Assembly (NCBI GenBank): GCA_024404315.1 | Contig: JAKSQD010000009.1 | Coordinates: 1-50,816, forward strand | Length of the DNA: 50,816 nt | Source of the DNA: Oscillospiraceae bacterium | Lineage (GTDB): Bacteria; Bacillota; Clostridia; Oscillospirales; Oscillospiraceae | Direction of reading: 5' to 3' | Part shown: positions 1 to 50,816 of the stretch, one piece after another | How positions within the stretch are numbered: the stretch's first letter is position 1 | How the letters are laid out: each line of letters begins with the position of its first letter | The notes under the pieces: model-generated | The model's input: only the letters and a program-made list of their open reading frames with translations | What the model was told of the DNA's origin: nothing | Database searches by the model: none | Program-made: the position numbers and the translations under genes

Positions 1-16
1 ACATCAGAAATAAAAA

Positions 17-56
17 CAAAAAACCCGAACCCATTCCTCAACGGAACTAAGTTCGG
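17..56 (-). terminator. Terminator of the tRNA operon
   Basis: Inverted repeat CCGAAC (25-30) and GTTCGG (51-56), followed on the minus strand by a T-rich tract. It lies just downstream of tRNA-Val and should end the minus-strand tRNA transcript. A shorter T run on the other side means it could also act on the plus strand. Confidence 0.7.
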
Positions 57-68
57 ATTTTTCGCTTT

Positions 69-145
69 TGGTGGAGACTGGGAGACTCGAACTCTCGACC
101 TCCTGCGTGTGAAGCAGGCGCTCTAGCCAGCTGAGCTAAGCCTCC
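69..145 (-). tRNA. tRNA-Val (anticodon CAC)
   Basis: Read on the minus strand it folds as a cloverleaf with acceptor GGAGGCT pairing with AGTCTCC and an encoded CCA end. The anticodon loop TTCACAC gives anticodon CAC, which reads GTG. Last gene of a three-tRNA run, 4 bp after tRNA-Glu. Confidence 0.95.
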
Positions 146-149
146 AAAG

Positions 150-221
150 TGACCCGTACGGGAATCGAACCCATGTTACAGCCGTGAAAGGGCCGTGTCT
201 TAACCTCTTGACCAACGGGCC
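150..221 (-). tRNA. tRNA-Glu (anticodon TTC)
   Basis: Minus-strand cloverleaf of 72 nt starting GGCCCGTTGGTC, with the CTTTCAC anticodon loop (TTC, reads GAA) and a GGTTCGATTCC T arm. No CCA is encoded, unlike its two neighbours, so the end would be added by the CCA enzyme. Confidence 0.95.
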
Positions 222-230
222 ATTTAAAAA

Positions 231-260
231 CTTCTCCGAAAACGAGAGCCTTCGGAGAAG
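231..260 (-). terminator. Hairpin between tRNA-Met and tRNA-Glu
   Basis: A perfect 10-bp stem, CTTCTCCGAA (231-240) with TTCGGAGAAG (251-260), and a 10-nt loop. On the minus strand it is followed by TTTTT, the form of an intrinsic terminator. It could cut transcription after tRNA-Met or serve as a processing site. Confidence 0.55.
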
Positions 261-265
261 AAACA

Positions 266-342
266 TGGTAGCGGCGACTGGATTCGAACCGGTGACACTG
301 CGGGTATGAACCGCATGCTCTAGCCAACTGAGCTACGCCGCC
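266..342 (-). tRNA. tRNA-Met (anticodon CAT)
   Basis: Minus-strand cloverleaf with acceptor GGCGGCG, anticodon loop TTCATAC and encoded CCA. The sequence matches the elongator tRNA-Met pattern of Firmicutes. A CAT tRNA modified to read ATA (Ile2) cannot be fully excluded by eye. Confidence 0.93.
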
Positions 343-389
343 ATATTTTTTCACGGTTTCGAGCCGGTGTTTCGCTCGGAACAATGATT

Positions 390-418
390 ATTATACTCAT
401 GCTCCCCCCGTTTGTCAA
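390..418 (-). promoter_or_regulatory. Sigma-A promoter of the tRNA run
   Basis: On the minus strand TTGACA (413-418) and TATAAT (390-395) are separated by exactly 17 bp, a consensus vegetative promoter about 48 bp upstream of tRNA-Met. The 343-508 stretch around it is AT-rich and holds no gene that I can support. Confidence 0.88.
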
Positions 419-508
419 CACTTTTTTTTAATTTTTTCAAAAATTTTTCTGCGCAGTTTTTTCTCTTGTTTTTCTTTTGATTACGCCTATATCCTCTATT
501 TTCGCAAC

Positions 509-564
509 AAAAAGGCATCTTCTTGTTCCGGCTTCCATTTTCGCCGAACAAAAGATGCCTTTTG
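509..564 (-). terminator. Terminator after the SAM methyltransferase
   Basis: Long inverted repeat: AAAAGGCATCTT on the left pairs with AAGATGCCTTTT on the right, extended inward by TTGTTC/GAACAA. It sits 4 bp beyond the stop codon of the minus-strand gene ending at 568. Confidence 0.8.
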
Positions 565-567
565 CTT

Positions 568-1356
568 TTATGGTTCTTCTGCTTCGGGCAGCTGTCCGGG
601 AGTCTGTCCTCCCTCGCCATTGACGCAGACAAAGCACAGTCTCCGGTTGTTCTCGGTGGCGGGTAAGCGTTTCAAGTTGCCGAACACCTCCACGCTGCGG
701 AAGCCGTTTTCCGTCAGCATCTCCGCCAGCTCCCTCACCGTCCAGGCTCGCTCGTTGTGTTCCTCCTGCTCCCGATACCACACATCCTCTTCTCGCTCGA
801 AGAGATCCATACCGTAGGTCAGCACCTGCGCTTCCTCATCGAACCCGGCACGCCAAACACAGAACACATCCTCGTTTTCATCCACGAACAGCTCCCCGTC
901 CAGCTTTTTCAGCCACTCAGGAGCGATGATATCAAAGAGGAAATAACCGCCGGGCATCAGGAAGGTATGAATCCGCCGGAAGGCTTCCCGGAGGGTCTCC
1001 TCCTCGGTGATATAGTTGATGCTGTCCAAGCTGGACACGCAGGCATCAATGGTTCCGAACATATCCAGCTCATCCACGGACTGATTGAGGAAGATGGGGG
1101 CTTCGCATTCCAGCCCTGCGGCCTTTTCCATGGCCTCTGCCAGCATTTCGGGAGAAAGATCGGTTCCCAGCATGGAATAACCCTGTTCCGCCAGCATACA
1201 GGTGAGCGTTCCCGTTCCGCAGGCCAAGTCCAGCACAATCTTGACCGGTACTTCGCTTTGTGCAAACCACCCCTCGTACCAGTCCAGCCACGCCTGATAG
1301 TCCACGTCAGCGGTCAGCCCATCATAATAACGAGCCAGTCCCTCGTAAGCGCTCAC
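568..1356 (-). CDS. Class I SAM-dependent methyltransferase
   Basis: A 262-residue soluble protein with a methyltransferase fold. The SAM-binding motif I is DLACGTGT at residues 43-50, followed by an acidic loop (GTDLSPEML, about 64-72) and a SLDSINYI stretch that replaces the usual motif IV. There is no sign of a target-specific domain, so the substrate (small molecule, protein or RNA) is unknown. Its ATG overlaps the stop of the upstream yerC-like gene by 4 bp (ATGA), so the two are translationally coupled. A strong terminator follows the stop. The family is widespread in Firmicutes and often annotated only as a class I methyltransferase. The fold is secure, the function is not. Confidence 0.85.
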   Translation of the reverse strand: MSAYEGLARYYDGLTADVDYQAWLDWYEGWFAQSEVPVKIVLDLACGTGTLTCMLAEQGYSMLGTDLSPEMLAEAMEKAAGLECEAPIFLNQSVDELDMFGTIDACVSSLDSINYITEEETLREAFRRIHTFLMPGGYFLFDIIAPEWLKKLDGELFVDENEDVFCVWRAGFDEEAQVLTYGMDLFEREEDVWYREQEEHNERAWTVRELAEMLTENGFRSVEVFGNLKRLPATENNRRLCFVCVNGEGGQTPGQLPEAEEP

Positions 1357-1658
1357 TCTTTCTTCTCCTCCTCGGGGAAAAGACGGGCAAACACCTGCTG
1401 ATAACCCTCATAGCCATAATTCAAAGCACGATTGACACGGCTGATGGTGGCGCTGCTGGCACCGGTTTCCCGGAGAATATCGTTATAGATCATTCCTTTT
1501 CTGAGAAGAACCGCAACATCATAGCGCTGCTCCATCGCACGAAGCTCTGACACCGTACACAGATCCTGGAAAAACTTGTAGCACTCCTCCTCATCCTTCA
1601 GCTGCAAAATGGTCTGGTACAGGCCCATACTTGCCTGCTTTCCTCCAACTTTAGACAT
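1353..1658 (-). CDS. YerC/YecD family TrpR-like protein
   Basis: A 101-residue protein of the TrpR-related YerC family found across Firmicutes. The helical region ends in a helix-turn-helix-like segment: MIYNDILRETGASSATISR (about 56-74) resembles the TrpR DNA-reading helices. An ATG at 1658 is chosen because AAAGGA precedes it by about 13 bp and the protein then has the usual family length of about 100 residues. The open frame continues upstream, but that part (to 1865) overlaps the preceding gene and has no ribosome site. A TTTACT-17-TAAAAT promoter sits 57 bp upstream. The role in YerC proteins is poorly known, and tryptophan binding is not implied. Confidence 0.85.
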   Translation of the reverse strand: MSKVGGKQASMGLYQTILQLKDEEECYKFFQDLCTVSELRAMEQRYDVAVLLRKGMIYNDILRETGASSATISRVNRALNYGYEGYQQVFARLFPEEEKKE

Positions 1659-1714
1659 AATTCGGTATACCGTTCCTTTCTGCGTCCTGTTTGCCAGGCC
1701 GCACATTCTTTTAT

Positions 1715-1743
1715 ATTTTATCATTCTAAAGTATGAAAGTAAA
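1715..1743 (-). promoter_or_regulatory. Promoter of yerC-methyltransferase operon
   Basis: On the minus strand TTTACT (1738-1743) and TAAAAT (1715-1720) are 17 bp apart. It is the only good match between the upstream terminator at 1783-1812 and the yerC start at 1658. Confidence 0.65.
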
Positions 1744-1782
1744 GCTCTTTTTGTGAATTTTCTGAAAATATTTCGAAATAGA

Positions 1783-1812
1783 AAGAAGTGGAGGCAAAAT
1801 CTTCCACTTCTT
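1783..1812 (-). terminator. Terminator after the DUF188 gene
   Basis: A 10-bp inverted repeat AAGAAGTGGA (1783-1792) / TCCACTTCTT (1803-1812), 3 bp past the stop codon at 1816 and followed on the minus strand by a short T-rich tract. It separates the coaBC-hisB group from yerC. Confidence 0.6.
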
Positions 1813-1815
1813 CCT

Positions 1816-2262
1816 CTATTCTTTGGTTCGCAGCAGTTTGTCCAGTGCCTGGCAAAAGGCTTCATCCTGCTCTGGCCTTCGTTTGGGCGGGCCTTTCAGT
1901 CGGCCACCCGCCTTGCGAACTTTTTTCCCGATGTATCTGGTGTATAGCAATCCGTCGATATTTTCCGCCGTATAGCGTTTTCCGTCCTGATTGAGCACCA
2001 CAGCGCCTTTGGTCAGGCACAGCGCAGCCAGTCCGTAATCCTGCGTGACCACGATATCCGCCGGGCGCACCCGATTCAGCAGCACGAAATCCGCACTGTC
2101 TGCCCCCTTAGAAACGGTGACGGTTTCCACGCCGTCCAACACAATCTGATGGGCGGTATCACAAAAAACCACGCTGGGAACGCCGTAGCGCTTGGCCAGC
2201 TCCGCCGCCTGCCGCACCACGGGACAGCCGTCTCCGTCCATCAGGAGGTGTCTCACAGGCAT
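1816..2262 (-). CDS. YaiI/YqxD family (DUF188) protein
   Basis: A 148-residue member of the UPF0178 family, which has a PIN-domain-like fold. The family signature near the N-terminus, LLMDGDGCPV (about 6-15), supplies paired Asp residues. A second acidic cluster lies at SKGADSADFVLL and a third at VVTQDYGLA, matching the spacing of PIN-like acidic triads. The basic C-terminal segment KKVRKAGGRLKGPPKRRP is typical of the family and suggests nucleic acid contact. Nuclease activity is an inference from the fold. The ATG has AGAGGAG upstream and overlaps the end of the phosphatase gene by 10 bp, so it belongs to the coaBC-hisB transcription unit. Confidence 0.88.
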   Translation of the reverse strand: MPVRHLLMDGDGCPVVRQAAELAKRYGVPSVVFCDTAHQIVLDGVETVTVSKGADSADFVLLNRVRPADIVVTQDYGLAALCLTKGAVVLNQDGKRYTAENIDGLLYTRYIGKKVRKAGGRLKGPPKRRPEQDEAFCQALDKLLRTKE

Positions 2263-2897
2263 TGCAGCAGCTCCTCTGGGGTATCGGCATAAACGGTGGC
2301 TCCGGCCTCGGCCAGCATCTCCCGGTCACGGAAGCCCCACGTCACGGAAATACAGGGCAGGCCGGTATTTCTCGCCGTCAGCAAATCCACATCGGAATCC
2401 CCCACATAAACGGCATCCTCCAGCGTGACCCCCATCTCCGCCGCCGCACGAAGCACCAGGTCAGGGGCAGGCTTTCGGGCAATGCCCTCCTGGTCGCCAA
2501 GAGCGACTTCAAAACGCTCTCCAAAATAATCCCTCACCAGCGGCTTGACGGAGCTGTCCGGCTTGTTGCTGACCACCGCCAGCCGATAACCACGGGCGTT
2601 CAGCTCATCCAACAGCGCCAAAATACCGGCATAGGGGGCGGTTTTGATTTGATTATGGGTGTAATAATAGGCTCGGATGATGGCAAGCGCCCTCTCATAT
2701 CTGGGGTTGTCCAGCCCGCCGGGAAGTGCCAGCTCCATGAGTCGGGCGATACCGTTTCCCACAAAGCTGCGGATTTCGCTTGAACTGCGGGCAGGCGCTC
2801 CCACCTGAGACAGGGTATAGTTGCAGGCATCGGTCAAGTCGTCCAAGGTGTTCAACAGAGTACCATCTAGGTCAAAAATTACGGTTTTATAGCGCAT
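2253..2897 (-). CDS. HAD phosphatase, phosphoglycolate phosphatase-like
   Basis: A 214-residue cytosolic HAD-superfamily hydrolase with the C1 helical cap seen in Gph and PpaX. Motif I is FDLDGTLLNT (about 7-16, nucleophile Asp and general-acid Asp), motif II is VVSNKP, and motif IV is VGDSDVDLLTARNTG (two acidic metal ligands). These suit removal of phosphate from small organophosphates such as phosphoglycolate. The exact substrate is not readable from sequence. The ATG has AGAGGA eight bp upstream. It lies 38 bp after hisB and overlaps the DUF188 gene, so it is an internal operon gene. It is unlikely to be the histidinol-phosphatase partner of hisB, since those enzymes belong to other families. 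Confidence 0.9.
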   Translation of the reverse strand: MRYKTVIFDLDGTLLNTLDDLTDACNYTLSQVGAPARSSSEIRSFVGNGIARLMELALPGGLDNPRYERALAIIRAYYYTHNQIKTAPYAGILALLDELNARGYRLAVVSNKPDSSVKPLVRDYFGERFEVALGDQEGIARKPAPDLVLRAAAEMGVTLEDAVYVGDSDVDLLTARNTGLPCISVTWGFRDREMLAEAGATVYADTPEELLQCL

Positions 2898-2935
2898 ATT
2901 ATTTCCTCTTTGATTGAGCGCAAAGAACAGGTTGT

Positions 2936-3526
2936 TTAAAGACTTCCCTTAGTGGAGAGCACATCGTGGATGCGCTCATCGTACTGGGTAGCAGCATCCA
3001 GAGCCTTGGCAAAGGCTTTGAACATGGCCTCCATGATATGATGGTCGTTGTCGCCGTAAAGCACCTTCAAATGCAGATTCATACCGGCGGCGTAGCTGAT
3101 GGCGTAGAAAAATTCCTTTGCCATTTGGGTATCCATGCCGCCCACGCTTTGATTGGTGAAGCTGGCATCATAGACAAGGTAAGGACGACCACTGAGGTCT
3201 ACAGCGCAGAGCACCAGCGCCTCATCCATGGGCAGAATACAGCTGCCATAACGCTTGATGCCCTTTTTGTCTCCCACGGCCTCCTTGATGGCGTTGCCGA
3301 GCACAATACCCGTGTCCTCGATGGAGTGGTGACAATCTACCCACACGTCGCCGTCACACTTCACGTCCAGGTCAAACAGGCCATGACGGGCAAAGCCGTC
3401 CAGCATATGGTCAAAAAATCCGATTTTGGTGTTCAGATTGCTTTTTCCGGTTCCGTCCAAATTCAAAGTAACCGAAATTTTGGTTTCTTTGGTGTTGCGC
3501 TCTATGGTTGCGATTCGTTCAGACAT
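2936..3526 (-). CDS. hisB: Imidazoleglycerol-phosphate dehydratase
   Basis: A 196-residue monofunctional HisB, the normal length for Firmicutes. It dehydrates imidazole glycerol phosphate to imidazole acetol phosphate in histidine synthesis. The metal-binding motifs are complete: FFDHML (37-42), HHSIEDTG (66-73), and DNDHHIMEAMFKAFAKAL near the C-terminus. AAAGGAG precedes the ATG. It starts 15 bp after coaBC, so both are probably co-transcribed. No other histidine gene is visible within 35 kb, so the rest of the pathway must lie elsewhere or hisB has been separated from its operon. Confidence 0.97.
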   Translation of the reverse strand: MSERIATIERNTKETKISVTLNLDGTGKSNLNTKIGFFDHMLDGFARHGLFDLDVKCDGDVWVDCHHSIEDTGIVLGNAIKEAVGDKKGIKRYGSCILPMDEALVLCAVDLSGRPYLVYDASFTNQSVGGMDTQMAKEFFYAISYAAGMNLHLKVLYGDNDHHIMEAMFKAFAKALDAATQYDERIHDVLSTKGSL

Positions 3527-3541
3527 GGTATCTCTCTCCTT

Positions 3542-4735
3542 TTACTTTCTGCGCTTGAGGATTTCATCCAGCAGCACGTCCGCCGCCGCATCCTTGGTCA
3601 GCAGAGGCAGCTCTGTCATGTCATCGGGAGAGATCAGGGTCAGGATATTGGTATCCACAGCGAAGCCCGCTCCGGCCACCTTCACATTATTGGCAGCGAT
3701 GAGATCCAAATTCTTTTTGGTCAGCTTTGCACGGGAGTTTTCCACCATGTTCTGAGTTTCCATAGAAAAGCCACAGAGGAACTGTCCAGGCTTTTTCCGC
3801 TCGCCCAGCGTCTTGAGGATGTCGCTGGTGCGGCTGAGAGGAATGCTCATATCTCCGTCGGACTTTTTCACTTTATGATCCGCCACGGTAGAAGGGCGAT
3901 AATCTGCAACGGCGGCGGCCTTGATGATGATATCCATCTCATCACTGCGGCTGGTGACAGCGTCGTACATATCCTGAGCGGAGGTAATATCCACCACGTC
4001 CATATAGGGCGGCTTGGGCAGGTTGACCGGGCCGGAAACCAGCGTCACCTCCGCACCACGAGCGGCGGCAGCCTTGGCGATGGCATAGCCCATCTTACCG
4101 GTGGATTTGTTGGTCAGATAACGAACGGGATCCACCGCCTCACGGGTTGGGCCAGCCGTGACCAGCACCTTGAGGCCGGTCATGTCCTTTTCATGGGAGA
4201 GGTGATGCAGAACCACCTCCAGCAAGTCCTGCGGCTCAGGCATACGGCCAGGGCCGACCGCACCGCAGGCCAGCACGCCGGAGCCGGGCTCCAGCACCTC
4301 CCAGCCATAGGAACGGAGCTTGTTCAGGTTGTCCTGCGTGACAGGATTCAAATACATCTTGGTGTTCATAGCGGGAGCGGCAATCTTGGGGCAGTCGCAG
4401 GCCAGAACGGTGGTGGTCAGCATATCGTCTGCCAGGCCGTGGGCGCACTTGGCCAACACGTTGGCGGTAGCGGGTGCAATCAGCACCAAATCAGCCTGGT
4501 CAGCAATGGCGACGTGCTCCACCTTGTGGGGGAAGTTCCGGTCGAAGGTGTCCACCGCCACATGATTGCCCGTCAACTGCTGAAAGGTCAGAGGGGCAAT
4601 AAATTCAGTTGCGTTTTTGGTCATGATAACCAGCACATTGGCGTGCTGCTTGACCAGAGCGGAGGCCAGCATAGCGGATTTATAACAGGCGATTCCACCT
4701 GTCACACCCAGCAGGATGGTTTTTCCTTTTAGCAT
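3542..4735 (-). CDS. coaBC: Phosphopantothenoylcysteine synthase/decarboxylase
   Basis: A 397-residue bifunctional enzyme for two successive coenzyme A steps. The N-terminal CoaC flavoprotein (about 1-185) shows the glycine-rich FMN loop VTGGIACYK (11-19), the active-site His in VEHVAIA (His74), the PAMNTKMYLNP substrate motif (121-131) and the flap Cys157 in GVLACG. The C-terminal CoaB half (about 187-397) has the nucleotide-binding GPTREAVDPVR (195-205) and NKSTGKMG (209-216). AAGGAG precedes the ATG. It heads a group with hisB, the HAD phosphatase and DUF188. CoaX, which makes the precursor 4'-phosphopantothenate, is encoded 1 kb upstream. Confidence 0.97.
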   Translation of the reverse strand: MLKGKTILLGVTGGIACYKSAMLASALVKQHANVLVIMTKNATEFIAPLTFQQLTGNHVAVDTFDRNFPHKVEHVAIADQADLVLIAPATANVLAKCAHGLADDMLTTTVLACDCPKIAAPAMNTKMYLNPVTQDNLNKLRSYGWEVLEPGSGVLACGAVGPGRMPEPQDLLEVVLHHLSHEKDMTGLKVLVTAGPTREAVDPVRYLTNKSTGKMGYAIAKAAAARGAEVTLVSGPVNLPKPPYMDVVDITSAQDMYDAVTSRSDEMDIIIKAAAVADYRPSTVADHKVKKSDGDMSIPLSRTSDILKTLGERKKPGQFLCGFSMETQNMVENSRAKLTKKNLDLIAANNVKVAGAGFAVDTNILTLISPDDMTELPLLTKDAAADVLLDEILKRRK

Positions 4736-4769
4736 AGAACATTTCTCCTTCGAAGGGCAGGATGTTGCC

Positions 4770-5354
4770 TTAAATCAACTGATAGAACAGTCCCTTGGTG
4801 GTGGAGTACCAGAGCAGCCTTCCGTGGCGGCGTCTGGGAATGCGGGCATTCATCTCCCATTCGGGGTACTGTTTCAGAATTTGCAGGGTATCTCCGGTGG
4901 CAAAGGCCACAAAAGAAATATAGTTGTGTTTCTCCGCCGGATGGTCGGTGGTGATGAGCCATTCATCCTCGACCTGCTCGCAGCGGAGTTTGTCCGATTC
5001 CGCCGCCTTTTGGGGTTCCAATGCGGAGAGGGGTCTGCCGCAGCAGGAAATGGTGGCGTTTCCGGTACTGGTGACAATGCTGCCACAGATGGGGCAGACA
5101 AAAAACTTGGTATGTTTCATATTTCCTCCTATGGTGTGGTTGGTGCTTCCGTCCCCGGAGAGCAAACGCTCCAAATCCACGCAAAGGATGGCGGACAAAT
5201 CCGCCCACAACGACACATCGGGACAGCCCAGCCCCCGCTCCCATTTGGAAATGGTGCGGTCACTGACCCCCAGCCTGTCGGCCAATTGAAGCTGCGTCAA
5301 GCCCTGCTCTCGTCTGAGCTGGCGAATGAGCGTTCCTGTTTTCTGATGATCCAT
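4770..5354 (-). CDS. XRE regulator fused to a desulfoferrodoxin-like domain
   Basis: A 194-residue two-part protein. Residues 1-60 are a Cro/CI helix-turn-helix (QLADRLGVSDRTISKWERG). Residues about 80-194 resemble a desulfoferrodoxin/superoxide reductase: a rubredoxin-like knuckle CPIC (87-90) and CC (104-105), then TDHPAEKHNYISFVAF and GRLLWYSTTKGLFY, which match the HPMEEEHYIEWI and YCNLHGLW regions of that family. The Cys and His that close the catalytic iron site are absent from the last segment (STTKGLF), so enzyme activity is unlikely and a metal or redox sensor is more plausible. GGAG precedes the ATG. Domain assignment of the C-terminal half is by motif reading only. Confidence 0.75.
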   Translation of the reverse strand: MDHQKTGTLIRQLRREQGLTQLQLADRLGVSDRTISKWERGLGCPDVSLWADLSAILCVDLERLLSGDGSTNHTIGGNMKHTKFFVCPICGSIVTSTGNATISCCGRPLSALEPQKAAESDKLRCEQVEDEWLITTDHPAEKHNYISFVAFATGDTLQILKQYPEWEMNARIPRRRHGRLLWYSTTKGLFYQLI

Positions 5355-5548
5355 AGCCGTTCTCCTCCGCTGATTGGGAGCGTTGTCCCATTCCCAGGCC
5401 GAAGCTTGGCTCCGAACCGTGTCCCTCCGACGGTTTTTCGTTGGGTATGGGGGTGTGCTGCCCGTTTACAGGCTCAGTATAGCGGCTTTCCCACCGAGGC
5501 GCAACAAACGCACCGTAGAGTTCGAGGAAAAATGAAAAGGGAAAAATG

Positions 5549-5577
5549 AAAAAAAGAACCGCAGCAATGTGCAGTCC
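5549..5577 (-). terminator. Terminator of tRNA-Gly
   Basis: On the minus strand an 8-bp stem (GGACTGCA with TGCGGTTC, two G-U pairs) is followed by seven T residues, 13 bp downstream of tRNA-Gly. The rest of 5355-5548 holds the upstream region of the XRE fusion gene and no further gene that I can support. Confidence 0.65.
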
Positions 5578-5589
5578 TTTGTGTCCAAG

Positions 5590-5663
5590 TGGAGCAGGTG
5601 AGGGGAATCGAACCCCCGTGGCCAGCTTGGGAAGCTGGAGTTCTGCCATTAAACTACACCTGC
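5590..5663 (-). tRNA. tRNA-Gly (anticodon CCC)
   Basis: Minus-strand cloverleaf with acceptor GCAGGTG/CACCTGC and an encoded CCA. The anticodon stem CCAGC/GCTGG encloses TTCCCAA, giving anticodon CCC (reads GGG), the rarer glycine isoacceptor. Confidence 0.93.
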
Positions 5664-5746
5664 ACAGTGATGATATTTTAGCACAGCAGAACGGAAATTG
5701 CAAGAAAATTTTGTCACGTTCTGCTGTACAATTTAGAATTTTTCGT

Positions 5747-6520
5747 TTATTTCTTTTTCTGGTTCTTCCAATAGAGCAAACGCAGTCCCTCCAGGCGGAG
5801 ATAAGGCTCCGGGAGGATGGTTCGTCTGCACAAAGGGAGCACAGCGTCAATCAAGCTGCCGGTGGCAATGGCGGTGGCAGGCTCTCCAAGCTCCTCCTCC
5901 ATCCGGTCTACCAGTCCATCCAGCATGGCGGCGCAGCCCACAAGGATACCGGACTGCATACACTCCACGGTATTTTTACCAATCATCCGCTGCGGATGGG
6001 TCAGAGGAACGGCGGGAAGCTGGGCTGCCTGCGCAGACAGGGCATCGGCGGAAATGCGCAGGCCAGGAATAATCATACCGCCCAAGTAGTTCCCGTTGCG
6101 ATCAATGACCGAAACTGTGGTAGCGGTTCCCAAATAGAAAATCAACAGGGGCTTGGGGTATTTGGCGCTGGCCGCCACAGCGTTGACCACCAGATCACTG
6201 CCCAACGAAGCGGGGTTATCCATGCGGATATTCAGGCCGGTCTTAATGCCGCTGCCCACAATGAGAAACTTACGCCCCGTGATGCGCTTCATGGCTCGAT
6301 CCATCACCGGGCGGAGGGAAGGCACCACCGAAGAGATGATACCGCCCTCGATATCAGCGGCGCAGAATCCATTCAACTCCAAAATACCTTTCACCGTTAA
6401 GGCATACTCGTCCTCGGTTTTTTTGAGGTCGCTGGCGCAGCTACCGGTAAAAACCAGCTTCTCCCCTTCACAACCGCCGATGGCCATGATGGTATTTCCA
6501 ATATCAATGAGAAGAATCAT
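5747..6520 (-). CDS. coaX: Type III pantothenate kinase
   Basis: A 257-residue ASKHA-fold kinase that phosphorylates pantothenate, the first step to coenzyme A. Visible motifs are the phosphate loop DIGNTIMAIG (6-15), the substrate motif with catalytic Asp LGSDLVVNAVAA, and LGTATTVSVID followed by YLGGMIIPG. In the phosphate-2 motif the residue normally Asp (DxGTATT) is Tyr here (codon TAT, one base from GAT). This is odd and could reduce nucleotide binding or be a sequencing or natural variant. AAGGTG lies 8 bp before the ATG. It is transcribed on the minus strand between a tRNA-Gly and a small membrane protein gene, 1 kb from coaBC. Confidence 0.9.
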   Translation of the reverse strand: MILLIDIGNTIMAIGGCEGEKLVFTGSCASDLKKTEDEYALTVKGILELNGFCAADIEGGIISSVVPSLRPVMDRAMKRITGRKFLIVGSGIKTGLNIRMDNPASLGSDLVVNAVAASAKYPKPLLIFYLGTATTVSVIDRNGNYLGGMIIPGLRISADALSAQAAQLPAVPLTHPQRMIGKNTVECMQSGILVGCAAMLDGLVDRMEEELGEPATAIATGSLIDAVLPLCRRTILPEPYLRLEGLRLLYWKNQKKK

Positions 6521-6546
6521 GATGATTTCACCTTAGCGCAAAAGGG

Positions 6547-6696
6547 TCAGTTCTTTTTGTGCCCGGCGGCGATAAGGGAACCACCCGAGACAATCAGCAA
6601 AACCCCGGTGCTGACACCCGTGACAATGGCGATGATACCGCAAACCAGGCTCATAACGCCGCCGCCAGCGGCTTTCCGATAAATCTTATTTTCCAC
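6547..6696 (-). CDS. Small membrane protein, 49 residues
   Basis: A short gene with a GTG start at 6696 preceded by AGGAG nine bp upstream. The product starts MENKIYRKAAGGG, then has one long or two short hydrophobic segments (SLVCGIIAIVTGVSTGV and LLIVSGGSLIAAG) and a basic tail HKKN. The size, a good ribosome site and its position between nrdR and coaX on the same strand support it as real. It probably sits in the cytoplasmic membrane. No function can be assigned. Confidence 0.7.
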   Translation of the reverse strand: MENKIYRKAAGGGVMSLVCGIIAIVTGVSTGVLLIVSGGSLIAAGHKKN

Positions 6697-6741
6697 GCAA
6701 ATATACTCCTTTTCAAGCGACTGTTTGGATGGGCAGGCCGT

Positions 6742-7209
6742 TCAGTTTTCTGCCAGCTTTTCCGAGAGGAGCTTGTTCAGCTCATCTCGGAAGGTCGTGA
6801 TGTCTTTGAACTGGCGATACACCGAAGCGAAGCGGACATAAGAGACCTCATCCAGTGCTTTCAGACGATCCATCACCAGCTCGCCCACCTGTTCGGCAGG
6901 AATTTCCCGCCGCATGGAGTTTCTCAGCTCCTGCTCGATGGAATTGCTGGCCTGTTCCAGCGCCTCTGTGCTGACCTGGCGTTTGTAGCAAGCCCGAATC
7001 ATGCCACGAAGCAGCTTTTGCTTATCGAAGGACTGACGGGTTCCGTCCCGTTTGATGACCATCAAAGGGATTTGTTCCACGGTTTCATAGGTGGTGAATC
7101 GTTTGCCACAGCTGAGACATTCCCGTCTTCTGCGGATGCTGCCTCCTTCATCCGCCGGACGGGAATCCACGACTTTGCTGTCGTCGTATCCACAATAAGG
7201 ACATTTCAT
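6742..7209 (-). CDS. nrdR: Transcriptional repressor NrdR
   Basis: A 155-residue regulator of ribonucleotide reductase genes. The N-terminal zinc ribbon has CPYC (3-6) and CLSC (31-34) ligand pairs, followed by the invariant RFTTYE. Residues about 49-139 form the ATP-cone ([19 protein letters not shown]), which senses ATP/dATP. The length is standard. No ribonucleotide reductase gene is in the window, so it acts in trans on NrdR boxes elsewhere. A small membrane protein gene follows 45 bp downstream. Confidence 0.97.
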
Positions 7210-7381
7210 GGTAGTTTACTCCTTTTCCATTCCTTTGCTGGTTCGATTATAACATGATTGGTATCATATGACAACTTGATTTTGCTGAAAAGTGGAATGA
7301 ATCAGAAGAACCGGTCATACTTTCTCCTATCACAAATCCAGCAGCAACATCCCAAAACAAGAAAAAGGAGGAAACGCCCTC

Positions 7382-7900
7382 ATGATACATACTCTTCCGC
7401 TGACGGAAAACGGAATTTCCTGCGGTGTGGTGGAATACCGAGAGGAAGGCTGTTATCTGGTCTTCACCATTGATGCGCCCCCGTGGGGCAATGGACTGAA
7501 AAAGGTCTGGCTGACCTCCGAGCAGGGAGCTCGGATGCTGCTGGGCACACTTCAGCCTGACCAACATCGGCTGCGGCTGTGCCGGAAAATCTCCCGCTCG
7601 GCGCTTCGCTGCTGCGGTCTGGACGCTCCTTGCGGGGCATTGGTCAATCCCGGAGCGGTGGCAGCTCCACGCCCTTCAGCCTTACCGGAGGGCTGGCACC
7701 CCATGGAAGCCCTCCCGATGGAGGACAAAGCGCTTTGTCAGCTGCTCCAACAAGCACAGGGTGGGATGTGGCAGGAGCAGGGGGATCAGGTGAGAATCCG
7801 CTATCCTTGGAAGCCCGGCAAAGCGGTTCCGGTGATGCCGCTGTTTCGCTTCGGCTCCCGAAACGGGGCGTGGTGGGAGATTCGCCTCCACAGAGGATAA
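7382..7900 (+). CDS. Hypothetical protein, 172 residues
   Basis: A plus-strand gene with an excellent ribosome site (AAAGGAGG, 10 bp before the ATG) between two minus-strand genes. The product has no membrane segment and no motif that I recognise. It starts MIHTLPLTENGISCG, is rich in Trp, Gly and Pro, contains several Cys (SRSALRCCGLDAPCG), and ends with FRFGSRNGAWWEIRL. The beta-rich character suggests a small folded domain. Its GC-rich codon use matches the neighbours. It stops 5 bp before a bidirectional hairpin terminator. Function unknown. Confidence 0.75.
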   Translation: MIHTLPLTENGISCGVVEYREEGCYLVFTIDAPPWGNGLKKVWLTSEQGARMLLGTLQPDQHRLRLCRKISRSALRCCGLDAPCGALVNPGAVAAPRPSALPEGWHPMEALPMEDKALCQLLQQAQGGMWQEQGDQVRIRYPWKPGKAVPVMPLFRFGSRNGAWWEIRLHRG

Positions 7901-7904
7901 AAAA

Positions 7905-7937
7905 CGCCGAACAGGAGAAAATAACTCCCATTCGGCG
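7905..7937. terminator. Bidirectional terminator
   Basis: Stem CGCCGAA (7905-7911) / TTCGGCG (7931-7937) between convergent genes. The minus-strand side ends in a T run (AAAAAA at 7899-7904 on the plus strand), so it best terminates the MATE transporter mRNA, and it may also serve the plus-strand gene. Confidence 0.75.
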
Positions 7938-7977
7938 CAAAATGATTCAAGTTGCTCTAACGGATGAGCTGCTCTCC

Positions 7978-9342
7978 TTATCCTTGGTCGTCGCCCAGGT
8001 GTCGGTAAACCGTCAGCAGCATGGTGGCGAAGCAGGCTCCACCGCCGATGAGGTTGGAAATTGGCTCCGCCATAAAAACACCGATGGAGCCAAGGCCGCC
8101 CACCATGGGCAGCAGCATCGTCAGCGGAACCACAATGACCACCTTGCGGAACAACGAAAAGAAAATGGCTCGCTTGGACATGCCAAGGGACTGGAACACC
8201 GATTGACCGGCAAATTGCAGCGTCATCAGGAAGAATCCAAAGAAATACACATGCAAAGCGGGAACACCCAGGCTCAAAACGGTTGGGTCATCGTTGAAAA
8301 CACGGATGAAGAACTCCGGGAAGCAGAAAACCAGTGCCCACACCACCAGCGAAATCAAAACGCATGAGACCACCACAAAACGGATGGCTTTTTTCAGTCT
8401 GCCGTATTTTTTTGCGCCGTAATTGAAGCTATAAATGGGTTTTGCTGCATCGCTCATGCCGGTGATGGGCATGGAGACCACTTCCCGAACCGAATTGATG
8501 AGGGTCATGACGCTGACGTACACATCACCGCCCCAGCGTTGCAAGGTGGTGTTGCAGGTGATTTGAACCAAAGCGTTGGTAATGGACATGATAAACCCGG
8601 CCAGACCCAACACCACAATTTCTTTTACCAGGGAAATTTGAAGCTTCATGTCATCCTTTCGCAGGGGGATGAGTGCCTTTTTCCCAGTGAGAAAGCGCAG
8701 CACCCACAGAGCGGAAACCAGCTGGGAAAGGATGGTCGCCACAGCAGCGCCCCGAACGCCCAGATGAAGCCCGAAGATGAACAAGGGATCCAAAATCAGA
8801 TTTAACACCGCACCGATGGACACAGTGAGCATTCCGATGAGGCCGAAGCCCTGGGCGTTGATGAAGGGATTCATCCCCAAGCTCACCATCACAAATAACG
8901 TGCCCAGCAGGTAGAGCGACAAGTAAGCGGACGCATAACCAAACGTGTCATCACTGGCGCCAAACAGATACAGCAGCGGCCTTTGGAAGAGAAAACACAG
9001 CACCGCCAACACCCCGCCGGTGAGCAACAGCATGGAAAAGACGTTGCCCATGACCTCTCCCGCCCGTTTCTCGTCCCCGGCTCCTCGTGCCATGGAAAAA
9101 AGAGGCGCTCCACCCATGCTGAACAGGTTGGCAAAGGCGGTCAGGATGGTAATCACCGGCAAGGCCAGACCGATGCCCGTCAGAGATTCCATGGAGGCCG
9201 ATGCCACATGCCCGATGAAGATACGGTCCACCACGTTATAAAGCACATTGATGAGCTGGGCCAGGGTGGTGGGGATGGCAAGGCGGACAATGCGCAAATA
9301 AATATTACCCGTGCCAAAATCAGATTTTTTCGAATCGGTCAC
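7978..9342 (-). CDS. MATE family multidrug efflux transporter
   Basis: A 454-residue inner-membrane protein with about 12 hydrophobic segments and the MATE pattern. It opens with IYLRIVRLAIPTTLAQLINVLYNVVDRIFIGH, shown here as family-typical pieces IPTTLAQL and VDRIFIGH, and has a second internal half with the same motif order. MATE proteins export drugs or metabolites in exchange for Na+ or H+. The start is a GTG at 9342 with AAGGAA six bp upstream. It is monocistronic on the minus strand, with a TATAAT box about 80 bp upstream but no clear -35. The substrate cannot be told from sequence. Confidence 0.93.
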   Translation of the reverse strand: MTDSKKSDFGTGNIYLRIVRLAIPTTLAQLINVLYNVVDRIFIGHVASASMESLTGIGLALPVITILTAFANLFSMGGAPLFSMARGAGDEKRAGEVMGNVFSMLLLTGGVLAVLCFLFQRPLLYLFGASDDTFGYASAYLSLYLLGTLFVMVSLGMNPFINAQGFGLIGMLTVSIGAVLNLILDPLFIFGLHLGVRGAAVATILSQLVSALWVLRFLTGKKALIPLRKDDMKLQISLVKEIVVLGLAGFIMSITNALVQITCNTTLQRWGGDVYVSVMTLINSVREVVSMPITGMSDAAKPIYSFNYGAKKYGRLKKAIRFVVVSCVLISLVVWALVFCFPEFFIRVFNDDPTVLSLGVPALHVYFFGFFLMTLQFAGQSVFQSLGMSKRAIFFSLFRKVVIVVPLTMLLPMVGGLGSIGVFMAEPISNLIGGGACFATMLLTVYRHLGDDQG

Positions 9343-9529
9343 AAGGATTCCTTCTTTCTATCTGAAATAAAAGCCAAACAAAATGCAATAAAACCGCCAC
9401 AAAATACGCTGTATGGTTATTATATACCCCTCTCCCCCACAGAATGCAAAGTATGTTACAATCCGCAGGCATTCCCAGACCCATTTGACGGAAGTTTTGC
9501 ATTTTCGTGAAAATGGAACAATTTCGCCC

Positions 9530-9558
9530 TTGACAATCTGCCTTCTTTTTTGTATAAT
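9530..9558 (+). promoter_or_regulatory. Promoter of the leuA leader
   Basis: TTGACA (9530-9535) and TATAAT (9553-9558) with a 17-bp spacer, a perfect sigma-A promoter. Transcription should start near 9565, at the head of the T-box leader. Confidence 0.92.
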
Positions 9559-9564
9559 TTCTAC

Positions 9565-9854
9565 TCGTAAACCCAAAGACTGTGAAGGGAAAAAAGACCC
9601 TGTAACGGCTTTTTCAGAGAGCTGCCGGAGGCTGTGAGGCAGTAAAGCGTACAAGGTGCATCACTGATCCCGGAGTTGACGGCCTGAACCATGTGTTGGA
9701 TGTAGTAGGGCTGTACGGCTGACCCCGTTACCGGTACGAACCTTACTTGAGGTTGCAGAGAGCTGACCGTTTAAGCGGCGGCTGAAACAGGGTGGTACCA
9801 CGTTTGTTTTGAACGTCCCTGACCTTTTCGGAGGGTCTGGGGCGATTATTTTTT
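9565..9854 (+). promoter_or_regulatory. T-box riboswitch leader of leuA
   Basis: A roughly 290-nt leader between the promoter and leuA. The conserved T-box AGGGTGGTACCACG is at 9789-9802. It is followed by a terminator stem (9814-9824 with 9834-9844) and a T tract to 9854. Upstream are AGAGAGCTGCC with a GNUG-type loop (9617-9645), typical of stem I. The bulge sequence TGGT would pair with tRNA ending ACCA, which fits the A discriminator of the tRNA-Leu in this window. Uncharged tRNA should stabilise the antiterminator and switch leuA on. By position the specifier could be ATC (9660-9662, Ile), but I cannot fold it reliably. Confidence 0.9.
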
Positions 9855-9952
9855 GCGATGAAACCGCATTGCCTGTGACCACTCCTTCAAACGGCGCTCC
9901 ACGCTTTGGCTCGTGAGCAGCGCCGGAACTCTCATTTTTTGGAGGCATTATC

Positions 9953-11671
9953 ATGAAAGGCTACGAAAAGTATATTCCCTTTGTACCTCAGCCCATCACC
10001 AACCGCACCTGGCCCGACAACACCATCACCAAAGCCCCCATTTGGTGCTCCGTTGACCTGCGTGACGGCAATCAGGCGCTGATTGACCCCATGAACATGG
10101 ACGAGAAGCTGGAAATGTTCCACATGCTGGTGGATGAAATCGGCGTGAAGGAAGTGGAAATCGGCTTCCCCTCCGCATCCGATACCGACTATGAAATCTG
10201 CCGTGAGCTGATTGAAGGCGGCCATATCCCCGATGACGTGACCATTCAGGTGCTGGTGCAGGCTCGCCCCCACCTCATCAAGAAGACCTTCGAGGCCATT
10301 CAGGGCGCAAAGCACGTCATTTTCCACTTCTATAACTCCACCTCTACCCTCCAGCGTGAGGTTGTGTTCCGCACCGACGTGGAAGGCGTGAAGCAGATTG
10401 CCATGGATGCCGCTGACCTGATTTATGAAATGGCACAGCCTGTCATTGCTGGTGGTATGGATCTGCGTTATGAGTACTCTCCTGAGTCCTTCATGGGCAC
10501 CGAGATGGACGCTGCCGCAGAAATCTGCGCCGCTGTGCTGGATCATCTCCATGCAGATGAAGCGCACAAGGTCATTTTGAACCTGCCCACCACCGTGGAA
10601 AACTGTATGCCCAACCAGTTCGCTGACGAGCTGGAATACTTCCTCCGTGTGCTGCCTGGCCGTGAGCGTGCCATCATCTCTCTGCACCCCCACAATGACC
10701 GTGGTACTGGTGTTGCCACCGCTGAGGCTGGCCTGCTGGCTGGCGCAGAGCGTGTGGAGGGCTGCCTCTTTGGTAACGGCGAGCGCACCGGCAACGTGGA
10801 TATGATTAACGTAGCGCTGAATATGTATGTTCAGGGCGTGGATCCCGAGCTGGACTTCTCCCACATGGAGCGCATCATTGATATGTATGAGCGCTGCACC
10901 AAGATGAAGATTCCTGAGCGTATGCCTTACGGCGGCGACCTGGTCTTTACCGCCTTCTCCGGCAGCCATCAGGATGCCATCAACAAGGGCTTCAACTACA
11001 TGGAGGAGTTCCAGACCCCCAAGTGGATGGTTCCCTATCTGCCCATCAACCCCCACGACCTGGGTCGTGCTTATGAGCCTGTCCGCATCAATTCTCAGTC
11101 CGGCAAGGGCGGCGCTGCTTTCATCATGAACCACAAGTTCGGCTTCGATATGCCCAAGGCCATGCACCCCGAATTCGGCGCAATCGTCCAGAAGGAATCC
11201 GACAAGACTGGTGTGGAGCTCAAGAGTGATGTCATCTGGCAGCTCTTCGAGCAGGCTTATTTAAAGGTGAGTGGCCCCTACCGCCTGTTGAGCAACAAGC
11301 TGAACGCCGACGTGGAAGACGGCGTGGCACACTCCCACTTCTATGGCAAGCTCCAGCACAAGGACACCATCTTTGAGGTTTCCGGCGACGGCAACGGCCC
11401 CATTGACGCATTCTTCAACGCCATTTCCGGCGAGCGTATGGATCGCTTTGACTTCCTGGACTACAAGGAGCACGCCATCAGCCGTGGCTCTGACTCTCAG
11501 GCTGTGGCTTATATCCAGCTCCACGACCGCCTGACCGGCTACGATATCTTTGGTGTGGGCATCGACCATAACATTTCTATGGCATCCATCAAGGGCATCC
11601 TCTGCGCCATCAACCGTGGCAAGGCCGTGGAACATGAGATTGAGGCTCAAATGGCCGCACAGCAGCAGTAA
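9953..11671 (+). CDS. leuA: 2-isopropylmalate synthase
   Basis: A 572-residue enzyme that condenses acetyl-CoA with 2-oxoisovalerate, the committed step to leucine. It is the longer LeuA type. The TIM-barrel metal and substrate motifs are DLRDGNQAL (35-43), SLHPHNDRGTG and GNGERTGNVDM, and a C-terminal regulatory LeuA domain follows (about 440-572, including VSGDGNGPIDAFFNAI), where leucine would bind for feedback inhibition. GGAGG lies 7 bp before the ATG. Expression is governed by the T-box leader directly upstream. No other leucine gene is adjacent. A hairpin terminator follows at 11716. Confidence 0.96.
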   Translation: MKGYEKYIPFVPQPITNRTWPDNTITKAPIWCSVDLRDGNQALIDPMNMDEKLEMFHMLVDEIGVKEVEIGFPSASDTDYEICRELIEGGHIPDDVTIQVLVQARPHLIKKTFEAIQGAKHVIFHFYNSTSTLQREVVFRTDVEGVKQIAMDAADLIYEMAQPVIAGGMDLRYEYSPESFMGTEMDAAAEICAAVLDHLHADEAHKVILNLPTTVENCMPNQFADELEYFLRVLPGRERAIISLHPHNDRGTGVATAEAGLLAGAERVEGCLFGNGERTGNVDMINVALNMYVQGVDPELDFSHMERIIDMYERCTKMKIPERMPYGGDLVFTAFSGSHQDAINKGFNYMEEFQTPKWMVPYLPINPHDLGRAYEPVRINSQSGKGGAAFIMNHKFGFDMPKAMHPEFGAIVQKESDKTGVELKSDVIWQLFEQAYLKVSGPYRLLSNKLNADVEDGVAHSHFYGKLQHKDTIFEVSGDGNGPIDAFFNAISGERMDRFDFLDYKEHAISRGSDSQAVAYIQLHDRLTGYDIFGVGIDHNISMASIKGILCAINRGKAVEHEIEAQMAAQQQ

Positions 11672-11715
11672 TCCACCGATTGGAAGACCGTTTCTCCCTT
11701 TTTTGACATTTTTTC

Positions 11716-11755
11716 CAGAAAGCACCTGTCCTTGGGCGGGCGCTTTCTGCTTTTT
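11716..11755 (+). terminator. Terminator of leuA
   Basis: CAGAAAGC (11716-11723) pairs with GCTTTCTG (11742-11749), followed by a T run (11751-11755). It lies 45 bp past the leuA stop. Confidence 0.85.
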
Positions 11756-11870
11756 CCAGCATCTTTGTCTACGAATAAGCACTCAAAATCATTCCGCCAC
11801 AAATAATTTGTTCCGCCTCGGCTTATACTATCCCTCAGAAAGCGCAGTTTCTGCGTGAAGAAAGAGAGGT

Positions 11871-12086
11871 ATGATTATGCTGGATAAAACCGCACTGACT
11901 TTGAACATCATCGGCGGCATCAACTGGGGGCTCATCGGCCTGTTTCAGTTCGACCTTGTGGCATGGCTTTTCGGCGGAAGCGGCAGCCTCCTCAGCCGCA
12001 TCATCTATGCTTTGGTGGGTCTGAGCGCCCTGTGGTGCATTTCCCTGTTGTTCCGGGACGACGCAATCGGACGGGAAAAGATGTAA
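11871..12086 (+). CDS. DUF378 family small membrane protein
   Basis: A 71-residue protein (69 if the second ATG at 11877 is used, and GAGAGG precedes both). It has the DUF378/YuzA layout: a first membrane helix with NIIGGINWGLIGLF, a polar turn, and a second helix RIIYALVGLSALWCISLLF. Both termini probably face the same side. The function of the family is unknown. It stands alone between the leuA terminator and its own strong terminator at 12101. Confidence 0.88.
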   Translation: MIMLDKTALTLNIIGGINWGLIGLFQFDLVAWLFGGSGSLLSRIIYALVGLSALWCISLLFRDDAIGREKM

Positions 12087-12100
12087 CTGACCCCTATGCA

Positions 12101-12142
12101 CGAGAAAAAGGCTGTAATCGTGCTGAATACAGCCTTTTCTCG
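12101..12142 (+). terminator. Terminator of the DUF378 gene
   Basis: Long stem: CGAGAAAAAGGCTGTA (12101-12116) with TACAGCCTTTTCTCG (12128-12142), one base bulged. It lies 15 bp after the stop codon. Confidence 0.85.
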
Positions 12143-12335
12143 AAAGCATTTTCATCGGGTCTGCAACGGAAACCGTTTACATTTTGGGCTTTCAAATTTA
12201 CAATTCGTTCACAGTTTATCCTTAATTTGTTGATACTTTTTTCCGCCGACTGTGATATCTTATCCACAGACCAAGTAAGGAACATCTGATTGTTTTCATC
12301 TCTCTTTTCTCTTTCTTTTTCTCTCTAAAAAAGAG

Positions 12336-12371
12336 TCCGTCTTCCACGCACATCGGGAGACGGATTTTTTT
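12336..12371 (+). terminator. Orphan intrinsic terminator
   Basis: TCCGTCTTCC (12336-12345) pairs with GGGAGACGGA (12355-12364) followed by seven T. No coding gene lies between the previous terminator (12142) and this one, so it may end an unannotated small RNA, or it may simply insulate the next promoter. The 12143-12335 stretch has a long pyrimidine tract and no gene that I can support. Confidence 0.7.
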
Positions 12372-12486
12372 CACCCATTCGTTGCCGGTTTTCAGGCTTT
12401 CCGTGGGATTTCACGAAAACCTCTTCTTTCCCATCTGTTTCTTTAGGGAAAAAACAAAAATTCACAAAGCGTTTACGATTCTATTA

Positions 12487-12515
12487 TTGACGTTTTTCCT
12501 TTCCTGCGCTATGAT
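12487..12515 (+). promoter_or_regulatory. Promoter of the zinc-ribbon gene
   Basis: TTGACG (12487-12492) and TATGAT (12510-12515) with a 17-bp spacer, about 120 bp upstream of the start codon at 12633. Confidence 0.8.
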
Positions 12516-12632
12516 AGGCATAGAAAATAACCCTTTTTAAAGGATTACGATTGTCCGTCACAGCAAGACGGTTTTTTCTCGTTTTTCCACGTTCATCCAA
12601 TTCGATACACATTTGTGTATGGAGGTTTTTTT

Positions 12633-13049
12633 ATGATTCGTGATTTTTTCAGCCGAATGATGTATGGCCGCTATGGTAACGATCAGCTGAATATTTTTCT
12701 TCTCACTGCCTGGCTGATGCTTTATCTTCTGTCTGCTGTTTTCAAAACCATCAAATTGGCTCTTTTGTCCCGCATTTTGCTTTGGGTGGCTTATGCCTGC
12801 GTGGTCATTGAGCTGCTGCGTATGCTCTCTCGGAACTACGACAAACGCCGCCGTGAAAACGACCGTTTTGTTGAGATTACCGGCCCTGTGACCCACGGTT
12901 TTCGTCAAAAGCGTGCCCAGATGATGGACAAGGATCATCGTTATTTCCGCTGCCCCTCCTGCGGTCAGGTGCTTCGAGTCCCCAAGGGCAAGGGAAAGAT
13001 TCACATCCGCTGCCGCAATTGTGGAAGCGCTTTCCAAAAAAAGACCTGA
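12633..13049 (+). CDS. Membrane protein with C-terminal zinc ribbon
   Basis: A 138-residue protein. Residues about 20-70 contain two hydrophobic helices (IFLLTAWLMLYLLSAVF and ILLWVAYACVVIELL). A basic linker follows, and the C-terminus carries a zinc ribbon, CPSCGQVLRVP and CRNCGSAF, with four cysteines. The second ATG (12633) is chosen because GGAGG lies 7 bp before it. An upstream ATG at 12615 has no such site. The family is common in Clostridia, and the ribbon may bind zinc on the cytoplasmic face. Function unknown. A good promoter precedes it and a strong terminator follows. Confidence 0.85.
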   Translation: MIRDFFSRMMYGRYGNDQLNIFLLTAWLMLYLLSAVFKTIKLALLSRILLWVAYACVVIELLRMLSRNYDKRRRENDRFVEITGPVTHGFRQKRAQMMDKDHRYFRCPSCGQVLRVPKGKGKIHIRCRNCGSAFQKKT

Positions 13050-13103
13050 TTTTCCGCTTGATTCCCCCAAAAGCAAAGAAATAGCCTCCAAAAATGATAG
13101 AGT

Positions 13104-13163
13104 CCCCTTAGCGCAGACACTCGAAGGAACAACAGTTCGAGCCTGCACTAAGGGGATTTTTTT
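13104..13163 (+). terminator. Terminator of the zinc-ribbon gene
   Basis: A long interrupted hairpin: CCCCTTAG at the base pairs with CTAAGGGG, an inner CTCGAA pairs with TTCGAG, and TTTTTTT follows. It lies 55 bp after the stop. Confidence 0.82.
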
Positions 13164-13246
13164 CATGTCAAAAACGAGGTAGAAAAATCAGCGCTGATTC
13201 GGACATTCATTTTCTAAACGCTTGGAAACTGGTGTTGACCTTCTGC

Positions 13247-13513
13247 TTATTTTTTCTTCTCCTCCGTTTTCTTGATGCTGCTTCCAACTGCAAGTCCAAT
13301 CAGCATTCCAAGAGAAAGACCAAGCCCCAAGTCAAGACTTGTTGAGCTTCCCAAGGCAACGCCGAAGCACATACCAATGCTCATGCCTTCTGAACCGTAG
13401 TCATCAAGCTCCTTTTCATCCTTCTTTTTCTTTGATGCGCTTCTGACCGCAAACACCGCAAGCAACACACCCATTGCAATCCACGGCAGAGCCGCATGGA
13501 AAAAATCAAACAT
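13247..13513 (-). CDS. Small glycine-rich membrane protein
   Basis: An 88-residue protein in the form starting MFDFFHAALPWIAMGV. It has an N-terminal membrane helix, a charged stretch SKKKKDEKELDDYGSEG, and a glycine/serine-rich hydrophobic C-terminal half (GLGLSLGMLIGLAVGSS) that could form a second helix pair, ending in lysines. An alternative start at 13531 has AAAGGG directly abutting the ATG, which is too close. The gene follows the DUF2975-like gene by 22 bp and is likely co-transcribed. Function unknown. Confidence 0.75.
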   Translation of the reverse strand: MFDFFHAALPWIAMGVLLAVFAVRSASKKKKDEKELDDYGSEGMSIGMCFGVALGSSTSLDLGLGLSLGMLIGLAVGSSIKKTEEKKK

Positions 13514-13535
13514 ACTTTTCACACGTTCCATCCCT

Positions 13536-14090
13536 TTATTTTGCCGCCATCTTTCTATCTGCTTCCAGCTCCGCCACATACCGGAACACGACGCTCATAA
13601 TGAGAAACGCCACGCCCAAGCCTATGGATTCATAATCATCCAGGTGCATATCTGCCACATTCTGCATCTGAACATTCATGATGTTGTAAACAATATCCGC
13701 TATCATCATGGTTCCCAGCGGGATGCAGATGGTCAGGATGCCAAGGCGTTTCATTTCAGAGGCACTTCTAAAGGTGAAGGGTGTCCCGTCTGCCAGTTCA
13801 TGCGTGAAATAGCGGTCGGCAAACTTTGCAAGCACGCCCTCGCCGATGCACAGAAGCATCCCCATCACCATGGAGGTGTACATGGTTCCCAAACTCATAT
13901 CCGCTTCCTGTTCGATGATTCCGTGAATGGTCACGTCACCAATTTTCAGGGTATTTGAAACACCAGCCGCCAGTGCTGCAATACCGATGATACAGCCCAC
14001 TGTTCCGACCAGGCAACAAATCCAGACAATCTTGCTGAATACTTTTCCAATTTTTGCAAGAATCTGCAACGTTTTTAAACTTTTTTCCAT
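13536..14090 (-). CDS. DUF2975-like membrane protein
   Basis: A 184-residue protein with four hydrophobic segments. The region between helices two and three (YFTHELADGTPFTFRSASEM) matches the DUF2975 pattern of FxxGxPFT followed by a conserved loop. The C-terminal tail VFRYVAELEADRKMAAK continues the last helix. The start at 14090 is preferred because AAAGGA lies 8-9 bp upstream. DUF2975 proteins usually travel with a small XRE regulator. None is adjacent here, and the partner is instead an 88-residue membrane protein. The function is unknown. Confidence 0.75.
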   Translation of the reverse strand: MEKSLKTLQILAKIGKVFSKIVWICCLVGTVGCIIGIAALAAGVSNTLKIGDVTIHGIIEQEADMSLGTMYTSMVMGMLLCIGEGVLAKFADRYFTHELADGTPFTFRSASEMKRLGILTICIPLGTMMIADIVYNIMNVQMQNVADMHLDDYESIGLGVAFLIMSVVFRYVAELEADRKMAAK

Positions 14091-14176
14091 AAAAACATTC
14101 CTTTCAAGCTGTGCTTCAACGCACGTTTGCCTTGTTTTTCTCCTGAGAAAATATCGCAATTTTCCAAAGAACGGCC

Positions 14177-15325
14177 TTAATTCGGTGACACAGCCTCATT
14201 CCACTCTACACCGTTCTCATCGAACCATGCGTCTGTCCCGTTATAAGTAAATCTCCGATCCACTCGATCCATATAAGTGCCATCTGCCAACAAATAAGCC
14301 GTGGTTTCATCGCCCCGAAGATTCACAAGACAAACAATGTCCGGCCCTATGGGTTCGTCATCAGCCTCATCACCGAGAATCCACTTCATAGCGGAAGATT
14401 CCGGTTCCTCCGATGCCACATCCGGTTCAATGGGGTCTTCACAAAATTCTTCCCCGGTTCGGCCAATGTCTGTTCCCATGGTGAGCAGCATGGAAGCCCC
14501 GTCATAGAGCTTGATGACGTTGTTACAGCTGCAATAGCCTGCGGTCGCTGTGCCGAAGGTCTTGGTATAGTCCAGCCCACGGAAGCAAAGCAGCGTTGCT
14601 TCTCCTGAGCTTGCTGTCTGCTCATCCTGCAAAATCGCCACAGGGATTCCCGTCAGCTTGAAGGGGTCCTCCATCGTCACGGTGCTTCCGCCGCCGCTGA
14701 CGCACCCCTTCTCCAGCGTGACAGGACGAAGCATTCCTTTGATACCGAAATTCATCAGCTCACCATCTTCCAAAAGCGGAGAAACAGCAGCAACCATCGG
14801 CCCCATATCGCCGCCGGTATTTCCACGCAGGTCAAGAATGACACCTTTGATTTGATTGACGTTTTCTCTGATGACATCATAGACGGTTTTCGCATACGCA
14901 TCTCCCGCCTTGCTGTCTCCTGTAAATTCGGGCAGGTGAATCATCAAAATTCCATCGGAGCGCAATTCCGCTTCTGGTGTCTGCGCTGAAGTGGTATCAT
15001 CCTCTTTCCCTTTGGGAGCAAGGAGCTTGGAATGTTTCCCGCCAACTGTTTTGAGGGCATCATCCAGCAGAGGATAAGCTTCCTCATAAGAGCCGATGTC
15101 CGCCGATTTCTGGAGGGTTTCCTCCCGCACAGTCTTCCATTCCGCTTCGCCGGAATAGATTCCCTGACTGTCCATGAATTTGATGGCCTGCTGAACATAT
15201 TCCTGCGGAGTTGGCTTTCTGAGATAAATTCCAAAATTAGAGCCATAATTCAGAACAAAAAATGTTCCCACTCCAATTATGAGAACCAATGCCAATATCA
15301 GCACGGTTTTTATGATTTTTTTCAT
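14177..15325 (-). CDS. S41 family peptidase, membrane anchored
   Basis: A 382-residue protein with an N-terminal signal anchor (VLILALVLIIGVGTFFVL, about 7-24), so the domain is extracytoplasmic. It has the tail-specific protease core: GVILDLRGNTGGDMGPM (oxyanion strand), the nucleophile serine region QTASSGEATLL, and FGTATAGYCS. In CtpA-type enzymes the last motif carries the catalytic Lys (GEKTFG). Here it is GTATAG, so this belongs to the S41 branch without that lysine, or is inactive. No PDZ domain is visible. GAAAGGAG precedes the ATG. The gene lies 66 bp from an acetyltransferase gene on the same strand. Confidence 0.85.
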   Translation of the reverse strand: MKKIIKTVLILALVLIIGVGTFFVLNYGSNFGIYLRKPTPQEYVQQAIKFMDSQGIYSGEAEWKTVREETLQKSADIGSYEEAYPLLDDALKTVGGKHSKLLAPKGKEDDTTSAQTPEAELRSDGILMIHLPEFTGDSKAGDAYAKTVYDVIRENVNQIKGVILDLRGNTGGDMGPMVAAVSPLLEDGELMNFGIKGMLRPVTLEKGCVSGGGSTVTMEDPFKLTGIPVAILQDEQTASSGEATLLCFRGLDYTKTFGTATAGYCSCNNVIKLYDGASMLLTMGTDIGRTGEEFCEDPIEPDVASEEPESSAMKWILGDEADDEPIGPDIVCLVNLRGDETTAYLLADGTYMDRVDRRFTYNGTDAWFDENGVEWNEAVSPN

Positions 15326-15391
15326 GGTGAATCTCCTTTCCTCTGTTCCGGTTGCGCTTTGAAATCCCAAAGATAGAAAGAAAGCAATCGC

Positions 15392-15937
15392 TCAAAGCTC
15401 CAGCCGCATGGAAATCACTTCCTGCCATTGTCCCTGACGGGTTCGAAATGCCTTTGGGTTTCTGCCGTACTCAACAAAACCGACTTTTTGATATAGTCTG
15501 ACAGCGGCCACGTTATCTGCAACCACTTCAAGCTCCAGTTGCAGATAACCGGCCTTTTTTGCCAGTGCTACGCAGGTTTTCGTCAGTTCCGTGCCGATGC
15601 CCATGCCCCAATATTCTTTTACCACGCTGATGCCAAAATTTGCTCTGTGTCTGGTTTTTGCTCGATTTTTTACCACATCAAATCCGGCAGACGCAATCAG
15701 TTTTCCGTCTACAAAAGCACAAAGCTCAAGGGCGGTGTTCTTTTGCTTGGTTTCCTCAAGACGATTGGATACAGCATGGATATCGTGCTGGCTTTCGTCG
15801 GGATAGCTGGTCAAAAAATCGGTTTCGCTGTGAGCGATATGAAAGTATTCGAGGTAGGCTTCTGCGTCCTCTTTTTCCGCATTTCTCAGTATCAGCGTTT
15901 TGTTGTCCTTGGTTGTCGTCTGTTTCCAATGGTTCAT
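15392..15937 (-). CDS. GNAT family N-acetyltransferase
   Basis: A 181-residue acetyltransferase. The acetyl-CoA binding motif A is VVKEYWGMGIGTELTKTCVALAKKAG, with the core pieces YWGMGIGTEL and CVALAKKAG. It is followed by LELEVVADNVAAVRLYQKVGF (motif B), typical of the RimJ/PhnO-like branch. The N-terminal segment TLILRNAEKEDAEAYLEYF is also standard. The substrate cannot be told. AAAGGA lies about 13 bp before the ATG, so translation may be modest. It is followed downstream by the S41 gene on the same strand. Confidence 0.9.
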   Translation of the reverse strand: MNHWKQTTTKDNKTLILRNAEKEDAEAYLEYFHIAHSETDFLTSYPDESQHDIHAVSNRLEETKQKNTALELCAFVDGKLIASAGFDVVKNRAKTRHRANFGISVVKEYWGMGIGTELTKTCVALAKKAGYLQLELEVVADNVAAVRLYQKVGFVEYGRNPKAFRTRQGQWQEVISMRLEL

Positions 15938-16026
15938 CCGCTTGAATCAATCCTTTCTTTGCTTGTGTTGCTGAAAGGGGCATCCTGTTCCTTCCGGGAA
16001 AAGGAAGAATGGTTTTCTCCTGTCAA

Positions 16027-16069
16027 AAGAAAGGCAGAGTCCACCCGTTTCCATGCGGGAAGGCTCTGC
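16027..16069 (-). terminator. Terminator after the KTR gene
   Basis: Stem GCAGAG (16034-16039) / CTCTGC (16064-16069) with an inner CCCG/CGGG pair. On the minus strand it is followed by a T-rich tract (TTTCTTTTG), and it ends the TetR-KTR unit. Confidence 0.72.
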
Positions 16070-16070
16070 G

Positions 16071-16262
16071 TTATACGTCTGGCTCTTTGTCGATAATTGT
16101 GATTTTTTGATTTTTGGCGTTGATAAGAACGGTTCGTTTGCACTTGGGACAAAACAGCGGAAAATTCTTTAATTCTGTGGATGGTAACAGTTTAATCCTT
16201 GTTTTGCTCCCACAGAAGAGACAGCAGACCCATTGCAGGTCACGCTCACTGGGAAAGCTCAT
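16071..16262 (-). CDS. Cysteine-rich KTR family protein
   Basis: A 63-residue protein of the cysteine-rich KTR family common in Firmicutes and mobile elements. It carries CLFCGSKTRIKL and the near-invariant TELKNFPLFCPKCKR, giving two CxxC pairs that should bind one zinc. Its start lies 17 bp inside the end of the TetR gene (16246-16262 shared), so the two are translationally coupled. The role of the family is not known. It often accompanies TetR-type regulators. Confidence 0.88.
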   Translation of the reverse strand: MSFPSERDLQWVCCLFCGSKTRIKLLPSTELKNFPLFCPKCKRTVLINAKNQKITIIDKEPDV

Positions 16263-16917
16263 GCGGTATGCCTCCCATCTCTGTCTTTTTTCGGGGAATC
16301 AGATCAAGATGCTGAAACATCATCGAAAGCTCTTTGTCCTGCACCAAGCCTTCCCGAATCCGACAGCCTGCCACATAAGACAGCGCCTGTTTGCTGAGGC
16401 TGATGCGCAGCTCCTCCTCCGTCATTTCAATTTGACCGTTGATGAGCATGGTTGCGATGCCGTGAACGTAGATAAGCATGTCCTTCATGACAAGATCAGC
16501 GTCCGCTTCTTTCAGCGAAAAAGTTCTCACAATCTCCACTCGCACCGGCTCCAATATCTGCCACAAATCGTCATTAAACAGGTGATTGGAGGCACTGCGA
16601 TTTTTTCGAATAAAAATCTCGCTGTAAACGTGGGGATGTTCCTGCGCCAAATGCACCCACCGCAGGCCAAATTCCTTAAAAGCAGGAAAATAATCCGAAA
16701 AATCCCGAAGATACCCCTGACATTCCTCTATCGCCTTTTCGTGAACGGCGGCCTTCAATTCCTCCATATTCTCGAAGCAGGTAAAAATGGGGGCAACGGT
16801 AGAACCCAGCTCCCGCCCGACCTCACGGGCGACCACAGCGTCCATCCCTTTTCGCTCCATCAGGGAATAAGCGGCAGAGATGATGTCCTCTCTTGTGAAT
16901 TTGGCTTTGGGTGGCAT
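16246..16917 (-). CDS. TetR family transcriptional regulator
   Basis: A 223-residue regulator. The N-terminal TetR helix-turn-helix is FTREDIISAAYSLMERKG, then VAREVGRELGSTVAPIFTCFENM, a slightly atypical reading helix. The C-terminal ligand domain is helical and variable. GAGGTG precedes the ATG at 16917. An inverted repeat TTGTT-N4-AACAA about 33 bp upstream of the start probably serves for self-repression. The target genes are not evident. The KTR gene is the only clear partner, and the ROK kinase on the far side is on the same strand with its own 5' end distant. Confidence 0.88.
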   Translation of the reverse strand: MPPKAKFTREDIISAAYSLMERKGMDAVVAREVGRELGSTVAPIFTCFENMEELKAAVHEKAIEECQGYLRDFSDYFPAFKEFGLRWVHLAQEHPHVYSEIFIRKNRSASNHLFNDDLWQILEPVRVEIVRTFSLKEADADLVMKDMLIYVHGIATMLINGQIEMTEEELRISLSKQALSYVAGCRIREGLVQDKELSMMFQHLDLIPRKKTEMGGIPHELSQ

Positions 16918-16949
16918 GATACACCTCTCTAACTTTTGTTATATTACAA

Positions 16950-16963
16950 TTGTTTGGTAACAA
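16950..16963. promoter_or_regulatory. Putative TetR operator
   Basis: Inverted repeat TTGTT-TGGT-AACAA in the AT-rich region just upstream of the TetR start. The position and symmetry suit an autoregulatory operator. Binding is an inference. Confidence 0.5.
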
Positions 16964-17064
16964 GTGTTATTATACAGCAGAAAAAGCAGTTTGTCAATGC
17001 GTTATTTTTTGTGTTCACGCTAATGAGACAACAACAGTTTTTCAGTTTTTAGAAAAGCAAAAAA

Positions 17065-17208
17065 GTGAATCACTTCAAAGTGCAGCAAAATAGAAGGCTC
17101 CCAACCAAATGACTACAAAGAAGTGATTCACATAAAAGCATGATACTTGAAAACCTACCAGGTTTCCGATACCAATTATGCCTGAATGGTGGATTTGAAG
17201 TTCGATAA
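17065..17208. mobile_element. Possible insertion element remnant
   Basis: A 12-bp inverted repeat, GTGAATCACTTC (17065-17076) and GAAGTGATTCAC (17120-17131), is followed by a stub reading frame at 17140-17208 (MILENLPGFRYQLCLNGG...) that stops after 22 codons. The base composition is more AT-rich than the flanks. It may be the decayed end of an insertion sequence, but I cannot name a family. Nothing else is seen between 16970 and 17240. Confidence 0.35.
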
Positions 17209-17242
17209 AAGCAAAAACTACATCAGGGTATCATTCTGTTTA

Positions 17243-19003
17243 TCAGGTGCAGGCAAAGTAAATCGCACCAATCGCCTGAGCGAACTGCGCCACGGTATAC
17301 CGAGGATGTGCTTCCAGCTCCTTCATCAGAGTTGTGACGGCAAGGCTGCTATCTGCGGCCAAAAGCTGGAGGGACGGTTCTCTCTCTGCGGCTCCCTCAC
17401 ACATCAGCGCAAAGCAGGCTGGAAGCTTCACCAGCCGCCCAAAGAGGATGCGACTTTTCACAGAGGGATTCAGCAGATAATCTGTCTCCGCCCACGTCAC
17501 GGCAAGGTAAGCGCCAATCTCCCGGAAGATCTTCTGACAAACCTCGTCTCCCTCGGCGGCGTGGTTCATAAAGAATTCCAGACACTCCTTGCGTCTGTCC
17601 TCCGGCTCAGTGGGCACGAGGCAGCGCCCATCTTGACATGCAAACAGACCCATATGCTTTGCTTTTCTCAGCAACGCAGGTTTCTGCTTTCCCAGCCATT
17701 TGACCGCCAGACGGAACACGCCCGACTGACCAGTGTATTTTTGCAGGGAACCGGCAAGATTGGTATTGACATTCCGATTGCTCCGCACATCCAGACAGTC
17801 ATAGGCTTTCTGATGGAAGCTGCCAAGGTCAACAATGAAATTATACACCTCAAGGGGCATATCGGGGATGGAACCATCTGGGAGGAGCCATCCCGTGCCC
17901 AGCTCGGTGCCCAGAGAATAGGCAAACACGCCGTCAGAAAGATCGTCTCCGTTGGCAGACTGCTCCACGGCAGCGGTAAAGGCGGACATGGGGCCGTCGT
18001 TGCAACAGCGAACGGTTCCCGCCTCCGTGGTGTAGGCTCTGAGCTGCTGACAAATGCCACCCAGCTTGCGGAACTCGGCCTCATAATCCACGGCGGTATT
18101 TTCTCTCATGCCACGGGTCTTGGTGGTCTCTCCGCCGACAATTTGATGGTCAATGATGACATCAGGGAAGCTCAGTCCGATGCCGTCAAATTGTTTGAGA
18201 GCGTCACCCAGCAGCCACTCCATTTTTTCCGTGGCAAGGCGCATTTCTTCAAGACTTGCATCCTTTTCCAGTGCGTTCCAGAGGATAGCAGACTCCTGAC
18301 CGGCAGCATACAAGCCTGCGGCGGCTCTCATCAGCTTTGTCAGCAGCAGCACGGGAGCGGTGAATTCCTCTGCGGTCGCAAAGTCCACGGGATTCCAGTC
18401 AAATTCCTTACAGACGGCTAATTTTCCGTTGACGCTGGCCGCCAACTTGATATCCGTGCCGCCGATGTCGATACCCAGCAGCATTCTATCCTCGGCCAGC
18501 TTGGGAAGGGTATCAAAAACAGGCTGCTTTTCGTTGGAAAAGACGGATGTTTCCTCCTGTGGCTCCTCGGTGACATCTTTCACCGTGAAAGCAAAGCTCT
18601 TTTTGCCGCCACTGAGAGTGGACAAGATTCTTTCATTGACGTTCAGGCACTTTCCGTAGCCCTTGCGGTCATTTTTGGATGCACTGACCTGAAAAACAGC
18701 GGTCAGCGACTCGGCAAGAGCGACCAGCTCTCCGCACTCTCTATTCAGATAGACGGTAATCTCCGCTGCACCCAGCGAAGAGAGAAGGTTATACACCATG
18801 GCATAAACATAGGAAGAAACGAACGCTTTTTCCTCTTCACCATGCCAATGAGGGAGCATCAGCGGAAAGCGTCTCACCTGGCCGCCGTAGAGCGTCACAT
18901 GGAGGTGAAAGGGCTCCGTTCCCGCTGCCTGAAACGCTCTGCGCACATCGGTGATGTAGACCGGTTCGTCCTGATGCGCCTTTTCTAAAAAAGCTCTCAA
19001 CAT
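17243..19003 (-). CDS. ROK family sugar kinase with N-terminal extension
   Basis: A 586-residue protein, about twice the size of a usual ROK kinase. The ROK/ASKHA part starts near residue 174 with the phosphate loop LLGIDIGGTDIKLA (175-188) and later has GLSFPDVIIDHQIVGG and an FAYSLGTELGTG segment in place of the adenosine motif. The canonical ROK zinc motif CxCGxxGC is not visible. Residues 1-170 form an extra domain (HVTLYGGQVRRFPLML) of unknown role. It ends 9 bp upstream of nothing on its own strand. The D-lyxose isomerase gene precedes it by 9 bp, so the pair probably phosphorylates the isomerised ketose. The exact sugar is unknown. Confidence 0.82.
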   Translation of the reverse strand: MLRAFLEKAHQDEPVYITDVRRAFQAAGTEPFHLHVTLYGGQVRRFPLMLPHWHGEEEKAFVSSYVYAMVYNLLSSLGAAEITVYLNRECGELVALAESLTAVFQVSASKNDRKGYGKCLNVNERILSTLSGGKKSFAFTVKDVTEEPQEETSVFSNEKQPVFDTLPKLAEDRMLLGIDIGGTDIKLAASVNGKLAVCKEFDWNPVDFATAEEFTAPVLLLTKLMRAAAGLYAAGQESAILWNALEKDASLEEMRLATEKMEWLLGDALKQFDGIGLSFPDVIIDHQIVGGETTKTRGMRENTAVDYEAEFRKLGGICQQLRAYTTEAGTVRCCNDGPMSAFTAAVEQSANGDDLSDGVFAYSLGTELGTGWLLPDGSIPDMPLEVYNFIVDLGSFHQKAYDCLDVRSNRNVNTNLAGSLQKYTGQSGVFRLAVKWLGKQKPALLRKAKHMGLFACQDGRCLVPTEPEDRRKECLEFFMNHAAEGDEVCQKIFREIGAYLAVTWAETDYLLNPSVKSRILFGRLVKLPACFALMCEGAAEREPSLQLLAADSSLAVTTLMKELEAHPRYTVAQFAQAIGAIYFACT

Positions 19004-19012
19004 GACCGTTCC

Positions 19013-19699
19013 TCACTTTGCCACTGGATACTCGTTGCAAAGCAGACGATAAGGAGCCTCATCCTCTTCAATGGCAGGGAAGCGTCCCACGGGGGGATTG
19101 AAGCGGTTATCGGTGTTGTCGTCGTTGCACTGGCTTACCTCGCCCAGCAGCACGGGGCCGGTTCCCTCCTCCACAGAGAAGTCATGGTAGAGGTACTGCT
19201 GAATGAAGATGCTCTCGCCGGGAGTCAGGCGAATCTGTGTACCTGCGGGAACGGTGTAGGTTCTGCCGTCGGTGTGGACGGTGACATCACTTTCGTAGTC
19301 GATTTCTTCATTGGGAAGAGAGTTGTAGACACGAATCAGCACGTTTCCGCCGCCACGGTTGATGATATCCTCTGTCTTATACCAGTGGAAGTGGTTGGGA
19401 GCATACTGCCCCTCCTTGAGATAAAGAAGCTTTTCAGCGTAGACCTTGGGATATTTTTCCACCATAGCACGGTTGCCGTTGCGGATGGTGATAAGGGAGA
19501 AGCCGAAGCGGTCAAAATCTCCCATGCCATAGTCAGTGATATCCCATCCCAGCATACAGTCACGAACCTCGTCATATTCGTGACCCTTGTTTTGCCATTC
19601 CTCGGGGGTAATGTGGCAGAAGGGGGGCAGATAGCAATGGTAGGCCTGGCACATGGCTTCCAGCTCACGCAGAGCCTTGTTGATCTCCGAACGTTTCAT
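19013..19699 (-). CDS. D-lyxose ketol-isomerase (cupin type)
   Basis: A 228-residue member of the D-lyxose isomerase family (EC 5.3.1.15), a cupin metalloenzyme that converts D-lyxose to D-xylulose and often D-mannose to D-fructose. The metal ligands are visible as HFHWYKTEDIINRGGG (His103, His105, Glu110) and the later His in YLYHDFSVEEG. The conserved opening KRSEINKAL is typical. It precedes the ROK kinase gene by 9 bp, and both are downstream of the HAD phosphatase and mannose-family PTS genes on the same strand. This fits a pentose or mannose catabolic cluster. Which sugar is used in vivo is inference. Confidence 0.9.
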   Translation of the reverse strand: MKRSEINKALRELEAMCQAYHCYLPPFCHITPEEWQNKGHEYDEVRDCMLGWDITDYGMGDFDRFGFSLITIRNGNRAMVEKYPKVYAEKLLYLKEGQYAPNHFHWYKTEDIINRGGGNVLIRVYNSLPNEEIDYESDVTVHTDGRTYTVPAGTQIRLTPGESIFIQQYLYHDFSVEEGTGPVLLGEVSQCNDDNTDNRFNPPVGRFPAIEEDEAPYRLLCNEYPVAK

Positions 19700-19781
19700 G
19701 TTTTTGCTCCTTTTCTACGTTTTTTGGACGGTTGTTAATGCTATTTTACAAGAATACTCTGGATAAAACAACAAAAAATTC

Positions 19782-20603
19782 TCAAATAATTTCCTTCCAG
19801 CGGAAATGCAGGTTTTTCAGGGCAATATACACACCCTCCTCGTCGTTGGAGGCAGTTACACGGTCAGCGGAGCGCTTCACCAGCTCGGCAGAGTTCCCCA
19901 TAGCGATGCCCATTCCTGCAAAGGAGAGCATAGGAATATCGGTAAAGCTGTCTCCGCAGGCCACCACCTCGGCAACTGAAACCTGATAATGGTCACAGAT
20001 GATGGCAAGGGCAGAGCCTTTGTTGATGTCTCTGGGTACGATTTCCAGATAGGTGGGCTTGGACAGCACAAACTCTACTTCGGGAAAATACTTGGTTCCA
20101 AACTGCCGGAGCCGTGCAATTTCACTGGGAGAACCGATGCACAACAGCTTGTGAACGTGGTCAATCCCGTCAGCGGCGGCATCCAGAGGAGAAACAAGGG
20201 GGATGCACTCGGTAATCGCCATTTCGTTTCGGATTTCCTCGCTCTCCATCTCATCGGTGAGCCATACATCGTAAAGATAGGTGCTCACCCGCACGCTGGG
20301 GAAACGCTCCGAGATGCTTTTCTTGATGGCAGAGGCGGTGGTCATGGGAATGCCGCACTCGCTGAGGATGGAGTCATCAGCGTCGAGAATGAGGCTTCCG
20401 CCGTAGCAGATATAGGGACCATGGATGTCAATGAGCTTTGCAATCTGCTTCACACCGCTGGGAGAACGTGCCGAACAGAGAACAATGGGAATATTTTTCT
20501 TTTCCAGCCGTTTCAGCAGCTTCTGCGTGTTTTCCGACACTTGATTCTGAGAATCCAGCAAAGTGCCGTCAATATCAAGAAATACCATAGAATAGGTTTT
20601 CAT
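19782..20603 (-). CDS. Cof-type HAD phosphatase
   Basis: A 273-residue HAD hydrolase of the Cof/IIB class with a C2 cap. The core motifs are FLDIDGTLLDS (nucleophile Asp), LCSARSPSG (motif II Ser), the Lys in motif III and CGDSFTDIPML (motif IV). These enzymes remove phosphate from sugar phosphates or flavin and pyridoxal phosphates. Here the neighbourhood suggests a sugar phosphate. The start at 20603 is chosen because AGAGGTG lies six bp upstream. It precedes the isomerase gene by 82 bp and is separated from the PTS genes by strong hairpins. Confidence 0.9.
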   Translation of the reverse strand: MKTYSMVFLDIDGTLLDSQNQVSENTQKLLKRLEKKNIPIVLCSARSPSGVKQIAKLIDIHGPYICYGGSLILDADDSILSECGIPMTTASAIKKSISERFPSVRVSTYLYDVWLTDEMESEEIRNEMAITECIPLVSPLDAAADGIDHVHKLLCIGSPSEIARLRQFGTKYFPEVEFVLSKPTYLEIVPRDINKGSALAIICDHYQVSVAEVVACGDSFTDIPMLSFAGMGIAMGNSAELVKRSADRVTASNDEEGVYIALKNLHFRWKEII

Positions 20604-20655
20604 CAGGTTCACCTCTTGGAAAAGTTGGTAATTAGGAGTGAATCTTTATCAACAA

Positions 20656-20708
20656 AAAAGCACACAGGACAGCTCAGGAACGCCGCCTCAGCTCTGCTGC
20701 GTGCTTTT
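20656..20708 (-). terminator. Terminator of the PTS operon
   Basis: AAAAGCAC at the base pairs with GTGCTTTT (20701-20708), with an imperfect GC-rich inner stem. On the minus strand TTTTTTG follows. It lies about 100 bp after the last PTS-linked gene and separates it from the HAD gene. Confidence 0.7.
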
Positions 20709-20712
20709 GACA

Positions 20713-20754
20713 AACCGTATCCGACAGAATTGGGGGCAGCTGTCGGATACGGTT
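20713..20754. repeat. Strong 14-bp hairpin
   Basis: AACCGTATCCGACA (20713-20726) and TGTCGGATACGGTT (20741-20754) form a perfect stem with a 14-nt loop. It has no T tract on either side, so it could stabilise the 3' end of the PTS mRNA rather than terminate it. Confidence 0.7.
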
Positions 20755-20809
20755 CCCTGTTACAACAGGAGAATGAAAAGAAAAGGAGGGAAAATGCGAT
20801 TGAAGAAAG

Positions 20810-21076
20810 CTATTTGAGGGAATCAAGGATACGCTCCACATTTCTGTGACCATTGCGGATGCTCAGGTTCACGATGAAGGAGAAAATCAGGCTCACTGTC
20901 GATAGAACAGCAAAAACGATACCGACCACCATATTTCCTGCGGCGGTCATCTCGTAAACAGCCACCATCAGGAAGCACGCCGTCAGGATAAACAGATTCC
21001 TGCGCCACTTTGCCATGAGAGCAAGAGCCTTTTTTTGCTTTTGCGCTTCGTCCAGCGCCTGCATTTTTGTCAACAT
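20810..21076 (-). CDS. Small membrane protein linked to the PTS
   Basis: An 88-residue protein with a charged N-terminal helix (EAQKQKKALALMAKWRR), two membrane segments (NLFILTACFLMVAVYEM and MVVGIVFAVLSTVSLIF) and a polar tail. It lies 159 bp downstream of the EIID gene on the same strand and upstream of the operon terminator. No family is recognised. A role in PTS assembly or stability can only be guessed from position. Confidence 0.75.
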   Translation of the reverse strand: MLTKMQALDEAQKQKKALALMAKWRRNLFILTACFLMVAVYEMTAAGNMVVGIVFAVLSTVSLIFSFIVNLSIRNGHRNVERILDSLK

Positions 21077-21235
21077 AGAGGGATTCTCCTTGACTTCGGG
21101 GTATTTTTAAGAAAAAACTGCCTCCACAAGGGTGCCCTCACAGAAAAACCGTTTGTGTGAAACCGCTTTTGGAAGGAGGGAGGGGTCTTCCTGGGAAAGC
21201 ACCCCTGTTTTGGCTGTTTTTTCTTTTCCTTGTGA

Positions 21236-22063
21236 TTAGTAGCTGAGGCCGGGATCGAAGAAGCCAACCAGAACGCCGACGAAAGCGACGACGACCAGCA
21301 GACCCATGACAGCGATGGGGCTCATCTTCTTCTTGCTCATCAGGTACCAGCACAGCAGCACGAACACGGCGCTGAGGATGTGGGGATAGACATCATTCAG
21401 AGTCTTCTGGAGGTCAACGATAACGCCGCCCTCTTCGTTCAGCATCTGGAAAGCGGTGTTGATGTTGATCCAGCTTGCAGTAACGCCGCCGATGACCATA
21501 GTACCGACCATAACAATGGACTCACGGATTGCGCCAGCCTTTTCACCGACCAGAACCTCGACGGCCTTACCGCCCATTTCATAGCCCTTGAAGTACATGA
21601 AGCGCATCAGCAGGAACATGCCGATGTTCCACACCAGGATGTAGAAGATTGCGCCCAGAGGGGAGCCGCCGCCGGACAGACCCATAGCGATGCCCAGCAG
21701 GATGGGGAGGACAGTGCCGACCACCAAAGAGTCGCCGATACCAGCCAAGGGACCCATCAGACCTGCACGGATGCCGTTGATGGTCTCAGCGTCAACGTCT
21801 TCACCGTTGGCACGGGCTTCTTCCATACCTGCGGTGATACCGACGACGATAGCGCCGACCTGAGGCTCAGTGTTGAAGAATGCGGAATAGGTCTGCATCT
21901 TTTCGGTCTGCTCGGCGTTGGTGTCGTACAGATCCTCCAGAATGGGGAGCATAGCGAGCATATAACCGAAGGTCTGCATGTGCTCCTGAGAGAAGCAGGT
22001 CAGGTTGCCGTAGAACCAGTTCAGGAAAGACTTGTTAAGAGCCTTTGTAGAAATCTTTTTCAT
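21236..22063 (-). CDS. PTS mannose/sorbose family EIID component
   Basis: A 275-residue membrane protein of the EIID family, a partner of EIIC in the mannose-class permease. It shows the hallmark segments NWFYGNLTCFSQEHMQTFGY and GIRAGLMGPLAGIGDSLVVG (given as the core GLMGPLAGIGDS), and closing hydrophobic helices. The start is 2 bp from the EIIC stop, so translation is coupled. Together with EIIA, EIIB and EIIC it forms a complete transporter that imports and phosphorylates a hexose-like sugar. The substrate is unknown, and the adjacent isomerase suggests mannose or lyxose. Confidence 0.96.
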   Translation of the reverse strand: MKKISTKALNKSFLNWFYGNLTCFSQEHMQTFGYMLAMLPILEDLYDTNAEQTEKMQTYSAFFNTEPQVGAIVVGITAGMEEARANGEDVDAETINGIRAGLMGPLAGIGDSLVVGTVLPILLGIAMGLSGGGSPLGAIFYILVWNIGMFLLMRFMYFKGYEMGGKAVEVLVGEKAGAIRESIVMVGTMVIGGVTASWININTAFQMLNEEGGVIVDLQKTLNDVYPHILSAVFVLLCWYLMSKKKMSPIAVMGLLVVVAFVGVLVGFFDPGLSY

Positions 22064-22065
22064 GA

Positions 22066-22923
22066 TTAGATATCCTCCTCGTCGTCATCGTCCATGGAGC
22101 TGGAAGCAGCTGCCACGGGACGCAGACCCAGAACACGGATCTCATAGTTGATGATTGCAAAGAAGCCAGCGACGATGGCGCAGCCAATGAGGTTCAGACC
22201 CATGCAGGCGCAGAGGGTGAAACCAAAGAAGAAGGTCAGGAAGTCCTTGGGCTTGGAGACGACCTGCTTGAGCAGGATAGCGACACCGACGGAGGGGAGC
22301 AGAGAACCAACGGTGAAGAGGGTCTTCATTGCGATGCCGTCCATGGGCAGGTAGTTCTGAATCAGGCTGACCATGTCGGAACCGGCACGGCAGATCAGGA
22401 AGGTGGGGATGAAGGAGCAGAGGATATGGGAGATCCAGGGGAAGACCATATCAACCAGATACAGGCTCTTCAGGTTGCCCTTCTCAACGTTGGTCCAGCC
22501 GATGTGCTGCCAAACCAGGTTGATGGTAGCGGTGCCATAGAAAAGAACGGTGCCCAGGGTGCCGACGGTGGAAGCCAGGGTGACAGCCAGAGACTGAGCA
22601 GAAGCGGTAGCGGGATCCATGCCGGTGGAGGCAACGTAGACCATAGCCAGAGGGATGCCGATGTAGGAGACAGCACGAACGTCAGCGGAAACGGTGCCAC
22701 CGGGAGTGACCAGAGCGATGTAAACAACCTGCACGGCGCAGCCCAGCAGGATACCCATCTGGACATTGCCCAGAATCAGGCCGCAGATCAGGCCGGCGAC
22801 CAGAGGACGACCGAGGGTGTAGTTACCAAAGGTAGTGCCGCCCAGACCGGGCATGGAGGACAGACAGGCACACAGACCCAGCAGGGCAGCCTGTAAGACA
22901 GAGATCGTCATAGAAACTGACAC
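22066..22923 (-). CDS. PTS mannose/sorbose family EIIC component
   Basis: A 285-residue integral membrane protein, the sugar channel of the mannose-class PTS. It has many hydrophobic helices and family motifs such as MPGLGGTTFGNYTLGRPLVAG (core pieces GNYTLGRPLVAG) and GGTVSADVRAVSYIGIPLA. The acidic tail SSSMDDDDEEDI is also seen at the end of EIIA (DDDEEDL), a curious shared feature that might aid subunit contact. It follows EIIB by 102 bp and precedes EIID by 2 bp. Confidence 0.95.
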   Translation of the reverse strand: MSVSMTISVLQAALLGLCACLSSMPGLGGTTFGNYTLGRPLVAGLICGLILGNVQMGILLGCAVQVVYIALVTPGGTVSADVRAVSYIGIPLAMVYVASTGMDPATASAQSLAVTLASTVGTLGTVLFYGTATINLVWQHIGWTNVEKGNLKSLYLVDMVFPWISHILCSFIPTFLICRAGSDMVSLIQNYLPMDGIAMKTLFTVGSLLPSVGVAILLKQVVSKPKDFLTFFFGFTLCACMGLNLIGCAIVAGFFAIINYEIRVLGLRPVAAASSSMDDDDEEDI

Positions 22924-23025
22924 ATCCTTTCAAATTTTCAATTGTCGATGAGAAAAGTGCCGACGAGCCACAAAGGAGATAAGACAGATGAGATGACCCG
23001 TCGGCGGAAAAAGGAAAGAGGAAAC

Positions 23026-23517
23026 TTATTTGTAACCGAACTGGCCGCGGAACTTGGTCCAGTTGCCGATGGCGGTCTCCTTGACCAGAGCGAACTCGAT
23101 GTTGTAGCCAGCCTTCATCAGCTTCTCCAGTGCATCAGCCTCTTCCTGGTTGATGGACTGGTTGTTGCCCAGCTTGATGGTACCGGGACGGTCGTTGCAG
23201 GGACCGACGATGATCTCCTTGAGGCCGGGATCGAAGGGCTGATCCAGCAGGATCTTAGCCATGTCAACGGGGTTCTTAGCGATGAGGAAGTACTGATCCT
23301 GGCTTGCCAGAACCTTTGCCTTCTTCTTCTGCCAATCCTCGATGGTCCAAACGAAGGTCTTCTTGTCGGAAGCGTTCTTGTAAGCAGCCTTCAGGACGGA
23401 GTTGGAAGCAGCCTTGTCATTGACAGCGATGAGGCCGGTGCAGGGATATTCCAGAGACCAACGGGTGCAGGTCTGACCGTGGATGATGCGGTCGTCAATA
23501 CGGATGAAAGAAATCAT
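23026..23517 (-). CDS. PTS mannose/sorbose family EIIB component
   Basis: A 163-residue cytosolic phosphocarrier of the mannose class. The phosphorylated histidine lies in FIRIDDRIIHGQTCTRW (His13), the family signature. The rest has the normal length. It accepts phosphate from EIIA and passes it to the sugar during transport through EIIC/EIID. It is co-transcribed with the EIIA gene, 47 bp upstream. Confidence 0.95.
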   Translation of the reverse strand: MISFIRIDDRIIHGQTCTRWSLEYPCTGLIAVNDKAASNSVLKAAYKNASDKKTFVWTIEDWQKKKAKVLASQDQYFLIAKNPVDMAKILLDQPFDPGLKEIIVGPCNDRPGTIKLGNNQSINQEEADALEKLMKAGYNIEFALVKETAIGNWTKFRGQFGYK

Positions 23518-23564
23518 ACAAAATTCTCCTTATAAATGATGAAATAGTGAATGTTTCGTTGTGC

Positions 23565-23990
23565 TTACAGGTCTTCTTCGTCGTCATCGCCCAGATCCAG
23601 CTTGAAGGACTTAATCTGGTCAACAGCGCACTCAATCATGGTGTCAATGGTGTCGTCAAGGGTTTCGTCCTCGCACTCCATAGCAGCAATGGCCATGGGC
23701 AGGTTCATGCCGCCGACTGCACGGACGTTTGCCAGACCGATATGCTCGGCAATGGCATCCATGGTAGTGGTGAGGGGGGAGCCTCCCACCAGATCTGCCA
23801 TGACGATGACCTCATCCTCAGCGGTGAAGGGTGCAATAACCTTTTTCACGTCCTCCTTGAAGGCGGGCAGTCCCATGCCGTCCTTAAAGGCGACGTTGAG
23901 AACGTCCTCACGCTGTCCCATGAGCATTCCGAATGCCACATGAAGACCGGATGCGAAGTCACCATGGCTGACCATCAGTAAATAACGCAT
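23565..23990 (-). CDS. PTS mannose family EIIA component
   Basis: A 141-residue cytosolic protein, the first gene of the PTS operon. The active-site His lies in MVSHGDFASGL near the N-terminus, as in all mannose-type EIIA domains. DLVGGSPLTT (motif with Gly-Gly-Ser-Pro) is also typical. It ends in an acidic tail GDDDEEDL. The ribosome site GAAAGGAG is directly upstream. Two palindromic operator-like sites lie 100-155 bp upstream of the start codon. Confidence 0.95.
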   Translation of the reverse strand: MRYLLMVSHGDFASGLHVAFGMLMGQREDVLNVAFKDGMGLPAFKEDVKKVIAPFTAEDEVIVMADLVGGSPLTTTMDAIAEHIGLANVRAVGGMNLPMAIAAMECEDETLDDTIDTMIECAVDQIKSFKLDLGDDDEEDL

Positions 23991-24041
23991 TGTTGTTTCT
24001 CCTTTCTGCTCTTTGTTCGTTCCTTTTTGAAAGGTGGTCTT

Positions 24042-24105
24042 AGTATAGTAAAAATCTGTCCCGATAACAGGTGAAGATTGTCACGGTTATTTGTGACAGA
24101 TGTCA
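24042..24105 (-). promoter_or_regulatory. PTS operon promoter and proximal operator
   Basis: On the minus strand TATACT (24042-24047) is a good -10, but no matching -35 lies 16-18 bp upstream, as at activator-dependent promoters. The palindrome TGACATCTGTCA (24094-24105) sits about 50 bp upstream of the -10, extended on one side to match TGTGACATCTGTCACA. A half site TGACAA lies between (24079-24084). Confidence 0.6.
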
Positions 24106-24132
24106 TTAAAAAAGTACTTTTCATTTTTGGTT

Positions 24133-24144
24133 TGACAGATGTCA
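24133..24144. promoter_or_regulatory. PTS operon distal operator
   Basis: Second copy of the TGACAGATGTCA palindrome, starting 39 bp from the first (close to four helical turns). The outer bases extend to TGTGACATCTGTCA on the minus strand. The spacing and repetition support a real regulator site. Confidence 0.65.
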
Positions 24145-24299
24145 CAAAATTTGATGGAGAAAATTTGGAGTACTTACTCGGCATTTGGAGAGCAAGCCCT
24201 GAGTCGTCACGCCCGTTTTCGCTCTGTCCAAAACCATACTCTCCCTTTCTCCCCTTCTATCACCCCCCATGCACCCATCAAAACAAAAAATAAAACAAA

Positions 24300-24347
24300 A
24301 AATCGGAACTCCAAACCTCCCTGAAAGGAAAGATAGCGTTCCGATTT
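24300..24347. terminator. Hairpin upstream of the repeat element
   Basis: AAATCGGAAC and GTTCCGATTT form a 10-bp stem around a 28-nt loop. T-rich flanks occur on both strands (A-rich on the left). It probably terminates the minus-strand sensing operon beyond the repeat element. Confidence 0.6.
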
Positions 24348-24365
24348 CTTGTGATAAATGTATCT

Positions 24366-24575
24366 GTAAGGTGTTAGTAGCAAAGTGGGTTGGTACGTCT
24401 TTTCACCCCTCCGTCACGGCTTACGCCGTGCCACCTCCCCAACAGGGGAGGCTTTTCCCCCACGATACAAACGGAAAAGGAGAAATTTGGATCCCCTAGC
24501 AGGGGAGCTGTCGCCGCAAGGCGACTGAGGGGTGATTCCGGTAAATAACAACCTATTTTTTTACTATCACCATCT
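24366..24575. repeat. MITE-like composite palindromic repeat
   Basis: A noncoding block of about 210 bp. The outer arms are imperfect inverted copies (GGTGTTAGTAGCAAAGTGGG left, and the complement of CAACCTATTTTTTTACTATC right). The inner arms TCACCCCTCCGTC (24403-24415) and the complementary GACTGAGGGGTGA (24523-24535) flank further GC hairpins. A related single arm recurs at 33490-33524. This is the kind of palindromic repeat that is scattered in gut Clostridia and is often mistaken for a small gene. Confidence 0.75.
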
Positions 24576-24583
24576 GTAAAAAA

Positions 24584-25879
24584 CTATTGATTCAGAAAAA
24601 TATTAATCTCCCGCTGTGCCGTCAAAAGTTGGCTATCCAACGCCTGATCGCTCTCTAGGGCGGCATTGACGGCACGCTCTGCCATGCTTTCCGCCTGCTC
24701 ATATCGGCTGAAGCGAGGGACGCTGACTGCTGTTGACATAATCTCGTGTATTACCGTTCGATCAATGGTATTTTCGCCAGGAATGTCCTCAAAAAGATCC
24801 GCCAAAATCTCCTCATCCTCCGCCACACGCTGCACGGGAGAGATGCCCTGTGACCAGATGGAAAGCTCCTTCTGGATGGTCTCGTCACCGGACAGCAGCT
24901 TGAGAAATTCCCATGCCAGCTCCTTATGACGGCTGCGGCCTGTGATGCCCAGCAGCATGGTTTGAATTTCCGAGACGTTGCCGCCCTCCGGTCCGGCAGG
25001 CATTTCGATGAAATCCCATTCAAAATTGGAGTATTTCTTCACACGCCAAGGATAAGGCTGATAGACCTTGTATTCTGAGAACAAAAAAGGACGAAATGCC
25101 ACCCTTCCAAGGTCGAAATCCTTTGCTGTGATGATATATCCCGGGTTTAAAGCTCGGAGGCGCTTATAAAAGCGCACCGCCTCCTGCACTTTCGCCTCTC
25201 CCAGCGTGCAAAAGCTGCCGTCAGCGGTAAAAAGGGAGGTTCCGTTGGAATAGAGGGCGTTCTGCCAGTTGTAATCATAGTAGCCGTGGCTCCAATTGTC
25301 CGCCTGTGTACCGGATTGAGCGGAGATTTTCTCGCAAATGGCGTAAAAATCATTCCATGTCCAGTCATTTTCCGGCATTTCAATGTCGAACCGCTCCAAC
25401 AGGGTCTTGTTGACAAACATCATGGTAGGGGTGCTCTCGTAGGGCAGAGCATATTGACCGTCGTCCCATTTGCCCGATTCCAGACAGGCAGGATAGTACA
25501 TGGTTTTGTCAAAGCTCTCATCATGACTCATCAGTCCATCCAGCTCCATCAGCACACCAGAGGATGCAAGAAGATGAAAGTCCTCGGGAAACACAAAGCA
25601 CACATCTGGCTCTTGTCCCTTCAAAACCTGCTCTGCCAACCACTCGCTGTATTCGCTTGTTCCGATTCCGCTGGTGTACTCCACCCTGACGTTGGGGTGC
25701 TCTGCCTCAAAACGGGCAATGGCATCCTCTAAAATCTGATAGCTGCCGCCGGTATCGGTTCCCCAATAGCTGCCCGAATAGGCTCCCACGCGGAGAACGA
25801 TTTCCCGCCGCCCATTCCACCAGCATCCAGCGAACAGAAGCAGCAATGCCACCGCCGCCGCAAGGATTCTCTTTTTCAT
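24584..25879 (-). CDS. ABC-type sugar-binding lipoprotein
   Basis: A 431-residue family 1 extracellular solute-binding protein. The lipobox LLFAGC places the lipid anchor on Cys19. The mature part has the usual pattern: ILEDAIARFEAEHPNVRVEY near the start, PDVCFVFPEDFHLLASSG, ALPYESTPTMMFVNK and a C-terminal WEFLKLLSGDETIQ. No permease or ATPase gene is adjacent. Its ATG overlaps the response regulator stop by 4 bp (ATGA). It therefore belongs to the sensing operon and may act as a ligand-binding partner of the kinase rather than a transporter subunit. Confidence 0.9.
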   Translation of the reverse strand: MKKRILAAAVALLLLFAGCWWNGRREIVLRVGAYSGSYWGTDTGGSYQILEDAIARFEAEHPNVRVEYTSGIGTSEYSEWLAEQVLKGQEPDVCFVFPEDFHLLASSGVLMELDGLMSHDESFDKTMYYPACLESGKWDDGQYALPYESTPTMMFVNKTLLERFDIEMPENDWTWNDFYAICEKISAQSGTQADNWSHGYYDYNWQNALYSNGTSLFTADGSFCTLGEAKVQEAVRFYKRLRALNPGYIITAKDFDLGRVAFRPFLFSEYKVYQPYPWRVKKYSNFEWDFIEMPAGPEGGNVSEIQTMLLGITGRSRHKELAWEFLKLLSGDETIQKELSIWSQGISPVQRVAEDEEILADLFEDIPGENTIDRTVIHEIMSTAVSVPRFSRYEQAESMAERAVNAALESDQALDSQLLTAQREINIFLNQ

Positions 25880-26550
25880 AGCTCAAAAATGCTGCTGCGG
25901 ACAACGCCGGTCTGCACCGCCCAGATTGCCAACTGGGTGCGGTCTCTCAGCTCCAATTTGCTGAGGATGTTACTGATGGAATTGCGGATGGTTCCCTCGG
26001 AAAGGCACAGTTCCCGTGCGATCTCCTTGTTGGACATTCCTTGCCCCACGGTCTGGATCACCTGCCACTCGCTCTTGCTGATCTGTCTGACGTTCCGCTC
26101 GCTGACCTGAATCCCGGATGCACCCTTTGCCATGCTGGAAAACTGACGAATCACCTTGGTGGCAATGTTGGGGTTTATCATTGCTCCGCCGTGGAAAGCA
26201 GTGCGGATGGCCTCAGACAGGTCGGACAGACTGCTGCCCTTGAGGAGATAGCCGCTGGCACCGTTTTTCAGTGCGCCGAACACATACTCGTCGTCGTCAA
26301 AGGTGGTCAGCACGATGACCTTGGTCTGCGGATACCGCTCCTTGATGATGGAGGTACACTCCACGCCATCCATTCCCGGCATACGAATATCCATCAGCAC
26401 CACATCCGGCTTGTGCTTTGCCACCAGATGAACGGCTTCTTCTCCGCTGGCTGCGGCTCCCACGATTTCCATATCCTGATTGACACCGAGGACGATTTTC
26501 AAGCTCTGGCGAATCAATTCCTGATCGTCCGCAATCAATACCTTTATCAT
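25876..26550 (-). CDS. NarL/FixJ family response regulator
   Basis: A 224-residue regulator. The receiver domain (1-120) has Asp8/Asp9, the phosphoacceptor Asp54 in VVLMDIRMPGMDG, Thr in VIVLTTFDD and Lys in GYLLKGSS. The C-terminal LuxR-type helix-turn-helix is QGMSNKEIARELCLSEGTIR. Such domains usually bind inverted heptamers separated by two bases. That fits the palindromes found upstream of this operon and of the PTS operon. It is encoded 78 bp after the kinase and overlaps the binding-protein gene by 4 bp. Confidence 0.94.
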   Translation of the reverse strand: MIKVLIADDQELIRQSLKIVLGVNQDMEIVGAAASGEEAVHLVAKHKPDVVLMDIRMPGMDGVECTSIIKERYPQTKVIVLTTFDDDEYVFGALKNGASGYLLKGSSLSDLSEAIRTAFHGGAMINPNIATKVIRQFSSMAKGASGIQVSERNVRQISKSEWQVIQTVGQGMSNKEIARELCLSEGTIRNSISNILSKLELRDRTQLAIWAVQTGVVRSSIFEL

Positions 26551-26628
26551 TTCTCCCTCACTCCTTCTCTCTCTTCACTTGCCCACTTAGCGTCTAACCG
26601 TCATTTCTTTGCGGATAGGCTTTTCCAA

Positions 26629-27954
26629 CTATTTTCCTCTCAACGGAAGCTCCGCCGTGACCTCAAAGCCACGCTCTCCATCGGAGCGATTTTCAAAGCA
26701 CAGCGTTCCATGGAGCATTTTCAGGCGCTCTTTCATGTGGCTCAAACCGAAGCCCTCTGTGGGTATTTCACAGCCCTTGCCATTGTCCGTCACACGAATG
26801 GTCAACCTCTGTTCTGTTCTCTTCAGCAGAACGGTGATGGTATCGGCTCCTCCGTGGCGCACGGCGTTGGTCATGCTCTCCTGCACGATGCGGTAGACAG
26901 CATCCTCTTCATCGGGCGCAAAGCTGAGACTTCCCGCTTCCTGCCGATATTCCACCGCCACATTGGTGGTAATGCAGAAGTTTTCCACCAGCTTAGACAA
27001 GGCTCCCTCCAGGTCGTGCTGCTCCAAAGCGTCGGGACGCAGTGCCTTGATGGAGCGGCGAACGTCTTTTAAGCCCTCTCTCGCCGTATCCCCGATGATA
27101 CCAATGCGTTTTTTTGCCTCATCGGGAGCCACATCCATGATAACCTGACAGGCATCGGCACTCATAATGATACCCGTCAGAGTGTGCCCCAGCGTGTCGT
27201 GAATCTCTCTGGCAAGGCGGTTTCGCTCCTGCACGGCGGTCATCTGCTGAATCTGGGCAGCATTCTCCTTGAGTTGAGCGTAAGCATCGTTGAGCTGACG
27301 GTTGGTGTAGTTTAACTGTGCGTTAAGGGTACGAATGCGGATGTTTTCCTCCTTCTGACCGGTGAACAGCAGCACCATAAAAAGGACAAAGAGGAGGATG
27401 TTCACCGATACCAGCAGGCTCTCTCCTCCGGAAAAGAATCCCCGAACGCTCTGGTCATAGTAGTCCAGATAGTTGAAAAAGGGGATGCTGGGCAGATAGG
27501 GACTGAGAATTTCCTGTTTTCCGAAGGCAAAGCACAGCATCATGACCGCCATAAAGCACATTCTGTATTTACTGTGTTGGATATAGTGAACGAGGTCAGC
27601 AAGCACCATCAGGGCAACGCCGCTGTAATAGAAATGACAGGAGGCAATCACCCCCAGGCAGAGCAGCATCTCCGCAAAGCAGAACGCCAGCCGATGGGAT
27701 AGCTTTTTCAAGTTATGGTGATTTTTCCGCCACATAAAGCCGCACAGTGCGGCAAAAAGCGCCAGCGACCGCAGAGGCATCTCCCACGGGCGTTCCGGCA
27801 GCAAAGAAACCTGATAGAGAAAGTCATAGGCTCCCCGAGCGGCGCAAAGTCGGAAGGTGGTAGCGGTGCAAATGATGCTGTAATAGAGGAGTACCGTCAG
27901 ATTCACCACCGTCATGGCTTTTTGAAGCTCTCGGAGCTGTTTTTCGTTCTTCAT
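26629..27954 (-). CDS. Sensor histidine kinase (HisKA_3 type)
   Basis: A 441-residue membrane kinase with about six hydrophobic segments in residues 15-200, then a coiled linker (YTNRQLNDAYAQLKENAAQIQQ, core NRQLNDAYAQLKENAAQ). The phosphorylated histidine lies in RLAREIHDTLGHTLTG (about His252). The ATPase domain shows the N box QESMTNAVRHGGAD, the G box VTDNGKGCE and GFGLSHMKERL. This is the usual NarL-family partner. The ATG at 27954 overlaps the last base of the upstream binding-protein stop (TGATG). A GTG at 27963 is an alternative. It probably receives the sugar signal from one of the flanking binding proteins. Confidence 0.93.
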   Translation of the reverse strand: MKNEKQLRELQKAMTVVNLTVLLYYSIICTATTFRLCAARGAYDFLYQVSLLPERPWEMPLRSLALFAALCGFMWRKNHHNLKKLSHRLAFCFAEMLLCLGVIASCHFYYSGVALMVLADLVHYIQHSKYRMCFMAVMMLCFAFGKQEILSPYLPSIPFFNYLDYYDQSVRGFFSGGESLLVSVNILLFVLFMVLLFTGQKEENIRIRTLNAQLNYTNRQLNDAYAQLKENAAQIQQMTAVQERNRLAREIHDTLGHTLTGIIMSADACQVIMDVAPDEAKKRIGIIGDTAREGLKDVRRSIKALRPDALEQHDLEGALSKLVENFCITTNVAVEYRQEAGSLSFAPDEEDAVYRIVQESMTNAVRHGGADTITVLLKRTEQRLTIRVTDNGKGCEIPTEGFGLSHMKERLKMLHGTLCFENRSDGERGFEVTAELPLRGK

Positions 27955-28925
27955 CACTGCCACCCGTCTATTCCGAACGCTTCCACGTTTTCCGCTGTCA
28001 GCAGATCCACGGGAATGATGATTTCCTTCTCTGTATCGCCACCGTCAAGCGCCACATAACCCTGTTCTACGGCTTTTTCCGCAATTTTTAAGGGGAACTG
28101 GGCGGCGGTGGCGGTGATGAGTCCCTCTTTGACCATGGCCTTTCCCTCGGGTGTACCGTCCACGCTGTAGACCAGAAACCGATCCGTGAGACCGGCGCCC
28201 TCAATGGCTGCCATTCCGCCGAAGGCGCTGGGATCGTTCAGCGCCATGAGGGTATCCGCTTGGGGATACTGCTTTAAAAGCTGTTCCATCACCGGCATAG
28301 CGTTTTCAATCTGACCATCTGACTGACCGGAGGCAAGGACGGTATAACCGCTGTGACCTTCAATGGCATCTAAAAACCCTTTGATGCGCTCCGTGCCGCT
28401 GCGGGCGGTGACATGCTCCAGCAGCAGAATGTTGGCAGAGTCTCGACTTTGCAGCAGGTGCTCTCCACAGAGATAACCGGCGGTGTAGTTATCAGACAGA
28501 ATGGAGCAGGCCACCCGCTCGTCATTCTCCACGGGGGCATCGACCACGATGATGGGCACATTGGCACACTCTGCGGCTTCCAGCCCCTCCTCCACCGAGT
28601 CCCATTCCACGGGAGTGAGAAAAATAACCTCCGCTCCAGCATCAATCAGGTCGGCAATCTCTTCATTTTGGCGGTTTTGATCCATAGCGGCATCCCGTGA
28701 GAGGAGGATATCACCGTTGACCGCCAGTCTTGCCCGAAGATGCTCGTCCAAAATTTGATAATATGGATTGCTCATGGTCATGTAGGTTGCACCGAAAATG
28801 TGTTGATGCTCCGTCTTTCCGGCGGAAACATCCATGCTTGAGCAGAACAGCAGCCACAGAATGGAGCAGAGCAGGGTCAGACAGCCAACCGGAACCAAAT
28901 AATAGGGGATTTTTCGGTAGGACAC
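27954..28925 (-). CDS. RbsB-like periplasmic sugar-binding protein
   Basis: A 323-residue protein with an N-terminal signal anchor (YYLVPVGCLTLLCSILWLLF, about 8-27) and a type I periplasmic binding fold: GATYMTMSNPYYQILDEHL, QNEEIADLIDAGAEVIFLTP, PIIVVDAPV and VYSVDGTPEGKAMV, as in ribose- and galactose-binding proteins. It is the first gene of the sensing operon, directly upstream of the kinase, with no permease nearby. This position is that of an extracytoplasmic ligand sensor for a two-component system. GGAGG lies close before the ATG. Confidence 0.92.
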   Translation of the reverse strand: MSYRKIPYYLVPVGCLTLLCSILWLLFCSSMDVSAGKTEHQHIFGATYMTMSNPYYQILDEHLRARLAVNGDILLSRDAAMDQNRQNEEIADLIDAGAEVIFLTPVEWDSVEEGLEAAECANVPIIVVDAPVENDERVACSILSDNYTAGYLCGEHLLQSRDSANILLLEHVTARSGTERIKGFLDAIEGHSGYTVLASGQSDGQIENAMPVMEQLLKQYPQADTLMALNDPSAFGGMAAIEGAGLTDRFLVYSVDGTPEGKAMVKEGLITATAAQFPLKIAEKAVEQGYVALDGGDTEKEIIIPVDLLTAENVEAFGIDGWQ

Positions 28926-28958
28926 AGCGCACCTCCTGTCTTGGTCATTTTTTATGTG

Positions 28959-29003
28959 ATTATAGCAAAAACGCTAAAAAGGCGCAACATGACAATTGTC
29001 ATG
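28959..29003 (-). promoter_or_regulatory. Promoter and operator of the sensing operon
   Basis: On the minus strand TTGCGC (28982-28987) and TATAAT (28959-28964) are 17 bp apart. A perfect 16-bp palindrome CATGACAATTGTCATG (28988-29003) directly abuts the -35. It has the same TGACA-N2-TGTCA core as the PTS operators. The remaining part of the 28926-29279 gap, 29010-29220, shows nothing else that I can support. Confidence 0.8.
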
Positions 29004-29223
29004 ATATGCCTCACATTCAGTAGTTGTAGAGATGGAACGATTGGTCAGAGTGGAGTCAAAATCCTTCCTATGTGCAATTCAAACAGGCAAATGCACAAAG
29101 AAAGGGCGCAAATGAACCACTTTATGGCTGCATATGCAAAAACGCATCCGTTCTCCTCCGGCAGCACTTCCATATCGCCGCACCAGCTCCAAAAGGGAAG
29201 TTTTTTAGATTTTTGATTTCCTC

Positions 29224-29253
29224 TTGATTTACCCTGTCACCCTGCGGTAAAAT
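29224..29253 (+). promoter_or_regulatory. Promoter of the Rrf2 regulator gene
   Basis: TTGATT (29224-29229) and TAAAAT (29248-29253) with an 18-bp spacer, 26 bp before the start codon. The inner sequence ACCCTGTCACCCTGCGGTAA may include the regulator's own operator. Confidence 0.65.
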
Positions 29254-29279
29254 AGACCTGAAAGAAAGGGGACGTTTCT

Positions 29280-29687
29280 ATGATTTCAACCAAAGCACGC
29301 TATGCCATCCGTTTTATGATTGATCTGGCAGAACAGCCTGCTGACATGCCGATTCCACTGGATCAAGTGGCAGACCGACAGTGCATTTCTAAAAAATATC
29401 TGGAAAGCGTGGTCAAGCTTCTCGTCAATGCCAAGCTGGTAAAAGGCAGCGTCGGAAAGGGCGGCGGCTATCGTTTGCTCAGAGCACCAGAGGAATATAC
29501 TGTTTGGGAGATTCTGGAAATCACAGAAGGCTCATTAGCAACGGTAGCTTGTCTGGCCAAGGACGCAGAGGTCTGTCCTCGGGAAACGTCTTGCAAAACC
29601 CTGCCCATGTGGAAGAAGTTTGACCATATGGTTTACGATTATTTTCACAGCATTACCATTGCAGATTTAAAGAATGGTACGATATAA
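29280..29687 (+). CDS. Rrf2 family transcriptional regulator
   Basis: A 135-residue Rrf2/IscR/CymR-type protein. It starts with the signature MISTKARYAIRFMIDLA, followed by the winged helix (PLDQVADRQCISKKYLESVV and GKGGGYRLLRAPEEYTVWEI; cores ISKKYLESVV and GKGGGYRLL). Three cysteines in CLAKDAEVCPRETSC match the iron-sulfur cluster positions of IscR-like members, so redox or Fe-S sensing is likely. The gene is alone on its transcript, 277 bp upstream of the glutamate-cysteine ligase operon. Control of that thiol operon is a reasonable guess. Confidence 0.92.
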   Translation: MISTKARYAIRFMIDLAEQPADMPIPLDQVADRQCISKKYLESVVKLLVNAKLVKGSVGKGGGYRLLRAPEEYTVWEILEITEGSLATVACLAKDAEVCPRETSCKTLPMWKKFDHMVYDYFHSITIADLKNGTI

Positions 29688-29700
29688 CCACAAGCTCCTG

Positions 29701-29741
29701 CCCGAAACCGACTGTTGGAAAGCCGATTTCGGGTTTTGATT
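29701..29741 (+). terminator. Terminator of the Rrf2 gene
   Basis: CCCGAAA (29701-29707) pairs with TTTCGGG (29727-29733) and TTTTG follows, 13 bp after the stop. Confidence 0.78.
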
Positions 29742-29794
29742 TGGAGCCTATCTGCAAATGAAGGTAGGCTCTGAATGAAATTCGCTGTTATGGC

Positions 29795-29823
29795 TTGACA
29801 ATAGCAAAAAAACTGTGTATGAT
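29795..29823 (+). promoter_or_regulatory. Promoter of the amidotransferase-ligase operon
   Basis: TTGACA (29795-29800) and TATGAT (29818-29823) separated by 17 bp. It starts a leader of about 135 nt before the start codon at 29964. Confidence 0.88.
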
Positions 29824-29843
29824 ACCTATACGCCTACTTATTC

Positions 29844-29905
29844 AATGGGTGATAATCTTTGTTCAACAAGTGGTACAGGGAAACCACTTTTCTTTTCACT
29901 CCATT
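29844..29905 (+). promoter_or_regulatory. Structured leader with terminator-like hairpin
   Basis: In the 5' leader AAGTGGT (29868-29874) pairs with ACCACTT (29883-29889) and is followed by a T-rich tract, the shape of an attenuator. Outside it AATGGGTGA (29844-29852) can pair with TCACTCCATT (29896-29905, one bulge). The two helices enclose one another. This is compatible with a riboswitch or attenuation element, and no known class is recognised. Confidence 0.5.
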
Positions 29906-29963
29906 CACCTACTATTTAGATAGGAATAATATATGATACCTCATCCAAAGGAGACAGCCTATC

Positions 29964-30737
29964 ATGTGTGAGTTATTTGGATTTACCTCCCGAACCCCTC
30001 AAAAGGTCAATCAGGAGCTGAGAGAGTTCTTTTCCCACAGCACCGAGCACCCCAACGGCTGGGGACTGGCTCTGCTGGACAAGAACAGCTTTTCGATGGA
30101 AAAAGAGCCGATTCGTGCCATTGACAGCCTATATCTGAAGGAACGTCTGCGGGAAGCCATCGTCGCACAGACCGCTCTTGCCCACATCCGCCTTGCCACC
30201 ATCGGCAATATGGAGTGGAGAAACTGCCACCCCTTCACGGGAACGGACAACAGCGGACGACATTGGACGCTGATTCACAACGGCACGATTTTTGAATGCA
30301 AACCGATGGAAAAATACATCAGCATCCAGAAGGGCGACACCGACAGCGAGCGGATTTTGCTCTTCCTGCTGGATCAAATGAATGAGAAGATAGCCGAAAA
30401 GGGCAAAAAACTCACCGCTGAGGAGCGTTTTCACATCGTAGATGAGTTGGTCATCACTGCATCCCCCGAAAACAAGCTGAATCTGCTCATCTATGACGGA
30501 GAGCTGCTCTACGCCCACACCAATTACCGAAATTCCCTCTATCAGAAAAAGACAGAGGACAGTGTTTTCGTTTCCACACGTCCCCTTGCACTGGGCAAAT
30601 GGGAGCCTCTCCCCTTCACCCAGTTGGTCGCTTTCCACCAGGAAAAGCTGGTCTTTGAGGGAACGATTCACGGAAACGAATACTTTTTGGATCAGAAGAA
30701 GATGGAGCTTCTGTTCTTGGCATTTGCCGAGCTGTAA
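29964..30737 (+). CDS. Class II glutamine amidotransferase
   Basis: A 257-residue Ntn-hydrolase of the YafJ/EgtC-like class. After Met removal Cys2 (MCELFGFTS) is the N-terminal nucleophile. HPNGWGLALL, AHIRLATIGN, NCHPFTG and LIHNGTI are the conserved glutaminase segments. No synthetase domain is attached, so it acts as a stand-alone amidohydrolase or with a partner. AAGGAG precedes the ATG. It is the first gene of a three-gene operon with two glutamate-cysteine ligase family proteins. This is reminiscent of EgtC with EgtA in ergothioneine synthesis, but EgtB and EgtD are not present here. Hydrolysis of a gamma-glutamyl compound is a plausible inference. Confidence 0.9.
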   Translation: MCELFGFTSRTPQKVNQELREFFSHSTEHPNGWGLALLDKNSFSMEKEPIRAIDSLYLKERLREAIVAQTALAHIRLATIGNMEWRNCHPFTGTDNSGRHWTLIHNGTIFECKPMEKYISIQKGDTDSERILLFLLDQMNEKIAEKGKKLTAEERFHIVDELVITASPENKLNLLIYDGELLYAHTNYRNSLYQKKTEDSVFVSTRPLALGKWEPLPFTQLVAFHQEKLVFEGTIHGNEYFLDQKKMELLFLAFAEL

Positions 30738-30763
30738 CAAGGCTGTAACAAGGAGGTCACAGC

Positions 30764-32143
30764 ATGTACACGAGAGAAGAAATCAAGCAGGAATTATATC
30801 AAAAATACATCCGTCCCACCCAGCGAGCCAAGCAAGAATACATTGGCATCGAGGTGGAAATGCCCGTTGCCAGGTTGGATGGAACTGCCACCAACTATCA
30901 GGCGGCACAGGAGGCATTTTCCGCCGCCATCGCCCACTTCCATCTGACTGCGGAAAAATTCGACGACAATGGGGTCTGTTATTCTGCCAGCGATGCGGAG
31001 ACGGGCGACAACTTTTCCTTTGACTGCGCCTATAATAATCTGGAGCTGTCACTGGGTCGGGCAGACAACCTTCACACCATTGAGGAGCGGTTTGAAACGT
31101 ATGTCCGTTTCCTCAACAGCGAGCTGGAAAAAACGGGGCATTTGCTGACGGGCATGGGCATCAACCCCAATTATCAGATAAACCGCAAGGATTTTATTCC
31201 TGCAAACCGCTATCAGATGTTGGAACGTTACCTTCAAAAGAGCGAAAGCTGGAAAATTCCCATGTATTTTCATCCCTACTCCGCCTTTGGCGCCTTTGCC
31301 AGCGCATCACAGGTGCAGCTGGATGTGAACCGCAACGAGCTATTGCAGGTGCTCCACGGTTTTTCTCTGGTGGAACCGGTGAAGGCGGTGCTGTTCAGCA
31401 ATTCCGTCATGGAGGAAGAGCCGGAGCTGCTCTGTGTCCGTGATTTGTTCTGGGAAAACAGTACTCACGGCATCAATCCCCACAACATCGGCGCTTTTGA
31501 CTGCCCGCTGAACAGCTTGGACGACCTGTTGGAGTACATCACCACCACCAGCATCTTCTGCGCCGAGCGTGAGGGGCACTATATGCACTTCCAGCCCATT
31601 CCCATTGCGGATTATCTGGCAAAGGAGCAGGTCACGGGGGAATATTATGAAAACGGCGAGTTCCACACGCTGACCTTTTCCCCCCAGTTCAGTGACCTGG
31701 CCTATCTGCGAACCTATAAATTTGAGGATTTGACCTTCCGTGGAACGGTGGAGTTCCGAAGCTGCTGCTGTCAGCCATTAAAGGAAACCTTGACCGTTGC
31801 GGCGTTCCACATGGGCTTGATGGAGCGTCTGCCGGAGTTGGTCACGCTGATGGAGGAGGATCATGTGCTGTATCACCATGGTTATTCCTGCGCCGAGCTG
31901 CGGAGAATGATGAATAGACGTGATTTTCCCCATTTTATCGACCGTGAGGAACTGAGAAGGCTTTGCTTCAAGGTGCTGACGCTGGCGGAACAGGGCATGA
32001 GGAGCCGTAGCAAGGGGGAGGAAATTTACCTCAAGCCGCTGTTTGAACGTGCCGAGACGCTGACCTCTCCTGCCCGTGTTTATGTGGAAGCAAAAGAAAA
32101 CGGCATCCCCATGGAAACACTGATTCGGCAGTTTTCTCTTTGA
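30764..32143 (+). CDS. Glutamate-cysteine ligase family 2-like protein
   Basis: A 459-residue protein of the GCS2-type carboxylate-amine ligase family. The ATP/glutamate signature YIGIEVEMPVARLDG lies near residues 26-40, followed by the acidic SFDCAYNNLELSLGR and later GTVEFRSCCCQPLKET, matching the metal-binding strands of the EgtA/plant GshA branch. It should join glutamate, or another acidic amino acid, to an amine in an ATP-dependent step. It starts 26 bp after the amidotransferase with AAGGAGG nearby, and stops 12 bp before the next ligase. Two different ligases in one operon implies different acceptor substrates. Confidence 0.85.
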   Translation: MYTREEIKQELYQKYIRPTQRAKQEYIGIEVEMPVARLDGTATNYQAAQEAFSAAIAHFHLTAEKFDDNGVCYSASDAETGDNFSFDCAYNNLELSLGRADNLHTIEERFETYVRFLNSELEKTGHLLTGMGINPNYQINRKDFIPANRYQMLERYLQKSESWKIPMYFHPYSAFGAFASASQVQLDVNRNELLQVLHGFSLVEPVKAVLFSNSVMEEEPELLCVRDLFWENSTHGINPHNIGAFDCPLNSLDDLLEYITTTSIFCAEREGHYMHFQPIPIADYLAKEQVTGEYYENGEFHTLTFSPQFSDLAYLRTYKFEDLTFRGTVEFRSCCCQPLKETLTVAAFHMGLMERLPELVTLMEEDHVLYHHGYSCAELRRMMNRRDFPHFIDREELRRLCFKVLTLAEQGMRSRSKGEEIYLKPLFERAETLTSPARVYVEAKENGIPMETLIRQFSL

Positions 32144-32155
32144 TTGGAGGGCAAT

Positions 32156-33427
32156 ATGCTGAACATTCATGACGAAAAAGTGCGCTCTCTGCTGTTTCAA
32201 GGCTGGTTTGGTCTGGAAAAGGAGAGCCTGCGGGTGACGGGAGAGGGACGCTTTGCCCACACGCCCAACCCCTTCCCCAAGCATCCCCACATCGTCCGTG
32301 ATTTCTGCGAAAATCAGACGGAAATCAACACGGGAATTTCTCCTAAGGCGGAGGGAGCCGTGGAGGAGCTGGAACAGTATACAGACGAAATTCTGCACAC
32401 ACTGAACCATTTACCCGAAAAGGAATACTTATGGTGCTTTTCCAACCCGCCTTTCATTGAAAAGGAGACGGACATCCCCATTGCTCAGTTTTACGGCGTG
32501 GACGCTCACAAAACCCGCTATCGGGAATATCTCTCCGACCGCTACGGACGGTATAAGATGTCCCTCTGCGGCATTCATGTGAATTACTCCTTTGGAGAGA
32601 AGCTGCTGCGTGCCGCCTTTGAAGCGAGCGGCGAGGAGGATTTTCGTGACTTTCAGGATCGATGGTATCTCTCTTTGGCACAAAAACTGGCGGCCTTCGG
32701 CTGGATTGTCACCGCACTGACCGCCGCTTCTCCGGTGATGGACAGCTCCTATGTGGAGAAGGGGCATGTGGGTAGAGATACCTTTCTTGGCATGGCCTCC
32801 GTCCGATGCAGTGAATTGGGCTATTGGAATCATTTTGCTCCTGTTTTTGACTATTCCAGCCTTTCCGCCTATGTGGACAGCATGGAAGAGTATGTGAAGG
32901 ATGGACTGATTTCCTATCCCTCGGAGCTGTATTATCCCATCCGTCTCAAGCCACCCGGAGCCAACAGCTTGGACGCTCTGAGAGAAAAGGGCGTGAACCA
33001 CATTGAGCTGAGAATGGTTGACCTGAACCCTCTGACCAAAGCGGGGCTGGATGTCCGTGACCTCCGTTTTATCCAACTGCTTCTGGTGTGGCTGGCTTTC
33101 CTCGAAGAACATGATTTCCCCAAAATGGCGCAGGTGCAGGCGGTGCAGAACTTCAAAAACGCCGCTCATTATGACCTGAAAACAGTGAAAATCACTCGTC
33201 AGGATGGTGAAGCGGTGTCGGTAGCGGATGCGGCTTTGGAAGTGCTCCAACAAATGAAAACATTTTATGCTGATTTTAGCGAGGAAGTCCATTTTGTTCT
33301 TGTGTTTGAGGAGGAAAAATTTCTCGATCCCGAAAAGCGCTATGCTTGGCAGATTCGGCGGCTGTATGGAGACGGATTTGCAGAGAAAGGATTGAAGCTG
33401 GCGAAGGAGCGGAGCGGTATCGAATAA
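32156..33427 (+). CDS. Glutamate-cysteine ligase, GshF N-terminal type
   Basis: A 423-residue protein related to the glutamate-cysteine ligase part of GshF and to GshA. Signatures are FGLEKESLRVT (18-28), FCENQTEINTG, RYKMSLCGIHVNYSF, SPVMDSSYVE and HIELRMVDLNPL. It should form gamma-glutamylcysteine from glutamate and cysteine. The C-terminal ATP-grasp domain that gives GshF its glutathione synthetase activity is missing, so glutathione would need another enzyme. The ATG at 32156 follows GGAGG by 6 bp. A TTG at 32144 in the same frame is less likely. The operon ends with the terminator at 33548. Confidence 0.9.
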   Translation: MLNIHDEKVRSLLFQGWFGLEKESLRVTGEGRFAHTPNPFPKHPHIVRDFCENQTEINTGISPKAEGAVEELEQYTDEILHTLNHLPEKEYLWCFSNPPFIEKETDIPIAQFYGVDAHKTRYREYLSDRYGRYKMSLCGIHVNYSFGEKLLRAAFEASGEEDFRDFQDRWYLSLAQKLAAFGWIVTALTAASPVMDSSYVEKGHVGRDTFLGMASVRCSELGYWNHFAPVFDYSSLSAYVDSMEEYVKDGLISYPSELYYPIRLKPPGANSLDALREKGVNHIELRMVDLNPLTKAGLDVRDLRFIQLLLVWLAFLEEHDFPKMAQVQAVQNFKNAAHYDLKTVKITRQDGEAVSVADAALEVLQQMKTFYADFSEEVHFVLVFEEEKFLDPEKRYAWQIRRLYGDGFAEKGLKLAKERSGIE

Positions 33428-33489
33428 CAGATTGAAGTACGTTTTTCATTTTTTTAGGGCAATACCGCATAATAGGGATGTGCAGATTG

Positions 33490-33524
33490 CCTTAGATAAC
33501 AACCCACTTTCTTGCTATCACCTT
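33490..33524. repeat. Solo arm of the MITE-like repeat
   Basis: The segment with AACAACCCACTTTCTTGC and CTATCACCTTA matches the outer arm of the repeat at 24366-24575 (AACCCACTTTGCTACTAACA in inverse orientation there). Only one arm is present, so this looks like a remnant. The remaining part of the 33428-33694 gap is covered by the terminator and the eno ribosome site. Confidence 0.55.
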
Positions 33525-33547
33525 ATCGTTTTTTAACACGCTCTACG

Positions 33548-33587
33548 AGCCTATCGGTACACCTTGATTGACCGATAGGCTTTTATT
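33548..33587 (+). terminator. Terminator of the ligase operon
   Basis: AGCCTATCGGT (33548-33558) and ACCGATAGGCT (33571-33581) form a perfect 11-bp stem with T-rich tail TTTATTT. Confidence 0.88.
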
Positions 33588-33679
33588 TGGCGTTTGGTCA
33601 GCAGGAGATAACTGCAAGAAATAGAGAAACAGACACATACTAACCATGTCCGTTCCATCCATTCCGCAAACAACCGTAA

Positions 33680-34996
<1,317 letters not shown>

Positions 34997-35069
34997 ACAA
35001 AACTGTATCCCCGTTCCTCTTTAGCAAATTGTTCGGCACAGTCTGTTTTGTATGGTCTGTGCCTGTTGA

Positions 35070-35309
35070 GAGGCTGTTTCGTAACCCAGACGCACGCCGC
35101 TCACTTGGCTCTTTTCCGCCCTATCACTGCGAAATTTTTTGAAAGCCGTCAGGATTTCCTGCAAAATTTCACAGCAGGGAATAGAGATGCGAGCAAAGCT
35201 CGTTTCTTGCACTCGGTCGGAAACGTGCCACTGGCACCTTTCTGATTCGACCTCACTGACGCAAAAATATCCTTCGTTACCGGCATACGTCGGAATACGA
35301 AACAGCCTC
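35070..35309. repeat. 240-bp inverted-repeat-bounded element
   Basis: Bounded by GAGGCTGTTTCGTA (35070-35083) and its exact complement TACGAAACAGCCTC (35296-35309). The interior (GACGCACGCCGCTCAC, CTTCGTTACCGGCATACG) holds no open gene. The size and termini suggest a nonautonomous MITE or REP-like intergenic element just upstream of the tRNA-Leu promoter. Confidence 0.75.
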
Positions 35310-35382
35310 TAAGGAAGCATCGAACCGGAGAGTTATCATCGTAAATTTTCGTAAATTTCTTAAAATTTTTCAAAAAAAACGC

Positions 35383-35411
35383 TTGACATTTCCAAGGTGC
35401 GGTGGTATTAT
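35383..35411 (+). promoter_or_regulatory. Promoter of tRNA-Leu
   Basis: TTGACA (35383-35388) and TATTAT (35406-35411) with a 17-bp spacer, 38 bp before the tRNA 5' end. Confidence 0.88.
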
Positions 35412-35449
35412 CATACCTGCGATGAGCGAGAGCCAATGACAAAGCAGAT

Positions 35450-35537
35450 GCGCGAGTGGTGGAATTGGTAGACTCGCCGGCTTCAGGTGCCGGTGCTCAT
35501 TGCGGGCGTGCGGGTTCGACTCCCGCCTCGCGCACCA
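35450..35537 (+). tRNA. tRNA-Leu (anticodon CAG)
   Basis: An 88-nt class II tRNA with a long variable arm, acceptor GCGCGAG pairing with CTCGCGC and encoded CCA. The anticodon loop TTCAGGT between CCGGC and GCCGG gives CAG (reads CTG). Its 3' end serves as the integration site of the mobile element. The gene stays intact because the element restores it. Confidence 0.95.
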
Positions 35538-35539
35538 AC
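35515..35539 (+). other. attL, 25-bp core in tRNA-Leu
   Basis: A 25-bp sequence covering the T arm and acceptor end of tRNA-Leu (starts TTCGACTCCC, ends CGCACCAAC), identical to 50300-50324. This direct repeat is the expected product of site-specific recombination into a tRNA 3' end by a tyrosine integrase. Confidence 0.9.
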
Positions 35540-35607
35540 TCCTCGGACTTAGGTTCGGGGAGTTTTCTTTTGGTTTTAGGCGATTTATTTGAATATTTAC
35601 GATATTT

Positions 35608-35640
35608 GCCTCTGAATTGTTCTGAGTTCAGAGGCTTCAT
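35608..35640. terminator. Terminator between tRNA-Leu and integrase
   Basis: GCCTCTGAA (35608-35616) and TTCAGAGGC (35627-35635) form a 9-bp stem. T-rich tails flank it on the plus strand. It separates host tRNA transcription from the element and could also end the minus-strand integrase transcript. Confidence 0.72.
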
Positions 35641-35657
35641 TTTTGCCCAAAATCGGT

Positions 35658-35678
35658 TTGACCCTTATTTTGACCCTT
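35658..35678. repeat. Left arm tandem repeat
   Basis: Two copies of TTGACCCTT separated by 3 bases, 119 bp inside attL. The same double repeat lies at 50166-50186 near the other end. Such arm sites are bound by the N-terminal domain of tyrosine integrases. Confidence 0.7.
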
Positions 35679-35742
35679 TACGGGATATAATTAGGTGATA
35701 CGGGATAGACACAACCCTTTTCAGAATGTTCCGAAAATGTTC

Positions 35743-36924
35743 TCAAAGACCGGAAACACTCTGGATTAACCTGTCCATACGTTCTGAACTTTCACGCTTC
35801 ATACTCGCCGTTGCGTGGGCGTAGGTTTCCAACGTAAAAGATGCCGTGTGGTGTCCGAGATTTTCCTGCAAGGTCTTGATGTCGTCACCAGCCTGCAAGG
35901 GCATGACGGCATAGGTGTGTCTCAGGTCGTGGAATCGGAAGTCAGGTAGTCCCATCTCCTCCATCACCTTTTTGAACTTGAGGTAGACCGTCTGTGCAGA
36001 AAGGTGATGTCCCCACTCGTTGACAAACACGAAGCCCTTGGGATTATCCCACGCATCTCCGAGAATCAACCGCTGCTCCATCTGCTGCGTTTGCAGCTTC
36101 AACAAACGAATGAGAATGTCCCTTGCGGGAGTCAGCGTCCGTGCCTTGTTGTTCTTCGGCGTGATGAGGGAATATTCACCCGAGCCGTCACGCTCTCTCT
36201 GGAGCTGCTTGGAGACGGTAATCGTGCCGTTGACGAAGTTGATGCTGTCCCACGTCAGTCCCAGAAGCTCTCCCTGACGCATACCGGTGAACAGTGCCAC
36301 ACGGAACAGGGTTTCAAACTCGTGACCCTCGATTTTCTTCAAGAATCGGGCAACATCGTCCTTGTCCATGGGATGAATCTCTGCTTTCTGCTTTCGGGGC
36401 AGCTTAGTATTGTCCGCCACATTGAATTTCAGATAGCCGATGCACACCGCATCCTGCAACGCCCTGTGAAGGACTCCGTGGATATTATGAACCGTCTTGG
36501 CAGAGAGTCCGCCGTCACCATCCTCACCTTCGTAGAGTTCATTGGTGAACATCTGGATATGTACCGGAGTCAGGGCTTTCAGCCTAATTCTGCCCAAAGC
36601 GGGCTTGATATGGTTCCGAACCGTTGAGCAATAGGAATTGACCGTGCGGGGCTTCACATCTTTCAGATAGTCCTTCATCCAGATGTCCAGCCAATCACCC
36701 AGAGCCATGTTGGACGGCTCGAAATAACTGCCCTCATCAATCTCAGAAGTGATTTTTCTCAGCTGTTCTCGCACTTCTTTCTGCGTTTTACCGTAAATAG
36801 ATTTCTGTATCTGTTTGCCTGTCGCTGGATCGACGCCCACCGTGTAGCGAGCCTCCCAGCGTGAATCACCACGTTTTCTCAGTGTTCCACCGCCCGCTGC
36901 GGAGCGTGTGGTTTTCTTTGCCAT
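35743..36924 (-). CDS. int: Tyrosine recombinase integrase
   Basis: A 393-residue phage-type integrase of the Tn916/ICE class. The N-terminal arm-binding domain is AP2-like (WEARYTVGVDPATGKQIQ), then a SAM-like core-binding domain (about 70-170). The catalytic domain has Arg216 (GMRQGELLG), His332 and Arg335 (FHDLRHTY), a GHH segment and Tyr368 (TLETYAHA). The second ATG (36924) is used because AGGAGG is seven bp upstream. The first one abuts the site. It lies 204 bp inside attL, the standard place. It should catalyse integration and excision at tRNA-Leu. Confidence 0.96.
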   Translation of the reverse strand: MAKKTTRSAAGGGTLRKRGDSRWEARYTVGVDPATGKQIQKSIYGKTQKEVREQLRKITSEIDEGSYFEPSNMALGDWLDIWMKDYLKDVKPRTVNSYCSTVRNHIKPALGRIRLKALTPVHIQMFTNELYEGEDGDGGLSAKTVHNIHGVLHRALQDAVCIGYLKFNVADNTKLPRKQKAEIHPMDKDDVARFLKKIEGHEFETLFRVALFTGMRQGELLGLTWDSINFVNGTITVSKQLQRERDGSGEYSLITPKNNKARTLTPARDILIRLLKLQTQQMEQRLILGDAWDNPKGFVFVNEWGHHLSAQTVYLKFKKVMEEMGLPDFRFHDLRHTYAVMPLQAGDDIKTLQENLGHHTASFTLETYAHATASMKRESSERMDRLIQSVSGL

Positions 36925-36991
36925 TGACATACCTCCTATTTTTCACAGGTGCAGTGGGCAGATCGCTTGCTCATCCGTCCACTGCGGGTTG

Positions 36992-37020
36992 ATTATACCA
37001 CATTATCGCAAGCACTTCAA
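36992..37020 (-). promoter_or_regulatory. Integrase promoter with leader hairpin
   Basis: On the minus strand TTGAAG (37015-37020) and TATAAT (36992-36997) are 17 bp apart. Just downstream the leader contains a hairpin, GCAGTGG and CCACTGC (36951-36985), before the AGGAGG of int. It could modulate integrase translation. Confidence 0.7.
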
Positions 37021-37051
37021 CGATTTAAAGCATAATATTTCGGGACAGATG

Positions 37052-37240
37052 TTAGATTTTTTCGGTGTGATTGTCCAGCCAGTCCAGCAGCTTGCTTTTC
37101 ATGACCCGCTTGCTGCGTCCGATCAGAATGGTGGGGAAGTCGGAAATGTTCATCAGGTTGTAGGCTCCTGCTCTGGAAATTTGCAGGATGCTCTGTAAAT
37201 CCTTTGCGGTGAGGATGTCGGGATAATTCTCCAGATTCAT
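37052..37240 (-). CDS. Excisionase-like helix-turn-helix protein
   Basis: A 62-residue DNA-binding protein of the MerR-like HTH_17/Xis type: DILTAKDLQSILQISRAGAYNLM is the helix-turn-helix, followed by the wing FPTILIGRSKRVMKSKLLDWL. An ATG at 37240 is used because AAGGAGGTG lies 6 bp upstream. It sits directly upstream of int on the same strand, the usual place for an excisionase that bends DNA at att sites and directs excision. Confidence 0.88.
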   Translation of the reverse strand: MNLENYPDILTAKDLQSILQISRAGAYNLMNISDFPTILIGRSKRVMKSKLLDWLDNHTEKI

Positions 37241-37253
37241 GTGTGTCACCTCC

Positions 37254-37892
37254 TTAGAAAAAACTTGCAATCCACTGAATACACCCAATCAGATGTCCGG
37301 CAAGAGACGCAAGAAAGAGATATATCAGCGTTTGATTGTTGTTGCTGACGGTTTGAAGGGTATTCATGGATTTCTCATACTGATTCGTTGCACGTTTGGA
37401 CATCTCCTCCAACTTGTTGAGATGAGCCTTAATTTTTCGTTCAAGATTTTCGATGCAGAATCCGAGGTCAACCTTTACGGTTTGATGAATATTGTTATAA
37501 ACTCGGCTCATTGCGTCGTTTACGCTTGAATTGAGGCTGCCGCTGAGCTGCTCGTTGCTGCTCTCTAAGCGTGCGATTTGCAGATCGTATCCGCTCAACG
37601 ATTGATCCACTCTGTCCAGCGTCTCGTTGACCCTCTTGAAGTACAGATTTTGCTTCTCCTCCAGTGCGTTCATCTCCTGCCGAAGCTCGGTGAGAGATTT
37701 CTTGAGGACGCTGTTTTCCAGCTCCAGCTTGTTCATGTGTGCGATGGTCTGCCAGCTCAGAACCTGCTCGCTCACTTCGGTTGAGCTGCTCTGCGGCGGC
37801 GTTAAGGTCTGCGGAGTTAAGGCAGAAGGTGAGGTCACTCTCTGTGCCTCGGTTCGGGAGGTCTCTCCCGTTGTTCTGTTGACTAATGCCAT
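37254..37892 (-). CDS. MobB-like coiled-coil membrane protein
   Basis: A 212-residue protein. Residues 1-50 are polar and Thr/Pro-rich. About 50-170 form a long coiled coil (LENSVLKKSLTELRQEMNAL, VDQSLSGYDLQIARLES). The C-terminus has one membrane helix, LIYLFLASLAGHLIGCIQWI. About 400 bp of its 5' part lie inside the 3' end of the relaxase gene in another frame (37495-37892). GGAAAGG precedes the ATG by 11 bp. The place and topology resemble MobB of RSF1010 and MbeB of ColE1, which help relaxase and are nested in the relaxase gene. Homology is not claimed. Confidence 0.78.
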   Translation of the reverse strand: MALVNRTTGETSRTEAQRVTSPSALTPQTLTPPQSSSTEVSEQVLSWQTIAHMNKLELENSVLKKSLTELRQEMNALEEKQNLYFKRVNETLDRVDQSLSGYDLQIARLESSNEQLSGSLNSSVNDAMSRVYNNIHQTVKVDLGFCIENLERKIKAHLNKLEEMSKRATNQYEKSMNTLQTVSNNNQTLIYLFLASLAGHLIGCIQWIASFF

Positions 37893-38808
37893 TTTCAATA
37901 TTACCTTTCCGGTAGCGTTCGCCCAATCGTCGGTCGGCTACCTTTCGTTTAGAATTTGGATGTAAATAAGAGAATCTTCCACGGCTTTCGGTTACTTCCA
38001 CGCCGTAGTCTTGAAATAATTTCTGAACAAAATCGTCCAGACTGGAACATTTTGGAAGTGTTGCGTCTATGACCTGACGCAGCTCCTCCTTTTGCGTGTC
38101 AAAGATGGTTTCCTTGGGCTGCTTGCCCTCGGCTATCAGCTTGGCATTTTCTGCATCCAATTTCTTCTGACCGTTCTGCTGAACGTGATACTCCTTGTCG
38201 GAAACTCGTTTTTCAGCACCAGACAGCAAATCAATTTGATATAGACCACGCTCTTGACACATCTCCATCACTTTTTCACGAAGATGTCGCATTAGCTTTC
38301 CAGTACAGCGGTGCTTGGCTCCTGCTTTTGTGTCACATGGTCTGTCCATGTAATCCTTCCGCTCCACATTCTCAATACGGACGGAATTGATAACAATATG
38401 GACATGGAGATTTCCAGCCTTGTGGTGTCCGTCGGCGTGGGCACAGATAAGTGCCTGATGACCAGCGAAATTCTCACGGCAGAATTGCTCCCCCATTTGA
38501 TGGACTTCCTCAAGCGTGAGATTGTGGTCATCCCTGTCTCTTGGGTCAAAAGAAATTATGTAATGGTGGCTCTTTACATCGCCCTTGTTCTGATTCTGCC
38601 CATACCTCAGATTTGCCTTGATGCACTCCATGGCGTAAGTATCAGGGGTGCAGTGGATGCCGGAAATGATGTATTCCTGACGAGGGATGTAGTGACCATG
38701 CTCATCAAGAATGGGACGCTGAGTGTCCTCGTCATGCTCGTATTCCAGATATAACTCAGCCGCACCGTAGTTGGCGTTCTTGCTGGAACCGTGCTTAATG
38801 ACTGCCAT
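37495..38808 (-). CDS. MOB-P type relaxase
   Basis: A 437-residue mobilization protein. The catalytic Tyr is probably one of the N-terminal tyrosines (Tyr14 or Tyr20). The metal-binding motif is HHYIISFDPRD (81-91) with GNLHVHIVINSVR (His135 and His137), typical of MOBP relaxases. The C-terminal third is hydrophilic and low in structure (RAGSELADHRTHEQAGAGKQ), probably because it also encodes the nested gene in another frame. It should nick oriT and lead DNA transfer. The start overlaps the end of mobC by 14 bp. No type IV secretion genes are present, so the element needs a helper. Confidence 0.93.
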   Translation of the reverse strand: MAVIKHGSSKNANYGAAELYLEYEHDEDTQRPILDEHGHYIPRQEYIISGIHCTPDTYAMECIKANLRYGQNQNKGDVKSHHYIISFDPRDRDDHNLTLEEVHQMGEQFCRENFAGHQALICAHADGHHKAGNLHVHIVINSVRIENVERKDYMDRPCDTKAGAKHRCTGKLMRHLREKVMEMCQERGLYQIDLLSGAEKRVSDKEYHVQQNGQKKLDAENAKLIAEGKQPKETIFDTQKEELRQVIDATLPKCSSLDDFVQKLFQDYGVEVTESRGRFSYLHPNSKRKVADRRLGERYRKGNIENGISQQNNGRDLPNRGTESDLTFCLNSADLNAAAEQLNRSERAGSELADHRTHEQAGAGKQRPQEISHRASAGDERTGGEAKSVLQEGQRDAGQSGSIVERIRSANRTLREQQRAAQRQPQFKRKRRNEPSL

Positions 38809-39169
38809 AGAAGTTCCCGATGATCTTCATGCTGTCGAATTTCAGCTTGTTCAGCTCTCCGACATAGAGCCGCAGATCACGGCACAGTTCCCTGTCCAGA
38901 CTTCCACCGCCGTTGAGCCAACGAGCAATCTGATTGAGATTGTTGCCAATCCTGCCATACTGTGCCAAAAGCTTCTCAAGACCCTCAATGGGGCTTGCCT
39001 CGATTTTGGGTGCTTCCTGTACCGGAGTTCCGAAAATCGCACAGCGAAGGTACTCCGCCTGAGATAGACCAGTTCGCTTTAAAATGTTGTCAAATTCGAG
39101 TTTCTCGTCGTAAGAAAGTCGAGTTTTCACAACGATGTCACGGGGACTTTCCCCGATGTTATGTTTCAT
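38795..39169 (-). CDS. mobC: Relaxosome protein MobC
   Basis: A 124-residue protein of the MobC family: RDIVVKTRLSYDEKLEFDNI with a ribbon-helix-helix-like start and the conserved AQYGRIGNNLNQIARWLN. It aids relaxase in opening oriT. The start at 39169 follows GGAGG by about 10 bp and gives the usual length. It is the first gene of the minus-strand mobilization operon, and it starts next to the hairpin array that may hold oriT. Confidence 0.92.
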   Translation of the reverse strand: MKHNIGESPRDIVVKTRLSYDEKLEFDNILKRTGLSQAEYLRCAIFGTPVQEAPKIEASPIEGLEKLLAQYGRIGNNLNQIARWLNGGGSLDRELCRDLRLYVGELNKLKFDSMKIIGNFYGSH

Positions 39170-39206
39170 AAAATTGAACCTCCGTGGTTTGATTTTTTGA
39201 AATAGT

Positions 39207-39657
39207 CCGCCGTAGGCGGCATCTGCGTCCATAGGACGCTCTGCGGAAACCGTAGGGTTCCGCTAAACCGGAGAACATTTGATGCTGGCTTATGAGCATA
39301 AAATGTTCGGAGCCGAGGGGTCTGGGGGAATCGGAATCCCACAGCAAGTATTGACCAAAATGGGACGCATAGCGGTACCATGGTCGATACTTGCTCTTTA
39401 TTTGCCCACACGTTCCCCGAACCGAGGGGGGATAATCCCACGAACTGTGTGGGCAAATATGGGCGGCGAATTTCTGAACTTTTCGGGCTGGAAAAGTACG
39501 GAATCTGAGCCGCCCATCTCAAACTGGGACGGCAAAGCCGGAACAGTTTGTATGTCCCCTGCAAGACGCAAGTCTGGAAGGGGACATATTCGGGACGGAA
39601 CGATTCGGGCAAAACTGGCGAAAAAGTCAGGTCTGCTTGAAGCGATAATTCCGTCCC
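39207..39657. other. Hairpin array, candidate oriT region
   Basis: A 450-bp noncoding stretch upstream of mobC with about nine consecutive inverted repeats. Examples are GCGTCC/GGACGC (39225-39239), GCGGAA/TTCCGC (39243-39262), a 15-bp arm pair with one mismatch (39343-39357 and 39381-39395), TTTGCCCACACGTTC with its near complement (39401-39457), ATGGGCGGC/GCCGCCCAT (39459-39517), TATGTCCCCT/AGGGGACATA (39551-39588) and GGGACGGAA/TTCCGTCCC (39592-39657). One of them could hold the relaxase nick site. Long overlapping open frames here on both strands look like chance products of these repeats. The 39658-40027 part shows only the upstream region of the next gene. Confidence 0.65.
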
Positions 39658-40027
39658 GCTGCGTTCTGAATTTGCACCCAAAAGTTGCCAGAATGCTCAG
39701 CGATTCGCCCTGCGAGAGCTACATGAAAAGTGAAGAAAATGTTCCAACCATTTCAAAGGATTGCTCATATCCACAAAAAGAATATTTCCCTTTTTTATCG
39801 AATTTGTTGAGTTATCCCGTTTACGACACTTTTCTTCTAAATTGCACGTTATAATTGATTGATAGAGTAAAATCACCTCTTTTGTTTACAGAATCGTAAA
39901 TTATTGTCCAAAATAAAGTTGTATCATGATACTTGTGGCGGCTCGTGGAGCCTGTTATTATCATAAGCTACGATGCGATTTTTTTACAGGTCAGCCAGTT
40001 GTCAGTAAATTGTCAAGGAGATTTTTG

Positions 40028-42256
40028 ATGTCAAATACCCTCTGTTTTTCCGCCGTTTCTCAAATCATTCTGCAAAATACCATCCAAAGCTATCAAATTC
40101 GCTTTTTTATGGAGTTGTTGTGCGACTGTGTTCCGACCGATGGTATCGTAGACTGGGAGATAACCAACTTTAGCAAGGCAATTCACGGAAAACGCCCCCT
40201 ATTTCCACAGGTTTGTGAATATTATGCTGATAGTTCCACACAGAAAGAACTGACGGACAGCGTGGAAGATGTACTGTTGCCTTCCGTTGCTGATGTTCCC
40301 AAACTGGTACGTGAACTGGAAGTGCTGGTTCGGTGTGACGGGACGATCTCACCCTTGAAGAAAAAGGAACTACTGAACGGAACGTATGCAGAAATTGTTG
40401 CTCAAATCATCCGTTTTTCCATTTTGCGTCCAAATCAGCCCACCGAAAGTGCATCTCCAAAAATAGAACGACAATTTCGTGGTGTAAATGTGCCGAAAAC
40501 TGTCAAATCTTTCATTGGGCGGGAGAATGAACTTGAGGATATAAAAACACATCTGGAAGAAGAACATCAGCTTTTTCTCACAGGAGTTGCGGGAATCGGC
40601 AAAAAAGAGCTGGCGAAGCAGTATGTCAAACTGCATCGAAAAGAGTACGTAAATTGTATCTATCTGCGGTTTCATAGCAGTTATTATGACACGATTGCTG
40701 ATATGTGGCACAGCGATGACCGACAGGAGGACACCGTAGAAGAACGATTTTGGAAACATTTTCGCCTGTTAAGCTGTTTGGGTGAGGATAGTCTGCTGAT
40801 TATCTCCGGTGTGGATGTTCTGCCGGAGGAAAACAAGGGTTTTGAGCATCTGGACAAGCTGTTTTGTCAGGTGATTGTGACTTCTACACTGGAATGGAAG
40901 AACAAAAACACGATAAAAGCAACGGAATTACCCGACAATGATTGCATATCACTGTTTTATTCCATCTGTCCGAAACAAAAATGCAGAAAGACACGTGAGA
41001 GCGAAATTGAGCATCTGCTGCGTCTGGCACATCATCACACCTACGCTGTGAAGCTGCTGGCACTGACGGTGAAGGAGGGCTTTGATAGCGTGAACAGCCT
41101 TTGCGATAGGTTGGAGCGATACGGAGGCTGTCCATCCATTGACACGATGGTGGAGATTCAGCAGGAAGAAAGCTATCTTTACGATACATACAGCCAGATT
41201 TTAAACAATATCCTCCAAATTGAGAACCTTTCCGACGCACAACGAGAAGTATTGACTAATATCTGCCTGATGCCGCCGACGGGTATAAAAAAAGCCCGAT
41301 TCGCAAAGTGGATCGGACAGGTAAGAGAGCTGCAATATTTGATTCGGATGGGATGGATTCAAGAGGACAGCGACGGCATAATTTTCATGAATGGACTGGT
41401 GCGTGATCTGGCAACGGAGCAGCTCAAACCAACCGCTGAAATGTGTCAAAAGATGCTGGACTGGATGGTGAAGGACAGCAAGACCGCCAAAGAGGACAAG
41501 GCTCTGGAATTGGTTCGGTGCATGGGAAGTGTGTTTGGAAGTCTGCATGGACTAAACGGTTCAGTTTTAGGGTATCTCACCGCATTTATGGACTTTTTGC
41601 AGCGTTCCAATACAGATATAACGAATATCCTATTATCCCCACTCCAAAAGGAAAACAACATGACACCGGAAAATCGGACGCTCTTTCTTGTCATTCACAC
41701 GCAGCAATTAGTGATTGATTATTCCGCTGCCATGACCAAGGGGGAGATTTATCCCCTTGAAGCAAGTTATCAGGACATGATGGAGGAACTAAAAGCACTT
41801 CTTCCACTTTTAGGAAAAGAAAATGTGGCTATTCTGGCTGTACCCTGTTATCTGCTAATCAGCTTGGCAACACTGAGCAAGGATGTTGACCGTTTGATTG
41901 AACTGATTCAGGTAAAAAATAAGATAATTTGTGTGTCAGAGAGTCACTTTCCAAACTATGATGGGGATATACTGGCATTATGGGGTGTTTTGGCGATGCT
42001 GTATGAGCGTCCAGAGCTGAAAGATGTATTCTTGGAGTTATACGATGAGGAATACAGGGAATCCGAGGAGCATGGGGATAGTGCGGAATATCTGGAAAAG
42101 CTCCGTGAGATGGAAATTGTGGCAAGAAATTTGGATAGATATGATACTTTAGAGGAGTATATGGAGGAGATGCTGCGGATTGCAGAGTTGGTACCGATGA
42201 TTGGGAATATGTTAAGAAAGGTTTCTGATAAGAATAATATCAAGCTGGAAAATTAG
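40028..42256 (+). CDS. STAND family NTPase
   Basis: A 742-residue protein with NB-ARC-like organisation. Residues 1-165 form an N-terminal helical domain of unknown kind. Near 170-185 FIGRENELEDIKTHL marks the start of the NTPase. Walker A is GVAGIGKKE (186-194), Walker B is LLIISGVDVL (about 255-265), and a winged-helix part follows (ICLMPPTGIKKARFAKWIG). Residues about 500-742 are helical, probably a repeat sensor. The start at 40028 has AAGGAG seven bp upstream. STAND proteins often trigger cell death or defence on sensing a phage or host signal. No known effector domain such as TIR or nuclease is visible. It lies between the mobilization genes and the restriction cassette. Confidence 0.85.
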   Translation: MSNTLCFSAVSQIILQNTIQSYQIRFFMELLCDCVPTDGIVDWEITNFSKAIHGKRPLFPQVCEYYADSSTQKELTDSVEDVLLPSVADVPKLVRELEVLVRCDGTISPLKKKELLNGTYAEIVAQIIRFSILRPNQPTESASPKIERQFRGVNVPKTVKSFIGRENELEDIKTHLEEEHQLFLTGVAGIGKKELAKQYVKLHRKEYVNCIYLRFHSSYYDTIADMWHSDDRQEDTVEERFWKHFRLLSCLGEDSLLIISGVDVLPEENKGFEHLDKLFCQVIVTSTLEWKNKNTIKATELPDNDCISLFYSICPKQKCRKTRESEIEHLLRLAHHHTYAVKLLALTVKEGFDSVNSLCDRLERYGGCPSIDTMVEIQQEESYLYDTYSQILNNILQIENLSDAQREVLTNICLMPPTGIKKARFAKWIGQVRELQYLIRMGWIQEDSDGIIFMNGLVRDLATEQLKPTAEMCQKMLDWMVKDSKTAKEDKALELVRCMGSVFGSLHGLNGSVLGYLTAFMDFLQRSNTDITNILLSPLQKENNMTPENRTLFLVIHTQQLVIDYSAAMTKGEIYPLEASYQDMMEELKALLPLLGKENVAILAVPCYLLISLATLSKDVDRLIELIQVKNKIICVSESHFPNYDGDILALWGVLAMLYERPELKDVFLELYDEEYRESEEHGDSAEYLEKLREMEIVARNLDRYDTLEEYMEEMLRIAELVPMIGNMLRKVSDKNNIKLEN

Positions 42257-42448
42257 GAACGTTTTTTGTGTACGAATTGACTTTTACTCATAGTAAGGAT
42301 CACTTTTATTCAACTGCAACCGTTGTTTTATGAGAGAAGAATTGCTCTTAGTTTGGTTTTCGGATATCGTAGTAAAATTGCTTTTTCGAATTGGATGTAT
42401 ACCGTAATCAATTGAATAAGCTGGAATCAGCGTTCGCTGAATTTTACG

Positions 42449-42479
42449 TTGCAATTCTGATAGTACTCTGATATACTAT
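42449..42479 (+). promoter_or_regulatory. Promoter and operator of the defence cassette
   Basis: TTGCAA (42449-42454) and TATACT (42472-42477) separated by 17 bp, 33 bp before the XRE start. The inverted repeat ATAGTA (42460-42465) / TACTAT (42474-42479) overlaps the spacer and -10, fitting an autoregulatory operator of the XRE protein. The AT-rich 42257-42448 region shows nothing else. Confidence 0.72.
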
Positions 42480-42509
42480 ATTTTGAATTGATTTAGGGGT
42501 GATAATATC

Positions 42510-42719
42510 ATGGCAGTAAGTTATCAGCGACTTTGGAAGTTGTTAGAAAAAAGAAATATGAAGAAAAAGGATTTATGCTTAGCCGCTGGAATAAGCCATG
42601 CTTCTATGGCAAAACTGGGAAAGAACCAAAACATCACTACAGATATTCTCGTAAAAATATGTGCAGCATTAGACTGTGATTTTTGCGATATAATGGAACT
42701 CTCCAGTGAAATTTCCTAA
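42510..42719 (+). CDS. XRE family regulator, possible C protein
   Basis: A 69-residue Cro/CI-type DNA-binding protein: YQRLWKLLEKRNMKKKDLCLAAGISHASMAKLGKNQNITTDILVKICAALDCDFCDIME covers the five helices (cores KKDLCLAAGISHASMAKLG and ILVKICAALDC). It is the first gene of the cassette, 31 bp before the fused methyltransferase. In many restriction-modification systems a controller protein of this size delays nuclease expression. GGGGTGATA precedes the ATG. It is equally close to the YozG-type regulators of other operons, so the controller role is inference. Confidence 0.85.
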   Translation: MAVSYQRLWKLLEKRNMKKKDLCLAAGISHASMAKLGKNQNITTDILVKICAALDCDFCDIMELSSEIS

Positions 42720-42750
42720 CTTTCTGTTGTTCACCTTGAGGTAATATACA

Positions 42751-45270
42751 ATGTTAAAAGATAAAACATTAACTTATATTTCGCTTTTTAGTTCGGCTGG
42801 TGTCGGCTGTTATGGATTTAAGCAAGAAGGATATCAGTGCATCGCTACAAATGAGTTATTAGACCGTCGAATGGCTGTTCAGAGAGCAAATCACAAATGC
42901 ACTCATGAGTCTGGATATATTACAGGTGATATATCTGAAGCTGAGGTTAAAGAAAGAGTTTATGAGGAAATCAAAAAGTGGAGTAAAGCAGGTAATGATC
43001 GTGTCGATGTCTTAATTGCTACTCCCCCCTGTCAGGGGATCAGCGTCATTAATCATAAAAAGAATTCTTCTGACATTAACCGTAATAGCTTGGTAGTTGA
43101 GTCTATTGAATTAATAAAAAATATCGTCCCACGATTTTTTATCTTCGAAAACGTGATGGCGTTCCAGAAAACTCTGTGCATTACTCCTGACGGGGATGCT
43201 GTGCCTATTGGAGATTATATTCGTGCCGAATTAGGGGATAAATATATTATTACTGGAAGAATTATGAACTTTATGAACTACGGTTCTAATTCTTCTAGAA
43301 CTCGAACTGTTGTTATTGGTGTAGATAAAACGTACAGAAACAACATTGTGCCTTATGATTTATACCCTTCATTTAGAGCGGAAAAAACGCTGAGAGATGT
43401 TATTTATCATTTTCCCCAATTAGAATGGGGAGAGATTTGTAAAAATGATTTTTATCACGCATTTCGAACTTATTCTGAAAGAATGAGACCTTGGATCCAT
43501 GATCTGAAAGAGTGCGAATCTGCTTTTGATAATGAAGATCCTGCAAAGCGTCCCCATCAAATTAAAAACGGACAGATAGTGTATAATGTACGTAAGAATA
43601 GAGATAAATACACTAGACAACCGTGGGATCGTTTTGTTCAGTGCGTACATACCCGTAATGATCAATTAGCTGCTCAGAATACAATTCATCCAGAGCAGGA
43701 TAGAGTGTTTAGTATTCGTGAGATTATGGCTATGATGACTATTCCGCATGATTTTAAGTGGATAAACTATGATTTAGATGAATTAAATGCTATGCCAGAG
43801 GGGGAGAAAAGGAAATTATATAAAGAGCACGAAGTGAATATCAGACAATGTTTAGGAGAAGCTGTTCCCACAGAAATAATGAGACAGATTGCTCATAACA
43901 TTAAAAATTCTCTGATGAACTATAAAGGGGATTCGTCCAACATTAATAAAGTCATTATAGAAAATAAACTTGATATTCCTGCGAATTTATTTCAGTTTTT
44001 GTCTTGTAATCCTTTGCACCTGGATATTTCTTCGTTGATGCGTATAGCCGAATTATGCAATGCAAAAAGAGAAGAAAATGCGGCTTTTTATACAAATAAG
44101 TTTATTGTAAACGAAATTGTCGAGAAGTTACCCACATTTTCTAAAAGCGAAATCCGGATTTTAGAGCCATCTGTAGGTGTCGGCAGTTTTATTCCTTTCC
44201 TTTTTAGAAAATACGAAAATATTCCTCATGTTACTCTGGATGTTGTAGATATAGACGCTCAAAGCATTGAGTATCTGAAAATTCTTCTATCTAAAATTGG
44301 AATTCCTGCTAATTTTTCCATTAACTACATCTGTGGAGATTTTTTGACAACAAACTTTCCGTATAGATATGATTTGGCAATCGGCAATCCGCCATTTTCC
44401 AAAATAAAGTCTAATAATCCAAACAGAGGCAAGATTATCTCACAAAATGCTAACAAGCGTACAAATAATCTTTCAGAGTTTTTTTTGGAGCGCTGTGTCC
44501 AAATTAGCGATTATGTTTCGTTGGTTCTAAATAAGACACTTCTTAGCACTGATGAATTTGCAGAGACAAGAGAATGGCTTCGAAATAAAAAAATAGAACG
44601 TATACTTGATTTTGGAAGACATGGATTTACAGGTATCTCCATTGAAACAATGTGCTTAATCATCGCATCTAAGCAAAAGCCTGAATATACAATTGTTTAC
44701 AATATGAAGTATAATAGGCATTACAAGCAGGAGCAAAAGTATATCACCGATAATTATTTCCCTTATTTTATTATTTATAGAGACCAGCATTTTGACAAAA
44801 TAGCATCAAAATTGCAGTTTGGTGTGTTTGATGTATTCAGAGACCGACAAATAACCAAGGCAATCACAACAACTGAACAACGTTGTAGGGATTATTGGGT
44901 CATTAAAGCACGGAATATCAATGATGACGGTTCTGGAATAACACATATTCCAGGGTACGATGTATTTTTAAATGCTAACAAAGCAGAGAAACTTACTGCG
45001 TTCCAATTCGTAAATAATGAAAATGTGTATTTAACTCCCAATATGACATATAACCCCCGTGTCATAGAAAACCTTCCAAATGTAATTGTCGATGGTTCGG
45101 TTGCTATCTTGATTCCTAAAGTTCCGTTAAAATTGACACAAAAACAAATGAGGTATTTTTCTTCTGATGAATACAGGCATTTTTATGGAATTGCAAGAAA
45201 CCTGTCAACCCAATCAATCAATGTTGATAAAACAAGTGTTTTTTTCTATGGAGTGTTGAAAGATGACTAA
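42751..45270 (+). CDS. Bifunctional m5C and m6A DNA methyltransferase
   Basis: An 839-residue fusion. Residues 1-370 are a cytosine-5 methyltransferase: motif I LFSSAGVGCYG (near residue 10), motif IV TPPCQG with Cys94, motif VI FENV, motif VIII SSRTRTVVIG, and motifs IX-X around residue 300-370. Residues about 440-680 are an adenine-N6 methyltransferase: ENAAFYTNKFIV, SAM motif EPSVGVGSF (472-480), and catalytic NPPF (546-549). The remaining 150 residues probably form a target recognition domain. Both halves keep their catalytic residues. The AT-rich codon use differs strongly from host genes. The stop overlaps the nuclease start by 8 bp. Confidence 0.92.
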   Translation: MLKDKTLTYISLFSSAGVGCYGFKQEGYQCIATNELLDRRMAVQRANHKCTHESGYITGDISEAEVKERVYEEIKKWSKAGNDRVDVLIATPPCQGISVINHKKNSSDINRNSLVVESIELIKNIVPRFFIFENVMAFQKTLCITPDGDAVPIGDYIRAELGDKYIITGRIMNFMNYGSNSSRTRTVVIGVDKTYRNNIVPYDLYPSFRAEKTLRDVIYHFPQLEWGEICKNDFYHAFRTYSERMRPWIHDLKECESAFDNEDPAKRPHQIKNGQIVYNVRKNRDKYTRQPWDRFVQCVHTRNDQLAAQNTIHPEQDRVFSIREIMAMMTIPHDFKWINYDLDELNAMPEGEKRKLYKEHEVNIRQCLGEAVPTEIMRQIAHNIKNSLMNYKGDSSNINKVIIENKLDIPANLFQFLSCNPLHLDISSLMRIAELCNAKREENAAFYTNKFIVNEIVEKLPTFSKSEIRILEPSVGVGSFIPFLFRKYENIPHVTLDVVDIDAQSIEYLKILLSKIGIPANFSINYICGDFLTTNFPYRYDLAIGNPPFSKIKSNNPNRGKIISQNANKRTNNLSEFFLERCVQISDYVSLVLNKTLLSTDEFAETREWLRNKKIERILDFGRHGFTGISIETMCLIIASKQKPEYTIVYNMKYNRHYKQEQKYITDNYFPYFIIYRDQHFDKIASKLQFGVFDVFRDRQITKAITTTEQRCRDYWVIKARNINDDGSGITHIPGYDVFLNANKAEKLTAFQFVNNENVYLTPNMTYNPRVIENLPNVIVDGSVAILIPKVPLKLTQKQMRYFSSDEYRHFYGIARNLSTQSINVDKTSVFFYGVLKDD

Positions 45271-46477
45271 TGCGGTAGTTCATGATTTTATCAATGAGCA
45301 TACTTATGATATTCGTGTTTCAGGTAACGGAAGATGGATTGACCAGAAGTGTACGATGGATGTTGTGTGCTTTGTTGCTGACTGTATTGTTGATTACATT
45401 CAAAATGGCGGTCAGCAACCATTCCAATCTCCTGACATCTGGCATTCTGACTATGCGGTTCAAAGTGTTCAAGATTTTTTTGGCAAGCCTGATCCTATGA
45501 ATTACTCAGCTCACGATGAATTTAACAAGTTTTTCCGTCAGCCGATGAAGATGCTGGCTGCTGCTGGTGTCCTTAAAGAAAACGGTCGTAAGAAAGCAAC
45601 GATTCAGTTTTCTGTTGCAAATATGGAGGTGCTGGAATTCATTGCACTCAGAGAAAAGAACGCATACAATTTTCTGTGTATGTATGTTGAAAAAACATTA
45701 AAAGATAGCGGTCTCTGGGGATCATTTGAACGCTTCTTTGACGCACAGGATAAAACTGAATACCAAAATGTAAAAGAACGTTTTTCGGAGTTTTCTATTC
45801 AATATACTAAAATCGGTACAACGGTTGAGGCAAATCGCATTTTTACGAAAGTTCTTAATATTTTGGCGTGTAAATATCACAAAAAAGGTAGTGAAAGAGG
45901 GCATATCTCTAAAAAATTCATTACTTTCGATAAAATCATGTATAATCAGGTTAATTGGCGAGATGAATTGAGCGGAAAAGAGAAAAATGTTGCCAGAAGA
46001 GACTATAATCCCGCTGCAACAGTAGATAGTTCCTATTATAAGTATCGAATTGACAGAGCAATCAAAAATCTGCGTCAATTCAACGATAAGTACAACCACT
46101 CACGTTCTGAGGTTCTGGATGCTATGTCCATAGGAAATCCAGCTACCCATATGCACCATATTTTTCCCAAAAACACGTTTGCAGAAATTGCTGACTACCT
46201 TGAAAATCTTATTGCCATTACTGCTGGTCAGCATATGCAAAAGGCGCATCCTGACGGAAATACCCAGATTGTTGATCGGGATTTTCAGTATCTTTGTTTA
46301 CTGTGCAAAACCGAAAGTATCAAGCAGAATATTTTGGGAAGTCACAATGTGCCTGTCATATATAGTTTTGAGTGTTTTACTCATGTTCTGGCTACCGGAT
46401 TAGGAAAACCGGAGTTTGAAGAACTTGCCGAGAATGACTTTGAAGCTGTAATTAATCATATAGAAGTTTGCTATTAA
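45263..46477 (+). CDS. HNH family restriction endonuclease
   Basis: A 404-residue protein. The C-terminal HNH (beta-beta-alpha metal) nuclease motif is THMHHIFPKNTF at about 293-304, followed by the Asn in LENLIAIT (about 313-320) and the His in AGQHMQKAHP. Residues 1-280 do not match anything that I know and probably recognise DNA. Translation is coupled to the fused methyltransferase by an 8-bp overlap. This suggests that it cuts the sequence protected by that enzyme. Two methyl activities with one HNH nuclease is the pattern expected for an asymmetric (Type IIS-like) target. Confidence 0.85.
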   Translation: MTNAVVHDFINEHTYDIRVSGNGRWIDQKCTMDVVCFVADCIVDYIQNGGQQPFQSPDIWHSDYAVQSVQDFFGKPDPMNYSAHDEFNKFFRQPMKMLAAAGVLKENGRKKATIQFSVANMEVLEFIALREKNAYNFLCMYVEKTLKDSGLWGSFERFFDAQDKTEYQNVKERFSEFSIQYTKIGTTVEANRIFTKVLNILACKYHKKGSERGHISKKFITFDKIMYNQVNWRDELSGKEKNVARRDYNPAATVDSSYYKYRIDRAIKNLRQFNDKYNHSRSEVLDAMSIGNPATHMHHIFPKNTFAEIADYLENLIAITAGQHMQKAHPDGNTQIVDRDFQYLCLLCKTESIKQNILGSHNVPVIYSFECFTHVLATGLGKPEFEELAENDFEAVINHIEVCY

Positions 46478-46511
46478 CCGTTTGTTATTATATTATCATA
46501 GGAATTACACA

Positions 46512-47591
46512 ATGCCGATTGAAATTTATTCTTTTTTTTCAGGTTTAGGTTTTTTAGACTTAGGTTTTGAAAATGCAGGTTTTAATATTGAATTTGTAAA
46601 TGAATATAACGAACATTTTCTTACGGCATATCAATATGCGAGAAGAAATAATCTTCATACCCCTGTTTACGGATATAGCCACGAAGATGTAAGGTACTAC
46701 CTATTAGATGATAATTGGAATAAAACTTTTCCGAATTATACTAATCGAGCAAATCGTTATATAGGTTTTATTGGAGGGCCACCATGTCCTGATTTCTCAA
46801 CGGCTGGAAAGAACAAAGGAGCAGATGGAAAGAATGGTCAATTAACATCAGTATATATTGAGCTAATAAAAAAACGTCAACCTGATTTTTTTGTGCTAGA
46901 GAATGTAAAAGGATTGTATCAGACAAAGAAACACAAAGAATTCTATGATAGAATGAAACAAGAGTTGCTCTCTTCAGGTTACGAACTTTTTGACTCTATT
47001 GAAAACGCATTAACCTATGGAGTTCCTCAAGATCGAGAAAGACTTATATTAGTAGGCTTTAGAAAAAGAACTTTTGGTAATAATATTGTATATAAAATAG
47101 GGAATCACAGAGAGTTTGATCTTGATTATATTAAGAGCCTTACTTGGCCAACAGTTAGAGCTTTTGCTGCCAATAGCGATTTAGAACGTCCTGATGGAAT
47201 CATTCCTTCATTAACCGTTGAATATTGGTTTCGAAAGAATGATGTGCAGAATCATTTAAATAGTAAAAATATATTTCGTGTAAAAAATATGCAACGATTT
47301 ATAAGTATCGCAGAAGGAGATATTAGCGGAAAATCTTTCAAACGTTTACACAGATGGAGATACTCGCCAACTGCTGCGTATGGAAATAATGAAGTTCACT
47401 TACATCCTTATCTCCCGAGACGGATTAGTGTTGCCGAAGCATTAGCAATTCAGTCATTACCATCAAGTTTTGAATTGTTACCACAATTATCTCTCTCTGA
47501 AAAATTTAAAATGATAGGAAATGGTGTACCTTATTTATTGGCACTCGGAATTGCAAACGATTTATGTGAATGGATTGAAAAGTTAGAATAG
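46512..47591 (+). CDS. Cytosine-5 DNA methyltransferase
   Basis: A 359-residue methyltransferase with all main motifs: IYSFFSGLGFLDLGFENAGF (motif I, core FFSGLGFLDLGF), GGPPCPDFS (motif IV, Cys92), VLENVKGL (motif VI), GVPQDRERLILVGF (motif VIII) and SEKFKMIGNGVP (motif X). PPCPDFS in place of PPCQ is a known variation. The ATG at 46512 is chosen for its AGGAA. A longer frame from 46482 has a weaker site. It is the third methyltransferase activity in the cassette. It may protect the other strand or half of the same target, or belong to the module that follows. Confidence 0.93.
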   Translation: MPIEIYSFFSGLGFLDLGFENAGFNIEFVNEYNEHFLTAYQYARRNNLHTPVYGYSHEDVRYYLLDDNWNKTFPNYTNRANRYIGFIGGPPCPDFSTAGKNKGADGKNGQLTSVYIELIKKRQPDFFVLENVKGLYQTKKHKEFYDRMKQELLSSGYELFDSIENALTYGVPQDRERLILVGFRKRTFGNNIVYKIGNHREFDLDYIKSLTWPTVRAFAANSDLERPDGIIPSLTVEYWFRKNDVQNHLNSKNIFRVKNMQRFISIAEGDISGKSFKRLHRWRYSPTAAYGNNEVHLHPYLPRRISVAEALAIQSLPSSFELLPQLSLSEKFKMIGNGVPYLLALGIANDLCEWIEKLE

Positions 47592-47600
47592 GTGATTATA

Positions 47601-48233
47601 ATGGTCAGTCAAGAAATAATAAAAAGTGACTTGTCAACATTAGATTCTAAAGAATTTTACCTTAAACACATTGTGAAGTCTCACAATTGGTATTTATCAG
47701 ATTATCTTCATACTCCACAAAATGAAATAATCGATAAAATGGATTACTTCAAAGAAATTGTTTCAACTAATTTCGGCATAAATTTTCATAATTGTCAAAT
47801 TGTTGGTAGTGCAAAAACAGGTTTTAGTCTATCTCCAAATAAACTGCTTAAACCTTTCCATGAAGAGACCCCATCAACTAATTCTTCCGACATTGATATT
47901 GCAATAATTTCTGATCAACTTTACACAGAGTATTGGTCAGCATTAAGGCAGGAAAAAACTATTCATGCTCCCTTCAATAAAACATACTATAATAGAATTG
48001 CGGCTTCAATATTTCGAGGTTATATAAATGAAAAAGATTTAATTAGATTTCAAGGAATAAAGAAAAAATGGAGCAAATTAATTTCTCCAGCAAATGTCCA
48101 ATTGCAAGATAACCTAGGCTTTATTCACCCAATTACATATCGACTATATCGGAGTTGGGATGATCTGGAAGAATATCAACTTATTGGCATCACAAAAGCA
48201 AAGTCAAAAATGGAGGAATCTTTGAATGTTTAA
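47601..48233 (+). CDS. Nucleotidyltransferase-fold protein
   Basis: A 210-residue protein with a minimal nucleotidyltransferase signature: VGSAKTGFSL at about 67-77 (the G-S helix) and SSDIDIAII with Asp97 and Asp99 as metal ligands. The spacing of about 28 residues is like that in CD-NTases and DNA polymerase beta-fold enzymes. The third acidic residue is not clear. No HEPN partner is next to it, so it is not a standard MNT-HEPN toxin-antitoxin. The start at 47601 follows AGGTG. It lies 9 bp after the m5C gene and overlaps the DUF262 gene by 8 bp, so the two products are likely made together. Confidence 0.78.
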   Translation: MVSQEIIKSDLSTLDSKEFYLKHIVKSHNWYLSDYLHTPQNEIIDKMDYFKEIVSTNFGINFHNCQIVGSAKTGFSLSPNKLLKPFHEETPSTNSSDIDIAIISDQLYTEYWSALRQEKTIHAPFNKTYYNRIAASIFRGYINEKDLIRFQGIKKKWSKLISPANVQLQDNLGFIHPITYRLYRSWDDLEEYQLIGITKAKSKMEESLNV

Positions 48234-49407
48234 ATTTGTTGATAATAAGAAGTCAATTAGTGAAATATATAGTATGTTCAAAGAAGGAAAACTAATTGTG
48301 GATGAGACCTATCAACGTCGTGCCGTATGGGGGAATAGGGATAAAATCAGATTAATAGAAACAATTCTATTGAATTTGGTTATACCTCCACTGTTTTTTT
48401 GGAAAGCAGAAACTGATCCCGAAACTGGAGAGTCCATAACTCACATTGTCGACGGTCAGCAGAGGATAAAAGCAATTTATGATTTTATCGATGATCAATA
48501 TAAACTTAAACGCCATGATTTATTAGATTTATCTGCACAAAATTCATATGCTGATAAATCATTTCGAGAGTTAAGTGCTTCTCAAAAAACAGATTTTTGG
48601 AATTATCAGTTAATGGTTATCGATATTGATCCTGGAGCAACACGTGATGACATTATCACGATGTTTAACCGTTTAAATTTAACTGACTATAATTTAAATG
48701 ATCAAGAAAAGAGAAATAGTGTATCTGGCGAATTTGCTGCCCTGGCAAGAGAAATATCGGAATGTACCTTATGGGAAGACAAGAAACTATTTACTAATAC
48801 AGACGTTAAAAGAATGAAAGATGTTGAATTTTGTGCATCTTTAATTCTACTTTTTAGAAATGGAATTATTGACCAAACAGATCAAGGGGCTTTGAATCAA
48901 GCCTATGATGAACTTCAAGTTGGATATGAAGATGCTGAAAACGATAAATCAAGCGTCTGCCGTGCAATTGAAACGATACAATCTTTTTTCACTAATGATG
49001 AAGTATCAAAGTTTCTCCGACGAAAGGCTCAATTGTACACATTATTTAGCGTTATTTTTTATATGCAGCGTCAAAATATCCCACTTAGTCATGAATATAT
49101 TTATAATTTTGAGCAATTTGTGGCGCTTTATTCTGTATTTAATAATGATATGGATATATCCTCAGAACTGCATGAAAACGAAAAAAATCTCTTTGATTTG
49201 TTAAAAAAATATAAACTTGCGTCGTCTGAAGGATTAAACAAGCACACAAATAGAATGATTCGCTACAATGTGATGAAGAAGTTTTTATTTGACTTAGATG
49301 AATCAACAGAAACCGCTAGAATTACGTTGCGCACTCAAATGGAAAGACACACTGAAAATAGTATGCAACTTCAGCTGAATCTTGCGGATGGAAGTATAGC
49401 TGAATAA
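48226..49407 (+). CDS. DUF262 (GmrS-like) domain protein
   Basis: A 393-residue protein. The DUF262 ParB/sulfiredoxin-like domain (about 10-200) shows YQRRAVWGNRDKIRLIETIL (29-48) and HIVDGQQRIKAIYDFI (about 76-91). These are the nucleotide-binding motifs of the GmrS half of GmrSD. The DUF1524 HNH half of GmrSD is not present in this polypeptide. The C-terminal half is helical and unassigned. It overlaps the nucleotidyltransferase gene by 8 bp and is the last gene of the cassette. A role in nucleotide-dependent nuclease activity is known for the family. Its role here is open. Confidence 0.88.
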   Translation: MFKFVDNKKSISEIYSMFKEGKLIVDETYQRRAVWGNRDKIRLIETILLNLVIPPLFFWKAETDPETGESITHIVDGQQRIKAIYDFIDDQYKLKRHDLLDLSAQNSYADKSFRELSASQKTDFWNYQLMVIDIDPGATRDDIITMFNRLNLTDYNLNDQEKRNSVSGEFAALAREISECTLWEDKKLFTNTDVKRMKDVEFCASLILLFRNGIIDQTDQGALNQAYDELQVGYEDAENDKSSVCRAIETIQSFFTNDEVSKFLRRKAQLYTLFSVIFYMQRQNIPLSHEYIYNFEQFVALYSVFNNDMDISSELHENEKNLFDLLKKYKLASSEGLNKHTNRMIRYNVMKKFLFDLDESTETARITLRTQMERHTENSMQLQLNLADGSIAE

Positions 49408-49413
49408 AATTTA

Positions 49414-49445
49414 AAGGATGAGAAGAAGTTCATCATCTCATCCTT
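49414..49445. terminator. Convergent terminator of the cassette
   Basis: AAGGATGAGA (49414-49423) and TCTCATCCTT (49436-49445) form a 10-bp stem between the plus-strand cassette and the minus-strand gene ending at 49453. T-rich sequence lies on the minus-strand side. Confidence 0.72.
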
Positions 49446-49452
49446 ATGCTAA

Positions 49453-49737
49453 TTATTTATACAAGTCAAAAATCTTTGTCAATTTGATTCCATCTATCAC
49501 ACCCAGCCGGTACATCACCTTCTCCACATTAGCGGACTGGTGAAATGTATGCTCGGTAAATGCCTGAATAGCTTCTGAATCATCCTCGCTCAGCTTGTCC
49601 AAGGCAGACCAGTAGCCCTTTTCCAATCTTATCAGTTCGTCTTTGTGGGGACGCAGCTCGTCTATATGTTCTTCGTAAAGCTGTTCAAGGCGTTCTCCGA
49701 TTACGGTGTTCAGAAATTCTCTGTCTCTGTTCGTCAT
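49453..49737 (-). CDS. Hypothetical protein of the element, 94 residues
   Basis: A small acidic helical protein (FLNTVIGERLEQLYEEHIDEL, WSALDKLSEDDSEAIQAFTE) without cysteine motifs or membrane segments. It lies 11 bp downstream of another small gene on the same strand, and both have host-like GC content, unlike the defence cassette. The pair occupies the right end of the element next to the arm repeats. No function is recognised. An accessory role in maintenance or regulation of the element is possible. Confidence 0.72.
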   Translation of the reverse strand: MTNRDREFLNTVIGERLEQLYEEHIDELRPHKDELIRLEKGYWSALDKLSEDDSEAIQAFTEHTFHQSANVEKVMYRLGVIDGIKLTKIFDLYK

Positions 49738-49748
49738 ATCCGTTCACC

Positions 49749-50114
49749 TCACGCATAGATCAGCTCAGCGAGGACGATCCTCTCAGCGGCATCATTGATG
49801 GCATCCATATCATCCCCATCAGAGCGTCCATTCCAATCCATCTCCTCCCCATCAGAGCGTCCATTCCAATCCATCTCCTCCAGCATCTCCTGAACGAGAT
49901 TCTTCTTCATGGTCACAGCCTGCATCTCAATTTCCGCAGCCAGCGACCAAAGCTGACCCGTGAGGGTGTAGAACTGATACAACTTTTTGTCGATTTTCTC
50001 CAGATGCTCCTGATAGAGCTGTCCATAGCGTCCAATGGATTCATACTGCTCGGACAGCTCAGAGAAATCACGAATCGGCGTAAAAAGTGAAAACTGCAAC
50101 TTTTCGTGGTACAT
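49749..50114 (-). CDS. Hypothetical helical protein with tandem repeat
   Basis: A 121-residue protein, mostly helical (LYQEHLEKIDKKLYQFYTLT, LWSLAAEIEMQAVTMKKNLV). A 33-bp tandem duplication in the gene gives two copies of the segment EEMDWNGRSDG near residues 77-99. AAGGAG precedes the ATG at 50114. It is probably co-transcribed with the 94-residue gene that follows. No family is recognised. Confidence 0.72.
   Translation of the reverse strand: MYHEKLQFSLFTPIRDFSELSEQYESIGRYGQLYQEHLEKIDKKLYQFYTLTGQLWSLAAEIEMQAVTMKKNLVQEMLEEMDWNGRSDGEEMDWNGRSDGDDMDAINDAAERIVLAELIYA
49814..49879. repeat. 33-bp tandem repeat, two copies
   Basis: Two adjacent identical 33-bp units (starting at 49814 and 49847) within the 121-residue gene. 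In-frame, each encodes 11 residues. The exact identity suggests recent duplication or ongoing slippage. Confidence 0.9.
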
Positions 50115-50165
50115 AACAAAACTCCTTCAAATGTGACCGGTTCCATCGGCAAGCACGATGGAGTT

Positions 50166-50186
50166 TTGACCCTTATTTTGACCCTT
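50166..50186. repeat. Right arm tandem repeat
   Basis: The same double TTGACCCTT repeat as at 35658-35678, in the same orientation and 114 bp inside attR. The nearly equal distance from each core supports an arm-type integrase site. Confidence 0.75.
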
Positions 50187-50299
50187 AACAGGAACACAAA
50201 ATGAAATATTGTGTGGTATTATTAGACTGATTTTTGCTCAGATACAGAAATAATGGAGTGAATTGTACTCAAAATATTCAAAAGATTTCGGTTTCACAA

Positions 50300-50324
50300 T
50301 TCGACTCCCGCCTCGCGCACCAAC
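50300..50324 (+). other. attR, 25-bp core repeat
   Basis: An exact copy of the tRNA-Leu 3' end at 35515-35539. The flanking bases differ, so it is the far junction of the integrated element and not a second tRNA gene. Confidence 0.9.
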
Positions 50325-50332
50325 AAAAGATT

Positions 50333-50361
50333 ATCCGAACCTTTCGGGGTTCGGATTTTTC
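50333..50361 (+). terminator. Former tRNA-Leu terminator
   Basis: ATCCGAACC (50333-50341) and GGTTCGGAT (50348-50356) with TTTTT. It directly follows attR and was probably the terminator of tRNA-Leu before the element inserted, or that of a second element. Confidence 0.75.
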
Positions 50362-50420
50362 TTTGCTTTTGGGCGGTTTTTAAGGGTGAAATGTTTGGAT
50401 TCTGATTCGTAAAAATTCGT

Positions 50421-50469
50421 TCTACCCCAGTTTTTACCCCAGACAGGATTTTGCGTCCCGTCTGGGGTA
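50421..50469. repeat. Arm-like repeats outside attR
   Basis: Tandem TACCCCAG copies (50423-50430 and 50435-50442) and an inverted copy GTCTGGGGTA (50460-50469). They lie about 100 bp beyond attR, the same distance as the arm repeats inside the element, which suggests the end of a second element at this site. The 50470-50579 part shows one further TTGACCCTTA at 50565-50574 and no gene. Confidence 0.55.
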
Positions 50470-50579
50470 AATTTGTTTTCTGTGAAATTGTTCAAAAAGT
50501 TACGATAAAACGCATTAGACTCATTGGATTCGATGGACGAAAGTGAAACTTTTTTGAGAGGATTTTGACCCTTATCGTC

Positions 50580-50693
50580 TCACAGATTGGATACCTGCTT
50601 GATGTAGTTCTGCATTTTATCCTGCGTGTCACGCTTCATGGTCTCGCTGACCGCACCATATACATCCATCGTAAAGCTGCTTGAATAATGTCC
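50580..50693 (-). pseudogene. Truncated tyrosine integrase, C-terminal end
   Basis: The last 37 codons of an integrase-like gene, with GHYSSSFTMDVYGAVSETMK including the active-site Tyr region and a tail like that of the intact integrase at 35743 (GHHTASFTLETYAHATASMK). Upstream of about 50693 the reading frame continues into unrelated sequence (SHIVYRGYQKSLLQYNT), so all other catalytic residues are gone. It is a remnant of a second integrated element, cut by deletion or by an insertion near 50693. The sequence from there to 50816 is AT-rich with GGGGCTATC repeats and is unassigned. Confidence 0.75.
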
Positions 50694-50816
50694 AGTATTA
50701 TATTGTAAAAGGGACTTTTGATAGCCCCTATATACAATATGGCTGGCTAAAAAGAAAATATTGTAAATCCCGTCCCCGTAGGCCACTCTGCACGGCAATT
50801 TAGATCAGCCTTGTCG

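Follow-up and report, generated by a model that had tools for sequence, protein, structure and literature searches.

The six-gene operon of the Oscillospiraceae contig JAKSQD010000009.1 is read here, with moderate confidence, as a pair of defence modules that form one operon within a mobilizable element; the second module would be a companion of restriction-modification (R-M) systems with an NsnA-like DUF262 protein. Module A consists of an XRE regulator gene followed by a type IIS R-M pair, and module B is a trio of an m5C methyltransferase (M2), a nucleotidyltransferase-like (NTase) protein and the DUF262 protein. The anatomy of the operon, the border between the modules, the recurrence of the trio and the kinship of M2 can be read from the DNA itself. 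The window refers throughout to the whole stretch that was analysed, which is 50,816 nucleotides long.

The mobilizable element and the organisation of the operon

A perfect 25-bp direct repeat bounds a 14.8-kb mobilizable element (35515-50324) located in a tRNA-Leu gene. The element also carries a TnpV gene, and its other features are as follows:

35515..35539, + strand, left att repeat, covering the 3' end of the tRNA-Leu gene (35450-35537 by ARAGORN)
35743..36930, - strand, tyrosine integrase of the element (NCBIfam XerA/XerC-like, best E 1e-26, below the curated cut-offs)
37495..38808, - strand, mobilization relaxase-like gene (NF040665 relax_SAG1250, E 8e-6, below cut-off)
39926..42256, + strand, STAND-like NTPase gene, 776 aa (ATPase_2/nSTAND3 Pfam matches below cut-off)
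42449..42477, + strand, promoter-like site before the XRE gene (TTGCAA-17-TATACT with TG; consensus match)
42510..42719, + strand, gene 1, XRE/Cro regulator (HTH_26, E 3e-17)
42751..45270, + strand, gene 2, fused m5C~m6A methyltransferase of the M.HpyAV type, 839 aa (Pfam DNA_methylase and Eco57I)
45263..46477, + strand, gene 3, HNH endonuclease of the HpyAV type (PADLOC REase_II PDLC03488, E 2.6e-125; HNH signature)
46512..47591, + strand, gene 4, M2, m5C methyltransferase of the Cfr10I/BsrFI type (PF00145 DNA_methylase; the ORF opens at TTG 46482)
47592..48233, + strand, gene 5, nucleotidyltransferase-like protein (GSAK...DID motif; the ORF opens at GTG 47592)
48226..49407, + strand, gene 6, NsnA-like DUF262 protein (PF03235, GmrSD_N/DUF262, E 2.8e-20)
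49414..49445, + strand, hairpin, possible terminator without a strict T run (-15.4 kcal/mol, z -3.95)
50300..50324, + strand, right att repeat, perfect 25-bp copy of 35515-35539

The six ORFs of the operon, with that of gene 4 taken in full (46482-47591), are separated by gaps of at most 31 bp or overlap by 8 bp. Judging by its homologues, gene 4 more likely starts at ATG 46512, which makes the gap between genes 3 and 4 34 bp. The initial annotation, which had described six close-packed genes on the same strand with a GC content distinct from the element backbone, is borne out on both counts, as gaps do not exceed 34 bp with overlaps of 8 bp, and the GC content of the six genes is 31-38%, whereas the integrase, relaxase and ATPase genes have 44-52%. 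The single promoter that these genes were proposed to share is plausible given the consensus site with TG at 42449-42477, but unproven, as promoter-like sites are not in excess in the region (21 compared with a shuffle mean of 31.3). The hairpin after gene 6 is absent from the list of the terminator scan. The STAND-like gene lies upstream of the operon and outside it; it matches PDC-S01 (E 2e-5) and is possibly a further defence gene.

Genes 2 and 3 resemble the HpyAV and Hin4II systems

Gene 2 matches the PADLOC model PDLC03277 (823 positions) over nearly its full length (E 1.3e-257), and its two halves match PDLC03370 (387 positions) and PDLC03382 (445 positions). The passages on these enzymes in PMC2816704 give lengths of 823 aa for M.HpyAV, 387 aa for M1.Hin4II and 445 aa for M2.Hin4II, and by length the three models would correspond to these proteins in that order. 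Gene 2 contains the motifs PPCQ, ENV and NPPF; its m5C domain comes first, and the m5C motifs stand in canonical order. According to the same passages, HpyAV has its m5C and m6A methyltransferases fused and its endonuclease gene downstream in the same orientation, with the catalytic residues H294, H295, N311 and H320 (PMC2816704). Gene 3, for which the Pfam scan gave no match, has H298, H299, N315 and H324, and this spacing (H-H, 16, N, 9, H) equals that of HpyAV.

The window pair is therefore like HpyAV/Hin4II (CCTTC 6/5) in its fused m5C~m6A methyltransferase of ~820 aa, its downstream HNH endonuclease of ~400 aa and its residue spacing, and unlike them in the XRE gene and the trio that lies behind it. 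Because length, fusion, order and HNH spacing all match HpyAV, genes 2 and 3 are by sequence an ordinary type IIS R-M pair of the already known HpyAV/Hin4II type, and their specificity is likely CCTTC. An assignment to the Alw26I/Esp3I type was considered and dropped: in the descriptions given in PMC3874165 and PMC5944983, m5C enzymes of that type are circularly permuted and the m6A (gamma) part of Esp3I precedes the m5C part, whereas in the window the m5C part precedes the m6A part and the motifs are canonical, for which HpyAV/Hin4II fits.

Relatives of gene 3 with 37-42% identity are present on three plasmids (L011, L012 and L013), and in L013 separate m5C and m6A methyltransferase genes adjoin the HNH gene, as in Hin4II. 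No trio is annotated in the stretches covered from the three plasmids, the annotation of which PLSDB marks as incomplete.

Genes 4 to 6 recur together

A genome scan with the gene 5 protein gave eight loci, seven of which (L002-L008) have near full-length relatives with 59-65% identity. The remaining one, L009, was set aside, having an NTase match of only 33 residues and no M2 or DUF262 match. Searches of further genome sets added few loci: the NTase was found in 1/394 genomes (order, single sequence), 3/398 (phylum), 3/299 (class of the genome G497), 2/391 (class) and 3/400 (family). These sets overlap, the window itself accounts for one match in all but one of them, and the remaining two matches of the family set are L002 and L004 again. 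The order M2-NTase-DUF262 is seen in all eight loci with a close NTase (the window and L002-L008), where L007 was counted as a trio although its contig ends 46 residues into the DUF262 gene. In the trios, the end of M2 is at most 5 bp from the start of the NTase gene or overlaps it.

The HpyAV-like pair occurs with the trio in two of the eight loci, the window and L008, in which the upstream pair is 70% and 61% identical to that of the window and the five-gene block of genes 2-6 is repeated. The XRE gene has no match in L008 at E 1e-4, and the six-gene order including XRE was not found outside the window among the trio loci. Where one system or two adjacent ones had been left as alternatives, two fits better, with the border moved from after gene 4 (4+2) to after gene 3 (3+3). 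A single integrated system of six interdependent genes would account for the tight operon, the common low GC content and the block repeated in L008, but is very improbable given that six of the eight trios lack the HpyAV-like pair, that the XRE gene is not conserved in L008, and that the three plasmid HNH relatives have no annotated trio in the stretches covered.

The trio adjoins R-M genes in seven of the eight loci, and these are of four kinds in all:

Window and L008: HpyAV-like pair, upstream
L007: EcoO109I-like endonuclease, m5C methyltransferase and Vsr, upstream
L004: EcoO109I-like endonuclease, C-terminus only at the contig edge, upstream
L005: EcoRII-like endonuclease, m5C methyltransferase and Vsr, upstream
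L006: EcoRII-like endonuclease (by PADLOC scan only, same model as that of L005), m5C methyltransferase and Vsr (by eye), downstream with a gap of ~140 bp
L002: m5C methyltransferase, DUF4928/REase_II protein and Vsr (by eye), upstream

This adjacency lends some support to the earlier suggestion that the last two genes back up a restriction part. In the eighth locus, L003, the contig extends ~350 bp beyond the trio on the upstream side and 30 bp on the downstream side; an HTH gene is seen there, but R-M genes are not. By eye, L002 (5215-5445) and L003 (1-330) have in common a small HTH gene that precedes the R-M genes or the trio.

At the six loci with R-M genes upstream, the gap to M2, measured to the ATG shared by homologues, is 25 bp in L004, 26 bp in L007, 28 bp in L005, 34 bp in the window, 42 bp in L002 and 45 bp in L008 (counted to the earliest possible start codon, the gap is 4 bp in the window and 30 bp in L008). 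Such gaps suggest that the R-M genes are cotranscribed with the trio. In the best concatenated tree of the trio the window and L008 are not sisters. Taken at face value, this would mean that the HpyAV-like pair and the trio came together on two occasions, but a single clade is not rejected (AU p 0.147) and so nothing is drawn from this; one clade of L005 and L006, both EcoRII-like, is likewise not rejected (AU p 0.245).

NTase-DUF262 pairs without M2

Six further loci have the NTase gene immediately before a DUF262 gene and lack M2 (L010, a Pseudoalteromonas plasmid, and L021, L022, L027, L028 and L039, where the NTase match of L039 contains a stop), making 14/14 loci with this order (eight trios and six pairs). 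Type II R-M genes were not noticed beside the pairs, L010 being annotated and the others inspected mostly by eye (~0.5 kb upstream for L028). NsnA was the best match for all five DUF262 proteins scanned (L028, L027, L022, L021 and L010; E 4e-20 to 5e-41). In L021 (6524-10363) and in L039 (5745-8807, reverse orientation) the pair comes, by eye, directly after a guaA-like gene; these genomes belong to different groups, and the gene is a possible shared insertion site.

Some pairs have other defence genes beside them: that of L022 (6515-10108) adjoins a Drt8 reverse transcriptase gene, and that of L027 (5034-8571) a retron-RT-like gene whose protein matches RT-Toprim_I-C models. Together with the STAND-like ATPase gene on the window element and the R-M genes that lie ~140 bp behind the trio in L006, they would fit an explanation in which the trio is simply a neighbour of R-M genes on mobile elements that collect defence genes. 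We regard this as possible but rather doubtful, since the spacing behind R-M genes, which are of four kinds, is 25-45 bp in 6/6 upstream cases.

M2 is related to Cfr10I/BsrFI-type methyltransferases

Four plasmid relatives of M2 were opened (H47, H48, H49 and H52; 39-50% identity). A Cfr10I/Bse634I-family endonuclease gene adjoins the methyltransferase gene on the opposite strand in all three that are annotated, and one of these three comes from the Geobacillus plasmid pBsrF30; the fourth (L031), being unannotated, was left out of this count. M2 and the three Cfr10I-type enzymes share 83-90% identity over a segment of 29 residues by motif IX, which lies in the variable region containing the recognition domain; elsewhere in these proteins the identity is 33-49%, and for the segment in six other m5C enzymes it is 7-24%. 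Enzymes of the Cfr10I/BsrFI type target RCCGGY, so M2 would have a RCCGGY-like specificity.

M2 is therefore like the Cfr10I/BsrFI R-M systems in its type of m5C methyltransferase and its nearly identical recognition-side segment. The window is unlike them in that no Cfr10I/Bse634I endonuclease was found, and M2 is followed by NTase-DUF262 instead. PF07832, the family of this endonuclease, was found in 0/8 trio genomes, several of which are MAGs and possibly incomplete, and in 3/3 control plasmids. The NTase-DUF262 pair thus occupies the place where the kin of M2 keep their endonuclease, in an apparent swap.

The trio could accordingly be an R-M-like system in its own right, in which M2 protects RCCGGY-type sites, and NTase-DUF262 replaces the Cfr10I endonuclease and attacks invaders or shuts down cells where unmethylated sites have appeared. 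This is plausible though short of probable. The recognition-side segment kept in a Cfr10I/BsrFI-like M2, the missing PF07832 endonuclease, the close or overlapping junction of M2 and NTase genes and the trio of L003, without R-M genes on its short contig, all agree with it; but M2 is not needed as a protector in the six pairs that lack it, no nuclease domain is recognised in NTase-DUF262, and the genomes are partly incomplete MAGs.

The DUF262 protein is NsnA-like

Gene 6 matches the PADLOC model of NsnA (PDLC03877) with E 1.7e-36 over residues 8-336, which is a better match than that to PD-T4-2_A (E 6e-19). The PADLOC rows for the NTase and DUF262 proteins include no PD-T4-2_B, although the presence of a B model in the library is unconfirmed. 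The genes of Menshen are named nsn (NsnA-B-C). The window operon is like Menshen in that gene 6 matches NsnA over most of its length, and unlike it in having an NTase and M2 and no OLD nuclease gene. According to the account in PMC10952713, Menshen has an OLD nuclease partner; among the nine window proteins scanned, including all six of the operon, Pfam gave no OLD or TOPRIM match. The NTases of the window and of L008, L010, L021, L022, L027 and L028 have no NsnB row in PADLOC, where an NsnB model is likewise unconfirmed, and it is possible that gene 5-like NTases are diverged forms of NsnB.

The motif VDGQQR is present in gene 6 at position 75, and the protein is like GmrSD, BrxU and SspE in its DUF262 with a DGQQR motif. 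It is unlike them in that Pfam gives no DUF1524/HNH domain, and HH and DHI(Y/F)P-like motifs were not found. In the same account (PMC10952713), BrxU and SspE use DUF262 as an NTPase linked to modified DNA, and in Menshen and Dazbog it occurs without DUF1524. Gene 6 also matches the REase_II model PDLC03418 (E 1e-6), a hint that a DUF262-like protein has been counted as a type II endonuclease.

Other partners were seen next to DUF262 genes. In the E. coli phage vB_EcoM-689R6 (L041, 2447-4158) an NsnA-like DUF262 gene, beside an integrase gene, is followed by a gene for a small protein with RNACAH, an Rx4H HEPN-like motif, and on an Asticcacaulis plasmid (L015, 5983-8129) a DUF262 gene abuts a protein kinase gene. 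Both neighbours were counted as DUF262 partner swapping.

The NTase-like protein

The nucleotidyltransferase nature of gene 5 is suggested by its GSAK...DID motif. Most homologues start ~3 codons downstream of GTG 47592. The Pfam scan gave no match, the protein matches phrog_32008 (E 7e-10), which has no assigned function, and the structure model (pLDDT 69.7) gave weak matches to nucleotidyltransferase folds. By pattern, the GS...DxD motif is present in 12 of 13 family members and missing in L028. The window NTase had no match among phages at E 0.01, and of 149 stretches that fit a pattern in a scan of viral contigs with the NTase alignment none was confirmed. Matches of the L021 NTase to two jumbo-phage proteins (E 0.2) were rejected, the one opened being a protein of 509 aa without the motif. 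For the L010 NTase, a match of 64 residues (E 3e-4) came from an Aliarcobacter plasmid (H46), and no DUF262 gene is annotated in that stretch.

The order of the two genes also recalls MNT-HEPN toxin-antitoxin systems, in which the MNT gene is encoded first and an antitoxin role is proposed for it in the portion of PMC3710099 that deals with them. NTase-DUF262 could similarly be an abortive pair of toxin-antitoxin type, with an NTase that modifies and restrains a DUF262 effector and with M2 as a hitch-hiking orphan. The NTase gene directly upstream of its partner in 14/14 loci and the NTase-first order shared with MNT-HEPN (PMC3710099) speak for such a pair, but here the partner is DUF262 with no HEPN match in Pfam, and the NTase itself has no Pfam match. 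Furthermore, M2 is kept in 8/8 close loci, unlike a hitch-hiker, and DUF262 proteins are known as sensors or NTPases rather than stand-alone toxins, which together make this explanation distinctly unlikely.

Proposed mode of action and significance

For the preferred reading of two modules in one operon, we infer the sensing step, the NTase activity, its target and phage defence itself as follows. Module A (XRE, fused methyltransferase and HNH nuclease) probably protects and cuts CCTTC sites, and M2 would place its mark on RCCGGY-like sites of the host. The DUF262 protein, a GmrS/NsnA-like NTPase that lacks a nuclease domain, may sense DNA that lacks (or bears) the M2 mark and then switch on the NTase, which as the effector would nucleotidylate a host or phage target. 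Module B could thereby back up module A by a different kind of attack. A more specific form, in which the trio is a nuclease-free R-M-like system whose NTase effector is triggered by missing RCCGGY methylation, and which has spread by joining unrelated type II R-M operons as an add-on second line, is on the whole unlikely but deserves mention.

No description of the trio or of the NTase-DUF262 pair was found in the literature searched, although published work on Menshen domain polymorphism may cover an NTase variant. As far as these searches reach, the trio is an undescribed combination, best called a variant of DUF262/R-M defence. What makes it noteworthy is that it has joined unrelated R-M operons repeatedly and that NTase-DUF262 seems to have taken over the place of an endonuclease; restriction systems may have in it a partner of a new kind. 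If it works as proposed, epigenetic self-marking would be coupled to a non-nuclease effector, and R-M operons would carry a standard, exchangeable back-up module. The trio is also compact enough to test which signal NsnA-like DUF262 proteins detect and by what means they activate different partners.
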